Part shown: positions 1 to 64,000 of the stretch, piece after piece
Layout of the letters: every line of letters begins with the position of its first letter
Numbering within the stretch: the first letter of the stretch is position 1
Assembly (NCBI RefSeq): GCF_010450875.1
Contig: NZ_CP048422.1
Coordinates: 1,829,001 to 1,893,000, forward strand
Source of the DNA: Sphingomonas insulae
Lineage (GTDB): Bacteria > Pseudomonadota > Alphaproteobacteria > Sphingomonadales > Sphingomonadaceae
Length of the DNA: 64,000 nt
Direction of reading: 5' to 3'
Notes under the pieces: generated by a model
The model's input: only the letters and a program-made list of their open reading frames with translations
The model's database searches: none
Told to the model about the DNA's origin: nothing
Translations under genes and position numbers: made by a program

Positions 1-2100
1 CAAGTCAATTACAAGACGTTTTTGGATACCCTGACGCTGAAGCCCGAATATGGCGGGGGTACGATGCCCTCGACCTACGGTACGGTGCCGGCAGGATATC
101 GCGGGCTCTTAGCCGATGGTGTCGCCCCCCTCGCTGCGGCGAACGGACGGTACAATTACGACCTCAACGGGGGATACAGCAACCTGGGGCGGCGAAGCCC
201 ACTTCTATATGGGTCCGAACGATACAATGCGTCAGTCAGTGTCCGGCGAGAATTCAACGACCGCCTGACCGGATATCTGGGGGTGACCTGGGCGCGAACG
301 CTATCGTCCAACAGGGTATCGCGCGGGCCTGAATTCATCGAGCTGTCATCGGAAGCGCCCCAAAATCCATTCCAGCAAAGTATCCAGTTAATTCTGCCGG
401 GCGTCGCGTTGGGAAGCGAGGTTCACAATCGGCAGACCAGTTCGACCTTGGTTGGTGGCGTCATCGCGAAACTCCCGTGGGACTGGCAGGCTGCACTCGA
501 TGTCTCCTATGCGAGAAGCCGCTTCGTGGGTGACGTGCAACCCTCGCAGATCAGTCAGGCGACGGAAGACCAGCTTGTTTCGGGGACGCAGAACGTCTTG
601 CGTGATCTGACCCTGCAACCGCTCAGCCTGAGTTACGACGACCTCCCATTCTTCACGGCCGCGACGCCGGGCACCTCCTCGACATTCGCCCCTTCGCTAA
701 GAATTGCGGGTCCGCTTCCGCTAAGGCTGCCGGGCGGGAAGACGCAAATGACGCTCAACGTCGAATATAGCGACCAGCGCAACGGCGGCGTAATCACAGC
801 GTCCAACCGGATGACGCGATCCATCCTGAGCTATGCGGCTCCCGCCAGTCAGCGGACCTGGTCGGCTTACGGTGAGATCGCGTTGCCGATCATCAGCGAT
901 GCCCATAAGATCGCGCTATTCCGCCAGTTGGAGTTGCGCCTTTCCGCCAGGGCGGAATGGTATCGCGGCAACGGAGCGGATCCTTACAATTGCGCCATCA
1001 CGTTCGGCCCCTTGCCGGCCGACAATCCGCTCGGCAACTGTCCGCCCGCCGGCGCCGTTGTCAGCCGCAGCATCACGCGCAACTCGCATATCGATCCCAG
1101 CATCAGCTTTCGCTGGACGCCGTTCAAGCCGCTGGTGATACGCGGGTCCTATACGACCGGCTACCTGCCCCCGACGTTGACGCAGTTGGTGAAAGTCCGG
1201 CCGGAGTTCATCAGGATCAATTTTGCCGACCGCGCACGCGGAGGCGAAAAGATCGGTTCCCCGGGAACTTTCGGCAACCAGATCCCCGGTTTCATCGGCG
1301 GCAATCCCGATGTCCGCCCCGAATCCTCCCGCACGTTTTCTGCGGGAGCGATCTTTACCCCTGGTCTGGTGCCGGGATTGCGAGTGTCCGCCGACTGGAC
1401 ACGTATCAAAAAGCGTGATGTATATTTCAATCCGCTGCAACTTCTGGCTTTCTCGGCGAATAGCCAGCAAGCGATCGAGGACCTGCTTGCATCGAACCCG
1501 AACCGTGTGAAACGCGGGCCGGCATCGGGTGGTTTTTCGGTCGGACCGATAACCGAACTCGACCTGTCGCTTGTCAATCTTTTGGGCATCTCGACAGACG
1601 CGATCGATTTCGTGGTCGATTACGATGCCCCCCTTTCGGGCGGCAATCTCACCGTCACGTCGCGCGCGACGTTCGTGAAATCGCTTGAGGTCATGACCTT
1701 CCCGGGCGTTCCCGCAACGGACTACGCCGGCGTGGTACCCACCAATTTCGCGATCGCCACGGGATCGAACGGATCCCTGCGTTGGCGGGGGAGTGCCGCC
1801 ATCAACTGGAGCAAGGACGCACTGAACCTTGGATGGCAAATCCGTTACATCGACCGTTACGCTATCGATGAAACGAAAACTGTCGTGCCGGCACTCGGGT
1901 CCGCGTATGTGAGGAGCCAGATCTACCACGATGTCAGTGCAAGCTACCAGCTTCTCGACGGGCTTACAGCGCGAATCGGGGTCAACAACATCTTCAACAA
2001 GCGCCCGCCTCTCGACGTTACCGCGGACCCCTTGTTCTACAGCGCCTACGGCGACCCGCGCCTGCGATCGTTCTATTTGCGTCTGCAGAAAACGTTCTGA
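1..2100 (+). CDS. TonB-dependent receptor, C-terminal part (5' end outside window)
   Basis: The reading frame is open from base 1 to a TGA at 2098-2100, so about 699 residues of a larger outer-membrane receptor are present and the signal peptide and plug lie upstream. The visible part is beta-barrel-like: alternating aromatic strands, a segment near residues 385-460 of the type seen before the last strands (RGSYTTGYLPP, then GGNPDVRPESSRTFSAG), a GVNNIFNKRPP element and a terminal phenylalanine (LRLQKTF), the usual BAM recognition signature. The family imports siderophores or oligosaccharides across the outer membrane using TonB energy. No substrate can be assigned. Next downstream is a decayed ATPase fragment, so no operon partner is visible. 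Confidence 0.85.
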   Translation, partial: QVNYKTFLDTLTLKPEYGGGTMPSTYGTVPAGYRGLLADGVAPLAAANGRYNYDLNGGYSNLGRRSPLLYGSERYNASVSVRREFNDRLTGYLGVTWARTLSSNRVSRGPEFIELSSEAPQNPFQQSIQLILPGVALGSEVHNRQTSSTLVGGVIAKLPWDWQAALDVSYARSRFVGDVQPSQISQATEDQLVSGTQNVLRDLTLQPLSLSYDDLPFFTAATPGTSSTFAPSLRIAGPLPLRLPGGKTQMTLNVEYSDQRNGGVITASNRMTRSILSYAAPASQRTWSAYGEIALPIISDAHKIALFRQLELRLSARAEWYRGNGADPYNCAITFGPLPADNPLGNCPPAGAVVSRSITRNSHIDPSISFRWTPFKPLVIRGSYTTGYLPPTLTQLVKVRPEFIRINFADRARGGEKIGSPGTFGNQIPGFIGGNPDVRPESSRTFSAGAIFTPGLVPGLRVSADWTRIKKRDVYFNPLQLLAFSANSQQAIEDLLASNPNRVKRGPASGGFSVGPITELDLSLVNLLGISTDAIDFVVDYDAPLSGGNLTVTSRATFVKSLEVMTFPGVPATDYAGVVPTNFAIATGSNGSLRWRGSAAINWSKDALNLGWQIRYIDRYAIDETKTVVPALGSAYVRSQIYHDVSASYQLLDGLTARIGVNNIFNKRPPLDVTADPLFYSAYGDPRLRSFYLRLQKTF

Positions 2101-2310
2101 GCAGGGTTTGGGGTCAATCCGTTTCAAGCAGATCGGATTAAGCTCAGGACCCATCTGAAGGCAGGCAGGGGTGAGGTGGGGATCTTTTGTCTCGCGGCGG
2201 AGCAGGCGTAGATGATCCACCCCGCTTCAGCTCTCGGATGGGTAAATGTGCCGGATCAAGTCATATGTTCCACGTCGCATGTCATCGGGGTGGAGATGTA
2301 TCGCGTCGCC

Positions 2311-2673
2311 ATGACCTCTCTCGCTTCTCGCCCGGGCCGGGTCGACGAGGCGATCGAAGTGGCCAATCCCGACCGTGACTGCCGGGCCCGGCTCGTGTCT
2401 CTTTATGGTCGGAAGTTGATCCTCGGCGACGGAGCGATCGAAGCGTTCGTAAACCGTTCGGAGGGTGGAAGCGCAGCCTTCGTCAAGGAAATGGTGCGGC
2501 GCTTGACCCAGGCCGCGCTCACCGCCGGGCGCGGCAATCGCGTCGAGGATGGCGACGTCGACACCATCATGGATCAGGCCATGTCGACCGCGCCGCTCGG
2601 GCGCCGGATCGTAGGCCTTCCCGATTGCCCGAGAGCGGGCAGGCAGGCACCACCTTTCGACGCATGCGGCTAG
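2311..2673 (+). pseudogene. remnant of an AAA+ ATPase (C-terminal lid region only)
   Basis: The translation holds SRPGRVDEAIEV, then a 'NPDRDCRARLVSLYGRKL' segment, then a helical lid ending in LGRRIVGLP. This is the order found after the sensor/arginine-finger region of FtsH/ClpX-like AAA+ proteins: RPGR(V/F)D.AIE(V/I), PD...R..L..LY, and a four-helix lid. The P-loop and Walker B parts that should precede it are absent. Upstream bases 2101-2310 give no matching sequence in any frame I could read. The fragment could still be translated from the ATG at 2311, but a lid alone would be non-functional. I read it as a truncated pseudogene left by a deletion or insertion. Confidence 0.6.
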
Positions 2674-2852
2674 GACCTCTGATAGTCGAGCTAGGGCGGC
2701 GACGGCACCAGTCGGCCACGACCGTGACGGGATGAGGTGGACGGCACCGGCGCCAGCGCCACGGCGCGATGATGTGGTCATCGAGCCACGTCCGCCGGTA
2801 TCGCTTCTCGACATACCGAGCGGCGCGGCGGACGTATCTCGCTACCGCTCGG
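2674..2852. other. non-coding gap downstream of the AAA+ remnant
   Basis: No convincing gene on either strand. Together with 2101-2310 this region flanks the AAA+ fragment and looks like degraded sequence. No insertion-sequence ends or repeats were recognised. Confidence 0.4.
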
Positions 2853-4034
2853 CTACGCGGTGTCGCCGACCGGCATATCCGCCGCGCCAAAGAAGGCTGC
2901 CTGAAGGGGGAGGGCCGCGGCACCGACTGCGGCGGCGTCGGATGCGAGGGTGCTCGCGACGATCCTGGCGGCGGGGCGCCGAAAGCCGCGCCGTTCGGGA
3001 TTGGTGAGCGCGATGCGCCGGACTATGCGTTCGGACAGCGCGACTGGCAGCCGGCCTCCCAACACGATCAGGGCCGGGTCGATCGTCGCGGAGATCGCGG
3101 ACGCGACGAGGTCGAGCGACGGCATGATCGCATCCAGCCAGGCATCGACCGCAGGATGCGCCGGATCGAAGTCGGTCAGCATGACGTGGATGTTCGGATA
3201 GTCGACGCCGCTGGCGGCAAAGCCGGCCCGCAAGCCCTCCAGATTGGGCTGGGGCCAGCCGGTGGGGAGGATGGCGGCGAATTCTCCGGCGTTGCCGTGG
3301 CGCCCGCGCAACGGATGTCCGTTCGATATGACGCCGCCGCCGAATCCGGCCGAAAAGTAGAGATAGGCGAAATCGCGCGCCTGCCGGCCATGCCCCAGCA
3401 TCGCCTCGCCCACCGCGGCGACGTTGCCGTCATTGTCGATCCAGACCTTGTGACCGAAGGCATCCGCCAACAGGGTATCGAGCGGCAACAGGGCCCAGGC
3501 ATCGAGCAGGCGGGGCGGATTGAGCCGCGCGCCATCGCCGATGAAATAGCCGGTGACGCCGACCCCGATCCCCACCAGCGCGGCGCGATCCCATCCCGTC
3601 GCGGTGATCGCCGCATCGATCATCCGCCGCATCTGCGCAGAGGCTGGCAGGATGGCGGGATCGGCCAGCGGCTCGCTATGGGCCGCGGCGATCGTGCCTG
3701 CGAAATCCAGCAGCACCATCGACACCGCATCGGTCATCACCGACATGCCGACCGAGAAGGCGGCACTGCCGACCAGGGACAGCCTGGTACTGGGCTTGCC
3801 GGGGCCGGACACGACCGGCGCGCTTTCGCGCAGCAAACCGCGCGCGAGCAGCGGTTCGATCAGGCGGGTGATCGAATGCGGAGCGAGGCCGGTCAGCCGG
3901 GCTAGGTCCGCCCGGCTGGCGGCGCCGTTGCGTGAAAGGAGGTCGAGCAGCACGCGTTCGTTCGCGGTCGCCGTACGCCGTCCGTCCTCGCGCAGGAAAC
4001 GCGGCGGGTAGGTGCCTGCGGTGATACCGGTCAT
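2853..4034 (-). CDS. ROK-family transcriptional regulator
   Basis: This is a 393-residue protein with an N-terminal winged helix (about residues 24-75, with the recognition stretch SRADLARLTGLAPHSITRLIEPL) followed by a ROK sugar-kinase-like domain. The ROK part shows GIGVGVTGYF and the ATP/sugar motif DNDGNVAAVGE (about 195-205), then HGNAGEF. The CxCGxxGC zinc motif normally found after HGxxGE in ROK proteins is missing; PTGWPQPNLEG stands in its place. That points to a repressor rather than an active kinase. It shares its strand with the DUF6528-like gene, and a TonB receptor is divergent just beyond, so local control of sugar uptake is plausible. The inducer is unknown. Confidence 0.85.
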   Translation of the reverse strand: MTGITAGTYPPRFLREDGRRTATANERVLLDLLSRNGAASRADLARLTGLAPHSITRLIEPLLARGLLRESAPVVSGPGKPSTRLSLVGSAAFSVGMSVMTDAVSMVLLDFAGTIAAAHSEPLADPAILPASAQMRRMIDAAITATGWDRAALVGIGVGVTGYFIGDGARLNPPRLLDAWALLPLDTLLADAFGHKVWIDNDGNVAAVGEAMLGHGRQARDFAYLYFSAGFGGGVISNGHPLRGRHGNAGEFAAILPTGWPQPNLEGLRAGFAASGVDYPNIHVMLTDFDPAHPAVDAWLDAIMPSLDLVASAISATIDPALIVLGGRLPVALSERIVRRIALTNPERRGFRRPAARIVASTLASDAAAVGAAALPLQAAFFGAADMPVGDTA

Positions 4035-4271
4035 GGCGGTGACAAGCCGGGAGCACCGCGCAAAGTCAACCTCGCTCGCGCGATCGGCGCGGCGAGGATG
4101 GATGCCCCCGCGATCACCGGCGCGAACCTGCCGAAGGCCGCGGACGGGACCGACGAGACACCGGGAACGCCGCCTTTACGTGCAAGGCCGGATATGCCCG
4201 GTGGGAACGTCGGGGCCATGGCGAACATCCCATAGCCGGCAGCCCGTATGCCCGCCATGCCCGCCGCCGGT
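4035..4271. other. gap between DUF6528-like gene and ROK gene
   Basis: There are 237 bases with no supported gene. An open frame crosses on the minus strand, but its composition is not protein-like and it is not counted. No strong hairpin or promoter was recognised. Confidence 0.4.
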
Positions 4272-5159
4272 TCAGCGGACCCAGCGAACCTTGTAGAGGT
4301 GCATCGCATCCACCGGCACGCGGACCGGATCGCTGCCGTCGGCCCGGGCGATAGTAAAGCCCTTCGCCCACCAGCTTTCCTCCGCCTGCACCCAGGCGAG
4401 ATGCCTGCCCATATCCACCGACTTGACCCGCAGCTTCGGATTGAGCGCGGTGAAGGGTATGAAGCTGCCGTTGCGGGGATCGAAGGTCCAGACCCCGTCG
4501 TCGGTCGTCACCAAATAACGGCCATCGGGGCGTATCGACAGGTCGTGGCCGTCGCGGCGACCGGGAAGCGTCCAGCGTGCGGCCTCGATCGGCGAGGGCG
4601 CTCCACGCGTGCCACGAATGCGATACGCCTGGATGAGGTCGTGGGACAGCACGAACAACTGCCGGCGGGCATCGTCCCACACCGCACCATGGCCGGACGG
4701 CAACGGGCGGGTGGCCAGCGGCGTCTCGCTGCTGATCCGGTCGTAGAGTTCGAGGCGGTTGCCGTCGGCGTGGAGCGACAGTGCCACGGCGATACGACCG
4801 TTCGGAAGGACGCTCGCCGAATGCGCCATCGGTGCGGTCGCGCGGAACCTGACCTTGCCGGTCGCCCGTTCGATGAGCACGACACCGCCCGTCGATGCGG
4901 TGACGAGGATCGCCCTGCCGCCGTCGACCGGCTTGCAATCGTCGATGTGGGCGAGCAGCCGCCGCCGATAGTCCTCCGGAAGGTCGGGTGCGGCGGCGGC
5001 ATTCCACCGCCAGGTCTCCACGGCCCGTGCACCGTCCGTCACCGGCGCCTCGATCCGGTATTCGCGCACCTGGTCGTCACCGCACGCGTACAGTCGCTCC
5101 GCAGCATCGTCGGACGTCGCCGTCGTCGTGAAGAGCAGCGCCATCGCCAGTCCCAGCAT
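4272..5159 (-). CDS. secreted beta-propeller-like protein (DUF6528 type)
   Basis: This 295-residue protein has a short hydrophobic N-terminus (MLGLAMALLFTTTATS) that should direct export. The mature part has repeated short strands with G.D....D and IRPDGRYLVTTDDGVWTFDPRNGSF-type blades, like the uncharacterised DUF6528 family and other beta-propellers. Typical signs of that family are the early ACGDDQV and WRW elements and the late H.V...KVRWVR end. No catalytic residues can be named. It lies 119 bases from the divergent TonB receptor and upstream of the ROK regulator on the same strand, so a periplasmic role in the same sugar locus is possible. This assignment is from memory of the family pattern. 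Confidence 0.65.
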   Translation of the reverse strand: MLGLAMALLFTTTATSDDAAERLYACGDDQVREYRIEAPVTDGARAVETWRWNAAAAPDLPEDYRRRLLAHIDDCKPVDGGRAILVTASTGGVVLIERATGKVRFRATAPMAHSASVLPNGRIAVALSLHADGNRLELYDRISSETPLATRPLPSGHGAVWDDARRQLFVLSHDLIQAYRIRGTRGAPSPIEAARWTLPGRRDGHDLSIRPDGRYLVTTDDGVWTFDPRNGSFIPFTALNPKLRVKSVDMGRHLAWVQAEESWWAKGFTIARADGSDPVRVPVDAMHLYKVRWVR

Positions 5160-5278
5160 CGTCGTTTCCCATCGTTCTGCCCGTTCCGGACTTTTCCTAC
5201 TCGACCGTCACTAGTTTGTCACCTATAGTTATTAAAGAGGGTGCGGTTCGACGATGGTCGACCAAAAGGGGGCTTGCC

Positions 5279-7969
5279 ATGAAGACCGTTACGATCCTGC
5301 GCGGCGTGTTGCTGCTGTCCACGGCATGGCCCGGCGCCGTGCAGGCGCAGCAGGCCGCTCCGGCGGGTTCGACCGGGCCAGCGGACGGGACGGAGGATAT
5401 CGTCGTCACCGGTGCGCGGTTGCAGGCGGTGCGCGAGATCGAGGCGAAACGGCAGATTGCGGTCATCTCCGACAGCATCAGCGCGGACGAGATCGGCACG
5501 CTGCCCGACTTCGGCCTGGGTGAGGCATTGCAGCGGGTGCCCGGCGTTTCGACCGTCCAGAACAACGGTCGCGGCGAGGCGCAATTCCTGTCGATCCGTG
5601 GCCTCAACGCCGACTATAACCTCGTCTAGATCGACGGTGTGACGCTGCCCGCCAACGAGATCGGACGCCGCAACGTCTCGCTCGACGTCATCCCCTCGTC
5701 GCTCGCGTCCCGTGTCGAGGTGTACAAGTCGGTCACCGCCGCGATGAACGGCAATGCGATCGGCGGTATCGCCAACCTGCGGACGCGCAGCGCCTTCGAC
5801 GGTGGAGGCAAACCGTTCGTCGGGGGGCGCTTCGACATCGGCCAGTGGCAGTTCGGGCGGACCCGCGGCAATCGCGCCCCCTCGGGGCAGGCGGAACTGG
5901 TCGCCTCGACCACCTTCGGGCCCGACCGCAAGTTCGGCGCCGTCGTGTCGGGCAGCTATTTTCGCCGCGATTCCGCATCGCTGAACTCGGCAATCGACAA
6001 TTACCTGTATTTTGAACCCACTGCGGCCACGCGATTGCTGTCTCCCGCCAGCGACGTGTCCAACGCCTTCGCAGCGCCCGATCGGCGGCGCTGGCTGCAC
6101 TATGACAACGTCCGCCAGCGCGATGGTGTCTTCGGGAAGCTGGAATTCGACGATCACGCGATGTTCAAGGCGGCGATCACCCTTGCCGATTTCCGCCATC
6201 TCAACGATGAGGAGCGTCAGTCGAACATCGTCATCGCCAACACCGCAGTCACGACGGCGACCAACCGATACACCAATTTCAATGGCGTCACGGCAACCGG
6301 CGGCAACGTCGCCAATGCGAATGCGCAGGTCGATCTGGTCAATTACCAGCAGACCCGCCGGATGCGGTACGCCGATTTCCACGGTGAGCTGACACCCGGC
6401 GATACCGTTCGGGCCGACATCGGCCTCAATTACGCCGTGGCGACCTATCGCCAGGATGCACGACTGGCGACCTATCGCATCGCCAACACGCCCAACCTCG
6501 CCTATCGGTACGGCTATGCGCCGGGCGGGTTCGCCTATTTCGACTTCACCAATGCCGCATATGTCGCCAACCCCGCCAATTATCGCCAGTTCGAATATGG
6601 CACCAACAGCGACGACAATCGCGAAGAGGCGTTGACCGCACGTGCCAATCTGGCGGTGAACATGGAGCCGGACAATCGCGGCTTCGGCGTGGCGACCGGC
6701 GCCTATGCGCGTTTCCTCGACCGGCGGTACGACTTTCAGGTCGACAATTATCGCAATACCAATGCATCGACGCTGCTGCTGGCCCCGGTCATCGCGCGCG
6801 AACGGTACGCGCCGTACAACGGCCGCGGCCAGGCACTGCTGCTCGTCGACCCGGCCGCCGCCCGTGATGCGTTCGCCGCCAATCCCACGAGTTTCGCGGC
6901 GAACACCGGCAATGCCGCGAGCAGTCTACAATCCGATTACAGCCTGAGCGAGGATGTCGTCGCCGCCTATGCCATGGCGCGCTACGCCAGCGATCGCGTG
7001 CGACTTTCGGCGGGCGTCCGGTTCGAGGACACGGCGCTTGCCACCGGCTCCAACCGGCTGCGCAGCGGGACGTATATCTTCGGCCAACAGCGGCAGCATT
7101 ATCGCGACTTGCTGCCCTCGGCACAGGCCGACTGGGATATCGGCGAACGGCTAAGGCTGCGCGCCGCCTTCAGCCGCACGCTCGGCCGCCCCAATTACGA
7201 CGACCTCGCCGCGCGCGAGACCGTCAACATCGGCGTCACCGCCAACAATCCCGATGGCGGCGTCTCGATCGTCAGCGGCAATCCCGATCTGCGCCCGCGT
7301 CGCTCGGACAATTACGACCTCAGCCTTGAATATTACGTCGATCGCGACATCCTGTTCTCGGCCGGTGCGTTCCGCAAGGACATCACCGACGAGATCATCA
7401 CCACGCGTAATCAGGCGACCGAGGTGTTCGAAGGTGCATCGCAGCTCGTCACGCGAATCCGGCCGGTCAACGCCAGCGGGTCGCGCGTGCTTGGGATCGA
7501 GCTGAATGCGGTCGTCGCCCGGATGCGCTTCCTGCCCGGCCCGCTCGCAGGCTTCGGGCTATCGGCCAATCTGACGTTGCTCGATCCGACGCCGCCGCAG
7601 GTGACGCTGTCGGACGGCATCACCCGCCGTCGCATGTCCGGCCTGTTCGAGAGCGCGAACACCGTGGCCAACGTCAAGCTGTTCTACACCATCGGACCGG
7701 TGACCGCGCAGGGGGCATGGAACCACCTGTCGCCGATCCTGTATTCGGTGTCGACGAGCGATCCGCTGCAGGACCGGCGCTACGTCGCCAGCGACCTGTT
7801 CGACGCGCAGTTGCGGCTGAAGCTCGATCGCCACTGGACCATCGTCGCGCAAGCCAAGAACCTGACCAACTTCCGCCCGCAACGCGTGTTTGGTCCGGGC
7901 TTCGGGTTGCTTCGCGAAGAGATCGACAATGGTCGATCCTTCTATGTCGGTGCGCTCGTTCGCTACTGA
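5279..7969 (+). pseudogene. TonB-dependent receptor interrupted by an in-frame TAG
   Basis: The frame starts at ATG 5279 after an AAAAGGGGG ribosome site and encodes a signal peptide (MKTVTILRGVLLLSTAWPGAVQA), a TonB box (DIVVTGARL) and the plug. Codon 117 is TAG (5627-5629), inside the conserved plug phrase SIRGLNADYNLV*IDGVTLP. The same frame then continues for 780 codons through a complete barrel ending in YVGALVRY. Receptors of this family usually have a sense codon here, so one substitution (for example CAG to TAG) explains it. No frameshift is needed and the rest is intact, so this is a very recent null, a sequence error, or a suppressed amber. It is divergent from the DUF6528-like gene and the ROK regulator. 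Confidence 0.85.
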
Positions 7970-8084
7970 GCGACGATATGACCGCGATCGTCGGGGCCGC
8001 CCCGGCGATGCGGTCCCGAACGCTCCAGCATCTTGGCCTGGCGCCGGCGCTCGGGCACGATCCGCGTCGTTGCGGACGGGCGGG

Positions 8085-8834
8085 CTAGGCCCAGGCGCGC
8101 ATGTTGACCTGGACCCGTTGCGCATCGGCGTCGGCTTCGGCGCGCTGGATCAGTTCCAGCCGGGTCGCCTCGAGGAGGTCGTCGACCACCCGGCTGAGGT
8201 GCGCGCGCATCGCCGCGCGCGCTGCCTTGCTGTCGTGGGCCGCCAGAGCCGCAACGATGGCGCGATGTTCGTCTACTCGCGGCGCGACGCCGTTGCGGCG
8301 GGCGGCCGCGAACATATGGACACATAAGGGCGAGCTTTCGCGCAGGTCCCACAAGGTTTCGACCATCGACCGGATCACGCTGTTCCCGGTCGCGCCGGCG
8401 ATCAGCAGATGGAACGTGCGATCGACGTCGACCTTCTCGCGCTGCTCCGTCTCATGCGCCATCGTGGCCAGCAACCCGGTCAGTTGCGCGAGCGTGTCCG
8501 TGTCGATCGCGGTCGCGGCCAGCGCGGCCGCTTCCCCCTCGATGGCCAGGCGCGCCTCGACCAGTTCGAAGGCACCGACATCGAGATCGCCGAACTGCCG
8601 GTTCGCCGCCGGAGCCTGCATCACGTAGATCCCCGACTTATGCCGGGCCTCCACGATTCCGCGCATCTCGAGCGCGATCATCGCTTCCCGGATGGTCGGC
8701 CGGCTGACCTTGAACTGCTCGGCGAGGTCGCGCTCGCCCGGTAGCCGGTCACCGATGGCGTGCGATCCGTTCGCGATCCGTGCCGCCAGCGCCTCGGCGA
8801 CCTGCTGATAGAGTTTGCGGTGCGTCCCGGCCAT
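8085..8834 (-). CDS. GntR/FadR-type (FCD) transcriptional regulator
   Basis: This is a 249-residue protein. The winged helix is at the N-terminus (LYQQVAEALAARIANGSHAIGDRLPGERDLAEQFKVSRPTIREAMIALEMRGIVE, split here only for description) and is followed by an all-helical FCD ligand domain with the metal-site pattern D.....H.........N, H and a late H (RTFHLLIAGATGNSV, then HRAIVAAL and AAMRAHLSR). The start at 8834 (MAGTHRK) is chosen because the fold begins there. An upstream ATG at 8936 would add 34 basic residues unlike the family. FCD members commonly sense uronates or other carboxylic acids. It is divergent from the GH2-esterase-kdgD genes, which suggests it controls them. Confidence 0.88.
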   Translation of the reverse strand: MAGTHRKLYQQVAEALAARIANGSHAIGDRLPGERDLAEQFKVSRPTIREAMIALEMRGIVEARHKSGIYVMQAPAANRQFGDLDVGAFELVEARLAIEGEAAALAATAIDTDTLAQLTGLLATMAHETEQREKVDVDRTFHLLIAGATGNSVIRSMVETLWDLRESSPLCVHMFAAARRNGVAPRVDEHRAIVAALAAHDSKAARAAMRAHLSRVVDDLLEATRLELIQRAEADADAQRVQVNMRAWA

Positions 8835-9283
8835 GCGGCGCTTGTCATGCAGGTGGCAACGGGAGGCAAGCCTCAGTTTGGACCAGGCCTTACCACGTGA
8901 TGCTTTTGTCTTGCACTGGCCTGACAAGAGGCACATTGTGATCCAATAAAATGATATGTGGGATCGGGGATGGCGGTGAGGCTAGCGTGGGGGTGGAGGG
9001 CGACTGACGATCGCCATTACGGCCACCGCATTCAGGGCAACGCACAAGCCGTAGCAGTGCTTGATGCGCTATCGCTCGGACAGACATGGTCGTCGCAAAC
9101 ATGCTGACCGAAATCGTATCCCGCTATCCGGTCTGGTCAGGCCAGTCGACCGCAAGGTTCGCGCTCCTTCCCGGCGCCCGTCGCGTCGATCTGCCGGAAG
9201 CAGCAATCTCTTCGGAATGCCCGACCTATACCGGCCCCGACACCACGGGCCGCGCCGACCCGGCGCAACATCAAAGGATGACC
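8835..9283. promoter_or_regulatory. 449-base divergent intergenic region, GntR / GH2 genes
   Basis: No gene was recognised. An inverted repeat CTTTTGTC (8903-8910) / GACAAGAG (8923-8930), 7 of 8 matching with a 12-base loop, lies upstream of the GntR start. An AT-rich patch at 8936-8960 (around AATAAAATGATATG) stands out from the GC-rich surroundings and is the most promoter-like part. An in-frame ATG at 9086 extends the GH2 frame upstream, but the added stretch is not protein-like. The inverted repeat could be an autoregulatory operator of the GntR protein; this is inference. Confidence 0.4.
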
Positions 9284-12200
9284 ATGCGCTTTCCCTTGCT
9301 GATCGCCACCGCGGCCACCGCCCTTGCGCTCGCCGGTCCGGCCTCGGCCCACGATGCGTCCAGCGTCGTGGCATCCGGCCGCGCGACCTTCAATCTCAAC
9401 CCGGCATGGCGGATGACGACGGGGGACATAGCGGGCGCTGAGCAGGTCGGGTTCGACGACCATCGCTGGAGCGAGGTCACCTTGCCCAACGCCTTCAACG
9501 AGAAACAGGCCTTCGCCCGCGACATCAAGGACCTGTCGACCGGGATCACATGGTATCGCAAGCGCATCACGCTGCCGGAGGGGGCAGCGGCGGGCAAGGC
9601 GTTCCTGGAATTCGAGGGTGTGCGGCAGGCGGCCGAAGTGTGGGTCAACGGCCGGTCCGTCGTATTGTCGGAGCGCGGGGCGATGGCGTTCGGCGCCGAT
9701 ATCTCGGCTGCGGTCAAGCCCGGCGAGAACCTGATCGCGGTGCGCGTCGACAACGACTGGCGATACAAGGAGCGCGCGACGGGCAGCGGCTTTCAGTGGA
9801 ATGACCGGAACTTCAACGTCAATTACGGCGGCATCACGCGCAACGTGAAGCTGCACCTCGCACCCCGGACGTATCAGACGCTGCCGTTGTTCTCAAACCT
9901 CGGCACCACCGGCCAATATGTCTGGGCGGACGGTTTCGACCTCACCGCCCGGTCCGCGACGGTGCATGTGGAAACGCAGGTGCGCAACGAAGAGGCGCGG
10001 GCGCGCAGCCTGTCCTACCGGGTGGAGGTTCGCGATCGCGGCGGGCTGGTCGTCGGCCGGCTGGACGGTGGCACCGTCACGCTGGCACCCGGCGAGACAC
10101 GCACGCTGGCCGCGGCGGGCAGGATCGGCGACCTCCATTTCTGGAGCTGGGGCTACGGCTATCTCTATCGGGTGACCACCAGCCTCATCGAACGGGGCAG
10201 GGCGATCGATGCGGTGGATTCGCTGACCGGATTTCGCGCGACGCAGTTCGGCGACGGCATGATCCGGCTCAACGGACGCGTGATGCAGGTGCATGGCTAT
10301 GCGCAGCGCACATCGAACGAATGGCCGGCGGTGGGCGTGTCGATCCCGCCGTGGGTCAGCGATTTCTCCAACGCGCTGATGGTCGAGAGCGGCGGCAACA
10401 TGGTGCGCTGGATGCACATCACCCCGTCGAAGCAGGACATCGAATCCGCCGACCGCGTCGGCCTGCCGCAGGCGATGCCAGCGGGCGACGCCGAGCATGA
10501 CGTAGAGGGGCGCCGCTGGGACCAGCGCAAGGAACAGATGCGCGACGCGATCATCTACAACCGCAACAATCCCTCGATCCTGTTCTACGAAAGCGGCAAC
10601 GAGAGCATCAGCGAAGCGCACATGGCCGAGATGAAGGCGATCCGCGACCGCTACGATCCCCATGGCGGGCGGGCGATCGGATCGCGCGAGATGCTGGACA
10701 GCAAGACGGCCGAATATGGCGGCGAGATGCTATACATCAACAAGAGCGCGCATATCCCGATGTGGGCAATGGAATATAGCCGCGACGAAGCGGCACGGCT
10801 CTATCAGGATGAATTGACCCCGCCGTTCCACCAGGACGCGCCTGACTATAACCGCAATCAGGACAGCCAGGCGCGCGAGGATGTGCGTCGCTGGTGGGAC
10901 TATTATCGCATTCGTCCCGGCACGGGGCGGCGGGTGAGTTCGGGCGGCGTCAACATCATCTGGTCGGACAGCAACACGCACTATCGCGGCGACAACAATT
11001 ACCGCCGATCCGGTGAGGTCGATGCGATGCGGCTGCCCAAGGAAAGCTTCTTCGCGCATCAGGTGATGTGGACGGGGTGGGTCGATGCCGAGAGACCGGC
11101 GACGCATATCATCGGCCACTGGAACTACGCCCCCGGCACGGCCAAGGATGTCAGCGTCGTCTCGAACGGCGAACGGGTCGAGCTGTTCCTCAACGGTCGT
11201 TCGTTGGGGACGGGGCAGCGCTCCAGCGGCTTTCTGTTTACCTGGCCAGGGGTTCGCTGGCAGGCCGGATCGCTGCGCGCCGTCGCCATCGGCGCGGACG
11301 GCCGCCGGTCGGAGCACTGCGTGGAGACGGTCGGCGCGCCGGCCGCGCTGCGACTGGTGCCGCATACCGGGCCGCGGGGATTCGTCATGGACGGGGCCGA
11401 TCTGGCGCTGGTTGATGTTGAGGTCGTCGACGCCAGGGGGCGCCGCGTGCCGACCGTCAACGCCATGGTCACCTTTACGCTGGACGGACCGGCGGATTGG
11501 CGCGGCGGCATCGCCCAGGGCGACAGTTCCGGCAAGCCGCGTCCGGCGATCGCCGTGCAAGCCGAAGCGATCCCCGGTACGACGCCGACCGCCGGAACGG
11601 CGCGGGACGAGGACAATTACGTCCTGTCGAAGGCGCTGCCGGTCGAAGGCGGGATCAACCGCGTGCTGCTGCGCGCGGGCAAGGCGCCGGGGGCGGTGCG
11701 CCTCACCGCGTCGACGCCCGGTCTGGCACCGGTGACGCTGGCGATCCCGGCCGTTGCCGCACCGGAGGTGAAAGGGGGCCTGTCGCGCGTCTTCGCCGAT
11801 ACTGCGCAGCCGGGCCTGCTCACCCGCGGGCCGACGCCGCAGCGGCCGTCCTATCGCGTCACCCGGGCGACATACCTGCCGGCAACCATCGTCGCGGGCA
11901 CCGGCCAGAACGATGCCGCGAAAACGATCGACGACAACGAACTGTCGCGCTGGTCCAGTGATGGTCGGCCGGACACGGCGTGGATCGAATATCGCTTCGC
12001 AAAGCCGGTGACGCTGAACGAGGTCGAGCTGAAGCTGGTCGGCTGGCGTTCGCGCGGATATCCATTGCGCATGACGCTGGACGGCCGCGAGGTGTGGAAA
12101 GGCGAAACGGAGCGCCAGCTCGGTTATGCCGCGGTCCGCTTCCCCGCCGCGAGCGGCAGCATCCTGCGGATCACGCAGATCGCGCCCACCCGGGATCGCG

Positions 12201-12337
12201 ACGCGTTCGGCAAGATCGTGGAGGTGAGCAACGCCAGGCAGGCGGGCGATACGGGGGCCGACGCGGTGCCGGCCGGCTGGCGTCTGGCGATCGTCGAAGC
12301 GGATTTCCACGGCCCGGTGCCGGTCGGCAAGCGGTGA
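9284..12337 (+). CDS. secreted glycoside hydrolase family 2 (beta-galactosidase/glucuronidase type)
   Basis: The product has 1017 residues, starting at ATG 9284 behind AAGGA with a signal peptide (MRFPLLIATAATALALAGPASA). The order is a GH2 sugar-binding jelly roll (about 30-200), an immunoglobulin-like domain, a TIM barrel with FYESGNESIS (acid/base Glu near 440) and WAMEYSRDEA (probable nucleophile Glu near 497), DUF4982-like and Ig-like domains, and a discoidin-like C-terminal domain (residues about 880-1000, with DDNELSRWSSDGRPDTAWIEYRF). GH2 enzymes release terminal beta-galactose, glucuronate or similar sugars in the periplasm. The nearby kdgD and hexuronate-type permease favour a uronic-acid substrate. 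The stop codon overlaps the GTG start of the next gene, so the two are translationally coupled. Confidence 0.9.
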   Translation: MRFPLLIATAATALALAGPASAHDASSVVASGRATFNLNPAWRMTTGDIAGAEQVGFDDHRWSEVTLPNAFNEKQAFARDIKDLSTGITWYRKRITLPEGAAAGKAFLEFEGVRQAAEVWVNGRSVVLSERGAMAFGADISAAVKPGENLIAVRVDNDWRYKERATGSGFQWNDRNFNVNYGGITRNVKLHLAPRTYQTLPLFSNLGTTGQYVWADGFDLTARSATVHVETQVRNEEARARSLSYRVEVRDRGGLVVGRLDGGTVTLAPGETRTLAAAGRIGDLHFWSWGYGYLYRVTTSLIERGRAIDAVDSLTGFRATQFGDGMIRLNGRVMQVHGYAQRTSNEWPAVGVSIPPWVSDFSNALMVESGGNMVRWMHITPSKQDIESADRVGLPQAMPAGDAEHDVEGRRWDQRKEQMRDAIIYNRNNPSILFYESGNESISEAHMAEMKAIRDRYDPHGGRAIGSREMLDSKTAEYGGEMLYINKSAHIPMWAMEYSRDEAARLYQDELTPPFHQDAPDYNRNQDSQAREDVRRWWDYYRIRPGTGRRVSSGGVNIIWSDSNTHYRGDNNYRRSGEVDAMRLPKESFFAHQVMWTGWVDAERPATHIIGHWNYAPGTAKDVSVVSNGERVELFLNGRSLGTGQRSSGFLFTWPGVRWQAGSLRAVAIGADGRRSEHCVETVGAPAALRLVPHTGPRGFVMDGADLALVDVEVVDARGRRVPTVNAMVTFTLDGPADWRGGIAQGDSSGKPRPAIAVQAEAIPGTTPTAGTARDEDNYVLSKALPVEGGINRVLLRAGKAPGAVRLTASTPGLAPVTLAIPAVAAPEVKGGLSRVFADTAQPGLLTRGPTPQRPSYRVTRATYLPATIVAGTGQNDAAKTIDDNELSRWSSDGRPDTAWIEYRFAKPVTLNEVELKLVGWRSRGYPLRMTLDGREVWKGETERQLGYAAVRFPAASGSILRITQIAPTRDRDAFGKIVEVSNARQAGDTGADAVPAGWRLAIVEADFHGPVPVGKR

Positions 12338-13173
12338 AGACCGCGGCCATCGGTTTGATCGCCTGTGGGGTCGCATGTGGAGCCGCATGGGGCGCCGCCT
12401 GCGGGGCAGGGACATCGGCCCCGGCCTCGCAGCATGATACGCGGCCGATGGACGTCTATGTGCTGGCGGGACAATCCAACATGTCCGGCCGCGGCAGGCT
12501 GGCGGACCTTGCCCCGGCGGAACGGATCGCCGATCCCCGCATCCGCCTGTACGGGAATGACGGGCGCTGGCGCGACGCGCTCGATCCGCTGGACGACGCC
12601 GCGAACCAGGTCGATCCCGTCTCGGCGGACCCGCAGGCCGCCGTCGGCCCCGGTCTGCCGTTCGCGCGGTCGCTCTTGCGGATGCGCGGGCACCGCGTGG
12701 GGCTGGTACCCTGTGCGAAGGGTGGAAGCGCCATTGCGGCATGGGTGCCTGGCGCGGATCGCAGCACGTTGTACGGATCGTGCGCTGCGCGCGTGCGTGA
12801 CGCGAAAGGACGCCTCGCCGGACTGCTCTGGTATCAGGGGGAAAGCGACACGCGCGGTGCGACATCGCATACGTGGCGATCCGGCTTTGCCGCGATCGTC
12901 GCGGCGTTCCGCAACGACTGGAACGCGCCGCGGCTGCCGATCGTGTTCGTCCAGATCGCCGACCGCCCCCGGATCGGCGCCGACCGCTATCCGGACTGGA
13001 CCGTCGTGCAGGCGGAGCAGGCGCGCGTGTCGCTGCCATGCGTCGCCATGGTCTCGACCAGAACCCTCCGCCGCAATCCCGACGATCTGCACCTGACGAC
13101 GGATGCTCAGCGCATATTGGGTCTGCGCCTGGCGAAGGCGATGGCGACGTTGCAACGGCAGGGGTGCGGCTGA
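12334..13173 (+). CDS. SGNH/sialate O-acetylesterase-like lipoprotein
   Basis: This 279-residue protein starts at GTG 12334, overlapping the preceding GH2 stop (GTGA). The N-terminus has a lipobox (LIAC at residues 8-11), suggesting a lipoprotein. The SASA-type carbohydrate esterase signature follows: block I VLAGQSNMSG with nucleophile Ser near 48, a GLLWYQGESD block, and the catalytic-histidine region DLHLTTDAQ near the end. Such enzymes remove acetyl groups from decorated polysaccharides so that glycosidases can act. Coupling to the GH2 gene supports joint action on an acetylated glycan. The exact substrate is unknown. Confidence 0.85.
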   Translation: MKTAAIGLIACGVACGAAWGAACGAGTSAPASQHDTRPMDVYVLAGQSNMSGRGRLADLAPAERIADPRIRLYGNDGRWRDALDPLDDAANQVDPVSADPQAAVGPGLPFARSLLRMRGHRVGLVPCAKGGSAIAAWVPGADRSTLYGSCAARVRDAKGRLAGLLWYQGESDTRGATSHTWRSGFAAIVAAFRNDWNAPRLPIVFVQIADRPRIGADRYPDWTVVQAEQARVSLPCVAMVSTRTLRRNPDDLHLTTDAQRILGLRLAKAMATLQRQGCG

Positions 13174-13307
13174 TCGGGACGACCGGGCGATCATGCCAGC
13201 CCGTGCATCGATCCAGCGCAGCTTTGGTTTGGACCCCCCGGCGCCGACTGCGTACCACGCCCTCGTACCCGTCATGACAGGACCGTGCGGGACGACAGGA
13301 GAGCGTA

Positions 13308-14246
13308 GTGACCGAGATGAGCCCGACCACCATGGCGCGCCACCTAGGCGGTGGCTTGCTGTCCTTCCCCGTCACGCATTTCGACGATGACGGCGCGTTT
13401 CTCGAGGGGCCGTACCGGGAACATTGCGCATGGATGCTGGGTCACGAATTGACCGGCCTGTTCGCCGCGGGCGGCACCGGCGAGTTCTTTTCGCTGACCC
13501 CGGCAGAGGTCGCAACGGTGGTCGCCGCGGCAGTGGCGGAGGCGGGCGGCAAGTTGCCGGTAATCTCGGGCTGCGGCTATGGCACGGCGATCGCCACCGG
13601 GATCGCGCGCGATGCCGAAAAGGCGGGCGCCGACGGCCTGCTGCTGCTGCCGCCGTATCTGGTCGGCGCCAAGCAGGAGGGCCTGGAACGGCATATCGAG
13701 GCGGTGTGTCGTGCCACCGGGCTGGGCGTGATCGTCTACAATCGCGACAATGCGGTGGTGGATGACGAGACGCTCGCCCGCCTGTGCGATCGCAATCCGA
13801 ACCTCGTGGGCTTCAAGGACGGTGTCGGCGACATCGAACTGATGACCCGCATCTATGCCCGGATGGGCGACCGGTTGACCTATATCGGCGGCCTGCCAAC
13901 CGCGGAGACGTTCGCGACGCCGTATCTGACGATGGGGGTCACCACCTATTCCTCGGCGATCTTCAACTTCATGCCGGAATGGGCGCTCGCCTTTTACAAG
14001 GCGGTGCGTGCGGGCGATCATGCCGAAACGATGCAGCAGCTGCGCGACTTCGTGCTGCCCTACATTACGCTGCGCAACCAGGGGCGCGGCTATGCGGTGT
14101 CGATCGTCAAGGCGGGCATGCGGATCGTCGGTCGCGACGCCGGCCCGGTGCGCTCGCCGCTCACCGACCTGACCGACGCCGAACATGAACGGCTGCGGGT
14201 GCTGATCGAGCGGGTCAGCCCCAAGGCGCTCGCCGCCGCGGCCTGA
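13308..14246 (+). CDS. kdgD: 5-dehydro-4-deoxyglucarate dehydratase
   Basis: This is a 312-residue DapA/NAL-superfamily protein. The GGTGEF motif (residues about 56-61) binds the substrate carboxylate, and the Schiff-base lysine lies in [10 protein letters not shown] (Lys near 170). The closest family pattern is KdgD, which decarboxylates and dehydrates 5-dehydro-4-deoxy-D-glucarate to 2-oxoglutarate semialdehyde in oxidative glucuronate/galacturonate degradation. Start GTG 13308 follows AGGAG; ATG 13317 is an alternative. It lies 134 bases after the esterase gene. The partner enzymes (uronate dehydrogenase, glucarate dehydratase, semialdehyde dehydrogenase) are not in this window. Confidence 0.88.
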
Positions 14247-14263
14247 CCCGGTTAGGCTGAGCC

Positions 14264-15151
14264 ATGTTCGAACTCAGCCAGCTCCGCTGCTTCGTCGCCG
14301 CCGCCGAGGAACTCCACTTCGGGCGTGCGGCGCAACGGCTCAACATGACGCAATCGCCGCTCAGCCGGCAGATCCAGTTGCTCGAGCGCATTCTGGACGT
14401 GACGCTGCTGGAACGCACCAGCCGCAACGTCGCGCTGACCCCGGCGGGGCGTGTGTTCCTGATCGAGGCGCGGCGGATCGTACGGCTGGCGGAAAGCGCG
14501 CAGCTGTCCGCGCGGCGGGTGGCGAAGGGCGATGCGGGCAAGGTCGCGATCGGCTTCACCGCGGTATCGGGCTATAATCTGGTGCCCCAGATCGTCGCGC
14601 AGGCGCGCGCCGCGCTGCCCAACATCGACCTCGAACTGCGGGAAATGGTGACGACCGATCAGGTCGATGCGCTGCTGACCGGGCTGATCGACATCGGGTT
14701 CGTGCGCCCCCCGCTCGCCCGGCAGGAATTCGACACCGCGCTGGTGCTGCACGAACCGCTGGTGGTGGCACTGCCCGCCGGCGATCCGCGTCAGGCGAAA
14801 TCGGTGCTGGAACCCGCGGACTTCGACGGCCAGCCGCTCATCATGTATGCGCGGCAGGGCGCGGGATATTTCCACGACATGCTGATCCGCCTATTCGACG
14901 AGGCGGGGGTGAGCCCGCAATACGTCCAGCACGTGACGCAGATCCATTCGATGCTGGGCCTCGTCCACGCCGGCCTCGCCGCGGCGATCGTCCCCGAATC
15001 GGCATCGGGACTGCACCTGATGGACGTGCAATACCGCCGCTTCGCGACCGAGCCGGAGCGGCCCGTCGAACTGTTCATGGCGTGGCGGCGCGACAACCAT
15101 AACCCGGCGCTCGCCCCGATGCGCCGACTATGCGCGGACACCGCGGGATGA
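14264..15151 (+). CDS. LysR-family transcriptional regulator
   Basis: This 295-residue protein begins with the canonical LysR DNA-binding domain (MFELSQLRCFVAAAEELHF, then RAAQRLNMTQSPLSRQIQ) and continues into a type-2 periplasmic-binding-like effector domain (VAIGFTAVSGYNLVPQIV). It starts 18 bases after kdgD and is followed 8 bases later by a carboxylesterase on the same strand, so it may be part of the catabolic operon. The helix-turn-helix and effector pattern resemble the BenM/CatR group that responds to carboxylate metabolites; that comparison is general. Confidence 0.9.
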   Translation: MFELSQLRCFVAAAEELHFGRAAQRLNMTQSPLSRQIQLLERILDVTLLERTSRNVALTPAGRVFLIEARRIVRLAESAQLSARRVAKGDAGKVAIGFTAVSGYNLVPQIVAQARAALPNIDLELREMVTTDQVDALLTGLIDIGFVRPPLARQEFDTALVLHEPLVVALPAGDPRQAKSVLEPADFDGQPLIMYARQGAGYFHDMLIRLFDEAGVSPQYVQHVTQIHSMLGLVHAGLAAAIVPESASGLHLMDVQYRRFATEPERPVELFMAWRRDNHNPALAPMRRLCADTAG

Positions 15152-15158
15152 GCGACGC

Positions 15159-16700
15159 ATGATCGACCGGCGCGGCGTCCTTGCCGGCATGGCGGCCTTG
15201 CCCGCGACCGTCGGTGCGGGCGGCGCCGATCCCGTCGCCACCACGCGCTACGGGCGGGTGCGCGGCTTGCGCGAGGACGGCGTGCTGGTGTTCCGCGGCA
15301 TCCGCTACGGCGCCGATACCGCGCGCCGCCGCTTCCGCCGCGCGCTGCCGCCGCAACCCTGGGCGGGAATCGCGGACGCCACCCGCTACGGTGCCGCATC
15401 GCCGCAGACCAGGGCGGACGAGCCGACCGCCGAGGATTGCCTGTTCCTCAACGTCTGGACGCCCGCGCTCGATGCCGGGCGTCGGCCGGTGATGGTCTAT
15501 CTGCACGGCGGCGCGCATGCGCACGGGTCCGGTTCCGATCCGCTGTACGATGGCAAGCGCCTGGTACGGCGCGGCGATGTGGTGGTCGTGACGCTCAACC
15601 ACCGGCTGGCCGCACTGGGCTATGCCTATCTCGCCCAGGCCGGCGGGCCGGCGGAGAGCGGCAATGTCGGCAATCTCGACATCGTCCTCGCGCTGCAATG
15701 GGTGCGCGACAATATCGCCCGCTTCGGCGGGGATCCCGGCCGCGTGATGATCTTCGGCCAGTCCGGCGGAGGCGCGAAGGTGGTGACGCTGATGGCGATG
15801 GCCGAGGCGCGCCCGCTGTTCCACGCCGCCGCGACGATGAGCGGCCAGCATGTCACCGCCGCCGGCCCGAACCACGCCACAGCGCGAGCGAAGGCGTGGA
15901 TGGCGCAGGCCGGCGCGCGCGACGCCGCCGAACTGGCGACGCTGCCCGTCGAACGGCTGGTCGCGGCGATGGCGATGACCGATCCGCTGGAAGGGAAGGG
16001 CGAGATCAGCTTCACCTCGACGCTGGACCATATTACGTTGCTGCGCCACCCCTTCTACCCCGATGCCCCGCGCGAGGCGGCGCATATCCCGCTGATCGTC
16101 GGCAATACCCATGACGAGACCGCGCTGTGGATCGAGGCGATGCTGAAGCGCGGCGATACCACCTGGGCGAACCTCCCCGAACGGCTGCTGTCGCAGATGA
16201 CGCGCGACGTCGGCGTCGACCACGTCATCGCCCGCTACCGCCAGCTCTACCCGCAGTGCACGCCGGGGCAGATCCTGCTCGCGGCATCGACCGCGGGGCG
16301 ATCGTGGCCGGGCCACCTGATCCAGGCGGAGGAGCGCGCGAAAATCCATGCGCCGACATGGATGTACCAGCTCGACTTCCCCGCGCCGGAGGCGGGCGGG
16401 GTGCTGGGCGCCTTCCATTCGCTCGATATCGGGCTGGTGTTCGACAACACCGCGGTGGCGAACGCGCGGACCGGCAACGGGCCGGATGCGCAGCGGCTCG
16501 CCGGACGGATGGCGGATGCGTTCATCCGGCTGGCGCGCACCGGCGATCCCAACGGCGCGGGCCTGCCGTCATGGCCGCAATACGACCTTGCGCGGCGGGC
16601 GACGATGATCTTCGACCGGCAGGTACGGGTGGAGGACGATCCGCGCCGCGAGGAACGGCTGCTGTTCGCGGTCGCGCCCTATATCAAGCCGGGCGGGTGA
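15159..16700 (+). CDS. type-B carboxylesterase, exported
   Basis: This 513-residue protein has the carboxylesterase type-B fold: an early RYGRVRGLREDGVLVFRGI segment, an oxyanion-hole stretch VYLHGGAHAHG, nucleophile Ser near 202 in IFGQSGGGAK, and a likely acid (NTHDETALW) and His (GAFHSLDIG) further on. The N-terminus MIDRRGVLAGMAALPATVGAGG carries paired arginines and a hydrophobic stretch, giving a probable Tat-type export signal. It may cleave ester decorations or cross-links from plant glycans. It ends 48 bases before the convergent 608-residue gene, with a hairpin between them. Confidence 0.85.
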   Translation: MIDRRGVLAGMAALPATVGAGGADPVATTRYGRVRGLREDGVLVFRGIRYGADTARRRFRRALPPQPWAGIADATRYGAASPQTRADEPTAEDCLFLNVWTPALDAGRRPVMVYLHGGAHAHGSGSDPLYDGKRLVRRGDVVVVTLNHRLAALGYAYLAQAGGPAESGNVGNLDIVLALQWVRDNIARFGGDPGRVMIFGQSGGGAKVVTLMAMAEARPLFHAAATMSGQHVTAAGPNHATARAKAWMAQAGARDAAELATLPVERLVAAMAMTDPLEGKGEISFTSTLDHITLLRHPFYPDAPREAAHIPLIVGNTHDETALWIEAMLKRGDTTWANLPERLLSQMTRDVGVDHVIARYRQLYPQCTPGQILLAASTAGRSWPGHLIQAEERAKIHAPTWMYQLDFPAPEAGGVLGAFHSLDIGLVFDNTAVANARTGNGPDAQRLAGRMADAFIRLARTGDPNGAGLPSWPQYDLARRATMIFDRQVRVEDDPRREERLLFAVAPYIKPGG

Positions 16701-16706
16701 CACGTC

Positions 16707-16736
16707 CGTCATTGCGAGCGTAGCGACACAATGACG
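16707..16736. terminator. intergenic hairpin between convergent genes
   Basis: CGTCATTG (16707-16714) and CAATGACG (16729-16736) are perfectly complementary around a CGAGCGTAGCGACA loop that can itself pair. The 'CATTGCGAGCGTAGCGA' core is a dispersed repeat I recall from sphingomonad genomes. Its position between two stop codons fits a bidirectional terminator. Confidence 0.55.
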
Positions 16737-16748
16737 CGGGAAGGCCGC

Positions 16749-18575
16749 CTACCGATCCCACGGAAAGGCCAGCGTCGGCCGGTTGGCGTAGCGCGTCATC
16801 GCCAGCGTCAGCCGCGCGCCGCAGCCCGGCTCCAGCCGCACCGTAAAATTCCGGCCGCCCACGTCCCGCGCCATGCCGTCGACCGTCACCGCATCGATGC
16901 GATGTTCGGCATAGCTCCCGCCCTGCACCACGACCGTCCGCGCGACGCGGCCGGTGTTGACCAGCGTCACCTCGGTCGACCGGTCGCCGAGCGCGTGGAC
17001 CAGCGCGGCGACGTCCTCCGGCACCCCCGCGCGTCGCCGCTCCGCGTCGAAATAGCGCAGCCGGCAATGCAGCGGCACGCCCCCCTGCGGCGGGCTGGTC
17101 GGTGACCACGAAGGCCGTGCGATATGCAGGCCGCCGGTCATCGTCTGGATCAGCGCATTGGCGCTCGCCGGGTTGATGTCGATCGGCCAGTCGGCCAGCC
17201 GCTCCATCCGCGTCGTGCGATCCGCCTGCCGTGTCGCGACCCGCTCGGCGACCCGCGCCAGATCGGCGGCGAGCGCCTGTTCGGGATAGCCGGCGTTGCG
17301 GCCATGCAGGAATTCGATCCACGGATGCGATCCCGCTGCCGCCAGATCGGCCGGGTCCTGCGTCGCATACCAGATCTCGAACCCGCCGGTGCGATAGGGC
17401 CCCGGCTTCCACCCGTACCAGCCGTCCGCGCCATACATCGTGGGGGCGGACATCTCGCCCTTCACCCGTGTCGATGCGGCGTTGATCCGCGCCGACTGCC
17501 GCCGCCACAGGTGGAGATATTCGCGGTCGCCGGTCAGCAGCAGCCCATTGAAGAAGGCGGTGATCGATCGCGGCACGCGGTTGCGATTCTCGCGCACGCC
17601 GGTCTGCGGGACTTTGGGCGAGAAGCCCCAGCCATACACGCCGCCCCACCAATCCGGCGCGATCCTGCCATCCAGCCCGACCTTGCTCGGCACGATGTCA
17701 CCGTTGGCCCGCGCACGATCCATCCATGCATCAAGATAGTCGAGCGCCCAGCCGCGAAACCGCTCGCCGGCGCCCAGCGCATAGGCGTTGAGGCCCAGCG
17801 TCGTCGCCTGCAGGTTGAGCGGATTGTCGCCGACGACGTCGCCATATTCATCGTAATGGCTCAGCGTCTGGGCGTAATTGCCCTCGCCATGCTCCATGTG
17901 AAAGGCGCTGGTGTCGAACGGGTCGCCCGCCCAGTCCAGCGGTGTCGCCCGCCGCAGCATCGGGCCGCGGCTACCGTTCAGCACGCTGCGGATCACCCGC
18001 GCGCGCGGATCGTAATTGGCCACCGCGGGATCGCGACCGGTGTAGAAATCGGCGTAGCGGCGCGTGCGTTCGATCAGCCTGGCGTCGCGCGGCGCACTGA
18101 GGCCCATCACGTTGAAGCTCGTCAGCCCTTCGCTGTTGTGCTGCCAGTCCATCTGCACCGGGAATTCGCGGTGATACATCCCCGCGCGCGCGATCGGGAC
18201 CTCGACGGTCCGCGCCGCGGTATATTGGCGCAGATGGCCTTCCCAAAACCGCTGCGCCAGCGTCAGCAGCCGGTCGGGCGCGCCCAAGGCATGCAACGTC
18301 ACCCAGTCGTTGGTCGCCTCTGCCGCATCGTCCGGGCCGTCGTTCGCGCCCCAGCGTTCGAACACCTGCAGGGCATCGCCCGGCCCGACGTATTTGGCGA
18401 AGAACGCCTCGCACGCCGCGGCATTGGCGGCGAGCAACCGGCGTTGCAGGAGCGCCCAGCGTGGCACCGCCATCGGCATGGCGATCCGCAGCGGCTGTGG
18501 TCGCGCACGCGCGGCGGCGGGCAGCAGCGTCAGCGCCGCACCGGCGGTGAGGAGCGAGCGGCGATCGATCGTCAT
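16749..18575 (-). CDS. uncharacterised Tat-exported 608-residue protein
   Basis: I do not recognise a named family. The start at 18575 gives a twin-arginine signal (MTIDRRSLLTAGAALTLLPAAARA). The middle (residues about 60-470) is rich in Trp, Tyr and amphipathic helices, with WQHNSEGLTSFNVMG, HMEHGEGNYAQTLSHYDEYGD and WWGGVYGWGF, resembling the helical toroids of glycosidases and polysaccharide lyases. The last 130 residues look like a beta-sandwich (VTLVNTGRVARTVVVQGG). Its ATG overlaps the stop of the MFS permease gene by 4 bases, so the two are co-translated. With kdgD, GH2 and esterases nearby, I infer a periplasmic enzyme acting on an acidic glycan. Confidence 0.6.
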   Translation of the reverse strand: MTIDRRSLLTAGAALTLLPAAARARPQPLRIAMPMAVPRWALLQRRLLAANAAACEAFFAKYVGPGDALQVFERWGANDGPDDAAEATNDWVTLHALGAPDRLLTLAQRFWEGHLRQYTAARTVEVPIARAGMYHREFPVQMDWQHNSEGLTSFNVMGLSAPRDARLIERTRRYADFYTGRDPAVANYDPRARVIRSVLNGSRGPMLRRATPLDWAGDPFDTSAFHMEHGEGNYAQTLSHYDEYGDVVGDNPLNLQATTLGLNAYALGAGERFRGWALDYLDAWMDRARANGDIVPSKVGLDGRIAPDWWGGVYGWGFSPKVPQTGVRENRNRVPRSITAFFNGLLLTGDREYLHLWRRQSARINAASTRVKGEMSAPTMYGADGWYGWKPGPYRTGGFEIWYATQDPADLAAAGSHPWIEFLHGRNAGYPEQALAADLARVAERVATRQADRTTRMERLADWPIDINPASANALIQTMTGGLHIARPSWSPTSPPQGGVPLHCRLRYFDAERRRAGVPEDVAALVHALGDRSTEVTLVNTGRVARTVVVQGGSYAEHRIDAVTVDGMARDVGGRNFTVRLEPGCGARLTLAMTRYANRPTLAFPWDR

Positions 18576-19885
18576 GCCGGCAACTCCAGCCGGCGGATCG
18601 GGCCGACGATGACGAGGAAGGCGAAGATCGTCAGCAGGCAATGCGCCCCCACGAACACCAACGCCCAGTCGAACGATCCGGTGGCCGCGACGATGAAGCC
18701 GACGACGATCGGCGTGACGATACCGGCGATGTTGCCGAACATGTTGAACACGCCGCCCGACAGGCCGGCGAGCTGTTTCGGCGCGACGTCGGCCATCACC
18801 GCCCAGCCGAGCGAGGCTACGCCCTTGCCGAAGAAGGCGACCGCCATCAGCACGATCACCAGCCATTCCGCGTCGACCCACACGCAGGCGATGATCGCGG
18901 TGGCCAGCAGCATGCCGGCGACCAGCGGGCCCTTGCGGGCGAGGTCGAGGTTGCCGGTCCGCTTCAGGATCGCATCGGACGCGAAGCCGCCGACCAGCCC
19001 GCCGACGAAGCCGCACATCGCGGGCGCGGCGGCGGCGAAGCCCGCCTCCATGATATTCAGCCCGCGCTCCTTGACGAGGTAGATTGGAAACCAGGTGACG
19101 AAGAAATAGGTCAGCACGTTGATGCAATATTGGCCGAGGTAGATGCCCAGCATCATCCGGTTGGCGAGCAGGCGCCGAAGGTTGGGCCAGGTGAAGGTGC
19201 GGGTAGTCGCCTTCGCCTCTTCCATCCGGATCAGGCCGCCGCCGGCCTCGATATGGTCGAGTTCCGCCTGGTTGATCGACGGGTGGCGGACGGGTGAGTG
19301 GATGTAGCGGAGGAAGGCGAGCGCGGCGAGGATCCCGAGCAGCCCCATCGCCCAGAACACCGATCGCCAGCCGAAGCTGTGCGCCAGCCAGCCCATCAGC
19401 GGTGCGAAGGCGACGAGCGAGAAATATTGCGCGCTGTTGAAGATCGCCGATGCGGTGCCGCGTTCCGGCCCGGGAAACCAGGCCGCGACCAGTCGCGCGT
19501 TGCCGGGGAAGGACGGCGCCTCGGCAAGGCCGACGAGGAAGCGGAGCACGAACAGGGTGGCGACGGCGGACACGACCGGAAACCAGCCGACGAACCCCTG
19601 CATCGCGGTCATCACCGACCAGAGCGCGATCGCGCCCGCATAGATGCGCTTGGTGCCGAACCGGTCAAGCAATGCACCGCCCGGAATCTGCGCCAGCACA
19701 TAGGCCCAGGCGAAGGCGGACAGGATGAAGCCGGTCTGCACCGGCGACAGTCCGAGTTCGCCCGACGCCTGCGTCCCCGCGATCGAGAACGTCGCGCGGT
19801 CGGCATAGTTGATCGAGGTAATGAGGAAGATCAGCGCGATGATGCGATGACGGACGCGCGTCGGGCGCTGTGCGGCGGTCGTCAT
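18572..19885 (-). CDS. MFS permease, aldarate/hexuronate (anion:cation symporter) type
   Basis: This is a 437-residue protein with about 12 hydrophobic segments. Motifs of the ACS family (GudP/ExuT group) are visible: YADRATFSIA in helix 1, GGALLDRFGTKR in loop 2-3, RFLVGLAEAPSFPGNARLVAAWFP in helices 4-5, and GERGT-like PERGTASAIF. These permeases import glucarate, galactarate, hexuronates or related acids. Start 19885 follows AAGGAG by 8 bases; the longer frame adds only 8 residues. It is the first gene of a two-gene unit with the 608-residue protein. Next to kdgD, uptake of a uronate or aldarate is the best guess. Confidence 0.85.
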   Translation of the reverse strand: MTTAAQRPTRVRHRIIALIFLITSINYADRATFSIAGTQASGELGLSPVQTGFILSAFAWAYVLAQIPGGALLDRFGTKRIYAGAIALWSVMTAMQGFVGWFPVVSAVATLFVLRFLVGLAEAPSFPGNARLVAAWFPGPERGTASAIFNSAQYFSLVAFAPLMGWLAHSFGWRSVFWAMGLLGILAALAFLRYIHSPVRHPSINQAELDHIEAGGGLIRMEEAKATTRTFTWPNLRRLLANRMMLGIYLGQYCINVLTYFFVTWFPIYLVKERGLNIMEAGFAAAAPAMCGFVGGLVGGFASDAILKRTGNLDLARKGPLVAGMLLATAIIACVWVDAEWLVIVLMAVAFFGKGVASLGWAVMADVAPKQLAGLSGGVFNMFGNIAGIVTPIVVGFIVAATGSFDWALVFVGAHCLLTIFAFLVIVGPIRRLELPA

Positions 19886-20316
19886 CGGGCGCTCTCCTTG
19901 GCTGGCCATGCCCGTCGGACGCGGGCTCGGCTGGCTTGCGACGCTAGCGGGCGGGGGCGGGGCGGTCCAAGTCGAAAAGCGGGACGATCCAGTCCCTTCG
20001 TGGCTGGATCGGGCCGTGCCTTGCTTCCTCCGTCACCCCGGACCCGTTCCGGGGTCCACCATGCCGCAAGGGCAGGACGGGAGCTTCCAGGTACGCGCCT
20101 CGCCGCGGAATGGACCCCGGAACGGGTCCGGGGTGACGGAACGTCTTTGCGCAGCGTCCGACCGCACCGGCATGCAGGCCAGGCCAGCCCATGCACGACG
20201 CGCAACGATCCATGCCGTTTTCAGGTTGGCTTTGCCCGTCCCCGCGGCGCTACCCCGGCATGACAGAACCGACCCCGGTCACGGCAAGGTCGGACACTAT
20301 GACGAGGGGATCGATG
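19886..20316. other. divergent intergenic region carrying a repeat pair
   Basis: These 431 bases lie between the MFS permease and the TonB receptor. No gene is supported. The region holds the 28-bp inverted repeats listed separately and a short hairpin (GATCCAG 19986-19992 / CTGGATC 20004-20010). The frame upstream of the receptor is open from 20191 but is not protein-like there. Confidence 0.5.
20031..20138. repeat. pair of REP-like palindromes in inverted orientation
   Basis: The left arm 20031-20058 is the exact reverse complement of the right arm 20111-20138 (28 of 28 bases) with a 52-base spacer. Each arm contains its own hairpin, CCCCGGA-CCCGT-TCCGGGG. A third, shorter relative is at 44137-44165. 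The arrangement matches bacterial REP/BIME-style interspersed repeats. Confidence 0.8.
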
Positions 20317-23235
20317 ATGGGCATGTCCGGCATCCGTGGACTGAAGATCGCGCTGGGGCTCACCACGGCGGCGATCGGCCTTGCCGCGGCGCCCGCCTTT
20401 GCGCAGGCGTCACCCGAAACCAACGCCGAAAAGGCCGCCCGCGCTCCGGGCAACCAGCAGGACACCGACGCACCGCCGGCATCGCCCGCCGTCGCCCCCG
20501 AACCGCAGGTCGCCGACGCGCCGCCGCTCGACACCAATCAGGACGGCAGCGCGCAGGACATCGTCGTCACCGGCTTCCGCGAGAGCCTGTCGAGCGCGAT
20601 CAACATCAAGCGCAACCAGACCGCGACGGTCGACGTCATCAAGGCGGAGGATATCGCCGAATTCCCCGACCTCAATTTGGCGGAATCGCTGCAGCGCATC
20701 CCCGGCGTCGCGATCAGCCGGGTGAACGGCGAAGGTCGCAACATCTCGGTCCGCGGTCTCGGGCCGGAATATACCCGCGTCCGCATCAACGGCATGGAGG
20801 CGATCGGCACCACCGGCGGCACCGACAATTCGGGCGGCGTCAACCGCGGTCGCGGCTTCGATTTCAACATCTTCTCGTCGGACCTGTTCAACAGCCTCGC
20901 CGTCCGCAAGACCGCGACCGCGGACGTCGAGGAAGGATCGCTGGGCGCGACCGTCGACCTCCAGACCTCGCGGCCGTTCGATTACAAGAAGCCGACCGCG
21001 GTGATCTCGGCGCAGGCGAGCTACAACGACCTGCGGCGCAAGGCGACGCCGCGCTTCTCGGGCCTCGTCACCACCTCGACCGACGATGGCCGGTTCGGCG
21101 TGCTGCTGTCGGTCGCCTATGAAGAGCGCAAGCTGCGCGAAGAGGGCGCCAACATCACGCGCTGGACCTATGGCGGCTTCAACGGCGGCTTCAACGCCGC
21201 CTCGACGCTGGCGGGCTATACGCTGGGCCAGATCAATTACGGATCGTCGGCCACCCAGACCGATTATGCCGGGCAGGCGCTGTTCCACCCGCGCATTCCG
21301 GGTCTCGTCACCTATGAAATCGACCAGAAGCGGCTCGGCGCGGCGGGATCGGTGCAGTTCCAGCCGACCGATGCGACGCTGATCTCGCTCGACGGCCTCT
21401 ATTCGCGTCTCGACGGCAGCCGTGCGGAATCGCAGATCCAGGCGATCAGCTTCAGCCGGTCGGGCACCGGCAAACCGCAGACGATCATCCGTTCGGGCGT
21501 GGTGGACGCAAACCGCAACATCATCAGCGGCACGTTCGACAATGTCGATGTCCGTTCGCAAAGCCGCTACGACATCCTGCGCACCGATTTCTACCAGGGT
21601 ACCGCCAACCTCGAACAGAAGTTCGGCGATGCGGTGAAATTCGTCGGAACGATGGGCTACGCCAAGTCGGAATTTACCAACCCGACGCAGACGACTGTCA
21701 CCATCGACGCGGTCAACTCGAACAATTTCTATTACGACTTCTCGACGCGGTTCCCGACGATCCGGCCCGGCTTTGATGTCACCAATCCGGCAAGCTACAC
21801 CTTCACCAACGGCAACAGCGAGGTCCGGGTCCGCCCGCAGACCGTCGACAACAGCTTCAAGACCGCCAAGGGCTATCTGGAATGGACGGCCAGCGGCCTC
21901 ATCAAGCTGAAGGCCGGGCTCGACTGGCGCGAATTCCGATATTCCTCCACCGAGGGACGCCGGAACGCCGGTGAAACCGTGGTGCAGACGCTGACGCCGG
22001 CCCAGCTGGCGGCGGCGACCACGCTCCATACGGATTTCGGGCGCGGCATCGATCTGCCCAACGGCACGCCGACATCCTGGCTGGTGCCGGACATCGACAA
22101 ATTCGCCGCGCTCTACAACATCTATACCGATCCGCTCTATGCGGTCGGCCGGCTCGACAATGCGACCGCGCGCGGCTCGTACATCACCGTGCGCGAGCGC
22201 GACACCGGCGCCTGGGGCATGACCGAATTCAATCTGGCCGATGCCGGCATCCGGCTGCGCGGCGATGCCGGCCTGCGCTACGTCCACACCAATCAGGTGT
22301 CGACCGGCTACACCGGGGTCGGGACGTCGGTGAGCCTGCTGACGGCGGAGCGGAGCTACAACCGGTGGCTGCCGTCCGCCAACCTGGTCTATGACGTCAC
22401 CGACACGCTCCTGGTGCGCGTGGGCGCCGCCAAGACGCTGTCGCGCGCCGGCATCGCGGCGCTGACGCCGGGCGGCAACCTCAACATCTCGGGCGGTAAC
22501 CGCGGCTTCAGTTCGGGCAATCCGGATCTCAAGCCGACCGAATCGACCAATATCGACGCCAGCCTCGAATGGTATCCGACCAAGGGCGCGGTCTATGCGA
22601 TCTCGGGCTTCCAGAAGGATATCGGCACCTTCGTCCAGACGTTGAGCGTCAACGTGCCGTTCGCCGACCTGGGCCTGCCCGTCTCGTTGCTGGCCGGCAG
22701 CGCGGCGTCGCCGAACGATATCTTCACGGTGACGCAGCCGGTCAATTCGAGCGGCGGCAAGCTGCGCGGGTTCGAGGTCAACGTGCAGCAACCTCTGACA
22801 TTCCTGCCCGGTTTCCTGCGCGACTTCGGCGTGCTGGCGAACTACACCTACGTGAAATCCGACATCAAATACCTGCTGTCGGCGACCAGCACGGCGACGG
22901 TGACGCAGCCGCTGGTCGGCCTGTCGCGGCATGCTGCCAATGCGACGCTCTATTACGAAACCAAGCGCTTCTCGATCCGCGGCTCGATCGCCTATCGCGA
23001 CAAATATCTGACGGCGGTGCCGGGGACAGAGGGCAATAGCTACAACGGCACCAATTCGACCACCAATGTCGATGCGCAGATCAGCTACAACATCACCGAC
23101 GCGCTGAAGCTCAGCCTCGAGATGATCAACCTCACGGATCAGTTCAACGACCAATATGTCGATGCGACCAACCGGCTGAACGTGCTGACCCACAGCGGGC
23201 GACAGTTCATCCTCGGCGCGCGCTTCGCCTTCTGA
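20317..23235 (+). CDS. TonB-dependent receptor
   Basis: The product has 972 residues with a signal peptide (MSGIRGLKIALGLTTAAIGLAAAPAFAQA), a Pro/Ala/Asp-rich linker, a TonB box (DIVVTGF), and a plug domain with NLAESLQRIPGVAISR and ISVRGLGPEYTRVRINGMEAIG. A barrel of the large Caulobacter/Xanthomonas receptor group follows, ending in FILGARFAF. Two adjacent ATGs (20314, 20317) follow AGGGG; 20317 has the better 7-base spacing. It is divergent from the hexuronate-type permease and the Tat-exported protein, so it probably imports the oligosaccharide they process. A 10-bp-arm hairpin closes the gene. Confidence 0.9.
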   Translation: MGMSGIRGLKIALGLTTAAIGLAAAPAFAQASPETNAEKAARAPGNQQDTDAPPASPAVAPEPQVADAPPLDTNQDGSAQDIVVTGFRESLSSAINIKRNQTATVDVIKAEDIAEFPDLNLAESLQRIPGVAISRVNGEGRNISVRGLGPEYTRVRINGMEAIGTTGGTDNSGGVNRGRGFDFNIFSSDLFNSLAVRKTATADVEEGSLGATVDLQTSRPFDYKKPTAVISAQASYNDLRRKATPRFSGLVTTSTDDGRFGVLLSVAYEERKLREEGANITRWTYGGFNGGFNAASTLAGYTLGQINYGSSATQTDYAGQALFHPRIPGLVTYEIDQKRLGAAGSVQFQPTDATLISLDGLYSRLDGSRAESQIQAISFSRSGTGKPQTIIRSGVVDANRNIISGTFDNVDVRSQSRYDILRTDFYQGTANLEQKFGDAVKFVGTMGYAKSEFTNPTQTTVTIDAVNSNNFYYDFSTRFPTIRPGFDVTNPASYTFTNGNSEVRVRPQTVDNSFKTAKGYLEWTASGLIKLKAGLDWREFRYSSTEGRRNAGETVVQTLTPAQLAAATTLHTDFGRGIDLPNGTPTSWLVPDIDKFAALYNIYTDPLYAVGRLDNATARGSYITVRERDTGAWGMTEFNLADAGIRLRGDAGLRYVHTNQVSTGYTGVGTSVSLLTAERSYNRWLPSANLVYDVTDTLLVRVGAAKTLSRAGIAALTPGGNLNISGGNRGFSSGNPDLKPTESTNIDASLEWYPTKGAVYAISGFQKDIGTFVQTLSVNVPFADLGLPVSLLAGSAASPNDIFTVTQPVNSSGGKLRGFEVNVQQPLTFLPGFLRDFGVLANYTYVKSDIKYLLSATSTATVTQPLVGLSRHAANATLYYETKRFSIRGSIAYRDKYLTAVPGTEGNSYNGTNSTTNVDAQISYNITDALKLSLEMINLTDQFNDQYVDATNRLNVLTHSGRQFILGARFAF

Positions 23236-23240
23236 CCCGT

Positions 23241-23270
23241 CGCCGGTCGCGCGCATGTCGGCGACCGGCG
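23241..23270 (+). terminator. hairpin after the TonB receptor
   Basis: CGCCGGTCGC (23241-23250) and GCGACCGGCG (23261-23270) are perfect complements with a 10-base loop, starting 6 bases after the receptor stop. There is no U-rich tract, as is common in high-GC genomes. Confidence 0.6.
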
Positions 23271-23505
23271 CCGCGATCGGCTCCAGCCGCTCCAATCGGC
23301 TGCGCAGCTCCGCGATGTCGATGTGCGTCGTGAGGGACCGGTCCGGCGATGCTCGACGTCAGATCGGGTATGGGACGGGCGGTCCGCGCCGCCCGTTATT
23401 CCCGTTGGCCATTTTGCGGACCATCCGTATGACGGTGTTGACGGGAAGAGGTTTCGTCCGCGCCGGCGCGTTCCAGCCGATCCCCACGCATGCGGAGCAA
23501 TCGCC

Positions 23506-23661
23506 ATACCACGCAAACCCAATTACGAATTCGAGCGCCGTGAGCGCGAGAAGTCCAAGGCGGCGGACGCCGTGAAAAAAGCCCAGGCGAAGTCCGACAA
23601 ACGCGCTGCGGAACAAACGGCGGCAGGTGTCGGAGATGCCGGGCACGCAGCAGTAGAATAG
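23506..23661 (+). CDS. small basic coiled protein with apparent ATA start
   Basis: The frame reads PRKPNYEFERREREKSKAAD and continues as Lys/Ala/Glu-rich helix for 51 residues to TAG at 23659. Short proteins of the form M(A/P)RKPNY.FERRER... are common in alphaproteobacteria and start exactly before the first PRKP/ARKP. Here the codon at that place is ATA, 8 bases after GCGGAG. No ATG, GTG or TTG occurs in frame nearby upstream that would give a sensible N-terminus. Either ATA is used inefficiently or the gene has lost its start. Function is unknown; the charged helix could bind RNA or ribosomes. Confidence 0.5.
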   Translation: MPRKPNYEFERREREKSKAADAVKKAQAKSDKRAAEQTAAGVGDAGHAAVE

Positions 23662-23755
23662 GGGACACCGCAGGGATCGCGCGATGCCGATCGATCCGGG
23701 GCGGGGCGATGCGGCAAGGTGGCCGGATGACCGTATGTAGCCATCCGGCAGTCGT

Positions 23756-24133
23756 TCACTTCTTGCGTGCGCGCTTTGGCGTGGCGGCCGCTTCGGCGTC
23801 TTCTTCCTCGTCGGGCTGATCTTCGCCGGCTTCGGTGAGCGCCTCGCCCAATGCCTTCAGCTTGTCCTGCGACTTGTCAGCCTTGTCGGCGATCCTGGTC
23901 GTCGCCGTGCCCAGACGGTGGAGCAGGGCGTGGACGCGGTCGGAATCCGGTGTCTCCTTTTCCAGCTGCTTCCTCAGCGACGCGAGGTCGCGCAGGATAC
24001 CCTTGGCACCGGCGACGTCGACATCGGCCAATGCGGCCTCCCAATCCTCCACCATGTCGGCGCCCTTGGTCGCCTTGGTCTCGTCGAGCCCGCGATTGAT
24101 CGCATTCATCGTTCCGGCAAATTTGACGGCCAT
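23756..24133 (-). CDS. small helical protein of unknown function
   Basis: This 125-residue soluble protein is almost entirely helix-forming (MVEDWEAALADVDVAGAKGILRDLASLRKQL and onward), followed by an acidic stretch (DQPDEEEDAEAA) and a basic tail ending KRARKK. I do not recognise a family. Start 24133 (MAVKFAGTMNA) is chosen because the upstream in-frame extension is Arg/Ser/Pro-rich and not protein-like. A weak EcfG-like box pair may lie upstream on this strand (GGAGC, 16 bases, CGTT, near 24173-24197), one mismatch from GGAAC. It is the first of three small genes reading leftwards. Confidence 0.65.
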   Translation of the reverse strand: MAVKFAGTMNAINRGLDETKATKGADMVEDWEAALADVDVAGAKGILRDLASLRKQLEKETPDSDRVHALLHRLGTATTRIADKADKSQDKLKALGEALTEAGEDQPDEEEDAEAAATPKRARKK

Positions 24134-24281
24134 CTGCGTACATCCTCTCACTAGGGAGCAATCCCGCGCTGCGAACGAGGCATGGCGCGTTTGGCTCCGG
24201 CACCGCCAAGGCGATCGTATTGATGTACCGCAAGATCGCGGAGCGAACGCATCGCTGCTTCCGGCTGGGAGCGGCGTTGCG

Positions 24282-24620
24282 TCAGCGTTGCTTTTTGGCG
24301 ATCGCCACGGTGAAGTCGGGGTCCTTATTCGCGACCCAATCGACGAACTTGCGAACATTGGGATGGGCAAGCAGCGCCTCGACATCCATCCCGTGCCGCT
24401 GCAATTCGGAATTGGTGAAGTTGGCGGTCAGCGTCTGCTGGCAGACCCCGTGCATGGGCACGACATCGCGGCCACCACGGCTCTTGGGAACCGGATGGTG
24501 CCAGACGATCGTCTTGCCGGTCGGTCGACCGCACAGCCAGCAGGCGGGGATCGCGGCGGGGGCATCGTCCTCGTGCAGCGGCTCTGCATGGGGGCCATGT
24601 TTCGAATGCTTGCGGGCCAT
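24282..24620 (-). CDS. small HNH-endonuclease-like protein
   Basis: This 112-residue protein carries a CWLCGRP zinc-type pair, then HHPVPKSRGGRDVVPMHGVC. That is the His-His-Pro core with a following Gly-Gly and a late His/Cys seen in HNH nucleases and HNH-like zinc proteins. The C-terminal helix region FVDWVANKDPDFTVAIAKKQR matches chromosomal sphingomonad homologues I recall rather than homing endonucleases. Start 24620 (MARKHSKHG) is the ATG nearest the recognisable core. No recombinase or restriction partner is adjacent, so its role in DNA processing is uncertain. Confidence 0.65.
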   Translation of the reverse strand: MARKHSKHGPHAEPLHEDDAPAAIPACWLCGRPTGKTIVWHHPVPKSRGGRDVVPMHGVCQQTLTANFTNSELQRHGMDVEALLAHPNVRKFVDWVANKDPDFTVAIAKKQR

Positions 24621-24672
24621 GCGTTCTACCTGATCTGCCTGACTTGCGTGGCGTTGGGGGGACCGTTGCGGG

Positions 24673-25035
24673 TCAGCCCTGATAGCGCAGTGTGTTCGCG
24701 AACCCATCATTGGCCTTGGTCATCTTTGCAAGCTTTCTCAAATGCGCACGCACGTTCCGGTCGAACCGGCGATCGTCGTGGACGCCGGCGACCGGATAGT
24801 CCTCTGCCGCGAGCAGCGCCTTGATCCGGCCGGCGAACGCGGCCTGCGTGTCGTTATGGTCGCCGGTCTGCAGCGACCGGCAAACCCATTCCTCGGCAGC
24901 GGCATTGTCGTAATCGTCCTGCGCCGCATATCCGCGCCGGTCCGCCGCCGCCTGTTCCAGCCGCGCGGCGTTCAGGCGGCTGGCCAGCCAGTGGCGCACG
25001 CGGCCGCCATCCCATGCCGTCGATCCATCGCTCAT
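24673..25035 (-). CDS. hypothetical protein
   Basis: This is a 120-residue soluble protein, mostly helical and rich in Ala, Arg and Asp (LNAARLEQAAADRRGYAAQDDYDNAAAEEW). It has no transmembrane segment or export signal and no recognised motif. The second of two adjacent ATGs (25035) is preferred because AGGAG lies 6 bases ahead of it. It is divergent from the FAD-TspO gene with 106 bases between them, so the two might share regulation. Confidence 0.6.
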   Translation of the reverse strand: MSDGSTAWDGGRVRHWLASRLNAARLEQAAADRRGYAAQDDYDNAAAEEWVCRSLQTGDHNDTQAAFAGRIKALLAAEDYPVAGVHDDRRFDRNVRAHLRKLAKMTKANDGFANTLRYQG

Positions 25036-25141
25036 CATCGTCTCCTCGATCCCGATCGCCCGGCCGTGGCCGAAATCGGCGCTGCGGACCGGGTGCCGAA
25101 TAGCGCGCCGAACGTTGTATGGGCGATAGGAGAATGCCGCC

Positions 25142-26878
25142 ATGTCCCGCACCGTCCTGATCACCGGCGCCAGCATCGCCGGCAATACTGCGGCCTGGTG
25201 GCTCGGCCGCGCCGGCTTTGCCGTCACCGTCGTCGAACGCGCGCCCGCATTTCGCGACGGCGGCCAGAATATCGACGTGCGGGGATCGGGCCGCGAGGTG
25301 CTGCGCCGCATGGGCCTGGAGCGGGAGGCGCTGGATCGCGGCACGGGCGAAGAGGGAACCGCCTGGGTGAACGAAGACGGCTCGATCGCGGCGCAATTCC
25401 TCGCAGACGATTCGGGGCAGGATGGCCCCACCGCCGAAATGGAGATGCTGCGCGGCGACCTCGCCCGGTTGCTCTACGAGCCCGCCGCCGAACACGCGAC
25501 CTATCGCTTCGGCGACAGCGTGACGGCGATCGAACAGGACGACGCGGCGGCCTGGGTGACCTTCGCCAGCGGCGTGAAGGAACGATACGACGCCGTCATC
25601 GTGGCAGAGGGTGTCGGATCGGCGACACGCGACCTGGTGTTTCCGAAGGAAAACACGCCGCGCTGGATGAACCTGACCATCGCCTATTTCACCATTGCCC
25701 GTACACCGGGGGACGACCGGCTGTGGCGCTGGTACAATGCCAGCCACGGTCGCAGCATATCGCTGCGGCCCGATCGCCATGGCACGACGCGGGCGATGCT
25801 GTCGATCCAGCAGCCGCCGGGGGGCGAACAGGACTGGAGCGTCGCTCGCCAGAAGGCATGGCTGCGCGACCGTTTCGCCGGTGCCGGCTGGCAATCCGAA
25901 CGGGTGATCGCCGGCATGGAGGATACCGACGATTTCTATTTCGACGTCTTGCGGCAGGTGCGGATGCCGCGCTGGTCGGACGGCCGGGTGGCGTTGACCG
26001 GCGATGCGGCATGGTGCGCGACGCCGATCGCCGGGATCGGCACGACGCTGGCGATAACCGGCGCCTATGTGCTGGCCGCGGAGATAGAGCGGCACGAGGA
26101 TGTCGCCGCCGCATACGCAGCCTATGAACAGGTCATGCGGCCGATGGTGGAGGATGCGCAGGGCGTGCCCAAGATCGCGCCGCGGCTGATGAACCCGCAC
26201 AGCCGGATCGGCATCGCCCTGCTGCATCGCGCCCTCGCCGCGGCGAGCGTGCCGGCGGTGCGCGGCGTGATGGGCAAAGTGTTCGGTGGCGGATCGAAAC
26301 AGCCCGACCTCAATCGCTATCGGTCGACATCGGCCCTGGCGCCTGCGGAGACGCCGCCCGCGGTCGCGCCGCCGTCGGCCGGACTGTCGCCGCTGCTCGC
26401 GCTTGGCGCGGTGGGCGTCGTATTGGAGGCGAGCGCGCTGATCGGACGGCGCAACGCCCCCGACCCGTCGCATCCGGGCATCCGGCGGTGGTATCGCCGG
26501 CTCGACAAGCCGGGCTTCACCCCGCCCGATGCCGCCTTCGGTGCGGTTTGGCCGGTGTTGGAAACCGGGCTGGCGGTCGGCGGCTATCGATTGTTGCGCC
26601 AGCCCGCCGGTGCCCGGCGCAACGCCGCGGTCGGACTGTGGCTGCTAAACACCGCGATGGTCGGCGGCTGGACGCAATTGTTCTTCCGCGAAAGGCGATT
26701 GGGGGCGAGCGCGGCGGCATCGGGGGCGATGATTGCGTCCGGGTCCGCTTATGTCGCGACCGCCGCGAAGGTTGATAAGCTGGCCGCCGCCGTCGCGGTG
26801 CCGTTCGTCGCGTGGCTGGGCTTTGCGACATTGCTCGCCGAACGGATCTGGCGGGACAATCCGGACGCCGGCGCGTGA
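25142..26878 (+). CDS. FAD-dependent monooxygenase fused to a TspO/MBR domain
   Basis: This 578-residue protein has two recognisable parts. Residues 1-385 form a PHBH/TetX-type FAD monooxygenase: LITGASIAGNTAAWWLGRAG (dinucleotide site), VVERA, a DG-like middle region (DAVIVAEGVGSATRD) and VALTGDAAWCATPIAGIGTTLA (FAD ribityl site near 287). After a Pro/Ala linker, residues about 415-575 form a five-helix TspO domain. Its WYRRLDKPGFTPPDAAFGAVWPVLE, LLNTAMVGGWTQLFF and VPFVAWLGFATLLAERIWRDN match the conserved W..L.KP...PP..FG.VW, LN..W..LFF and AW..FA..L...IW..N elements. TspO binds tetrapyrroles in membranes, so this would be a membrane-anchored flavoenzyme. Its stop overlaps the GTG of a DCC protein gene. 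Confidence 0.85.
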   Translation: MSRTVLITGASIAGNTAAWWLGRAGFAVTVVERAPAFRDGGQNIDVRGSGREVLRRMGLEREALDRGTGEEGTAWVNEDGSIAAQFLADDSGQDGPTAEMEMLRGDLARLLYEPAAEHATYRFGDSVTAIEQDDAAAWVTFASGVKERYDAVIVAEGVGSATRDLVFPKENTPRWMNLTIAYFTIARTPGDDRLWRWYNASHGRSISLRPDRHGTTRAMLSIQQPPGGEQDWSVARQKAWLRDRFAGAGWQSERVIAGMEDTDDFYFDVLRQVRMPRWSDGRVALTGDAAWCATPIAGIGTTLAITGAYVLAAEIERHEDVAAAYAAYEQVMRPMVEDAQGVPKIAPRLMNPHSRIGIALLHRALAAASVPAVRGVMGKVFGGGSKQPDLNRYRSTSALAPAETPPAVAPPSAGLSPLLALGAVGVVLEASALIGRRNAPDPSHPGIRRWYRRLDKPGFTPPDAAFGAVWPVLETGLAVGGYRLLRQPAGARRNAAVGLWLLNTAMVGGWTQLFFRERRLGASAAASGAMIASGSAYVATAAKVDKLAAAVAVPFVAWLGFATLLAERIWRDNPDAGA

Positions 26879-27225
26879 GCCGCGTCACCGTCTGGCATGA
26901 CGGCGACTGTCCGCTGTGCCGGCGGGAAGTCGCGCTGATGCGGCGGCTCGACCGGCGTGGGCGGATCACCTTCGTCGATGCGACGACCGCTAACACCTGC
27001 CCGGTCGACCGCGCCGATCTGCTCGCGCGCTTCCACGCGATGGAGGACGGGCGCTTGCTGTCGGGCGCTGCCGCGTTCGCCGCGATGTGGCGGGCAATCC
27101 CGCTGTTGCGGCCGGTCGGACTGCTGGCCCGCCACCCGCGCGTGCTCGCGCTGCTCGAGCGAGGCTATCTGAGGTTCCTGGCCGTCCGCCCGCGCCTGCA
27201 ACGCTGGTGCGGCACGCGGTCGTAG
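26875..27225 (+). CDS. DCC-family (DUF393) thiol-disulfide oxidoreductase
   Basis: This 116-residue protein opens with VTVWHDGDCPLCRREVALMRRLD. The DxxCPxC motif at residues 8-13 defines the DCC family of thioredoxin-like proteins, whose biochemical role is largely untested. The rest (ITFVDATTAN, then LLSGAAAFAAMWRAIP) follows the family layout of strand, helix and substrate-like loop. Its GTG start overlaps the TGA of the FAD-TspO gene (GTGA), so the two are translationally coupled. That implies joint work, perhaps redox handling of the flavoenzyme or its product. Confidence 0.85.
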   Translation: MSRVTVWHDGDCPLCRREVALMRRLDRRGRITFVDATTANTCPVDRADLLARFHAMEDGRLLSGAAAFAAMWRAIPLLRPVGLLARHPRVLALLERGYLRFLAVRPRLQRWCGTRS

Positions 27226-27251
27226 CGGACATTTCGCAAGCCCCGCACCCG

Positions 27252-28517
27252 ATGCCGCACGTCGGGCCGGCGAGCGATCTGGACATCACGCGGTCCGCCC
27301 CGCACAGGGCGGGGGTGCACGCTATCCCACCTGGCCAGGACCGTCTGCCCGTCGTCCGTGTGCTGCTGTACGGGCTGGCGTCGGCGGGCGGCGTCATCGG
27401 CTATCTGCCGTTGCTCACGCTGCTGTTGCCGATGAAGCTCGCCAGCTTTCCCGAAGACATGCGCTACGGCGTGCTCGCCGTGTGCGGCGTGGTGGGCGCG
27501 ATCGTGGCGGGCGGGGCGAACATCGCCTTTGGCTGGCTCGGCGACCGGTCGGTCGCGCGCGGCGGGGGACGGCGCCATTGGATGGTGTCGGGGACGATCG
27601 CGACGGTGCTGGCGTTCGCGGCGATCGTTGTCGCGCGCGCGCCCGCCGCCATCGTCGCGGCCATCGTGCTGTTCCAGATCGCGATCAACGCGGTGCTGGC
27701 ACAGGTCGCGTCGCTGATCGCCGAGGAGGTACCCGCCGCGCAAAAGGGGACCGCCGCGGCGCTGTCGACGCTGGGCAATCCGTTCGCGGCCGGTGCATCC
27801 GCCATCGTCGTCGCCGCCGCGGCGACGCAAGGGTGGCGGTTGGCGATCGTCGCCGTGCTGATGACCGGCTGCCTCCTGCCACTGATGCTCGCCGGAACGC
27901 AGCGCATCGTATCGAGCGATCCAGCCGCGCCCGCACGCACCGCGATGCGCCGCGATCTCATCGTCGCTTGGGCGGCGCGCTTGCTCATGCAGATCGCGAA
28001 CTGCGGGGTCGGGCTGTACCTGTTCTTCTATTTCGAACGCTTCGGCCGCGTCGGCGACGACATGGCGATACCCGTCGCCCGCCTGCTGTTCGTCGCGACG
28101 ATCGTTCCCGTGCCGCTCGCCCTCGCGCTGGGGCGCTGGTCCGACCGCATCGCCCGCCGCCGGCCGTTCCTGGCCGCCACGGCGGTGCTGGCGACATTGG
28201 GGCTGGCGGGGATGGCCGTCGCCGCGTCGTGGACCATCGCCGCCGTCGCCTATGTCGCCTTCGCCAGCGGAGTGGCCGCGTTCATCGCGTTGAACACCGG
28301 CCATGCCATGCTGCTGCTGTCCGACGGCACCCGGCGCGGTCGCGATCTCGGGCTGCTGAACCTCGCCAATACCTTGCCGCAGGTGGTCGCGCCATTGCTG
28401 GCCTGGGGGTCCGGCCCGGCGCACGGGTTCGGGACGGCGTTGTCGATCATGGCGGCGATGACGCTGCTGGCGGGTATCCTGCCGCTGGTCGCTGGCGGCG
28501 ATACCGGCCGGGGGTGA
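27252..28517 (+). CDS. MFS transporter
   Basis: About 421 residues with 12 hydrophobic helices, beginning near ATG 27252 (MPHVGPASD), though a later start before VVRVLLYGLASAGG is possible. Motif A-like loops GWLGDRSVARGGGRRHW (between helices 2 and 3) and GRWSDRIARRRPF (between 8 and 9) are clear. The sequence recalls the GPH/SLC45-like sugar transporter branch. It begins 26 bases after the DCC gene and may belong to that operon. It ends 6 bases from the convergent LacI gene, so a link to the beta-glucoside locus is equally possible. Substrate unknown. Confidence 0.75.
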   Translation: MPHVGPASDLDITRSAPHRAGVHAIPPGQDRLPVVRVLLYGLASAGGVIGYLPLLTLLLPMKLASFPEDMRYGVLAVCGVVGAIVAGGANIAFGWLGDRSVARGGGRRHWMVSGTIATVLAFAAIVVARAPAAIVAAIVLFQIAINAVLAQVASLIAEEVPAAQKGTAAALSTLGNPFAAGASAIVVAAAATQGWRLAIVAVLMTGCLLPLMLAGTQRIVSSDPAAPARTAMRRDLIVAWAARLLMQIANCGVGLYLFFYFERFGRVGDDMAIPVARLLFVATIVPVPLALALGRWSDRIARRRPFLAATAVLATLGLAGMAVAASWTIAAVAYVAFASGVAAFIALNTGHAMLLLSDGTRRGRDLGLLNLANTLPQVVAPLLAWGSGPAHGFGTALSIMAAMTLLAGILPLVAGGDTGRG

Positions 28518-28523
28518 TCCGGG

Positions 28524-29549
28524 TCAGGCGAGCGAGCGCGGCATGCAGGTCGATCGGATGACGAGTTCGTAGGGCAATTCGCGACACGTCTCGCTCTTGC
28601 CGTCCGCACCGGCATTGCGCCGTTCGATGAGCAGGTCGATCGCCGCCGCGCCCATCTCGAAATTGGGCTGGCGGATGGTGGTGAGCTGGGGCCACGCCAT
28701 GCGGGCGATCGCGACATCGTCGAAGCCGACGATCGAGACGGAACGCGGCACCGCGATCTGGTTGCGCATCGCGGCGACCAGCACGCCCAGCGCCATCTCG
28801 TCGTTGCTGGCGAAGACGGCGGTCGGATGCGGGCTGGTGCCGAACAGCGCGTCGGCCGCCTCCAGCCCCGAGCGGAAGCGGAAGTCGCCCTGGAACACGC
28901 GCCGCGGATCGGGCGTGATGCCGGCGGCGGTCATGGCGTCCTGAAACCCCAGCCAGCGCCGCTCGGACGCGCTGTGCTTGGGATTGCCCAATACGAAGGC
29001 GATGTCGCGATGGCCGAGCGACAGCAGATGCTCCGTCATCGTCCGCGCCGCGGCGCGATCGTCCATCCGCACCTGCGGCGTCCGATCGAAATCCGAACCC
29101 GGCGCGATCCTGACCACCGGCACGTCGTGTTCCTCGAACACCGCGATCAGGTCGGCGCGATCGCAGATCGGCGAGGTGAGGATCGCGCCGTCCAGCCGCA
29201 GGCCCTGCAACGTATCCTCCAGCAGCCGCCGCCAGTCGGACCGATCGAAGCTGATCGGTTCGATGACGAGATGGCGGCCGAGCGCGCGGGCGCGTTCCAG
29301 CGCCCCGCGCTGGATGCTCGCGGCATAGCCCGATGCGGGATCGTCGAAGAACAGGCCGATCAGGAACGACCGCGAACTGGACAGGCCACGGGCGAAGGCG
29401 TTGGGCCGGTAGTTCATGTCCGCCACGACGCGCGCCACCATGTCGCGAACTTCGGGGCGGACGTGCGCCTCGCCGTTGATGACGCGCGACACCGTCTTGG
29501 GGGACACCCCAGCACGACGCGCGACGTCCGTGATCGTGATCGCCTTCAA
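28524..29549 (-). CDS. LacI-family transcriptional repressor
   Basis: This 341-residue protein begins with the LacI helix-turn-helix and hinge (ITITDVARRAGVSPKTVSRVIN, YRPNAFARGL) and continues into a ribose-binding-protein-like effector domain. That domain has GHRDIAFVLGNP, TAVFASNDEMALGVL and VSIVGFDDVAIARM elements characteristic of the family. It follows the frameshifted GH3 gene on the same strand with 82 bases between. The two 17-bp sites at 32083-32099 and 34550-34566 have the central CG palindrome expected of LacI operators, so it is the best candidate regulator of the beta-glucoside genes. Ligand unknown. Confidence 0.92.
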   Translation of the reverse strand: MKAITITDVARRAGVSPKTVSRVINGEAHVRPEVRDMVARVVADMNYRPNAFARGLSSSRSFLIGLFFDDPASGYAASIQRGALERARALGRHLVIEPISFDRSDWRRLLEDTLQGLRLDGAILTSPICDRADLIAVFEEHDVPVVRIAPGSDFDRTPQVRMDDRAAARTMTEHLLSLGHRDIAFVLGNPKHSASERRWLGFQDAMTAAGITPDPRRVFQGDFRFRSGLEAADALFGTSPHPTAVFASNDEMALGVLVAAMRNQIAVPRSVSIVGFDDVAIARMAWPQLTTIRQPNFEMGAAAIDLLIERRNAGADGKSETCRELPYELVIRSTCMPRSLA

Positions 29550-29631
29550 CGCTCGAACCCTAACGCATCCATGCGATTCCTGTCGACGGATATTGGCGCT
29601 GCGTCCACCCTTTCATGCAGCCGGTCGCCGC

Positions 29632-32060
29632 TCAACGGCAGTCGACCAGTCCCTCCCCGGCGCTGCCGAAGCGGACGGCGGAGATCGTCAGGTCCAGCAT
29701 GCCCGCGGTGGTCAGCGTCAACGGCCGGGTGACGCCCTTCGTATCCGCAAGGCAGCGCAACGGCACCGCGATCCTGCCCCAGCGCCCCGTCAGCTGGCGC
29801 AGCCGATCGGTGACGACGACCCCGTTCAACGTCGCCGGCGCGCTGGGGGCGGTATCGACCCGCAGGTCGACGACCAGCGCGACATCGCCGTTCGCCTCGC
29901 GCGACAGGTCGACCGGCTGGCCGACCAGCGCGGCGCTGGCGCCGCCGCGGCCGGTCCAGGCGATACGCACGCTGTCTTCCTGGGCGATGCGGTCGGCCGC
30001 GCGGCTGGCGATCAGGTCCGGCCCCGGATTGGCTGCGAGCGGCTGGTCGGCCGCGCCCAGCAGCAGCTTGCGCCCGCCGGTCGCCTTGCCCCGCGCGAAC
30101 AGGACGTTGCGGTCGCCGCCATCGCCGCTTCGCGCTTCCGGCAGCGGCGCCAGCCGGCCATCGTCGCTGGTCTTCAGCCCGAAGCCATAGGGGAACAGCG
30201 GGTCATAACCGGCATCGCCGACATTGAGCGGCGACTGGTCCGACCGTTTAGGCCAACTGTAGGGCAGGCGACCGCGGAACTGCTGTTTGCCGAACAGCAC
30301 GTCGGCGACACCACCGCCCTCCGATCCCGGCAGCCATGCGGCGACGAACGCGTCCGCGGCATTCAGATAGGGGTTCACCCACAACGGCCGTCCCGACAGG
30401 AATACCGCGACGACCGGGATACCGGCTGCCTTCAACCGCTTCATCGTCGCCAGCGTGTCGGCGGGATCGTCGAACGCCACGTCGGCCTTGTCGCCCTGGA
30501 ATTCCGCATAGGGCGTCTCGCCGAACACGACGATCGCGACGTCCGGTCTGGCCTGGAAGCGACCATCGGGGCTGAGGCTCGCTCGCCCGCCCGCCGCCTT
30601 TGCCGCCTGCTCCAGCCCGCGCCAGATCGTCGTGGCGTTGGGAAAGTCCGTCGGCCTGGTATCCGTGCCCTGCCACGACAAGGTCCAGCCGCCCGCCTGC
30701 CGCGCGACGTCGTTGGCGCCATCGCCGGCGACGAGGATGCTGGCGCCGGGCTTCAGCGGCAGGACGCCGCTGTTCTTGAGCAGTACAAGCGATTCGGCGA
30801 CCGCCGCGCGCGCGATCGCCTTGTGCTCGGGCGAGGAGAGCAGGTCGTAGCGCCCTGCGAACGGGCGCGCGGACGGCTTGACCGCCTCTAAGATGCCGGC
30901 CCGGATCTTGACCCGCAACACCCGGCGCACGGCATCGTCCAGGCGGCTCATCGGGATCGTACCCGCCTTCACCCCGCCAGCGTGGTGGTCCAGATGCCCT
31001 TCCAGCTGTCCGGCGCCATATAGACGTCGAGGCCCGCCTTCAGCGCCGCGGGACAATCGGTGTTGGTGCAGCCATCCACCTGGCCATGGGCATTCCAATC
31101 GCCGACGATGAAGCCGTCAAAGCCCATGCGGTCCTTCAGCACGCCGGTCAGCAGGCTTTGGTTGCCGGTCATCTTGGCGCCGTTCCAGCTCGAAAAGCTC
31201 GCCATCACCGATTGCACGCCCGCCTTCAACGCGGCGTAATAGGGTGGCGAGAACAGGTCGCGCAGTTGTGCCTCGCTGAGCTGCGCGTCGCCCTGGTCCT
31301 TGCCGTTCTTCGTGCCGCCATCGCCCAGGAAGTGTTTGGCGGTGGCGATGACGTGCGGGCCGCGCAGCCAGTCCTTGTCGCCGATCCGGCCCTGCAGCCC
31401 CTCGACCAGCGGCCCGGCATAGCTCGCCGCGATCTCCGGCGTCTCGCCGAACCCTTCATAGGTGCGGCCCCAGCGGTCGTCGCGGACCACCGCGATCGTC
31501 GGTGCGAATGTCCAGTCGATGCCGGTCACCCGCATTTCGACCGCGGTCGCCGCGCCGATGCGCCGCATCAACGCGGGATCGCGCATGGCGCCAAGGCCGA
31601 TATTGTGCGGGAACAGCGTCGCCCCGACGATATTGGAATGGCCGTGCACCGCGTCGATGCCCCAGATCGCCGGGATACGCGGCAGCTTGGGATTATCGCT
31701 GGTCGATGCGTCCCAGAACGCATCGGCCAGCGCCAGCCAGTCGCGCGCCGGTGCGTTATACTTGCCGCCCGGGTCCGAATTGCCGCCGTTGAACACCGAG
31801 CCGAGGTGATAGCGGCGCACGTCTTCGGGCGTCAGCGAGGCGATGTCGCCCTGCACCACCTGTCCGACCTTCTGTTCCAGCGACATCCGCGCGATCAGCG
31901 CATCGATCCGCCGCTCCATCGCGGCATCGCGCGGGATGGGCGCGGTGGCGGCGGGCCATTGCGCCGGATGCGCGACCTGCGCGGCGACCGGCGCGGCGAC
32001 CGGACCGGCCAGCATCGCCGTCGCCAGCGTCAGCATCACTCCACGGCTACGACCCGGCAT
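29632..32060 (-). pseudogene. glycoside hydrolase family 3 (exo-1,3/1,4-beta-glucosidase, ExoP type), frameshifted
   Basis: Two overlapping frames together make one normal GH3 of about 810 residues. The N-terminal part (32060 to 30969) has a signal peptide, MERRIDALIARMSLEQKVGQ, ATAKHFLGDGGT and GFIVGDWNAHGQ with the nucleophile Asp, and ends WTTTLAG*. The C-terminal part resumes in the next frame at VKAGTIPMSRLDDAVRRVLRVK. It continues through LLKNSGVLPL, the sandwich domain (YSWP, FPYGFGLKT) and an ExoP-type galactose-binding C-terminal domain. The join is at a CCCC run (30972-30975; GGGG in the mRNA), where one missing G explains the shift. Start 32060 follows GGAGG. It is divergent from the intact GH3. 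Confidence 0.85.
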
Positions 32061-32254
32061 GCACATTCCTCCCCAGACTGTTGTTGACATCGATGTCGGA
32101 TATTCGGATCATCCCGTCAAGCAAGGTGACGGGGGAGGGGAGGATGCAGGACCGATGCGTCCCGGCGATATGCCGGTCGCGCGACTGCGGCTCGGCCGCC
32201 GCGCCACCCGTTTCCAGCGCGCGTCGCGCCATCAGGTCCGCAGGAGTTCCGATC
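32061..32254. promoter_or_regulatory. divergent promoter region between two GH3 genes
   Basis: These 194 bases contain the 17-bp site described next. TTGACA (32084-32089), which overlaps the palindrome, may serve as a -35 box for the rightward gene. Confidence 0.5.
32083..32099. promoter_or_regulatory. candidate LacI operator, copy 1
   Basis: GTTGACATCGATGTCGG contains the perfect 12-bp palindrome GACATCGATGTC (32086-32097). The identical 17 bases recur at 34550-34566 upstream of the TonB receptor of this locus. A central CG and an overlapping TTGACA fit repression by a LacI-family protein. Confidence 0.65.
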
Positions 32255-34519
32255 ATGTCGTTCAAGCTCGTCCTCGCCGCCGCGTTGCTCGGCGGCGTGG
32301 CGCCCGCCGCGCTCTCTGCGCAATCCGCCTCCCGTGCCGCCGCGCGGCCGATGGCCGCGGCCCCGTGGCGCAACACGGCCTTGCCCGCCGCGGATCGGGC
32401 GCGGGCGCTGGTCAGGGCGATGACCCGCGCCGAAAAGCTTCGCTACGTCCATGGCCTCTTTCCGCCGATGACCAGGGAACGGCATGCCGATATGATCCCG
32501 TCCGCCGGCTATGTGCCGGGCGTACCGCGGCTCGGCATTCCGACGTTGCGCGAAAGCGACGCGAGCCTGGGCGTCGCCAACCAGGTCGAACAGCGCAAGG
32601 GTGACACCGCCACCGCGCTGCCCGCCAGCCTCGCCACGGCGGCGAGCTTCGATCCCGCCATCGCCTTTGCCGGCGGCGCGATGATCGGGGCGGAGGCGCG
32701 CGCCAAGACGTTCAACGTGCTGCTCGCCGGCGGCGTCAACCTGACGCGCGACGCGTGGAACGGCCGCAACTTCGAATATCTGGGCGAGGACCCGCTGCTG
32801 TCGGGGATGATGGCGGCGGAATCGATCCGCGGCGTCCAGACCAACGGCATCGTCTCGACGGTCAAGCATTTCGCGCTGAACGCGCAGGAGACCGGGCGCA
32901 CCATCCTCGATGCGCGCATCGATGAAAAGGCGTTGCGGGAGAGCGACCTGCTCGCCTTCCGGATCGCGATCGACGGGGGCAGGCCGGGCTCGGTGATGTG
33001 CGCCTATAACAAGGTCGGCGGCGACTGGGCGTGCGAGAACCGCTTCCTGCTGACCGACGTGCTGCGTGGCGAATGGGGCTATCCGGGCTTCGTGATGAGT
33101 GATTGGGGCGGAGTCCATTCGACCGAAAAGGCGGCACGCGCCGGGCTGGACCAGGAATCGGGGCAGGAACTCGACAAGACGATCTATTTCGACGCACCGC
33201 TCGCCGATGCCATCGCCGCCGGCCGCGTCCCTGCGGCACGGCTCGACGAGATGGTCACCCGCATCCTGACCGGCGTCATCGCCAGCGGCCTGTACGACCG
33301 TCCGACCCCGGCGACGGCGCAGCCTATCGACTATACCGCCCATGCCGACGTCGCCCAGCGCGCGGCAGAGGCGGGGATCGTCCTGCTCAAGAACGATGCC
33401 GACGTGCTGCCCTTCGCGCGGACCGCGAAGCGCATCGTGCTGATCGGCGGCCACGCCGACGTCGGCGTCCTGTCGGGCGGCGGCTCCAGCCAGGTGCGCT
33501 CGGTTGGCGGTGCGCCGATCGAGATCCCGCTGACCGAGGGCGCGGCGGCATCGTTCGCGCGGGTCACCTATCACGCTTCCTCGCCGCTGCGCGCGATCCG
33601 CGCCATCGCCCCGAACGCGGACGTCCGCTACGTCGACGGGCGCGATCCCGTGGCGGCGGCGGCGGCGGCGCGCGATGCGGATATCGCCATCGTCTTCGCG
33701 ACGCAGTGGCAGACCGAGGCGCAGGACGCGCCGTCGCTGTCGCTGCCCGATGGACAGGATGCGCTGATCGCCGCGGTCGCCAAGGCCAATCGCAAGAGCG
33801 TGGTGGTGCTGGAAACGGGCGGCCCCGTGCTGATGCCCTGGGTCGATGACATCGCCGGCATCGTCCAGGCGTGGTATCCGGGGCAGCGCGGGGGCGAGGC
33901 GATCGCCCGCGTGCTGTTCGGTGCGGTCGACGCGTCGGGCCGGCTGCCGCTCAGCTTCCCGCGCGCCGTCGCGCAACTGCCGCGCCCCCAACCGGTGCTG
34001 CCGGCGGGCATGACGTCGCTGTCCGATGCCGCCAGCAATACCGGCAGCGGCGACGCCGCGCCGCCCGCCTATCCCGTCGATTATCGCGAAGGCGCGAACG
34101 TCGGCTATCGCTGGTACGCGCAACGCGGCGAGCGTGCGCTGTTCCCGTTCGGCTATGGCCTCAGCTACACCCGGTTCCGCTTCGCCGACATCCGCTTCAC
34201 CGGCGGCGCCCGGCCGGGGGCCAGCGTCGCGGTGACCAACACCGGATCGCGCGCCGGCGTCGCCGTGCCGCAGCTCTATGCGACCGGACCGGACGGCACG
34301 CCGCTGCGCCTCGCCGGGTTCCGCCGCATTGCACTGGCGCCGGGGCAGACGATGCGGGTCGAACTCGCCGCCGATCCGCGCATCCTGGCGCGCTGGACCG
34401 CGGGGCAGGGGTGGGCGGTGACGCCCGGCCGGTATCGCCTCGCGCTCGCCACCGACGCGACGCGAGAGGTCGCGGCCAGCGACGTCGACGTCGCCGGTGT
34501 GGTCGTCGCACCACACTGA
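32255..34519 (+). CDS. secreted glycoside hydrolase family 3 beta-glucosidase
   Basis: This 754-residue protein starts at ATG 32255 (AGGAG 8 bases ahead) with signal MSFKLVLAAALLGGVAPAALSA. The GH3 N-terminal barrel shows STVKHFALNAQETGR (substrate Lys-His) and GFVMSDWGGVHS, with the catalytic nucleophile Asp. The second domain has AEAGIVLLKNDADVLPF, VLIGGHADVGVLSGGGSSQV and ETGGPVLMPWVDD. A fibronectin-III-like domain ends the protein after LFPFGYGLSYTRF. Such enzymes remove terminal beta-glucose from oligosaccharides in the periplasm. It is divergent from the broken GH3 and upstream of the TonB receptor, so it may carry the function that the broken gene lost. Confidence 0.92.
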   Translation: MSFKLVLAAALLGGVAPAALSAQSASRAAARPMAAAPWRNTALPAADRARALVRAMTRAEKLRYVHGLFPPMTRERHADMIPSAGYVPGVPRLGIPTLRESDASLGVANQVEQRKGDTATALPASLATAASFDPAIAFAGGAMIGAEARAKTFNVLLAGGVNLTRDAWNGRNFEYLGEDPLLSGMMAAESIRGVQTNGIVSTVKHFALNAQETGRTILDARIDEKALRESDLLAFRIAIDGGRPGSVMCAYNKVGGDWACENRFLLTDVLRGEWGYPGFVMSDWGGVHSTEKAARAGLDQESGQELDKTIYFDAPLADAIAAGRVPAARLDEMVTRILTGVIASGLYDRPTPATAQPIDYTAHADVAQRAAEAGIVLLKNDADVLPFARTAKRIVLIGGHADVGVLSGGGSSQVRSVGGAPIEIPLTEGAAASFARVTYHASSPLRAIRAIAPNADVRYVDGRDPVAAAAAARDADIAIVFATQWQTEAQDAPSLSLPDGQDALIAAVAKANRKSVVVLETGGPVLMPWVDDIAGIVQAWYPGQRGGEAIARVLFGAVDASGRLPLSFPRAVAQLPRPQPVLPAGMTSLSDAASNTGSGDAAPPAYPVDYREGANVGYRWYAQRGERALFPFGYGLSYTRFRFADIRFTGGARPGASVAVTNTGSRAGVAVPQLYATGPDGTPLRLAGFRRIALAPGQTMRVELAADPRILARWTAGQGWAVTPGRYRLALATDATREVAASDVDVAGVVVAPH

Positions 34520-34549
34520 CGGCGATAACGGCGCGGGCGCCGAAAACCC

Positions 34550-34566
34550 GTTGACATCGATGTCGG
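34550..34566. promoter_or_regulatory. candidate LacI operator, copy 2
   Basis: This is identical over 17 bases to the site at 32083-32099, with the palindrome core at 34553-34564. TTGACA at 34551-34556 followed 16 bases later by TACGAG is a possible promoter for the TonB receptor, which the palindrome would block. Confidence 0.65.
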
Positions 34567-34655
34567 TCACGGTACGAGACGGCATTGGTAAAGTACTATG
34601 CCACACCCGGGCAGTCGCCGCGAAGAACGGCTGCCGGGTAAACAGGGGACGGATG

Positions 34656-37600
34656 ATGAAGGGGATGAAGCTGTCGGCCGCGCTCGTGCGATCGACGTCG
34701 ATGCTCGGCTTGGCCGCCGGGCTCGCGATGGCAACGGGCGTCGCTGCCCAGACGGTGCCGGCCGATGCGCAGGCGTCGACGACCGCACCGGCCGATCCGC
34801 AGCAGGGCACGCCGCAGGCCGACACGACCAGCCAGTCCGCCACGCCCGGTCAGGCCAGCCCGACCAACGCTGTGCCTGACACCGGGCCTGAGGAAATCGT
34901 CGTCACCGGCGTGCGCGCCTCGCTGGAACGCTCGATCGCGATCAAGCGGGAATCGTTCGGCGTCGTCGATGCGATCAGCGCCGAGGATATCGGCAAGTTC
35001 GCCAACACCAACCTCGCCGAATCGCTGCAGCGCATCACCGGCGTCTCGATCGACCGCCGCAACGGCGAAGGCTCGACGGTCACCGTCCGCGGCTTCGGCG
35101 CGCAATACAACCTCGTCACGCTCAACGGCCGCCAGCTGGCGACGTCGAACATCGTCGCCGTCGGCGGCGACCAGGGCGGCGATGGCGCCGGCGGCTTCGG
35201 CCGGTCGTTCGACTTCTCCAACCTCGCCTCCGAAGGGGTGAAGACGCTCGAAACCTACAAGACCGGGCGCGCCGCGATCCCGTCGGGCGGTATCGGCGCG
35301 ACCATCAACGTCGTCAGCCGCCGCCCCCTCGATGCGCGCGAAAGCGGCCTGCTCGGCTCGATCGGCGTCAAGGGCAGCTACGACAACAGCTCGTCCGACT
35401 GTTACGATTGCGGCGCCCGCGTCACCCCCGAAGTGTCGGGCACCGCGAGCTGGAGCGATCCCAACCAGCGCTTCGGCGTGTCGCTGTTCGGCAGCTACCA
35501 GAAGCGCAACTTCAGCTTCGCCAGCGTCGCGCCGGACAATTGGAACATCCGGTCGCTGACCGATTTCCTCAATCCCGCCAACGGCTTCGTCAATGCAGCG
35601 ACGAAGATCAACAACCGGCCGACCAACAACGTGCTCGTCTCGGTCCCCAACGATTCGCGCTATCACTTCTCCGAAGCGAGCCGCGAGCGCATCAACGGGC
35701 AGGGCATCCTGCAATTCCGCCCGACCGACACGCTCACCTTCACCGCCGATGGCCTGTATGCGCAGCTGCGCCAGTCCGAGCGGCGCTCGACCCAGTCGAA
35801 CTGGTTCAACCGCCCCTTCGGCGAAGTGACGTTCGACGACGCCAGCAACGGCATCGCCACCACCAGCTTCCTCGCCGAAACGATCAACGGCGTGAAGGAC
35901 GAGGCGTTCGAACAGGCGTATCGCGCGCAGAAGAACAAGCTGTACGACTTCGGCGGCAACATCGAATGGAAGCCTAGCGACCGCTTCACCTTTGCCGTCG
36001 ACGGCCACATCGGCCGTGCCGACAGCGCGCCCGACAATCCCAACGGACAGACCTCGACCACCGTCGCGTTCAACGCGCCGGTCGTCGCCGCCCACTCGCT
36101 GACCCTCGGCAAGGACGGCTTCCCGCAGCAGACGCTGACGATCAACGATCGCACGACCAGCACGACGCCCAGCGGCCAGCTCTTCACCAAGGGTAACGGC
36201 AACGGCGTGATCGACCTCGGCGATCTGTCCAGCGCGGTGCAGCGCCAGTTCGCGTCGAACCAGACGCAGCGGATCAAGGAACTGCGCGCCGATGCCGGGT
36301 GGGAGCTGACCGACCAGCTGCGCTTCGATGCAGGCGGCAACTATCGCACGACCAAGACCCGCCAGACCCAGTATAACACGCGCCAGGTGCTGGGCGATTG
36401 GGGCAACTCGCTGCCGCCCGACGTCGCACGTCTCGCGCCGGGCCAGGTCTTCCAGTTCTGCGCAGTCTGCAAGTTCGAGCACAACGATCCGAAGGCGGAC
36501 GCCAACACGCTCGTCGCGTTCCGGACCGAGGATGCGACCAAGCTCTACAACTCGCTCTACAATTACTACATCGGCGTCACCAACGACGGCGTGAACCACG
36601 CCAACAACATCGACGCCAACGACGACAACCGGGTCAAGGAAGACATCTGGTCCGGCTATCTGCAGGGGTCGTGGAGCGGCAAGCTGTTCGATCGCGAAGC
36701 GCAGCTGGTCGCCGGTGTCCGTTATGAAAATACCAAGGTGCGCGCGGTGTCGCTGCAGCCGGTCCCGACGGCGATCGTCTGGACCGCCGACAACGACTTC
36801 TTCGTCGCCAACACCGCCGATCGCCAGACGCTGACGTCGAACGGCAAATACAGCAACTGGCTGCCGTCGATCGATGCCAAGATCGAGGTGTTCGACAACT
36901 TCTTCGCCCGCGCCTCGTTCAGCAAGACGATCTCGCGCGCCGGTTATGGTGACCTGTTCGCCTCGACCAACGTCGGCGCGCCCGGCCGTCCGACCGCGAT
37001 CGGCGGCATCGCGACCGGCACGGCGCACAACACCGACCTCGATCCGCTGTCGTCGCGCAACATCGACGTCTCGGTCGAATGGTATCCGCGCAAGGACGTG
37101 TTCCTGTCGGCGGGCTTCTTCGACAAGAAGGTGAGCAACTTCATCGGCAACACGGTGGTCAACCGCCAGCTGTTCGGCCTGCGCGATCCGACCTCGGGTG
37201 CGGCCGGCACGCGCTCGGGCACCGCACGCCAGCAGCTGACCAGCACGTTCGGCGCGGACATCACCGATGTGAACCTGTTCACCTATACCGCGCTGCTCCA
37301 GCAGAACGGCGGCAACGTCGCGGCGACGAACGCGCAGTTCGGGGCCAATTACAACGTCCAAAACCGCGCGCTGAACCAGGGCTTCGTCGACCAGATCCTG
37401 GGCCAGTACGACATCACCGCCAATGCGCAGGACCCGCTGTTCAACTTCGCGGTCAACACGCCGATCAACAACCGCGATGCCCATATCTATGGCGTCGAAC
37501 TCGCCGGCCAGTATTTCCTCGGCAATACCGGTTTCGGCCTGGCGGCGAGCTACACGCTCGTCCGGGGCAACATCGGCATCGACATCGCGGCTGATCCGAC

Positions 37601-37937
37601 GGTGAACACGTTCGCGCTGGTCGGCCTGTCCGACACCGCCAACGCCACGCTGATCTACGACAAGAGCGGTATCTCCGCCCGCCTGTCGTACAATTGGCGC
37701 GACAAGTTCCTCAGCGGGATCAACCGTGGCGGCGATCGCAATCCGGTCTTCACCGCACCCTACGGCCAGCTCGACCTGTCGGTGAGCTTCGACCTGACGC
37801 CACGCTTCTCGCTCGGTTTCGAGGCGATCAACCTGACCGAAGAGGGCGTGCGGTCCTACGGCCGCGACGAAAGCAACATCTGGTATCTGGCGGAAGGCTC
37901 CGCCCGCTACCTGGTCGGCGCCCGCTACCGGTTCTGA
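34656..37937 (+). CDS. TonB-dependent receptor of the beta-glucoside locus
   Basis: The product has 1093 residues, starting at the second of two ATGs (34656), 7 bases after AGGGG. A signal peptide, a long Thr/Gln/Pro-rich linker and a TonB box (EIVVTGV) precede the plug (NLAESLQRITGVSIDRRNGEGSTVTVRGFGAQYNLVTLNG, described in pieces). The barrel ends YLVGARYRF. An extracellular loop contains a CYDC pair (near residue 248) and a second CAVC pair (near residue 605), possibly loop disulfides. It is preceded by a candidate LacI operator and followed by SapC, cupin and halogenase genes, a set recurrent in Caulobacter and Xanthomonas carbohydrate loci. Confidence 0.92.
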   Translation: MKGMKLSAALVRSTSMLGLAAGLAMATGVAAQTVPADAQASTTAPADPQQGTPQADTTSQSATPGQASPTNAVPDTGPEEIVVTGVRASLERSIAIKRESFGVVDAISAEDIGKFANTNLAESLQRITGVSIDRRNGEGSTVTVRGFGAQYNLVTLNGRQLATSNIVAVGGDQGGDGAGGFGRSFDFSNLASEGVKTLETYKTGRAAIPSGGIGATINVVSRRPLDARESGLLGSIGVKGSYDNSSSDCYDCGARVTPEVSGTASWSDPNQRFGVSLFGSYQKRNFSFASVAPDNWNIRSLTDFLNPANGFVNAATKINNRPTNNVLVSVPNDSRYHFSEASRERINGQGILQFRPTDTLTFTADGLYAQLRQSERRSTQSNWFNRPFGEVTFDDASNGIATTSFLAETINGVKDEAFEQAYRAQKNKLYDFGGNIEWKPSDRFTFAVDGHIGRADSAPDNPNGQTSTTVAFNAPVVAAHSLTLGKDGFPQQTLTINDRTTSTTPSGQLFTKGNGNGVIDLGDLSSAVQRQFASNQTQRIKELRADAGWELTDQLRFDAGGNYRTTKTRQTQYNTRQVLGDWGNSLPPDVARLAPGQVFQFCAVCKFEHNDPKADANTLVAFRTEDATKLYNSLYNYYIGVTNDGVNHANNIDANDDNRVKEDIWSGYLQGSWSGKLFDREAQLVAGVRYENTKVRAVSLQPVPTAIVWTADNDFFVANTADRQTLTSNGKYSNWLPSIDAKIEVFDNFFARASFSKTISRAGYGDLFASTNVGAPGRPTAIGGIATGTAHNTDLDPLSSRNIDVSVEWYPRKDVFLSAGFFDKKVSNFIGNTVVNRQLFGLRDPTSGAAGTRSGTARQQLTSTFGADITDVNLFTYTALLQQNGGNVAATNAQFGANYNVQNRALNQGFVDQILGQYDITANAQDPLFNFAVNTPINNRDAHIYGVELAGQYFLGNTGFGLAASYTLVRGNIGIDIAADPTVNTFALVGLSDTANATLIYDKSGISARLSYNWRDKFLSGINRGGDRNPVFTAPYGQLDLSVSFDLTPRFSLGFEAINLTEEGVRSYGRDESNIWYLAEGSARYLVGARYRF

Positions 37938-37945
37938 CCGTTGGC

Positions 37946-37981
37946 CCGAAGAAGGTCGCTCACACGGGCGGCCTTCTTCGG
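37946..37981 (+). terminator. hairpin between TonB receptor and sapC
   Basis: CCGAAGAAGG (37946-37955) pairs perfectly with CCTTCTTCGG (37972-37981) across a 16-base loop. It begins 8 bases after the receptor stop and 14 bases before the next start. A partial terminator would allow high receptor and low downstream expression from one promoter. Confidence 0.6.
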
Positions 37982-37994
37982 CTAAGAGGGGTCC

Positions 37995-38696
37995 ATGGCT
38001 TCCGTCCTGCTCAACAACGTCGACCATCGCGACCTGCGCGTCGCGGTCGGTCACCATGCGCGCTACGGCGATGCGATCAACCAGACCCGCGTATTCCCGG
38101 CCGAATTCGAGGAATTGCAGCGCGAATACGCCATCTTGCTGCGCCGCGACGATGCCGGCGCCTTGTATGCGACGGTGCTGCTCGGCCTCGACCCCGACGA
38201 GAACCTGTTCCTCGATGGCGAACGCTGGGACGCGCGCTACGTCCCGGCGACGCGCGCACGCGGTCCCTTTTCGATCGGCGTCGATGCGGACGGCGAACCG
38301 ATGGTCTATGTGGATATCGACGATCCGCGCATCGTGGCGGACGGTGAACCCGTCTTCCGCGAACTCGGCGGCAACGCGCCGCTGCTCGATCACGTGTCGG
38401 CGATGCTCCAGCGCATCTATGTCGGGCTAGAGACCGAACAGGCGATGTTCGCGGCCTTCGACGCCGCCGGCCTGCTGGAACCGGCGACGCTGCAACTCGA
38501 TCTGGGCGAGGGGCGGCGCTACAATATTCCCGATCATTGGACGATCGATGCCGGACGGCTCGCGGCGCTCGACGGCGACGCGCTCGAACGGTTGCATCGC
38601 GCCGACCTGTTGCGGTCGGCGATGTGGATCGCCTCGTCGCTCGGCAATCTGCGCCACCTGATCGATCGCAAGCTGCGCAGCGAAGCCGGTGGCTGA
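37995..38696 (+). CDS. SapC family protein
   Basis: This 233-residue soluble protein matches the SapC family pattern: an early H..LRV....YG.A......P....EF..LQREYAI, then LFLDGERWDARYVPA.ARGPF, and a late LLRSAMWIASSLGNLRHLIDRK. The molecular function is not established. In Caulobacter, Xanthomonas and sphingomonads these genes follow TonB receptors together with cupin and halogenase genes. It starts at ATG 37995 behind AAGAGGGG. Its stop overlaps the next gene's GTG region, so the trio is likely one transcript. Confidence 0.88.
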   Translation: MASVLLNNVDHRDLRVAVGHHARYGDAINQTRVFPAEFEELQREYAILLRRDDAGALYATVLLGLDPDENLFLDGERWDARYVPATRARGPFSIGVDADGEPMVYVDIDDPRIVADGEPVFRELGGNAPLLDHVSAMLQRIYVGLETEQAMFAAFDAAGLLEPATLQLDLGEGRRYNIPDHWTIDAGRLAALDGDALERLHRADLLRSAMWIASSLGNLRHLIDRKLRSEAGG

Positions 38697-39717
38697 GCGC
38701 CTGCGCGTGTCGCGGCCGGTGCGCGAAACCGATGCCGCGCTCGATCTCGATGCGCTGATCGCTGCGGACGAACCGGTGATCCTGCGCGGCCGTGCCGCCG
38801 ACTGGCCGCTGGTCCGTGCCGGCCGCGGTTCGCCGCAAGAGGCAGCCGCCTATCTGCGCAGCTTCGACGTTGGCCGCCCGGTCACCAGCTATGTCGGCGA
38901 TCCCGCGATCCGCGGCCGCTTCCACTATGATGCCACCGCCACCGCGATGAACTTCGCGGCCGAACGGTCCGGACTCGGCGCGTTCCTCGACCGCCTGCTC
39001 GGCCAGATCGGCGCGGCCGATGCGCCTTCGCTCTATCTCGGCTCGACCGACCTCGATGATTATCTGCCCGGTTTCCGCGCCGACAACGCGCTCATACCCG
39101 TGGGCGACCTGTTCGATCGGCATCCGCCGCTCGCGAGCATCTGGATCGGCAACCGCACGATCGCCTCGGCGCATCACGACATGTCGAACAATGTGGCGGT
39201 CTGCGCGGTTGGCCGGCGCCGCTTCACGCTGTTTCCACCGGAACAGGTCGCCAACCTCTATCCCGGCCCTCTCGCCCCGACCCCCGGCGGGCAGGTCGTC
39301 AGCATGGTCGATTTCGCCGCGCCCGACCTCGATCGCTATCCCCGGTTCGCGGATGCGGTCGCGGCCGGATCGGTGGCGGACCTGGCGGCGGGGGACGTGC
39401 TCGTCTACCCGGCGCTGTGGTGGCACCATGTCGAGGCGCTGGACGATTTCAATGTGCTGGTGAACTATTGGTGGAACGCCGCGCCGGCGTTCATGGATAC
39501 GCCGATGGACACGATCCTTCATGGCCTGCTCAGCCTGCGCGACCGGCCGGCACATGAAAGGCAGGCGTGGCGCGCGATGTTCGACCATTACCTCTTCGGC
39601 GATGCAGCGGCGGTCGCCGCGCATCTGCCGGAGGCCGCGCGCGGTCCGCTGGCACCGCTCGACGAGGCCGGCGCCCGCCAGTTGCGCGCCTACCTCCTGC
39701 ACCGGCTGAACCGATGA
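38689..39717 (+). CDS. cupin-like (JmjC-type) protein
   Basis: This 342-residue protein fits the Cupin_8 / JmjC-like hydroxylase family. The start is GTG 38689, inside the end of sapC. Signature residues include ASIWIGNRTIASAHHDMSNNVAVCAVG (iron ligands His and Asp), RRRFTLFPPEQVANLYPGP, and GDVLVYPALWWHHVEALDDFNVLVNYWWN (second His). Members are Fe(II)/2-oxoglutarate oxygenases or binding proteins, and the substrate is unknown here. Position between sapC and a flavin halogenase, with ATGA overlap downstream, suggests a shared modification pathway tied to the TonB receptor. Confidence 0.85.
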   Translation: MAERLRVSRPVRETDAALDLDALIAADEPVILRGRAADWPLVRAGRGSPQEAAAYLRSFDVGRPVTSYVGDPAIRGRFHYDATATAMNFAAERSGLGAFLDRLLGQIGAADAPSLYLGSTDLDDYLPGFRADNALIPVGDLFDRHPPLASIWIGNRTIASAHHDMSNNVAVCAVGRRRFTLFPPEQVANLYPGPLAPTPGGQVVSMVDFAAPDLDRYPRFADAVAAGSVADLAAGDVLVYPALWWHHVEALDDFNVLVNYWWNAAPAFMDTPMDTILHGLLSLRDRPAHERQAWRAMFDHYLFGDAAAVAAHLPEAARGPLAPLDEAGARQLRAYLLHRLNR

Positions 39718-41228
39718 CCGATCCCGATCGCCCCGAGCCCACCCGCGTCGTCGTCGCCGGCGGCGGCACCGCTGGCTGGATCGCCGCCGCCGCCCTCATC
39801 CGCCAACTCGGGCCGCTCGTCACGGTGACGCTGGTCGAATCGGACGAGATCGGCACCGTCGGGGTCGGTGAATCCACGATCCCGACCGCACGCGGCTTCC
39901 ACGCTTTTCTGGGCATCGACGAGGCGGCGTTCATGCGGGCGACGCAGGCGACGTTCAAGCTCGGCATTGCGTTCGAGAACTGGCGGCAGGTCGGCGACCG
40001 CTATTTCCATCCGTTCGGCAGCGTCGGGCGATCTGTCATGATTGCGGATTTCCAGCATTTCTGGCTGGAGGCGCGCAGGCGCGGCTTCGGCGGGGCCTAT
40101 GGCGACTATTCGTTGGAACAGCAGGCGGCTGCGGCGGGATTGTTCGGCCAGGACGAACAGAATGCCCTGGCCTATGCCTATCACCTCGACGCCACCGCCT
40201 ATGTACGGTTCCTGCGCGGGCTGGCCGAGCCATGGGGCGTACGCCGGGTCGAAGGGCGGATCGAACGGGTCGAGCGTGACGGCGAAGGCGGCGACATCGC
40301 CGCGCTCGTCCTTGCCTCTGGCGAACGGATCGCGGGCGACCTCTTCATCGATTGCACCGGTTTTCGCGCGCTGCTTACCGGAGGGGCGCTGGCCACCGGC
40401 TACGACGACTGGTCGGAATGGCTCGCCACCGACCGCGCGCTCGCGGTGCAGACGGAGTCGGTGGCGCCGCCGGTACCGTACACGCGCGCGATCGCCCATG
40501 ATGCCGGCTGGCGTTGGCAGATACCATTGCAGACCCGCGTGGGCAACGGCCTCGTCTATGCCAGCCGCTACATGAGCGATGATCAGGCGCATGCGACGTT
40601 GCTCGCGGGTCTGGAAAGCCGGCCCCTGTTCGAACCGCGGCCGCTCCGCTTCGCCGCGGGCATGCGAAGGCAAAGCTGGAACCGCAATTGCGTTGCGCTC
40701 GGGCTGGCGGCGGGGTTCATCGAACCGCTCGAATCGACCAGCATCCACCTCATCATGAATGCGGTGACGCGGCTGATCCAGTTGTTCCCGTTCCGCGGCG
40801 ACGACAATACGGCGCTCGCCACCCGCTTCAACGCGCAGTCGCGCTACGAATGGGAGCATATCCGCGACTTTATCATCCTGCATTATCACGTCACCCAGCG
40901 ACGGGATTCGCCCTTCTGGACGGATTGTGCGCGGATGCGGGTGCCGGACAGCCTGATGGAACGGATCGATCTGTTCCGGGCCAGCGCGGGTGCGTGGCAG
41001 GGTCAGGACGATCTGTTCCGCATCGATTCCTGGGTGTCGGTGCTGCTGGGGCAGGGCGTGCAGCCACGCGGTCATCACCGCATCGCCAGCGTCATCCCGC
41101 CCGCGGACCTAAAGGCGTCGTTCGACAGTCTCACCGGCGGAATCGCGCAGACCCTGCGCGCCCTGCCGCGCCACGGCGACTTCGTCGCGCGCCACTGCGG
41201 CGCCTCCGCTGCAATGGCGCAGGCCTAA
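39714..41228 (+). CDS. flavin-dependent (tryptophan-type) halogenase homologue
   Basis: This 504-residue protein starts at ATG 39714, which overlaps the cupin stop. The GGGTAGW FAD motif lies at residues 16-22, the catalytic lysine is expected in ATFKLGIAFENW (Lys near 82), and the WxWxIP signature appears as WRWQIP near 266-271. GLAAGFIEPLESTSIHL is the family's FAD-binding end. These enzymes need a separate flavin reductase, and none is visible here. Related receptor-linked halogenases in Xanthomonas brominate indole in vitro as I recall, but their natural substrates are unknown. In this locus the enzyme may modify a compound taken up or recognised at the cell surface. Confidence 0.88.
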   Translation: MTDPDRPEPTRVVVAGGGTAGWIAAAALIRQLGPLVTVTLVESDEIGTVGVGESTIPTARGFHAFLGIDEAAFMRATQATFKLGIAFENWRQVGDRYFHPFGSVGRSVMIADFQHFWLEARRRGFGGAYGDYSLEQQAAAAGLFGQDEQNALAYAYHLDATAYVRFLRGLAEPWGVRRVEGRIERVERDGEGGDIAALVLASGERIAGDLFIDCTGFRALLTGGALATGYDDWSEWLATDRALAVQTESVAPPVPYTRAIAHDAGWRWQIPLQTRVGNGLVYASRYMSDDQAHATLLAGLESRPLFEPRPLRFAAGMRRQSWNRNCVALGLAAGFIEPLESTSIHLIMNAVTRLIQLFPFRGDDNTALATRFNAQSRYEWEHIRDFIILHYHVTQRRDSPFWTDCARMRVPDSLMERIDLFRASAGAWQGQDDLFRIDSWVSVLLGQGVQPRGHHRIASVIPPADLKASFDSLTGGIAQTLRALPRHGDFVARHCGASAAMAQA

Positions 41229-41956
41229 CGGCGGATCAGCCGGCCGCCGTCGCGCACCTTGGGTTCGGCGCGGAAGATGTCGCTGATCGACGTGTCGAAA
41301 TGCGCCGCCATCAAATCTTCCGCCGCGCCGGCATCGCGGTCGGCGATGGCACCGGCAAGATTGCGGTGGACGTTGAACACCGCCTCGCGCTGGTCCAGCG
41401 TCTCGCGGGTGCGCCAGGCGGTCGGGACCGCGATGCGCATCAGCTGTTCGAACGATCGGACGATCTGGTGGAACAGGGCATTGCCGCCCGCCTGCGCGAT
41501 CGCCTGGTGAAAGGCGATGTCATGGCCGATCAGCTGGTCCAGGTCGTCACCGATCAGCGCCATCTGCCGCGCATGGTCGGCGATCGTCCGGGCATCGGCA
41601 TCGCTGCGGTTCTCGGCGGCGAGCGCGGCGGTGCGCAACTCCAGCGTGCGGCGTACGTCCCACACCTCGCCCGTCGTGATCTGCGCGGTGGCGACGGCAT
41701 GGTCGATCGACGACGCCATCACCGATCCGTCCATCGCGCCGACCCGCGCCTTGCGCCCGTTGCCCACATCGATCACGCGCAGTGCCGCGAGCGCGCCGAA
41801 CGCCTCGCGCATCACCGCGCGGCTGACGCCCAGATCGGCTGCGAACTGCCCTTCGCCGGGCAGGGTGTCGCCGACCTTCAGATCGCAGTCGCGGATATGG
41901 TCGCGAATGCGGCGGACCGCCTGGTCGACCAGCGATCCCGCCAGCGGCGCGCTCAT
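41225..41956 (-). CDS. GntR/FadR-type (FCD) regulator
   Basis: This 243-residue protein has a winged helix (VDQAVRRIRDHIRDCDLKVGDTLPGEGQFAADLGVSRAVMREAFGALAALRVI, cited in outline) and an FCD ligand domain with DIAFHQAIAQAGGN and NVHRNLAGAI metal/ligand histidines. Its ATG overlaps the AraC gene's stop by 4 bases (41953-41956). FadR-group operators have a TCxGA centre, like the 15-bp palindromes at 42731, 42754, 47816 and 47846, so this is the likeliest protein to bind them. It would then autoregulate and control the TonB receptor operon. Confidence 0.88.
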   Translation of the reverse strand: MSAPLAGSLVDQAVRRIRDHIRDCDLKVGDTLPGEGQFAADLGVSRAVMREAFGALAALRVIDVGNGRKARVGAMDGSVMASSIDHAVATAQITTGEVWDVRRTLELRTAALAAENRSDADARTIADHARQMALIGDDLDQLIGHDIAFHQAIAQAGGNALFHQIVRSFEQLMRIAVPTAWRTRETLDQREAVFNVHRNLAGAIADRDAGAAEDLMAAHFDTSISDIFRAEPKVRDGGRLIRR

Positions 41957-42696
41957 GCTGCCAGCTGCCGGTTGCGGAATTGCGTCGGCGCCTGGCCGAA
42001 GCGGCGCGAGAAGGCGCGGGTGAAGCTTGCGTTGTTGAGGTAGCCGCAGCGATAGCCGATCGACGATACCGGCAGGTCCGTCGCCAGCAACAGATCGCGC
42101 GCACCGCCCAATCGACGGTCGGTGATCGCATCCGCCACGCTCATCGCGAACATCGATCGAAAGCCGCGGGTCAGCTTGGCCCGGTTCAGCCCGCACGCGC
42201 GTGAGATCGTATCGAGCGTCAGCTTCTCGTTCCAGCGTTCGTCGATCAGCCGACGCGCATCGGCGATCCGCTGCGCCTCCGCCGCGGACAGGGCGCCGGC
42301 GCCGTCGGCGGCCACCAGCGTGGCCTCGCCCAGCTTCTCGAACGTCACGCACAGCAGCTCGATGCACTTGGCGACCCGCAGCGTCGTCGCCGCATTGCTC
42401 GGCAGACGGCATTGCTGGATGGCGAGCGCGATGACGCGCATGTCGCTGGGCAGGTGCCACAGGCCGGGCAGGGCGGGCGCGCCGTCGAACACCCGGTCGC
42501 ACGCCTCTGCCGCCACGACGAACGCGATATCGGCATCGCCAAGGTCGGCGGCGGTGGGGCAGGGGTGGAAGAAGAAGGTCGCCGGGGCGACGCGATAGCC
42601 GAAGCCGACCGCATCCGCCGGCCAGTCCGCCGCCGGGACGGGACCATCACCGACGAAGGCGACCATTTCCGGAGACACCTCGATCCGCGCTTTCAT
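41953..42696 (-). CDS. AraC-family regulator
   Basis: This 247-residue protein has a C-terminal double helix-turn-helix of AraC type: KLTLDTISRACGLNRAKLTRGFRSMFAMSVADAITDRRL, then PVSSIGYRCGYLNNASFTRAFSRRFGQAPTQFR. The N-terminal 130 residues are not a recognised cupin sensor and may bind an unknown ligand. Start 42696 is used (GGGGGCAGG directly ahead). A longer GTG start at 42732 would overlap the operator site. It is cotranscribed with the GntR gene (4-base overlap), an unusual pairing of two regulators. Confidence 0.85.
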   Translation of the reverse strand: MKARIEVSPEMVAFVGDGPVPAADWPADAVGFGYRVAPATFFFHPCPTAADLGDADIAFVVAAEACDRVFDGAPALPGLWHLPSDMRVIALAIQQCRLPSNAATTLRVAKCIELLCVTFEKLGEATLVAADGAGALSAAEAQRIADARRLIDERWNEKLTLDTISRACGLNRAKLTRGFRSMFAMSVADAITDRRLGGARDLLLATDLPVSSIGYRCGYLNNASFTRAFSRRFGQAPTQFRNRQLAA

Positions 42697-42730
42697 CCTG
42701 CCCCCTTTCGCATCGTTGGCAGAATGGTGC

Positions 42731-42745
42731 ACCTATCCGATAGCT
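42731..42745. promoter_or_regulatory. palindromic operator, site A
   Basis: ACCTATCCGATAGCT, an imperfect palindrome of consensus ACCTWTCSGAWAGGT. Its centre is 23 bases from site B, and both lie upstream of the AraC-GntR pair. Confidence 0.6.
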
Positions 42746-42753
42746 TTGGCAAC

Positions 42754-42768
42754 AGCTTTCATATAGGT
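42754..42768. promoter_or_regulatory. palindromic operator, site B
   Basis: On the minus strand it reads ACCTATATGAAAGCT, another member of the same 15-bp family. It overlaps the 3' end of the MFS gene. Confidence 0.55.
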
Positions 42769-44045
42769 TGTTCGACAGCAGATACCGGTGCGCTGCGCAT
42801 CGCGACGATGAAGGCGATCAGCGACAGCACGCTGGTCAGTGCACCCACCGCCGCCAGCCCCTGATCCAGATGCGATTCGCCACCGAACAGCCCGCTCGCC
42901 GCCGCGACCAGCGTCGGTGCCAGGCCGAAGCCGATCAGGCCGGCGACGGCGATGAACGCGCCGATGCACAGGCCGCGCAGTTCGTTGGGGATCAGCACGG
43001 TCAGCGCCACGGAGGTGATGACCCCGGTGACCGATCCGCACAGGATCAACGTGCCGAGCGCGGCCCCGAACAGCGGCACGGACGGCACGACGGGGAACAG
43101 CGCGGCGGGAATGCCGACCGCGGCGGCGGCGACCGCGCCGATCAGCAGGCCGCCGTGGCGTCCGCTCTTCTGCCCCCAGTCCGCCGACAATCCGCCGACG
43201 ATCGCGCCGAGCAGCCCGGCGACGAAGATCACCGGGCCCATCCATCCGGCGAACTGGTCGGGCTGCAGGCCGAAGCTGCGCGACAGCACCGGCGCCGCCC
43301 AGATCGCGGCGGCGGCATCGGCCATCACCACGCTCACCTGACCCATGAACAGCGGCAGCAGGAACCCGCGCCGCGCCCATAATTCGCCGGCGACGATGCG
43401 AAACGGCGCGTGGCTGCTGGCCGCGACCTCGTGCCGCGCCGGTTCGCGCAACAGGAACAGCGGGATGGTCGCGATCGCGCCGATGACCGCCAGCGCCAGA
43501 TGCGCGCTGCGCCACGGCGTCGCCCGCCAGAACCAGTCCGGCGCGCCGCCATGCGCGAACAGGCCGAACAGCACGCCGGTCAAGGCAAAGGCCAGCGCCT
43601 GTCCCAGCGACTTGCCCAAATTGACGATCAGCAGCGCCCGCCCGCGCTGCGTCGGCGCGCACAGATCGGCGCACAGCGACAGCGCCGCGGTCAGCGCGCC
43701 GGTGGTACCGATCCCGGTCAGCATGCGCGCGACGAACAGCAGCCACACGCTGTGGGCAAATGCGGTCAGCAGCGTGCCGAGGACGAAGGTCGCGACCAGC
43801 ACGATCATGATCCGCACCCGGTTGTGCCGGTCGACCCAGATGCCGATCGGGATCGAGAACAGGGCCAGCGGCAGCGCGGCGCTCAGTCCCTGGATCAGGC
43901 TCAGCGTATAGTCGCTAAGGTGCAATTCGGCCTTCGCCCCCTCCTGCACCGTGCCGAACGAGGCCATCATCGTGAACCCGATCGCCATCGCCAGCGCGAG
44001 CGCGAGAAGGGGCAGCAGCGAGCGGGAAAAGGACGGGGTGGACAT
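42759..44045 (-). CDS. MFS transporter
   Basis: This 428-residue permease has about 12 membrane helices. MFS motifs are SIPIGIWVDRHNRVRIM (loop 2-3) and GGLSADWGQKSGRHGG (loop 8-9), with RMLTGIGTTGALTAALSLCADLC in helix 4-5. Start 44045 follows AAGGAA by 5-6 bases; the longer open frame upstream overlaps the REP element and is not protein-like. It lies between the FAD oxidase and the AraC-GntR genes, all on the minus strand. It probably imports the ester or hydroxyacid handled by this cluster. Confidence 0.85.
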   Translation of the reverse strand: MSTPSFSRSLLPLLALALAMAIGFTMMASFGTVQEGAKAELHLSDYTLSLIQGLSAALPLALFSIPIGIWVDRHNRVRIMIVLVATFVLGTLLTAFAHSVWLLFVARMLTGIGTTGALTAALSLCADLCAPTQRGRALLIVNLGKSLGQALAFALTGVLFGLFAHGGAPDWFWRATPWRSAHLALAVIGAIATIPLFLLREPARHEVAASSHAPFRIVAGELWARRGFLLPLFMGQVSVVMADAAAAIWAAPVLSRSFGLQPDQFAGWMGPVIFVAGLLGAIVGGLSADWGQKSGRHGGLLIGAVAAAAVGIPAALFPVVPSVPLFGAALGTLILCGSVTGVITSVALTVLIPNELRGLCIGAFIAVAGLIGFGLAPTLVAAASGLFGGESHLDQGLAAVGALTSVLSLIAFIVAMRSAPVSAVEQPI

Positions 44046-44136
44046 GGGGGTTCCTTGAGATGTCGAGCTGGCAAGCGTCGGGGTCGAACCGGCAACCTCA
44101 CCCTCACCCATTGCCGGCGAGGCGCCCGACATCGTT

Positions 44137-44165
44137 CGTCACCCCGGAACACGTCCGGGGTGACG
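44137..44165. repeat. REP-like palindrome, single copy
   Basis: CGTCACCCCGGA (44137-44148), ACACG loop, TCCGGGGTGACG (44154-44165): perfect 12-bp arms. It shares the GTCACCCCGGA core with the repeat pair at 20031-20138 and lies between the FAD oxidase and MFS genes. Confidence 0.75.
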
Positions 44166-44194
44166 GGAGAATGAGGACGGGTGACGCGCGTGCT

Positions 44195-45595
44195 TCACAG
44201 GCTGAAGATCTTGCCTGGGTTGAACAGGTCTTTGGGGTCCATCGCGCGCTTCAGCACCCGCATCACCTCCACCGCGTCGCCGAGTTCCTCGACCAGCCAT
44301 TCCTGCTTGCCGATGCCGATGCCGTGTTCGCCGGTGCAGGTGCCGTCCATCGCCAGCGCGCGGGCGACCAGCCGGGCGTTGATCGCCTGCACCTCGGCCA
44401 GTTCCGGTGCCGATGTGGGGTCCATCGCGAAGATGACATGGAAATTGCCGTCGCCGACATGGCCCAGGATCGTCGCCGGGACGCTCGCCGTGGCCAGGTC
44501 CGCCTTGGTCGCGGTGATGCATTCGGGCAGGCGGCTGATCGGGACGCACACGTCCGTCGCCCAGCCCACCGCGCCGGGACGCAGCGCCACCGCGGCATAA
44601 TAGGCCTCGTGCCGCGCCTTCCACAGCTTCGCGCGTTCCTCGGGCAGGTTCGACCAATCGAAGCTGCCGCCACCGTTTTCCGCGGCGAGCATGCTTACCA
44701 TCTCGACCTGCTCGGCGACGCCGCCGGGCGATCCGTGGAATTCGAAGAACAGCGTCGTCACCTCGGGCAGCGACAGCTTCGACCAGGCGTTGACCGCGCG
44801 GATCTGCATGTCGTCGAGGATCTCGACCCGCGCCAGCGGCACGCCGGACTGGATCGACTGGACGACGGTATTCACCGCCCCCTCCAGGGTGGCAAAGCCG
44901 CACACCGCCGCCGAAATCGTTTCGGGAATCGGATGCAGCCGCAACGTCACCTCGGTGATGATGCCCAGCGTGCCCTCGCTGCCGACGTACAATCGGGTGA
45001 GGTCGTATCCCGCCGCCGACTTGCGCGCGCGTCGTGCGGTGGTGATGACGTTGCCGTCGGGGGTGACGACCTTCAGGCTCAGCACCGCCTCTCGCATCGT
45101 GCCGTACCGGACGGCGTTGGTGCCGCTGGCGCGTGTCGACGCCATGCCGCCGATCGTCGCATTGGCCCCGGGATCGATCGGGAAGAACAGCCCGGTATCG
45201 CGCAGGTGCTCGTTCAATTGCTCGCGCCGGACCCCTGCCTCGACCACGCAGTCGAAATCCTCGGGGTTGACCGCGACGATACGGTTCATCTCGCCCAGGT
45301 TGACGCTGACGCCGCCGCGCACCGGCACCGCATTCCCCTCGATCGATGTGCCCGCGCCGAACGGCACGATCGGCACGCCGGCGTCGACGCACAGCTTCAC
45401 CAGGTCGACGACATCCTCGGTCGACCGGGCGAAGACGACCGCGTCGGGCAGCACGACGTCGAAATGCGCCTCGTTCGACCCATGTTGCTCCAGCATCGAT
45501 GCGGACATGCTGAGGCTGGCGCCGAACCGTTCGCGCAAGGCACCGATGAAGGCGGGGTCGAGCTCCGCCCGGACGAAGCTGGTGTCGATCAGCAT
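44195..45595 (-). CDS. FAD-linked 2-hydroxyacid dehydrogenase (D-lactate dehydrogenase/GlcD type)
   Basis: This 466-residue protein has a PCMH FAD-binding domain with PIVPFGAGTSIEGN, PGANATIGGMASTRASGTNAVRYGTMRE and TPDGNVITT.RRARKSAAGYDL.RLYVGSEGTLGIITEVTLRL. It also has the FAD_oxidase_C end GHVGDGNFHVIF and CTGEHGIGIGKQEWLVEE. This is the D-lactate/glycolate/2-hydroxyglutarate dehydrogenase superfamily, which passes electrons to cytochrome c or quinone. It starts 4 bases after the TonB receptor stop, so they form an operon. The co-located esterase and permease suggest release, uptake and oxidation of a 2-hydroxy acid. Confidence 0.9.
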   Translation of the reverse strand: MLIDTSFVRAELDPAFIGALRERFGASLSMSASMLEQHGSNEAHFDVVLPDAVVFARSTEDVVDLVKLCVDAGVPIVPFGAGTSIEGNAVPVRGGVSVNLGEMNRIVAVNPEDFDCVVEAGVRREQLNEHLRDTGLFFPIDPGANATIGGMASTRASGTNAVRYGTMREAVLSLKVVTPDGNVITTARRARKSAAGYDLTRLYVGSEGTLGIITEVTLRLHPIPETISAAVCGFATLEGAVNTVVQSIQSGVPLARVEILDDMQIRAVNAWSKLSLPEVTTLFFEFHGSPGGVAEQVEMVSMLAAENGGGSFDWSNLPEERAKLWKARHEAYYAAVALRPGAVGWATDVCVPISRLPECITATKADLATASVPATILGHVGDGNFHVIFAMDPTSAPELAEVQAINARLVARALAMDGTCTGEHGIGIGKQEWLVEELGDAVEVMRVLKRAMDPKDLFNPGKIFSL

Positions 45596-45599
45596 CGGA

Positions 45600-47780
45600 T
45601 CAGAACCTGAAGCCGAGGCGGGCGCCGATGCGCCGGCGGTCGCCGATGATGCCAAGGTCCGACGCCGGAAGCCCGGCAAGCTGCAATGTCGTCTTCTCGA
45701 TATAGGCGTCGAAATAGTCCTTCTGGAGCAAGTTGTTGGCAAATACCGCCAGCTCCAGCGGGCCGCTGCGATAGGTGATCGCGGCATTGACCAGCGCATA
45801 GGGGCGCAGGATCGTCGGCGTCGTCTGATTCAGCGTCGCGGCCAGGCGGCTGCCCTTGGCGACGACGCCGCCGGTCAGCGTCATGCTGTCGCTGCCGCCC
45901 AGCGGAATGGTGTAGTCGGTGTAGAGATTGCCGGTCCAGTCGGGCTGGAAGGTCAGCCGGTCCGACGACAGCGTGCGCCCCGTCACCAGCGTATAGGGCG
46001 AGGAATCGGTCAGGCGGGCGTGGATGTAGGTGACGCTGCCGTTGATCGACCAGTTGCTGACCGGCCGCAGCGTCGCTTCCAGTTCCGCGCCGTAGCTTTC
46101 GACGTCGCCCGAATTGAGGTCGACGGTGACCAGGCCACCGCCCGCCGCCGGGGCGATCGAATTAAGACCGATGTAATTGCTATAGTCGTTGTAGAAGACG
46201 TCGCCCGCCAGGCTGAGCTTGCGATCGGCCGAGACGTATTTGGTGCCGACCTCGTACGTCCACGCGCTATCGCCCTTGTACTGGCGGATCGGCGCGGTCG
46301 GCGCATTGAAGCCGCCGCCGCGATAACCGCGCGCGACCGAGGCGTAGGTCATCAGTTCGCCCGACCAATGGCGCGTCACCGACAGGCGCGGCTCGACCTG
46401 GTTGGATTTCAACTGTGCGGTCGTGACGGTGGTCGGCAGCGTCGCCGCGCCGACGCTGATCGACACGTTGCCGTCGGCCTGGCGCTTTTCGTGGTCGTAG
46501 CGCAGGCCCAGCGCCACCTCCCAAGCCGTCGTCGGCTTCCAGAACAGGGTGCCGAACGCGGCATAGGTGTCGGCCTTGGTGGCGCTGTTGGTCAGGCGCG
46601 TCAGATTGGCGGGAATGATCCGCGTGCGATCAAAGGCATTGGCCTCCTCGCGGCTGTAGAACAGGCCGAACAACGAACTCAGCGTGCTGCCGATCTCGGT
46701 ATCCAGCCGCGTCTCGACCGTCTTGGTGCGCAGCCGGTCGGTGCCGTTGGCGCGCGCGATGTCCAGCGGGCCGAAATCGGCATCGGCGTTCGGCGACAGT
46801 CCGTTGCGGGCGTCATACGATCCGACGAGGGTGAGCTTGGAATGGAGCGCCTCGATCGGCGTTTCCAGCCGGGCGTTGACGCCGCGATAGCGATATTCGA
46901 TCCGGCTCGGCACGTTGAACTGGACGAGCCGCGAATAATCGGTCGGGCCGGTGACGCGGGCATAGGGCGTGTTGGCCCCCTTCACCCAGTCGTAATAGCC
47001 GTTGATCGTCAGCACCACATCGCCTGTTGGGACGAAGCGGATCGTGCCGTTGAGCGAATCGGTTTTGAACGGGCTGGCGTCGATGCCGAGCAGCGGGTTG
47101 CGCAGGAAACCGTCCTGCTGCCGATGACCGGCGGCAAGTCGCACCTGCAGCACGTCCTTGATGATCGGCCCGCTGACCGAGGCGCTGGCGAGGAAGCTGT
47201 CGTCCGGCCCGGCGAAGCTGAAATTGCCGCGGGCCTCCGTTTCGTTGGACGGCTGGCGGGTGATGACGTTGATCGCGCCGCCCAGCGTGTTCTTGCCGTA
47301 CAGCGTGCCCTGCGGACCGCGCAGCACCTCGATCCGGTCGATGTCGAGCAGCGGATTGTTCAGATACGATGTATTGGGCTGGTAGATGCCGTTGATGAAC
47401 AGCCCGACGCCGGGCTGTACCGATTGCACCAGCGTCACGCCGACGCCGCGGATCGAGACGAAGGCGCGGCCCGATCCGTCGCTGGTGATATTCAGGCCGG
47501 GGGTCAGCGTCGCCGCCTCGCGCACCGAATTGATGCCGCGTTCGGTCAGCGTGTTGCCGCTGATCGCAGTGGCGGCGATCGGCACATCCAGCAACGTCTC
47601 CGCCCGCTTGCGGGCGGTGACGACGATGTCCTGGTCGCCCGTCTGCGGGCCTGCGCCGACCGCCTTGCCCGCAGGGGCGGTGTCGGTCGCATCGGGTGCT
47701 TCGGCGACCTGCGCGTGCGCGACGGCGGGCAGGGCCAGCGCCATCGCGGTGGAGGCGGCGAACAGGGTGTGAAGACGCAT
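45600..47780 (-). CDS. TonB-dependent receptor of the ester/hydroxyacid locus
   Basis: This 726-residue receptor has signal MRLHTLFAASTAMALALPAVAHA, a TonB box (DIVVTARKRAET), and a plug with FVSIRGVGVTLVQSVQPGVGLFINGIYQP and DIDRIEVLRGPQGTLYGKNTLGGAINVITRQP. Its barrel ends RIGARLGFRF. The size and plug resemble the FepA/BtuB-like receptors that sphingomonads use for aromatics and other small molecules, not the 950-1100-residue carbohydrate receptors elsewhere in the window. Two 15-bp palindromes (47816-47830, 47846-47860) lie 36-80 bases upstream of the start. Confidence 0.93.
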   Translation of the reverse strand: MRLHTLFAASTAMALALPAVAHAQVAEAPDATDTAPAGKAVGAGPQTGDQDIVVTARKRAETLLDVPIAATAISGNTLTERGINSVREAATLTPGLNITSDGSGRAFVSIRGVGVTLVQSVQPGVGLFINGIYQPNTSYLNNPLLDIDRIEVLRGPQGTLYGKNTLGGAINVITRQPSNETEARGNFSFAGPDDSFLASASVSGPIIKDVLQVRLAAGHRQQDGFLRNPLLGIDASPFKTDSLNGTIRFVPTGDVVLTINGYYDWVKGANTPYARVTGPTDYSRLVQFNVPSRIEYRYRGVNARLETPIEALHSKLTLVGSYDARNGLSPNADADFGPLDIARANGTDRLRTKTVETRLDTEIGSTLSSLFGLFYSREEANAFDRTRIIPANLTRLTNSATKADTYAAFGTLFWKPTTAWEVALGLRYDHEKRQADGNVSISVGAATLPTTVTTAQLKSNQVEPRLSVTRHWSGELMTYASVARGYRGGGFNAPTAPIRQYKGDSAWTYEVGTKYVSADRKLSLAGDVFYNDYSNYIGLNSIAPAAGGGLVTVDLNSGDVESYGAELEATLRPVSNWSINGSVTYIHARLTDSSPYTLVTGRTLSSDRLTFQPDWTGNLYTDYTIPLGGSDSMTLTGGVVAKGSRLAATLNQTTPTILRPYALVNAAITYRSGPLELAVFANNLLQKDYFDAYIEKTTLQLAGLPASDLGIIGDRRRIGARLGFRF

Positions 47781-47815
47781 CGGTGATCCTCTCTACGGCC
47801 GGTGAGTCTTCGCCC

Positions 47816-47830
47816 ACCTGTCAGAAAGAT
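47816..47830. promoter_or_regulatory. palindromic operator, site C
   Basis: ACCTGTCAGAAAGAT, third member of the ACCTWTCSGAWAGGT family. It lies upstream of the TonB receptor and its centre is 30 bases from site D. Confidence 0.55.
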
Positions 47831-47845
47831 TGTGCGCCTTTCGCC

Positions 47846-47860
47846 ACCTATCGGAAAGGT
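47846..47860. promoter_or_regulatory. palindromic operator, site D
   Basis: ACCTATCGGAAAGGT, the best match to the palindromic consensus (arms ACCTATC / GAAAGGT, one mismatch). It lies in the receptor promoter region. Confidence 0.65.
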
Positions 47861-47915
47861 TCTACGGCTGTGCCGATCGGCACTTCGGCTTGGCCGCGCG
47901 TCGACCCGCCGTCGG

Positions 47916-48677
47916 TCACCAGCAGGTATAGCCGCCATCGGCGACGACGATGCTGCCGGTCATCAGGCTGGCGGCGTCACTGCTGAGGAAGTGGACGATC
48001 GAGGCGACCTCCTCGGGTTCGCCGAGCCGGCCTAGCGGCGTGCCGTCGATCCACCGTCGATACATCTCGCCGCTCCGATCGGCAAAGGCGTTCAGCGGCG
48101 TCGCGATATAGGTCGGCGCGACCGCATTCACCCGCACGCCGCGCGGTGCCCATTCGGCCGCCAGGCTTCTGGTCAGCTGGTGCACCGCGGCCTTGCTGGC
48201 ATTGTAATAGCTTTGCGGCTGCGGCCGGTTGACGATGAACCCCGACATCGAACCGACGTTGACGATGCTGCCCTTGCCCGCGGCGATCATGTGCCGGCCA
48301 AAGGCGCGGGCGCACCAGAAGGTGCCGTTGAGGTTCACGTCGAGGACGTTCAGCCAATGTTCGTCCGCCACGTCCTCGGCCGCGGTGTCGCTGCGCGCGA
48401 TGCCGGCATTGTTGACCAGCACGTCGACCGCCCCGGCGGCATCGGCCACCGCGGTCACGCGCGCGCTGTCGGTCACGTCGAGGATGACGCCATCGACCGT
48501 ATGGCCCTTCGCCTTCAACGATTCCATCGCCTTGCCGATCGCCTCGGCATCGCGGTCGGCGATGGTGACGCGCGCGCCGGCCTCGGCCAGCGCATCGGCG
48601 CAGGCATGGCCGATCCCTTGCGCGCCGCCGGTGACGAAGGCGGTGCGTCCGTCCAGGCGCAGGCGGTCGAGATACAT
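47916..48677 (-). CDS. short-chain dehydrogenase/reductase
   Basis: This 253-residue classical SDR shows the cofactor motif VTGGAQGIGHACADALA (TGxxxGxG), an Asp at the end of strand 2 (TIADRD) that favours NAD, NNAG (VLVNNAGIA), the catalytic Ser in NVGSMSG and Tyr-x-x-x-Lys in SYYNASKAAVH. Members oxidise or reduce secondary alcohols. It follows the carboxylesterase gene by 13 bases and precedes the TonB receptor on the same strand. It could oxidise the alcohol released from an ester. Substrate is not deducible. Confidence 0.9.
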   Translation of the reverse strand: MYLDRLRLDGRTAFVTGGAQGIGHACADALAEAGARVTIADRDAEAIGKAMESLKAKGHTVDGVILDVTDSARVTAVADAAGAVDVLVNNAGIARSDTAAEDVADEHWLNVLDVNLNGTFWCARAFGRHMIAAGKGSIVNVGSMSGFIVNRPQPQSYYNASKAAVHQLTRSLAAEWAPRGVRVNAVAPTYIATPLNAFADRSGEMYRRWIDGTPLGRLGEPEEVASIVHFLSSDAASLMTGSIVVADGGYTCW

Positions 48678-48690
48678 GGTCGGGCTCCGA

Positions 48691-50196
48691 TCAGGGGAGG
48701 AAGGCGGCGGCGGGCATCACCGGTTCCGATACCGCCTCGTCCGCGGCCAGCTTATACACCGTGCGGCGCTCGCGATCGAACGGCGCCCAGGGCAGCGATC
48801 CGTCGCGCGCGAACTGCACCCAGATCGCGTGGACGCGGGTGGCCAGGTCCTGCGGCGGTGCGATGCCGCACAGCCCGTCGGCGCCGGTGCAGGTGGCAAG
48901 GCTGTCGAAGACGAACGGCAGCTCCATGCCATGCGATGCGCCCAGTTCGCCGTCGTAGCGCGGCGATCGCCATCCGAACTCGTACATATGCGTGGCGCCG
49001 CGATGCTCCTCGGCAAAGCGGCGCGCCGGCCAGCGAAAGACGAGGTCGGTCAGCGCATCGGTCAGCGCCTGGCCCACGGGCTTGCCGCGGCCCATGCCAT
49101 AGGCCTTGAGGACGCGCCACGCCTGCGGCTGCGACTTGCGCAGCACGAACCACGCCAGCAGCCTGCCCAATCCGGTGTTCAGCTTGTCGCGCACGCCGCT
49201 GGGGACGAGGTACAGGTTCATCTCTTCGGCGTTGCTGCCGATCAGCAGCTGCACATCGGCACCCGCACCCTGTTTCAGCGCATCGAGCGGCGCCAGCGGC
49301 AGCACGTCGTCGCCGTGGACGGGGACGAAACGGCTGATCCCGAATACCGGCTCGCGCCCGTCCGGATTGCGCAAGTCGATGCGGGCGGCCGGCAGCGATA
49401 CGGCCTCGACCGCATCCAGCAACGGTTCGCCCGGCGCGACGCTGGCGAAGCCGGCACGATCGGCCGTGATGTCCAGTCGCCTGGCAACCGCCCGCACCAG
49501 GCGCTGCGCGACCCCGATATCGCGCGTCATGCCGCCATGCCCACTCTGCACGATCGCCCGCGCGAACAATCCCTTGGCCAATGGCGAGGCGATCAGATCG
49601 GCGATTGCCATCGCGCCTGCGCTTTCGCCGAAGACGGTGACGTTGGCGGGATCGCCGCCGAACTGCACGATATTGTCCCGCACCCACGCAAGCGCGGCGA
49701 TCATGTCGCGCAGCCCCAGGTTGGTCGGCACATCGGGTATCGGCAGGAACCCGTCGACCCCCATGCGATAGTTGATCGCGACATACAGGATGCCATCGCG
49801 CGCGAAGGTCGCGCCGTCCTGCACCGCCGCATCCTTGCCGCCGACGACGAAGCCGCCGCCATGGATGAACACCATCACCGGCATGGCGGTCCGCCCGCCG
49901 GCCGGCTGCCAGATATCGAGCGACAGATAGTTGTCGCCCCGTCGCCAGCCCTCGCCGATCAGCGGCCGGGCATCCAGCCCCGGCACCGCACGCGTCCGTT
50001 GCGGCGCATTGGGACCGGCATCGGTCGCATCGCGTATCCCGGCCCAGGGCTCGACCGGCTGCGGCAGCGCGAACCGATGCTGCCCGACTGGCGCGGCAGC
50101 ATAGGGAATGCCGCGGAAGACGGTCAGCGCGCCATCGCGGCGGCCACGGACGAGGCCGGCGGCGGTATGGATCGGTTCGGGCGGTTGCAGGGACAT
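48691..50196 (-). CDS. type-B carboxylesterase
   Basis: This 501-residue protein has the oxyanion region VMVFIHGGGFVVGG, nucleophile Ser 192 in VTVFGESAGAMA, and the later FVPVHGDDVLPL and ASHGMELPFVF (His) of the type-B esterase family. There is no clear export signal, so it may act in the cytoplasm, unlike the esterase at 15159. It heads the minus-strand series that includes the SDR gene. It would split an imported ester into an acid and an alcohol, matching the dehydrogenases nearby. Confidence 0.88.
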   Translation of the reverse strand: MSLQPPEPIHTAAGLVRGRRDGALTVFRGIPYAAAPVGQHRFALPQPVEPWAGIRDATDAGPNAPQRTRAVPGLDARPLIGEGWRRGDNYLSLDIWQPAGGRTAMPVMVFIHGGGFVVGGKDAAVQDGATFARDGILYVAINYRMGVDGFLPIPDVPTNLGLRDMIAALAWVRDNIVQFGGDPANVTVFGESAGAMAIADLIASPLAKGLFARAIVQSGHGGMTRDIGVAQRLVRAVARRLDITADRAGFASVAPGEPLLDAVEAVSLPAARIDLRNPDGREPVFGISRFVPVHGDDVLPLAPLDALKQGAGADVQLLIGSNAEEMNLYLVPSGVRDKLNTGLGRLLAWFVLRKSQPQAWRVLKAYGMGRGKPVGQALTDALTDLVFRWPARRFAEEHRGATHMYEFGWRSPRYDGELGASHGMELPFVFDSLATCTGADGLCGIAPPQDLATRVHAIWVQFARDGSLPWAPFDRERRTVYKLAADEAVSEPVMPAAAFLP

Positions 50197-50276
50197 GGCA
50201 TCATCATGCCCCGGATCGCGCGTGCCGTGCAGCCGGCGGGATTATGCCCGCCGGATCATTAGCGATGCCGCGGGCG

Positions 50277-50483
50277 TCAGTCGGGGCGGACGCCGCGCCC
50301 GGCGACCTTCTCATACGCCGACAATTCGTCGCCGACCGCGACCTTCGCCGCCAGGTCGTCGGCGCGCGACTGATCCTTGGCCGAACCCTTGGCATCGTCG
50401 GGATTGCCGTCGGGGTCGGCGGCACCGACGTTGGGGCTGTCGGGTACGTAGCGAACGCGTTCGTTGCCGGTGTCATCGGCCAT
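50277..50483 (-). CDS. small acidic hypothetical protein
   Basis: This 68-residue protein is rich in Asp, Gly, Pro and Ala (NVGAADPDGNPDDAKGSAKDQSRADDLAAKV). It starts at 50483 behind a strong AAAAGGAG site with 7-base spacing, which is the main evidence that it is translated. The composition suggests a disordered, hydrophilin-like stress protein; this is inference. The gene lies just downstream of the LysR gene on the same strand. Confidence 0.6.
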   Translation of the reverse strand: MADDTGNERVRYVPDSPNVGAADPDGNPDDAKGSAKDQSRADDLAAKVAVGDELSAYEKVAGRGVRPD

Positions 50484-50506
50484 GTCGGTCTCCTTTTCGC
50501 AGGTCA

Positions 50507-51544
50507 TCAACGCCTCGCCTCCCGACCCGGTGCCATCGCCGGCGGCCGGTCGTCGGATTCGCGGCTCGGCCCGGCGCCCCCGGCATCGTCATCGCGATGC
50601 CCGGCGCCATCGCCCACGTCGTCGCCCCCGTCATCGCCATTGCGTCCGCCGTCGTCGCCATCGTCATCGCCATCGCCGCCACCGATGGCGCGCAACGCCG
50701 CGCCGAACGCCCGATACGCCGCACTGTCGTGCAGCCGCGCCACGCCCGCATCCGGCGTACGGAACCCGATGCGGCGCACCGCGTCGAACCCGACCAGCGC
50801 CGGCATCGCCATCGCCGCGGTGGCAAGGCTGCGCGGCATCACGGTGATGCCCAGCCCGGCCGCGACATAGGCGGCGGCGCGATCGTCGCTGATCGTCCGC
50901 GCTGCCATGAACGGCCGCACCCCGCGTTCGGTGAAGAAGCGACTGACCTGCGGCAGCGCCTCGCAATGGCGCCGGACGATCATCGTGTCGCCGGCGATCT
51001 CGTCCGCCGCCACCGCATCGCGTCCCGCCAGCGGATGGTCGAGCGCCATCGCCACGCCATAGCGTTCCTCGACCAGCACCGCCGCATCGTCGTCGACGAT
51101 GCCCAGCACCGCATCCAGCCGTCCGCGATCCAGCTTCGCCTGCAACTCGTTCGACCGGCCCTCGACGATTTCGACCTGCTCGCCGCATCCCCCGGCGCGC
51201 ACCGCCGCCAGCGCCGCCCCGATCCAGGCGGTCGCGATCGTCGGCGCCACGCCGATGCGGATCAGCCGGCGCGGCCGTGCCGCCTGCACCGCGCGCTCGG
51301 CGGCGGTGAACTCCGCCTCGATCCGCCGCGCGTAATGCGCGAACTGCGCGCCCGCCTCGGTCAGCCGCACCCGCTTGCTGCTGCGATCGAACAGCCGCTG
51401 CGCCAGCGCGCCCTCCAGCTTCGCGATGCCCGCCGACAGCGTCGGTTGCGTCACCCGGCAATGCAGCGCCGCGGCAGAAAAGCTGCCATGATCGACGATG
51501 CCCAGGAAATAGCGGATCAGAAAGCGGTCGATCATAGATGCCAT
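50507..51544 (-). CDS. LysR-family regulator with an Asp/Gly-rich tail
   Basis: This protein has 345 residues (or 342 from the second ATG at 51535). The first 90 residues are a LysR DNA-binding domain (MIDRFLIRYFLGIVDHGSFSAAALHCRVTQPTLSAGIAKLE, cited in outline) and the effector domain ends about residue 283 (AYRAFGAALRAIGG). The remaining ~60 residues are low-complexity, dominated by Asp and Gly (GDGDDDGDDGG, NGDDGGDDVGDG), and are absent from ordinary LysR proteins. The gene is divergent from isovaleryl-CoA dehydrogenase, and a palindrome overlaps its start, which suggests control of that operon. Confidence 0.85.
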   Translation of the reverse strand: MASMIDRFLIRYFLGIVDHGSFSAAALHCRVTQPTLSAGIAKLEGALAQRLFDRSSKRVRLTEAGAQFAHYARRIEAEFTAAERAVQAARPRRLIRIGVAPTIATAWIGAALAAVRAGGCGEQVEIVEGRSNELQAKLDRGRLDAVLGIVDDDAAVLVEERYGVAMALDHPLAGRDAVAADEIAGDTMIVRRHCEALPQVSRFFTERGVRPFMAARTISDDRAAAYVAAGLGITVMPRSLATAAMAMPALVGFDAVRRIGFRTPDAGVARLHDSAAYRAFGAALRAIGGGDGDDDGDDGGRNGDDGGDDVGDGAGHRDDDAGGAGPSRESDDRPPAMAPGREARR

Positions 51545-51548
51545 CTAT
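51534..51548. promoter_or_regulatory. palindrome over the LysR start codon
   Basis: ATAGATGCCATCTAT: perfect 6-bp arms around GCC, in the 77-base gap and start region between divergent LysR and isovaleryl-CoA dehydrogenase genes. It contains T-N11-A-like spacing and may be the regulator's autoregulatory site. Confidence 0.5.
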
Positions 51549-51621
51549 AGATCGCCGGCGGTCCTGTCGATTTTCCGTCGCCCGATGCCTGTGCTAACAG
51601 GCGGCCAACGACAAGGAGCGG

Positions 51622-52794
51622 ATGGTGATCACCAACTTCGATTTCGCATTGGGCGAGGCGGCGGACATGATCCGCGAGAGCACGCAGCGCTTCGCCGCCG
51701 ATCGCATCGCGCCGCTGGCCGCGAAGATCGACGCCGACGACTGGTTCCCGCGCGACGAATTGTGGACCGCGATGGGCGAACTTGGCCTGCACGGCATCAC
51801 CGTCGACGAAGCGGACGGCGGCCTCGGCCTCGGCTATCTCGAACACGTCATCGCGGTCGAGGAGGTCAGCCGCGCCTCCGCGTCGATCGGCCTCAGCTAC
51901 GGCGCGCACAGCAACCTGTGCGTCAACCAGATCCGCCGCTGGGGAAATCCCGAACAGAAGGCGAAATACCTGCCCGGGCTCATCAGCGGCGAACATGTCG
52001 GCAGCCTCGCCATGTCCGAAGCGGGCGCGGGCAGCGACGTCGTGTCGATGAAGCTGCGGGCGACGAAGACCGACGACGGCTATGTGCTGAACGGCACGAA
52101 ATTCTGGATCACCAACGCCGCTTACGCCGACACCCTCGTCGTCTATGCGAAGACCGGCGATGGGAGCCGCGGCATCACCGCCTTCCTGATCGAACGGGAT
52201 ATGCCCGGTTTCAGCATCGGTCAGAAGATCGACAAGATGGGCATGCGCGGCTCGCCTACCGCCGAACTGGTGTTCGACGACTGCCACGTCCCGGCCGAAA
52301 ATATCATGGGGCCGGAGAATGGCGGCGTCGGCGTGCTGATGAGCGGCCTCGACTATGAACGCGCGGTGCTGGCCGGCATCCAGCTCGGCATCATGCAGGC
52401 CTGCCTCGACGTGGTCGTGCCGTACGTGCAGGAACGCAAGCAGTTCGGCCAGCCGATCGGCCAGTTCCAGCTGATGCAGGCCAAGATCGCCGACATGTAC
52501 GTCGCGCTCAATTCCTCGCGCGCCTACGTCTATGCCGTCGCGAAGAGCTGCGATGCCGGCAAGACCACGCGCTTTGACGCGGCGGGCGCCATCCTGCTCG
52601 CCTCGGAAAATGCGGTGAAGGTGTCGCTGGAGGCGATCCAGGCGCTGGGCGGGGCGGGCTATACCAAGGACTGGCCCGTCGAACGCTTCATGCGCGACGC
52701 CAAGCTGCTCGACATCGGCGCGGGCACGAACGAGATCCGCCGCATGCTGATCGGCCGCGAACTGATCGGCGCCGCGCCGAAGGTGGTGCAGTGA
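51622..52794 (+). CDS. ivd: isovaleryl-CoA dehydrogenase
   Basis: This is a 390-residue acyl-CoA dehydrogenase. It shows [38 protein letters not shown] and [33 protein letters not shown]. The catalytic base is in the isovaleryl-CoA-specific position, [12 protein letters not shown] (Glu near 246), rather than the C-terminal position used by most relatives. It oxidises isovaleryl-CoA to 3-methylcrotonyl-CoA in leucine degradation, passing electrons to ETF. The carboxylase genes for the next step follow. The ATG at 51622 follows AAGGAG. It is divergent from a LysR gene. Confidence 0.9.
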
Positions 52795-52835
52795 TGCGCG
52801 CGCTCGCGATCCCCTTCGTAATAGGGAGGATGTAA

Positions 52836-54442
52836 ATGGGTCCCGTCCTCGCCACCGCCATCGCCCGCGACGGCGACGCCTTCGCCCGCAACGCCGCCCA
52901 TAACCGCGCGCTCGCCGATCGCCTGCGCGCCGATGTCGCCCGCGCCGCCCTTGGCGGGTCGGCGAAATCCCGCGACCGTCACACCGCCCGCGGCAAGCTC
53001 CTTCCCCGCGACCGCGTCGAACGGCTGCTCGACCCCGGCACCGCCTTCCTCGAAATCGGCCAGCTCGCCGCCAACGGACTGTACGACGACCCGAACACGG
53101 GGGAGGGGGTCCCCGGCGCCGGGATGATCGCCGGCATCGGCCGCGTCGCCGGCCGCCAGGTGATGATCGTCTGCAACGATGCGACGGTGAAGGGCGGCAC
53201 CTACTTTCCCCTGACCGTGAAGAAGCACCTGCGAGCGCAGGAAATCGCCCAGGACAATCGCCTGCCGTGCATCTATCTGGTCGACAGTGGCGGCGCCAAC
53301 CTGCCGCATCAGGCAGAGGTGTTTCCCGACCGCGATCACTTCGGCCGCATCTTTTTCAACCAGGCGAATATGTCGGCGCTCGGCCTGCCCCAGATCGCCT
53401 GCGTCATGGGCAGCTGCACCGCCGGCGGCGCCTATGTGCCGGCGATGTCCGACGAGACGATCATCGTCCGCGGCCAGGGGACGATCTTCCTCGCCGGCCC
53501 GCCGCTGGTGAAGGCGGCGACGGGAGAGGTCATCAGCGCCGAGGAACTGGGCGGTGCCGATACCCACGGGCGCCGATCGGGCGTCGTCGACCATGTCGCC
53601 GAGAATGACGAACACGCGCTCACCATCGTCCGCGACATCGTCGCGACGCTGCCGCCGCAGACCGGGCCGCAGATCGCCCCCGTCCGCGCGCCGCTCTACC
53701 CGGCCGACGACCTCTACGGCATTGTCCCGGACGACGTCCGCGCGCCCTATGACGTGCACGAGGTGATCGCCCGCCTGGTCGACGGATCGGAATTCCACGA
53801 ATTCAAGGCGCTCTACGGTGCGTCGCTGGTCTGCGGTTTCGCGACGATCCACGGCCTGCCGGTCGCGATCCTCGCCAACAACGGCGTCCTGTTCAGCGAA
53901 AGCGCGCAAAAGGGCGCGCATTTCATCGAACTCGCCTGCCAGCGTCGCATCCCGCTGCTGTTCCTGCAGAACATTTCCGGCTTCATGGTCGGTGGCAGGT
54001 ATGAAGCGGAAGGGATTGCGAAACATGGCGCAAAGCTGGTCACTGCCGTCGCCACCGCGACCGTGCCGAAGATTACCATCCTGATCGGCGGCAGCTTCGG
54101 CGCGGGCAATTACGGCATGTGCGGCCGCGCCTATTCCCCGCGCTTCCTGTTCACCTGGCCCAACAGCCGGATCAGCGTGATGGGCGGTGAACAGGCGGCG
54201 AGCGTGCTGGCCACCGTCCATCGCGACGCCGACGGCTGGACGCCCGAACAGGCCGAAGCGTTCAAGGCCCCGGTCCGCGCCCGCTACGAGGACGAGGGCA
54301 ATCCCTGGTACGCGACCGCCCGCCTGTGGACGACGGCATCGTCGATCCGGCCCAGACCCGCGACGTCCTCGGCCTCGCGCTCGCCGCCTGCCTCAACGCC
54401 CCCATCCCGGACCATCCCCGCTTCGGCGTGTTCCGGATGTGA
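52836..54442 (+). pseudogene. mccB: methylcrotonyl-CoA carboxylase beta subunit, frameshifted near the 3' end
   Basis: The carboxyltransferase frame from ATG 52836 (GGGAGG ahead) matches Mcc[60 protein letters not shown] and [21 protein letters not shown]. After WYATARLW (about residue 498) the frame turns into Arg/Pro/Ser nonsense that runs on to 54734. The next frame gives the proper end, [21 protein letters not shown] to FGVFRM, stop at 54440-54442. One base missing from a G run at 54328-54329 (CTGTGG|AC for CTGTGGGAC) explains it. The restored length is about 535 residues, normal for MccB. Confidence 0.85.
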
Positions 54443-54459
54443 GCGGGCACGGCGCTTCC

Positions 54460-54876
54460 TTATTCCTCCCCAGGCTCCGTTTGGGGAGGGGGGCCGCCGG
54501 CCGCAGGCCGGGGGTGGAGGCGCGCGCGCTCCAACGCACCAGCAACGATCATCCGGACCACGGCGTCGAGATCGCGCAACACCTCCCTCGCCGGCACCCG
54601 CAACGCGTCGACACCACGCTCCGCCAACCAAACATCACGGAAGGCGTCGCGCTTCGGTCGATCGCCACGTTCATGCGCTTCGCCGTCGATCTCCACGCAC
54701 AATCGCGCCGCGCTACAGGAGAAGTCGAGTGTGAAGCGTCCCGCCGGATGCTCCTTGCGCGACTTATGCCCAATTCCGCGACGGCGAAGCTGTTGCCACA
54801 ACGGCACTTCGGGCAGCGACATCGTGCGGCGCAACGCCTGCGATTGCCAATAGGCGCTGCCCGTCGCGCCGATCAT
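54460..54876 (-). CDS. DUF559 (Vsr-like) endonuclease-domain protein
   Basis: About 138 residues. The DUF559 pattern is clear: [87 protein letters not shown] (cited in outline; key elements are E-V-LW..LR, the buried FTLDF, the VEIDG catalytic Asp/Glu-type strand, and RD..RD.WL...G). Members belong to the Vsr/PD-(D/E)XK superfamily and their role is unknown. It is antisense to the leucine operon, and the C-terminus is encoded by the left inverted repeat. The start could be 54876 or a nearer ATG before SLPEV. Confidence 0.8.
54465..54529. repeat. left imperfect terminal inverted repeat of the DUF559 cassette
   Basis: It opens with the hairpin CCTCCCCA (54465-54472) / TGGGGAGG (54482-54489), then CCGCAGGC (54501-54508), GTGGAGG (54514-54520) and CGCGCGCGC (54521-54529). 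The same blocks occur in the same order, reverse-complemented, at 54901-54957. Confidence 0.65.
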
Positions 54877-54900
54877 CGCGGCCACCTCGACACGCGCTGC

Positions 54901-54957
54901 GCGCGCCCCTCCACCAGCCTGCGGCTGGTTCCCCTCCCCGAGCATGGCTCGGGGAGG
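54901..54957. repeat. right imperfect terminal inverted repeat of the DUF559 cassette
   Basis: Reading inward from 54957: hairpin CCTCCCCGAG / CTCGGGGAGG (54933-54957), CCGCAGGC (complement of 54917-54924), GTGGAGG (complement of 54908-54914), then GCGCGC. It mirrors the left repeat. No clear target duplication is visible outside the two ends. Confidence 0.65.
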
Positions 54958-54974
54958 ATCTAGAAAGAAACGCC

Positions 54975-55439
54975 ATGCTTCCGCTCCTCCTCGCGCTGCA
55001 ATCCGCGGACCGGCTGCCGCCCGCCAACCCGCTGCCCTATGCCGACCCCGCCGCCGCGGCGGTGATGGCGCCGATCGACGCGCTGTTCCGCGGCCTCGCC
55101 GCGCGCGATCCCGCCGCGATCCTCGCGCAGGTCCGCCACGAAGGCGGCGCGACCGTCGCTACGGAGCAGCCGGACGGCACCCGCAGCGTCCGCCACATGA
55201 CTTGGCAGGACTTCACAGCCGGTGTGAAACCCGGCAGCGAACGTCTTGAGGAACGGCTGATCGATTCGGTGATCGAGGTCGATGGTGATATCGCGATGGT
55301 CTGGGGTCCCTATACCTTCACGATCAATGGCAAGCTCCACCATTGCGGCGTCGACCATTTCGACCTGATCCGCGAAGCCGGCGCGTGGAAGGTGCTGAAC
55401 GTCACCTGGTCGCAGCGCACCACCGGATGCCCGGCATGA
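54975..55439 (+). CDS. NTF2-like (DUF4440-type) protein
   Basis: This 154-residue protein resembles the SnoaL/NTF2 cone fold: an early helix pair (AAVMAPIDALFRGLAARDPAAILAQV), then strands EERLIDSVIEVDGDIAMVWGPYTFTINGKLHHCGVDHFDLIREAGAWKVLNVTWSQR (in outline). A short hydrophobic start could be a weak signal peptide. Such proteins may be small isomerases, hydratases or stress proteins, and no catalytic residues are certain. It sits between mccB and mccA, where many operons carry the 3-methylglutaconyl-CoA hydratase, but it is not homologous to that enzyme. Confidence 0.75.
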   Translation: MLPLLLALQSADRLPPANPLPYADPAAAAVMAPIDALFRGLAARDPAAILAQVRHEGGATVATEQPDGTRSVRHMTWQDFTAGVKPGSERLEERLIDSVIEVDGDIAMVWGPYTFTINGKLHHCGVDHFDLIREAGAWKVLNVTWSQRTTGCPA

Positions 55440-55611
55440 TCGCGCTGTCCTACACCCCCGCCGCCGGTGTAGACCGCCCGGGCATGACCGCGCGCGCCCT
55501 CTTCGTCGCCCGTTCGCCGATATCCGGCCCGGCCCCCCGCCGACCCCGTTTCCAGGCGGGACGTAGTGTCAACTTCGCCAACTTCCGCGCTCCCGCCGAT
55601 CGGAAACCGTC

Positions 55612-57456
55612 GTGATCGAATCGCTCCTCATCGCCAACCGGGGCGAGATCGCCTGCCGCATCATCCGCACCGCCCGCGCGCTCGGCGTGCGGACGGTCGC
55701 GGTCTATTCCGATGCCGATGCGACCGCGCTGCACGTCCGCGAGGCTGACGAGGCGGTGCACATCGGCGCCTCGCCGGTGCGCGACAGCTACCTCGTCGCC
55801 GACCGCATCATCGCGGCCGCGCTCGACACGGGCGCGGCCGCGATCCACCCCGGCTATGGTTTCCTCAGCGAAAATGCCGACTTCGCGCAGCAAGTGATTG
55901 ATAACGGGCTGATCTGGGTCGGTCCCAAACCCGCCAGCATTCGCGCGATGGGGCTGAAGGATGCCGCCAAGCAGCGCATGATCGCCGCTGGCGTGCCGGT
56001 CACCCCCGGCTATCTCGGCGACGACCAGGACCCAACCCGCCTCGCTGCCGAAGCGGCGCAGATCGGCTATCCGGTGCTGATCAAGGCGGTGGCCGGCGGT
56101 GGCGGCAAGGGCATGCGCCGGGTCGATGATGCCGCGGACTTCGCCGACGCGCTCGCCTCGTGCCAGCGAGAGGCGGCCGCGTCGTTCGGCGACGACAAGG
56201 TACTGATCGAAAAGTACATCCTGTCGCCCCGCCATATCGAAGTGCAGGTGTTCGGCGACACCCATGGCAATGTCGTCCACCTGTTCGAACGCGATTGTTC
56301 TCTCCAGCGCCGCCACCAGAAGGTGATCGAGGAAGCGCCCGCGCCCGGCATGGACGAGGCCACCCGCGCCGCGGTCTGCGCCGCCGCGGTAAAGGCGGCG
56401 CAGGCGGTCGATTACGTCGGCGCCGGCACGATCGAATTCATCGCCGACGCCAGCGACGGGCTGCGCGCCGACCGCATCTGGTTCATGGAGATGAACACCC
56501 GGCTCCAGGTCGAACATCCGGTGACAGAGATGATCACCGGGCAGGACCTCGTCGAATGGCAGCTGCGCGTTGCCAGCGGCGAAAAGCTGCCATGTTCGCA
56601 AGGGGATCTGGCGATCTCCGGCCATGCCATCGAAGCGCGCCTCTATGCCGAGGACCCGGCGCGGGGCTTCCTGCCCAGCATCGGCCGGCTCGACGCGTTC
56701 GATCTCGGCACGACGGCGCGGGTCGATACCGGGGTGGAACGCGGCGCGACGATCTCGCCCTTCTATGACCCGATGATCGCGAAGGTCATCGCCCATGGCG
56801 CGACCCGCGAAGAGGCCCGCGAGACGCTGGCCGACACGCTCGATGCGGCGATCGTCTGGCCGTTGCGCAGCAATGCGGGCTTTCTGGTCGAGGCGCTCGA
56901 TCACCCCGCCTTCGTCGCGGCGACGCTCGACACCGGCCTGATCGCGCGGGAAGGCGATGCGCTGATGCCGCCCGCGCTGCCCAGCGAAGAGGCGCTGGCC
57001 GATGCCGCCGCAGCGCTCGCCGGCGCGCGGCCGATCCCGGGCTTCCGCCTCAACGCCGCGCCGCGCACGGTGGCGAAGCTGCTGGTCGGCGGCGAGCCGG
57101 TCGAGGTCGATTTCGCCACCGCCGATGCGACCGGTGCGACGCCGCTCGATCGCCTGCTCGTCACCGAAGGCGGCCAGACGTGGGAGGTGACGCCCTTCCG
57201 CGCCACCGCCGCCGCCGCGGGCGGGGCGGGGGACGGCGCGATCCTGTCGCCGATGCCGGGCCGGGTCATCGCCGTCGACGTCGCGGCGGGCGACCGCGTG
57301 GCGAGGGGCCAGCGCCTCGTCACGCTGGAGGCGATGAAGATGGAACACAGCCTCACCGCGCCCTTCGACGGGTTGGTCGCCGAATTGAACGCGGTGGCGG
57401 ACGGGCAGGTGACCGAGGGCACGCTGCTCGTCCGCGTCATACAGGATGATGTCTGA
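55612..57456 (+). CDS. mccA: methylcrotonyl-CoA carboxylase alpha subunit (biotin carboxylase + BCCP)
   Basis: This 614-residue protein has a biotin carboxylase domain (MIESLLIANRGEIACRIIRTAR, ATP-grasp AVAGGGGKGMRRV, MEMNTRLQVEHPVTEMITG). A C-terminal biotinyl domain follows with ILSPMPGRVIAV and LEAMKMEH (biotin lysine near 576). With MccB it carboxylates 3-methylcrotonyl-CoA to 3-methylglutaconyl-CoA. Start GTG 55612 is used because the fold begins at once. Its TGA overlaps the next ATG by one base (TGATG), so it is coupled to the MaoC gene. Ordinary length; confidently assigned to the leucine pathway by context. Confidence 0.92.
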   Translation: MIESLLIANRGEIACRIIRTARALGVRTVAVYSDADATALHVREADEAVHIGASPVRDSYLVADRIIAAALDTGAAAIHPGYGFLSENADFAQQVIDNGLIWVGPKPASIRAMGLKDAAKQRMIAAGVPVTPGYLGDDQDPTRLAAEAAQIGYPVLIKAVAGGGGKGMRRVDDAADFADALASCQREAAASFGDDKVLIEKYILSPRHIEVQVFGDTHGNVVHLFERDCSLQRRHQKVIEEAPAPGMDEATRAAVCAAAVKAAQAVDYVGAGTIEFIADASDGLRADRIWFMEMNTRLQVEHPVTEMITGQDLVEWQLRVASGEKLPCSQGDLAISGHAIEARLYAEDPARGFLPSIGRLDAFDLGTTARVDTGVERGATISPFYDPMIAKVIAHGATREEARETLADTLDAAIVWPLRSNAGFLVEALDHPAFVAATLDTGLIAREGDALMPPALPSEEALADAAAALAGARPIPGFRLNAAPRTVAKLLVGGEPVEVDFATADATGATPLDRLLVTEGGQTWEVTPFRATAAAAGGAGDGAILSPMPGRVIAVDVAAGDRVARGQRLVTLEAMKMEHSLTAPFDGLVAELNAVADGQVTEGTLLVRVIQDDV

Positions 57457-57908
57457 TGGCGGGACGATTCTACGATCATTGGCAGGTCGGCGACCGGCTA
57501 AGCCACGACATCCGCCGCACCGTCACCGAAACCGACAATCTGCTGTTCTCGACGATGACCCACAATCCGCAGCCGCTGCATCTCGATGCGGAGGCGGCGC
57601 GGGCGTCGGAATTCGGACAGATCCTCGTCAACGGCACCTTCACCTTCGCGCTGATGGTCGGCCTGTCGGTCGCCGACACGACGCTCGGCACGCTGGTCGC
57701 CAATCTCGGCTACGACAAGCTGGTAATGCCGAAGCCGGTGTTCATCGGCGACACGCTGCGGGCCGAAAGCGAGGTGGTGGAGCTGCGCGACAGCAAATCG
57801 CGGCCCGATGCCGGACTGGTGACCTTCCGCCACCTGCTGCTCAACCAGCGCGGCGAAACGGTCTGCCAGTGCCTGCGCACCGCCCTCATCAAGCGATCGG
57901 AAGCATGA
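57456..57908 (+). CDS. MaoC-like hydratase
   Basis: This 150-residue hot-dog-fold protein has TETDNLLFSTMTHNPQPLHLDAE, matching the MaoC/R-specific hydratase motif (Asp...Asn-Pro...His). ILVNGTFTFALMVGLS and GDTLRAESEVVELRDSKSRPDAGLVTFRHL follow. It starts within the mccA stop codon. Members hydrate (2E)-enoyl-CoA or act on mesaconyl-type CoA esters. No crotonase-type methylglutaconyl-CoA hydratase is visible in this operon, so this gene may supply a hydration step; that is inference. Confidence 0.85.
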   Translation: MAGRFYDHWQVGDRLSHDIRRTVTETDNLLFSTMTHNPQPLHLDAEAARASEFGQILVNGTFTFALMVGLSVADTTLGTLVANLGYDKLVMPKPVFIGDTLRAESEVVELRDSKSRPDAGLVTFRHLLLNQRGETVCQCLRTALIKRSEA

Positions 57909-57990
57909 CGACAGGCGCCGTTCATCGCCGCACGTCCATAATGGCTATCGCCGGTTGATTTCGGGCGGCACCTCTCGGACAAGGGCGTTC

Positions 57991-58656
57991 ATGGACACTT
58001 CCGGTGCGGCGATGACGACGACCATCCAGCGGCGCGCCGGACGCCCGCGGCGCGAAGAGGCGCGTGCGATCGAAACGTTGATCCTCGATCGCACCATCGA
58101 TGCCTTGCGCGACGCCCGCTACGCCACGCTGTCGATCGATGCGCTGGCGCAGGACATCGGCGTCACCAAACAGACGATCTATCGCCGTTTTCCCAGCAAG
58201 GACGCGCTGATCGATGCCGCCATCCAGCACCGGATGGACGAACTCTACGCCTTCGCCCGCGATGCCGCCGACAGCACGAACGAACCGATCGCGGCGCTGC
58301 GCACCTTCACGCGGCACATGTTCCGGTTGCTACTCAAGCCAGAGAACATCGGCCTGTCGATCTTCATCAACCATGCCTCGCTGACCGACGCCGGCTTCGC
58401 CATGCGCCAGCGGCACTGGCACGGCATGCTGATGGCGCCGATCATCTGCGCGGTGGCGACGGCTCAGAAACGCGGGCTGCTCGCCGCCGGCGACCCGTCG
58501 TGCATGGCGCACATGCTGTTCGATCTCATGTACGGCCCCGTGAACCGCGCGCGCATCGCCCCCGATTCGCTCACCGCGCTCGACGGACTGTGCGAGGACG
58601 GGGCGTTCGACCATCGCTTCGGCGCCTTCCTGACCCTCTATGGGGTGCGCGCTTGA
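57991..58656 (+). CDS. TetR-family regulator
   Basis: This 221-residue protein has the TetR helix-turn-helix: RAIETLILDRTIDALRDARYATLSIDALAQDIGVTKQTIYRRFPSKDALIDAAI (in outline). The ligand domain is less conserved and carries an unremarkable helix bundle (RHMFRLLLKPENIGLSIFINHAS). Start 57991 follows AAGGG; 58012 is possible. It lies 82 bases after the MaoC gene on the same strand and may regulate the leucine operon or the downstream region. No obvious operator was seen. Confidence 0.85.
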   Translation: MDTSGAAMTTTIQRRAGRPRREEARAIETLILDRTIDALRDARYATLSIDALAQDIGVTKQTIYRRFPSKDALIDAAIQHRMDELYAFARDAADSTNEPIAALRTFTRHMFRLLLKPENIGLSIFINHASLTDAGFAMRQRHWHGMLMAPIICAVATAQKRGLLAAGDPSCMAHMLFDLMYGPVNRARIAPDSLTALDGLCEDGAFDHRFGAFLTLYGVRA

Positions 58657-58683
58657 CGGTTTGCTGCACCGCAAAATAAAAAA

Positions 58684-58708
58684 GGAACCGTTCGGTTCGA
58701 TAACCGTT
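58684..58708 (+). promoter_or_regulatory. EcfG-type general-stress promoter
   Basis: GGAAC (58684-58688), 16 bases, CGTT (58705-58708): an exact match to the GGAAC-N16/17-CGTT element recognised by alphaproteobacterial EcfG sigma factors. It lies 75 bases upstream of the ECF sigma gene and 27 bases after the TetR stop. Confidence 0.75.
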
Positions 58709-58783
58709 CTGCTCGCTCGTCGAGCGGTGGGGAACGGGCCAGGGTGGTCGCCGTCATGCCGTCTCCCCGATCGGACGTGACCC

Positions 58784-59395
58784 ATGACTTCCGCCGCCTT
58801 GCCGCATGACGTCCTCTCCGAACGCGGCTTCGTCGCCGCGGTGGATGCGGTGCTGCCGGCGCTGCGGCGCTACGCCCGGCACCTCAGCCGCGACCAGGGC
58901 GAGGGCGACGATCTGGTGCAGGAAACGATGACCCGGGCCTGGGCGGCGCGCTCCCGCTTCCAGCCCGGTACTAATTTCCGTGCCTGGCTGTTCCGCATTC
59001 TGCGCAACCTGTTCCTCAGCGATCGCCGGCGCGGCGGTCGCAGCGTGTCGTGGAACCCGGATATCGACGACGACCGGTTGGTCGTCCCCGCCGACCAGGA
59101 ATCGGGCGTCATGCTCGCCGACCTCGATGTCGCGCTCGGCAGCATCACGCCGGGTCAGGCAGAGGCGCTGGTGCTCGTCGCGCAGGAGGGGCTGTCGTAC
59201 GAAGAGGCGGCGGAGCGGCTCGGCGTCTCGCTCGGCACGGTGCGTAGCAGGGTGTTCCGCGCACGCGCGGCGGTGGTGGAACTGCTCGCCGGCGTCGTCG
59301 CCGCCGTGCCGGTGGCACAGCCGCAATTGCAGCCGGCCGGTCCGACGCAACGCTATCGCGACTGGAAGAATGCGGGCAGCCGGATGATCGGCTGA
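58784..59395 (+). CDS. ECF RNA polymerase sigma factor (EcfG-like)
   Basis: This 203-residue protein has region 2 (LRRYARHLSRDQGEGDDLVQETMTRAWAARSRFQPGTNFRAWLFRILRNLFLSDRRR, in outline) and region 4 (SITPGQAEALVLVAQEGLSYEEAAERLGVSLGTVRSRVFRAR). The QPGTNFRAWLF.ILRN block is typical of the EcfG/RpoE stress sigma group of alphaproteobacteria. The phyR-nepR partners are not adjacent, so it may be a paralogue. The perfect GGAAC-N16-CGTT promoter directly upstream suggests autoregulation or control by the main EcfG. Confidence 0.85.
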   Translation: MTSAALPHDVLSERGFVAAVDAVLPALRRYARHLSRDQGEGDDLVQETMTRAWAARSRFQPGTNFRAWLFRILRNLFLSDRRRGGRSVSWNPDIDDDRLVVPADQESGVMLADLDVALGSITPGQAEALVLVAQEGLSYEEAAERLGVSLGTVRSRVFRARAAVVELLAGVVAAVPVAQPQLQPAGPTQRYRDWKNAGSRMIG

Positions 59396-59403
59396 CCCCG
59401 GAT

Positions 59404-61788
59404 TCAGCTTGGCGCGTGGGCTGGCGATGGCAGCGGCACCAGCTCCAGCCGCTGCGGCACCGTCCCCAGCTCCACGCCTTCGGCCCGCATGCGGCGCAAC
59501 AGGTCGAGCAGCACGTTGCTCCGCGCCTCGCCGGTACTGCGCGGGCTGGCCACGTGACCGAAGCAGTTGAACAGGATGCGACCGTCGGCGATCCCGTCGA
59601 CCAGCGCCACCGGCGCCGGTGCGTCGAGGATCGACGGCTCGTTGGCGAACGTCTCCAGCACCAGCGCCCGCACCCGATCCGCATCCGTCGCGATCGGTAC
59701 CGAAAACTGCAGCTGGATCCGTCCCAGCGGTCCCGCCAGCGTCTTGTTGAGCACCGACTTGGTGATGAGTTCCGAATTGGGGACGATCAACGTGGAATGG
59801 TCGGCAAGCTCGATCTCGGTCGATCGCACGCTGATCCGCTTGACGTCGCCCTCATCGGTCCCGACGCGGATCAGGTCGCCGATCTTGATCGGCCGCTCGG
59901 CGAGCAGGATCAGGCCGGAGACGAAGTTGGACGTGATCGCCTGCAAACCGAACCCGATGCCGACCGACAGCGCGGACAGCAGCAACGCGATCCGCTCCAT
60001 CCCGATGCCGAGCGACGCCAGCGCCCACACGACGGCCAGTGCGATCGCCAGATAGCGCGCCACCAGCCGGATCGAATTGCGCACCGACCCGTCCAGGCCG
60101 GTGCTCGGCAGGTAACGCTGGTCCAGCCATCCGGTGAACTGGCGCACCAGGAACAGCCCCAGCGCCAGCACCGCGACGAAGCGCAGGATCGTACCGGGCG
60201 AGATCGACACGCCGCCGACCTCGACCCCGCGCGCCAGCCCGGCGACGCGGTCCAGGAACGATCCGAAACCCGCGCCGAACGGATAGAGTAACAGGCCGAG
60301 CGCGATGACGATGATCGCCAGCCGGAGCACGGCCGACAGCAGCACGCCGAACTGGTCGATCGCGCTGGCGCCGACGCCCATGCCATGGCGCAGCGTCTGC
60401 CCGATCCGGCTGTCGCGCTGGAACAGGCTGGTCGCGACGTCGTCGATCACCACCATTAACAGATAGGTGCAGACTGCCAGCAACGTCGCCCAGACGACGA
60501 ACTGCGCGACGGTGATCGCCAGCCCGACATAACCGATCAGCAGCGACAGGCCGGCACCCGCGACGATCAGCCAGAGCGTCAGCGTGACGGCGCCCACGCC
60601 CGCACTCGTCGCCGCTTCCTTCTCGCTCTCGCCATCCGCGGCTTCGCCGGCGCGCAGCCGGCCGACGATCACCAGGGTGCCACCGATCAGGATCAGGTGG
60701 ACGATGACCTCCACCACTTCCATCGCCAGCAGGGCGGTGGGGCTGGCGCCGATCGCGCTGTTGAAAGCGCCCAGCAGGATGACGACGAACGTTAATGCAC
60801 CGAACGCCCAGCCGACCGGACGAAGGGCGGTGGCCGCCGCATCGGACAGCGAAACGACACGCCACGACGGCTGGCTCGCCATCAGGAACGCTGCACCGAC
60901 CGATGCGGTAAAGCCGGAAAAGCCTGCCGCGGCGACGAATGCGTCCGCCAGCCCGCTCCATGACGGCGCCAGCAGCGCCGACCAGCGCAGCCCCTGTACG
61001 AACAGGAATGCGGCTGCGGTCGGCATCGCCGTGCCGACCAGGACGCGCCACAGTGCGTTGGCCGATCGTCGGACGCGATGGCCGGGCGCATCGACGATCA
61101 GATAGCGTTGCCCCATCCGGCGCAGCAGCTGGCGCACCGGCAGCAACAATGCGACTGCAAGCAACGTCCCCAGCAATGCGCCCCACGGCAATCCGCCGCG
61201 AAGGCCGATCTCGACCTGCGTCCATTCGCGACCCACGAACGTACTGATCCGCCGCGCATCGCGGGGGAAGGCGGCGAACAGATCGCTCCAGAATCGGGGG
61301 GCGAGCGGCGATGCGGCGCGCACGGCGATGCGCTCGCCGATCTCGGCCGCGTCGGTCTGGTCGATCTCTGCGACCAGCTGACCGGCCTCGACCGTCATCA
61401 GCTGGCCCCGCTTGACCTTCGAATCGAGCGAGTTGCGTGCCTGTGCCAGCGATCGCCGCTCGTTGCGGATGTCCGCTGCCTCCACCACGCCGGCTACGGA
61501 CGGACCCAGCCCGGCGATGCGGGCATCGATCAGCGCCAATTGCCCACGCAACTGGTCCGCCGCCTCGCGTGCGTCGCTCTGTGCGGTCAGCGCCGCGTCG
61601 CGCAACTTGGCGCGACTGTCACGGTCGGTGCGCGTGTCCAGCGCCCGATCGACGCCGTTCAGCGCCGTTTCCGCAGTGGTCAACTGCGCGGTCGCGACGT
61701 CGATCGGGGACGGCTGCGCCATCACAGGCGGCGAGAGCGCGACCAGCAACAGGATCAGGACCCGTGTGATCGCCGCCGCCAACCGCAT
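59404..61788 (-). CDS. DUF3772/MscS mechanosensitive channel family protein
   Basis: About 794 residues from ATG 61788, with signal peptide (MRLAAAITRVLILLLVALSPPVMA), a periplasmic coiled DUF3772 region (residues about 30-190, Asp/Ala/Arg-rich helices) and about ten membrane helices. The C-terminal MscS core follows: VWALASLGIGMERIALLLSALSVGIGFGLQ (pore helix), SNFVSGLILLAERPIKIGDLI and the beta domain with VPNSELITKSVLN. This is the large KefA/MscM-like class, which opens under hypo-osmotic stress. It is convergent with the ECF sigma gene with 8 bases between them, so no shared transcript is implied. Confidence 0.87.
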   Translation of the reverse strand: MRLAAAITRVLILLLVALSPPVMAQPSPIDVATAQLTTAETALNGVDRALDTRTDRDSRAKLRDAALTAQSDAREAADQLRGQLALIDARIAGLGPSVAGVVEAADIRNERRSLAQARNSLDSKVKRGQLMTVEAGQLVAEIDQTDAAEIGERIAVRAASPLAPRFWSDLFAAFPRDARRISTFVGREWTQVEIGLRGGLPWGALLGTLLAVALLLPVRQLLRRMGQRYLIVDAPGHRVRRSANALWRVLVGTAMPTAAAFLFVQGLRWSALLAPSWSGLADAFVAAAGFSGFTASVGAAFLMASQPSWRVVSLSDAAATALRPVGWAFGALTFVVILLGAFNSAIGASPTALLAMEVVEVIVHLILIGGTLVIVGRLRAGEAADGESEKEAATSAGVGAVTLTLWLIVAGAGLSLLIGYVGLAITVAQFVVWATLLAVCTYLLMVVIDDVATSLFQRDSRIGQTLRHGMGVGASAIDQFGVLLSAVLRLAIIVIALGLLLYPFGAGFGSFLDRVAGLARGVEVGGVSISPGTILRFVAVLALGLFLVRQFTGWLDQRYLPSTGLDGSVRNSIRLVARYLAIALAVVWALASLGIGMERIALLLSALSVGIGFGLQAITSNFVSGLILLAERPIKIGDLIRVGTDEGDVKRISVRSTEIELADHSTLIVPNSELITKSVLNKTLAGPLGRIQLQFSVPIATDADRVRALVLETFANEPSILDAPAPVALVDGIADGRILFNCFGHVASPRSTGEARSNVLLDLLRRMRAEGVELGTVPQRLELVPLPSPAHAPS

Positions 61789-61881
61789 GTTCACGCCCGA
61801 CTTCTCCGCTACGCTGTGCACCGGTCTAGCGCCTTGGTCGAAGATGCGGCGAATGTCACGGTCGGGGGCGCAAGGCCAGTC

Positions 61882-62682
61882 TTACCGCCAGCCGGCATCC
61901 ATCCAGTAATTGTGCGCGGTGCACATGCGCGCATCATCGGATGCGAGGAACAGAACGAGCGCGGCGATGTCGGCGGGCTCGATCCGCCCGTCCAGGCATT
62001 GCGCCGCGACGATCTCCGCCTCGCCCTCGGGCGTGTACCATTTTTCCTGCCGCGGGGTCTTCACGTTGCCGGGGATGACGGCGTTGACGCGGATGTTGTC
62101 GCGGCCCAGGTCGCGCGCCAGGCTACGGGTCAATCCCTCGATCGCCGCCTTGGCGGTCTGGTACAGGATCAGGTCTTCCAGCCCCAGATGCCAGCTGATC
62201 GACCCGAAATTGACGATCGATCCACCGCCCGATTCCCGCATTTTCGGAATCACCGCCTTCGCCGCAAAGAATTGGTGCCGCAAATTAACGTTCATCCGCT
62301 CATCCCAATAGGTTGGCGTGACGTCAGCGATCGCGTGGCGGTCGTCGTTGGCGGCGTTGTTCACGAGAACGTCGACGCCGCCCAGTGCCTCCAGCAGATC
62401 GGCGAAGACGGTGGCCAGCGCGGTCAGATCGATGAGGTCGAGGCGGCGGAATATCGGCACATGGTCCGCATCCGCCAGATGCGCGACCAGCGCCATGCTA
62501 TCCGCTTCGGCGACATCGACGAACGCAACCCTGGCGCCTTGCCTGGCAAATGCCTCGACCAACCCTGCGCCTATGCCGGATCCGCCGCCGGTGACGATCA
62601 CCCGCTTGCCACGCAATGACGGGTATTGCGCACGGCGATCGTGCTCGCCGACAGTCGTATCGTTCACGTTCGTATCCCTCAT
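61882..62682 (-). CDS. xylB: NAD-dependent D-xylose 1-dehydrogenase (Caulobacter XylB type)
   Basis: This 266-residue SDR has YPSLRGKRVIVTGGGSGIGAGL, VNNAANDDRHAIADVTPTYWDERMNVNLRHQFF, NFGSISWHLGLEDLILYQTAKA (catalytic Ser, Tyr, Lys) and VIPGNVKTPRQEKWYTPEGEAEIV. These stretches closely follow Caulobacter xylose dehydrogenase as I remember it. It oxidises D-xylose to xylonolactone in the non-phosphorylating (Weimberg) route. Its start overlaps the end of the xylX-type gene by 4 bases. In Caulobacter this gene is called xylB, not to be confused with xylulokinase. An arabinose dehydrogenase is the main alternative. Confidence 0.85.
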   Translation of the reverse strand: MRDTNVNDTTVGEHDRRAQYPSLRGKRVIVTGGGSGIGAGLVEAFARQGARVAFVDVAEADSMALVAHLADADHVPIFRRLDLIDLTALATVFADLLEALGGVDVLVNNAANDDRHAIADVTPTYWDERMNVNLRHQFFAAKAVIPKMRESGGGSIVNFGSISWHLGLEDLILYQTAKAAIEGLTRSLARDLGRDNIRVNAVIPGNVKTPRQEKWYTPEGEAEIVAAQCLDGRIEPADIAALVLFLASDDARMCTAHNYWMDAGWR

Positions 62683-63821
62683 GCCGACAGCAGTCTGCGT
62701 GCCGCCAGATTGCCGAACAGTGCAGATAGTCCGAACGTCCAGGGCGGTGCCGCCTTCGACGTGGTGACGGTGTTGACCAGCCGCCCCAGCTTGGGCGTCG
62801 TGATCGCAACGGTATCGCCGACCTTATGCGTAAAGCCTTGTCCGACCTGGTCCCGATCCTGTGTCGGGGCGAACAAGGTACCGAGAAACAGCACTAGACC
62901 ATCCGGGTACTGATGTTCGCTCAACGCCTGTCGCACCAGGTCCTCGGGGTCGCGGCTGATCTGATCCATCGCACTTGCACCATCGAGCGTGTAGCCGTCG
63001 GCACCGTCGATCCGCAGTGTGATCTCCGCCTGCCGAACGTCGTCCATCGTAAAGGTTTCATCGAACAGCCGGACGAAGGCGCCCAGGGAACAGGAAGCGT
63101 TGTTATCCTTCGCCTTGCCAAGCAGCAGCGCCGATCGACCTTCGAAGTCACGCAGGTTGACGTCATTGCCGAGCGTCGCCCCGACGACCCGGCCATCGGG
63201 ACTGACCAGCAACACGATCTCCGGCTCCGGATTGTTCCAGGTCGAATCGGAACGGATGCCGACATCAGCACCCCAGCCCACCGTTGCCAGCACGGGGGCC
63301 TTGGTGAAGATCTCGGCATCCGGGCCGATCGCGACTTCCAGATATTGCGACCACAGACCCTCGTCGATCAGCGCCTGCTTCAGGACCATCGCCTCGTCGG
63401 AGCCCGGCCGGACAGCGCGCATGCTACCGCCGATCCGTTCTTCCACCCGCGTTCGGACGTCTGCCGCCGCACCAGCATCGCCCCGTGCGCGTTCTTCGAT
63501 GACTCGCTCCATCGCCGATACCGCGAACGTAACGCCCGCTGCCTTGACGCACTGCAGATCGATGGGGCTCAGCAAGCGCGTGTTGCCGTCCACAGACAAT
63601 CCGATCGCATCCAACGCGCCAATCGCGTCACCCTGCGCAGGATCGAAAGCATTGCGTGACACCAAATGCGCTGTCGTCGGTGCGACCCTGCTCATGTCGT
63701 GGACAATTCCGCCGACAATCAAGACGGGGCAGGGACCGTTCCCGCGATCGATGCGACCGATCCAGCGACCGGTGCGCCAGTCTTCGCCGACTGCATCGGC
63801 GGCGTTGAAAGGGGGCGGCAT
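62679..63821 (-). CDS. xylX: 2-keto-3-deoxy-pentonate dehydratase (XylX type, FAH family)
   Basis: About 380 residues from ATG 63821 (GGAGAG ahead). The fumarylacetoacetate-hydrolase-family core is EIFTKAPVLATVGWGADVGIRSDSTWNNPEPEIVLLV (metal-binding Glu cluster), GATLGNDVNLRDFEGRSALLLGKAKDNNASC and GLVLFLGTLFAP. The Caulobacter XylX enzyme dehydrates 2-keto-3-deoxy-D-xylonate to 2-oxoglutarate semialdehyde. Pairing with a xylose dehydrogenase in one transcript (ATGA overlap) supports this. The product is the same intermediate as from KdgD, so both routes share a downstream dehydrogenase. Confidence 0.85.
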   Translation of the reverse strand: MPPPFNAADAVGEDWRTGRWIGRIDRGNGPCPVLIVGGIVHDMSRVAPTTAHLVSRNAFDPAQGDAIGALDAIGLSVDGNTRLLSPIDLQCVKAAGVTFAVSAMERVIEERARGDAGAAADVRTRVEERIGGSMRAVRPGSDEAMVLKQALIDEGLWSQYLEVAIGPDAEIFTKAPVLATVGWGADVGIRSDSTWNNPEPEIVLLVSPDGRVVGATLGNDVNLRDFEGRSALLLGKAKDNNASCSLGAFVRLFDETFTMDDVRQAEITLRIDGADGYTLDGASAMDQISRDPEDLVRQALSEHQYPDGLVLFLGTLFAPTQDRDQVGQGFTHKVGDTVAITTPKLGRLVNTVTTSKAAPPWTFGLSALFGNLAARRLLSA

Positions 63822-63979
63822 GATCGATCTCTCCATGGCAGGCACGCTAGTTGCCAGGGTATAAATGCGTTCCGAGGGACGGCGACGGGACGCTGATGTC
63901 TTGGAATGAGTCAGCTTGGACCGCTATGCTGTTGTTGCGCTTTCATACCTTTGGGCATCAACGTTCCGCACGACATCCC

Positions 63980-63993
63980 TGTTAGCGATACCA
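63980..63993. promoter_or_regulatory. XylR-like operator upstream of xylX
   Basis: TGTTAGCGATACCA resembles the near-palindromic TGNTAGCGCTANCA sites bound by the LacI-family XylR in Caulobacter, as I recall them. It lies 159 bases upstream of the xylX start, at the window edge. Confidence 0.5.
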
Positions 63994-64000
63994 TTATCGG

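Follow-up and report, generated by a model that had tools for sequence, protein, structure and literature searches.

TspO is a membrane protein known for porphyrin binding, and its biochemical role is still argued over. We know of no settled function for DCC or DUF427 proteins. In Rhodobacter capsulatus, singlet oxygen is described, in the accessible part of one study, as inducing tspO together with crtIB, with photolyase genes responding too (PMC7074977). Bacillus cereus lacking TSPO has raised porphyrins and a disturbed redox balance in the absence of oxygen, according to the portion available to us of PMC13185565. For Pseudomonas, STRING networks presented in the accessible part of PMC4237140 link TSPO with GrxC, PhrB and a thiol oxidoreductase. 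Our searches of open-licence PMC texts turned up no description of a monooxygenase-TspO architecture, nor was a grx-tspO-dcc-DUF427(-photolyase) cluster named in the papers seen. We analyzed here a fusion of this architecture, encoded within a 64,000-nt stretch of Sphingomonas DNA (the window).

The fused FAD monooxygenase-TspO gene spans positions 25142..26878 of the + strand in one frame (578 aa, stop included), and a likely ribosome-binding site, AGGAG, precedes it at 25128..25132 (+). Residues 1–385 (25142..26296, +) correspond to a class A flavoprotein monooxygenase domain, which passes the PF01494 profile (74.3 bits, cut-off 22). The sequences GASIAG (residues 9–14), EG (156–157) and GD (287–288) stand at the place of the GxGxxG-like, DG-like and GD elements, which we take to be the class A flavoprotein monooxygenase motifs; the DG-like motif has E for D in all 51 FAD rows counted. 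A fast-evolving and partly disordered linker (residues 386–412; 26297..26377, +) leads to the TspO domain (residues 411–578; 26372..26875, +), which passes Pfam PF03073 at residues 444–571 with 98.1 bits (gathering score 24). For fold searches, residues 1–394 were used first and the TspO part was folded and searched separately; the latter consists of five transmembrane helices (residues 417–438, 463–486, 491–516, 520–544, and 546–572) in the TSPO fold. An earlier reading, made from the sequence only, had proposed a single-frame fusion of two apparently intact domains with TspO at about residues 415–575; the monooxygenase and the complete five-helix TspO found within these 578 aa agree with it.

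In the predicted structure (pTM 0.72), pLDDT is below 50 at residues 398–408, within the linker, and the relative placement of the FAD and TspO domains is uncertain. When the window gene was compared with 10 chosen fused relatives, dN/dS was 0.14–0.29 for the FAD domain and 0.07–0.21 for the TspO domain; for the linker it was 0.42–0.98 in nine of the ten pairs, the remaining pair not being computable. Both domains are under purifying selection, and the linker is nearly free of it.

Of 201 genomes in the genus, 21, counting the own genome, have a full-length fusion, the 20 other fusions being 70–80% identical to the window protein. Stand-alone TspO genes of the same clade occur in 55 of the 201 (E up to 3e-28; counted from the match table), and no genome has both forms (P 0.0008 if genomes are independent). 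Family-wide, the full fusion was found in 2 of 298 genomes, again including the own one (E up to 1e-40; some of the 298 are in the same genus). Among the best 120 protein clusters listed, 108 have both domains. A search for long clusters of the TspO clade, whose reach is limited to relatives that have words in common with it and which leaves other TspO fusions possible elsewhere, gave 116 clusters: 113 with both Pfam domains, two with PF03073 only and one with the FAD domain only. Recurrence in 21 of 201 genomes and in many separate assemblies rules out an assembly artefact, and homologues do carry both domains in one gene. The in-frame fusion is real and conserved. On the trees, the loci L004 and L050 group inside the Sphingomonas rows; their records, whose titles name Microvirga sp. 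SRT01 and Arthrobacter sp. TPD3018, are probably misnamed.

The fusion stop is overlapped, by the GTGA already pointed out in the sequence-only reading, by the GTG start of a gene for a DCC1-like thiol protein (26875..27225, +; PF04134, 81.1 bits, cut-off 27.8), in which the DxxCxxC motif is present as DGDCPLC. The coupling proposed from this overlap is frequent, not obligatory: DCC lies downstream of 11 of the 20 other fusions, and its presence at 12 of 21, counting the window, refutes it as an obligatory partner. At one further fusion (G100), a 30-residue DCC remnant is retained.

Gene order was counted at 90 loci (20 fused, 12 FAD without TspO and 58 stand-alone TspO), leaving out a contig-edge TspO match (G179) and most weak FAD matches among those listed. 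Neighbour identities were checked by Pfam with one example each: Glutaredoxin gave 34.2 bits (cut-off 22.9), MarR 29.1 (24.6), DUF427 115.7 (22.1) and DNA_photolyase 36.3 (26.6). At the 58 stand-alone TspO loci, glutaredoxin is upstream in 18 and DCC downstream in 31, and DUF427 (PF04248) and photolyase are present in 24 and 3. The corresponding numbers at the 20 fusion loci are 0, 11, 12, and 3, and the window locus has, out of these four, DCC only. The cluster photolyase is closest to 8oet, 5o86, 2xry and kin, presumably class II photolyases. In other genera of the family, the order grx-tspO-dcc-DUF427 was present at 5 of the 12 TspO loci read, so that this order is most likely ancestral, with TspO-DCC as the older unit and the FAD enzyme as a newcomer. 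In the fusion lineage the enzyme occupies the former grx place.

The own genome gave no match for a class II photolyase; its one photolyase family match lies away from the fusion locus, as do its DUF427 and grx homologues. It encodes an 87-aa glutaredoxin (L211:3228-3491; G000:C4 near 124230) which is 78% identical to that of the tspO clusters, in a stretch that, as read, is free of tspO or dcc of the fusion-cluster kind. The DCC gene of the window is followed on the same strand by an MFS transporter gene (27312-28517), which a LacI-type regulator gene (28524-29549) faces; the MFS gene is absent beside the other fusions in the loci read.

Stand-alone relatives of the FAD enzyme were found, among the loci listed, in Methylobacterium, Rhizobium, Agrobacterium, Aureimonas, Massilia, Xanthomonas, some Sphingomonas and others. 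Several of these, such as Methylobacterium, Rhizobium, and Aureimonas, are genera often living on plants. In the genus, a MarR-like gene lies directly upstream and on the same strand at five of eight stand-alone FAD loci, and no TspO or DCC of the window kind was found beside stand-alone FAD genes in the stretches read. Within the 100 bases that precede the enzyme, a palindrome ATCA-N4-TGAT is present at all 17 MarR-FAD loci (L018-L020, L022, L026, L028, L030, L032, L037, L039-L041, L135, L137, L138, L140, and L141), where it lies between the MarR-like gene and the monooxygenase, at none of 29 fusion-type loci and at none of 15 other stand-alone loci. It is probably a MarR operator, as for a substrate-induced enzyme, and its distribution suggests that control was rewired at the fusion. 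An EcfG promoter was also considered for the stand-alone FAD genes and rejected: the GGAAC-N15-18-GTT matches found in 9 of 32, at the end of MarR or between it and the FAD gene, are parts of the palindrome and were read as a MarR-type operator. One of the stand-alone genes, from Antarcticirhabdus (L026:8001-9149), has an interrupted reading frame.

Upstream of the cluster, the picture is a different one. Before grx, or before tspO where this is the first gene, 40 of the 47 distinct sequences contain GGAAC-N16-CGCT, against 0.21 expected from the same loci; when five loci from other genera are included the count is 45 of 52, the spacing always being 16 with 14–18 allowed; the upstream sequences are related, and these counts, like those that follow, are not of independent events. 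EcfG promoters are given as GGAAC-N16-CGTT, with 14 different −10 boxes, for Sphingopyxis (accessible part of PMC7083833) and as GGAAC-N17-20-GTT for S. melonis (accessible part of PMC6599016); a study of EcfG in S. melonis Fr1 mentions neither TspO nor glutaredoxin in its main text. The fusion-type upstream set (29 distinct sequences, including FAD loci that lost TspO) shares a conserved CGTT at a nearly fixed distance and a GCGAC-like box. The form G[GC][AG]AC-N16-CGTT is present in 10 of the 29 (0.08 expected) and a looser form in 19 (0.42 expected). The former is absent in the window, where a promoter-like element GGTGC-N16-CGTTG (25092..25117, +) has CGTT (25113) at the conserved place and a weak −35-like box. 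Crude sigma-70, RpoE and RpoH patterns gave nothing clearly above chance before fused and TspO clusters. The cluster promoters may be termed EcfG-like, and the fusion-type promoters match EcfG loosely; we infer EcfG control of the cluster and MarR control of the stand-alone pairs. The light or oxidative-stress setting suggested by the sequence-only reading is plausible to this extent, with EcfG-like promoters and with photolyase and glutaredoxin genes in the wider cluster.

To place the fusion among its relatives, trees were built for both domains. Out of 76 loci for the FAD tree, 59 were kept (one too short, one with a stop, L026, and 15 identical dropped), and out of 134 for the TspO tree, 91 (six too short, one with a stop, L180, and 36 identical dropped). 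On the FAD tree, 24 fused and five unfused rows form a group of 29 (support 85/33), with an inner group of 27 rows (97/91). Four state changes are needed, the simplest account being one gain of the fusion and three losses (L130/L131/L133, L132, and L136). On the TspO tree, the 24 fused rows lie with 11 unfused ones in a group of 35 (88/88), with six state changes, two of them forced by well-supported branches. Support is weak at the decisive forks of the FAD tree and weaker still for the TspO tree, and the latter alone would not prove a single origin. On both trees, the fusion appears among stand-alone relatives. One genome (G016) has a TspO-less FAD gene (L134), which on the FAD tree branches beside the fused rows, and a separate tspO-dcc-DUF427-photolyase cluster (L146), a possible glimpse of the pre-fusion state.

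The fusion has been undone in both directions, by loss of the enzyme or of most of TspO. Two loci (L156, L158) match fused loci over two stretches, one reaching from some 250 bases upstream of the enzyme start to about codon 13, the other beginning near codon 366 and running into TspO, which indicates that the enzyme was deleted and TspO kept; TspO is followed there by DCC and DUF427. At four other loci (L130-L133) the enzyme was kept and its tail ends in one hydrophobic helix, scored as the best 17-residue mean hydrophobicity of the C-terminal tail (2.17–2.48), with a DCC gene, intact or cut, or a photolyase gene downstream. A hydrophobic end stretch is present in all 12 TspO-less clusters among the best 120 listed (1.51–2.89), some of which are the same proteins as those of the four loci. 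In three of these clusters (P0108-P0110) the tail corresponds to the first TspO helix plus the GRR.APDPSHP loop, which implies that TspO was cut after helix 1. The TspO-less L136 is the exception, with no clear helix (best 1.08). Out of six stand-alone enzymes checked, four score at most 0.34, and the tails of the remaining two are not long enough for a helix. The enzyme of the fusion lineage nearly always keeps a membrane helix, and the idea of a membrane-anchored enzyme, already present in the sequence-only reading, gains from this. Loci un-fused in either way indicate that the parts can live apart; three of the four genomes behind L130-L133 (G099, G037, and G115) have a TspO of the clade elsewhere, which may act in trans.

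Two further rearrangements were observed. In P0113, an FAD protein, the tail is the first TspO helix followed, as judged by eye, by the apparent end of a DUF427 protein, as if the tspO-dcc-DUF427 segment between had been deleted. In S. gellani, the fusion gene (L038:8001-9128) has lost its middle through a large deletion, so that FAD residue 290 is followed directly by the TspO part, from near residue 96 of the latter; this species also has a MarR-FAD pair elsewhere (L030).

The residues of both domains were then counted. W450, Y451, W470, and W558 are retained in all 24 fused and at least 61 of the 62 stand-alone TspO rows counted, five distant rows (L079, L200-L203) being left out; W500 and W510 are conserved as well. 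In a HMMER alignment with BcTSPO (4ryi), W470, W558, and Y451 are opposite chain W79, W166, and Y60, which, subtracting an offset of 28, we take to be W51, W138, and Y32 of BcTSPO. Guo et al., in 2015, are said to have found these three residues important for porphyrin breakdown. In the FAD domain, a position counted as fusion-specific if the majority residues of the two groups differed, at 90% in the fused and 80% in the stand-alone rows. No consistently differing position, and hence no active-site signature of the fusion, was found between 24 fused and 27 stand-alone rows (eight rows, L130-L134, L136, L206, and L207, left out), so that enzymes with and without TspO probably share their substrate. 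Nothing in this result points to the tetrapyrrole or light-made oxidant that had been proposed as substrate, nor do the stand-alone enzymes, which, in the stretches read, have no TspO of the fusion type beside them; a tetrapyrrole would still be a conceivable substrate.

Our preferred reading, to which we assign a probability of about 0.5, is that of a detoxifying monooxygenase, anchored to the membrane, next to a TspO with its own role preserved, fused after replacement of grx. It builds on what can be read in the loci themselves, namely the fusion, its conservation, its position among stand-alone relatives on both trees, the absence of grx at fused loci, the un-fusing both ways and the changed upstream elements. 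A stand-alone class A flavoprotein monooxygenase would have entered the grx-tspO-dcc-DUF427(-photolyase) cluster in Sphingomonas, replaced grx and then been joined in frame to tspO. The enzyme would act in the cytosol, held at the inner membrane, where with FAD, NAD(P)H and O2 it would hydroxylate a small, lipophilic compound, either aromatic or resembling a quinone, of the same substrate class as for its stand-alone relatives and for the purpose of detoxification; the fusion would have shifted it from repressor-type (MarR) to stress-type control. TspO would keep its own role (porphyrin handling) in addition to being the anchor, and DCC and glutaredoxin would be thiol redox partners of the same cluster. 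That 21 genomes keep the domains joined speaks against this reading, as a mere anchoring role would not have to account for it. Direct hand-over of a substrate between the domains is possible, and the evidence does not require it.

Such a hand-over is central to the alternative that both domains form one working unit, in which TspO captures a porphyrin, bilin or flat lipophilic ligand and passes it to the monooxygenase for a two-step removal of photosensitisers. The joint constraint seen in dN/dS, the four retained aromatic residues, three of them aligned with BcTSPO 4ryi, the porphyrin breakdown by BcTSPO described in the accessible part of PMC4926414, and the photolyase and EcfG-like promoters of the wider cluster argue for it. 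It is, however, unlikely when one considers that no enzyme position separates fused from stand-alone rows by the criterion used, that several loci lost most of TspO while the enzyme stayed, and that the linker is variable and the domain placement uncertain (pTM 0.72). Variability and partial disorder of the linker also speak against the rigid coupling that would suit TspO as a ligand sensor switching the monooxygenase on and off, and the enzyme persists without a whole TspO; TspO has been called sensory and modulates photosynthesis gene expression in Rhodobacter (accessible part of PMC7074977), and even so we find a sensor very improbable. That the fusion was undone several times and in both directions, and that DCC, DUF427 and photolyase come and go, would fit a chance joining, kept only as both genes are needed and of no benefit as one protein. 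The fused form is nevertheless found in 20 other genomes at 70–80% identity, and forms losing TspO nearly always retain a membrane helix, which leaves chance joining quite improbable as well.

A bolder extension would make this the first enzyme-fused TSPO to work as a photoprotective machine, in which TspO binds a membrane tetrapyrrole or photoproduct and the flavoprotein oxidises it, with glutaredoxin, DCC and the monooxygenase as interchangeable redox partners in a general-stress operon of leaf-dwelling bacteria; we regard this as rather doubtful. A natural TspO-enzyme fusion and a place shared by glutaredoxin and monooxygenase name concrete partners of TspO. The question of its role becomes testable in harmless Sphingomonas strains, including strains in which the parts are separated again, and the DCC and DUF427 proteins gain a defined cluster for study.

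When compared with known systems, the fused TspO differs from canonical bacterial TspO by the GRRNAPD motif and the N-terminal enzyme, and does not reach the canonical alphaproteobacterial profile NF047825 (79 bits, cut-off 180). The own genome encodes a separate canonical TspO outside the window (G000:C4:1813042-1813467, L001; 149 bits), flanked by an FtsJ/S4 methyltransferase-like gene and by one for YbjN. Identity with RsTSPO and BcTSPO is 20–24%. The type 1 tetracycline destructases Tet(50), Tet(51), Tet(55), and Tet(56) differ by lacking the TspO domain and the stress-type cluster setting, and identity as a tetracycline destructase was rejected, the enzyme scoring 207.9 bits against the curated tet_destruct (NF033476) cut-off of 550. 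Kynurenine 3-monooxygenase is a membrane-anchored class A monooxygenase and, unlike in the window protein, its anchor is not TspO. The stand-alone MarR-FAD pairs of Rhizobium, Aureimonas, Massilia, Xanthomonas, and some Sphingomonas have the same enzyme as the fused domain, without TspO, without a membrane helix in those checked, and with the operator-like palindrome instead. The TSPO partners in the Pseudomonas STRING network, in the part of PMC4237140 available to us, are the same functional company as the cluster (glutaredoxin, photolyase, thiol oxidoreductase), whereas that network is a predicted one from another genus, and the words "fused" and "fusion" do not occur in the available text. 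The grx-tspO-dcc-DUF427(-photolyase) cluster of Sphingomonadaceae has the same tspO clade and downstream genes, and the fusion locus differs from it by an in-frame monooxygenase in place of glutaredoxin and by a different promoter.
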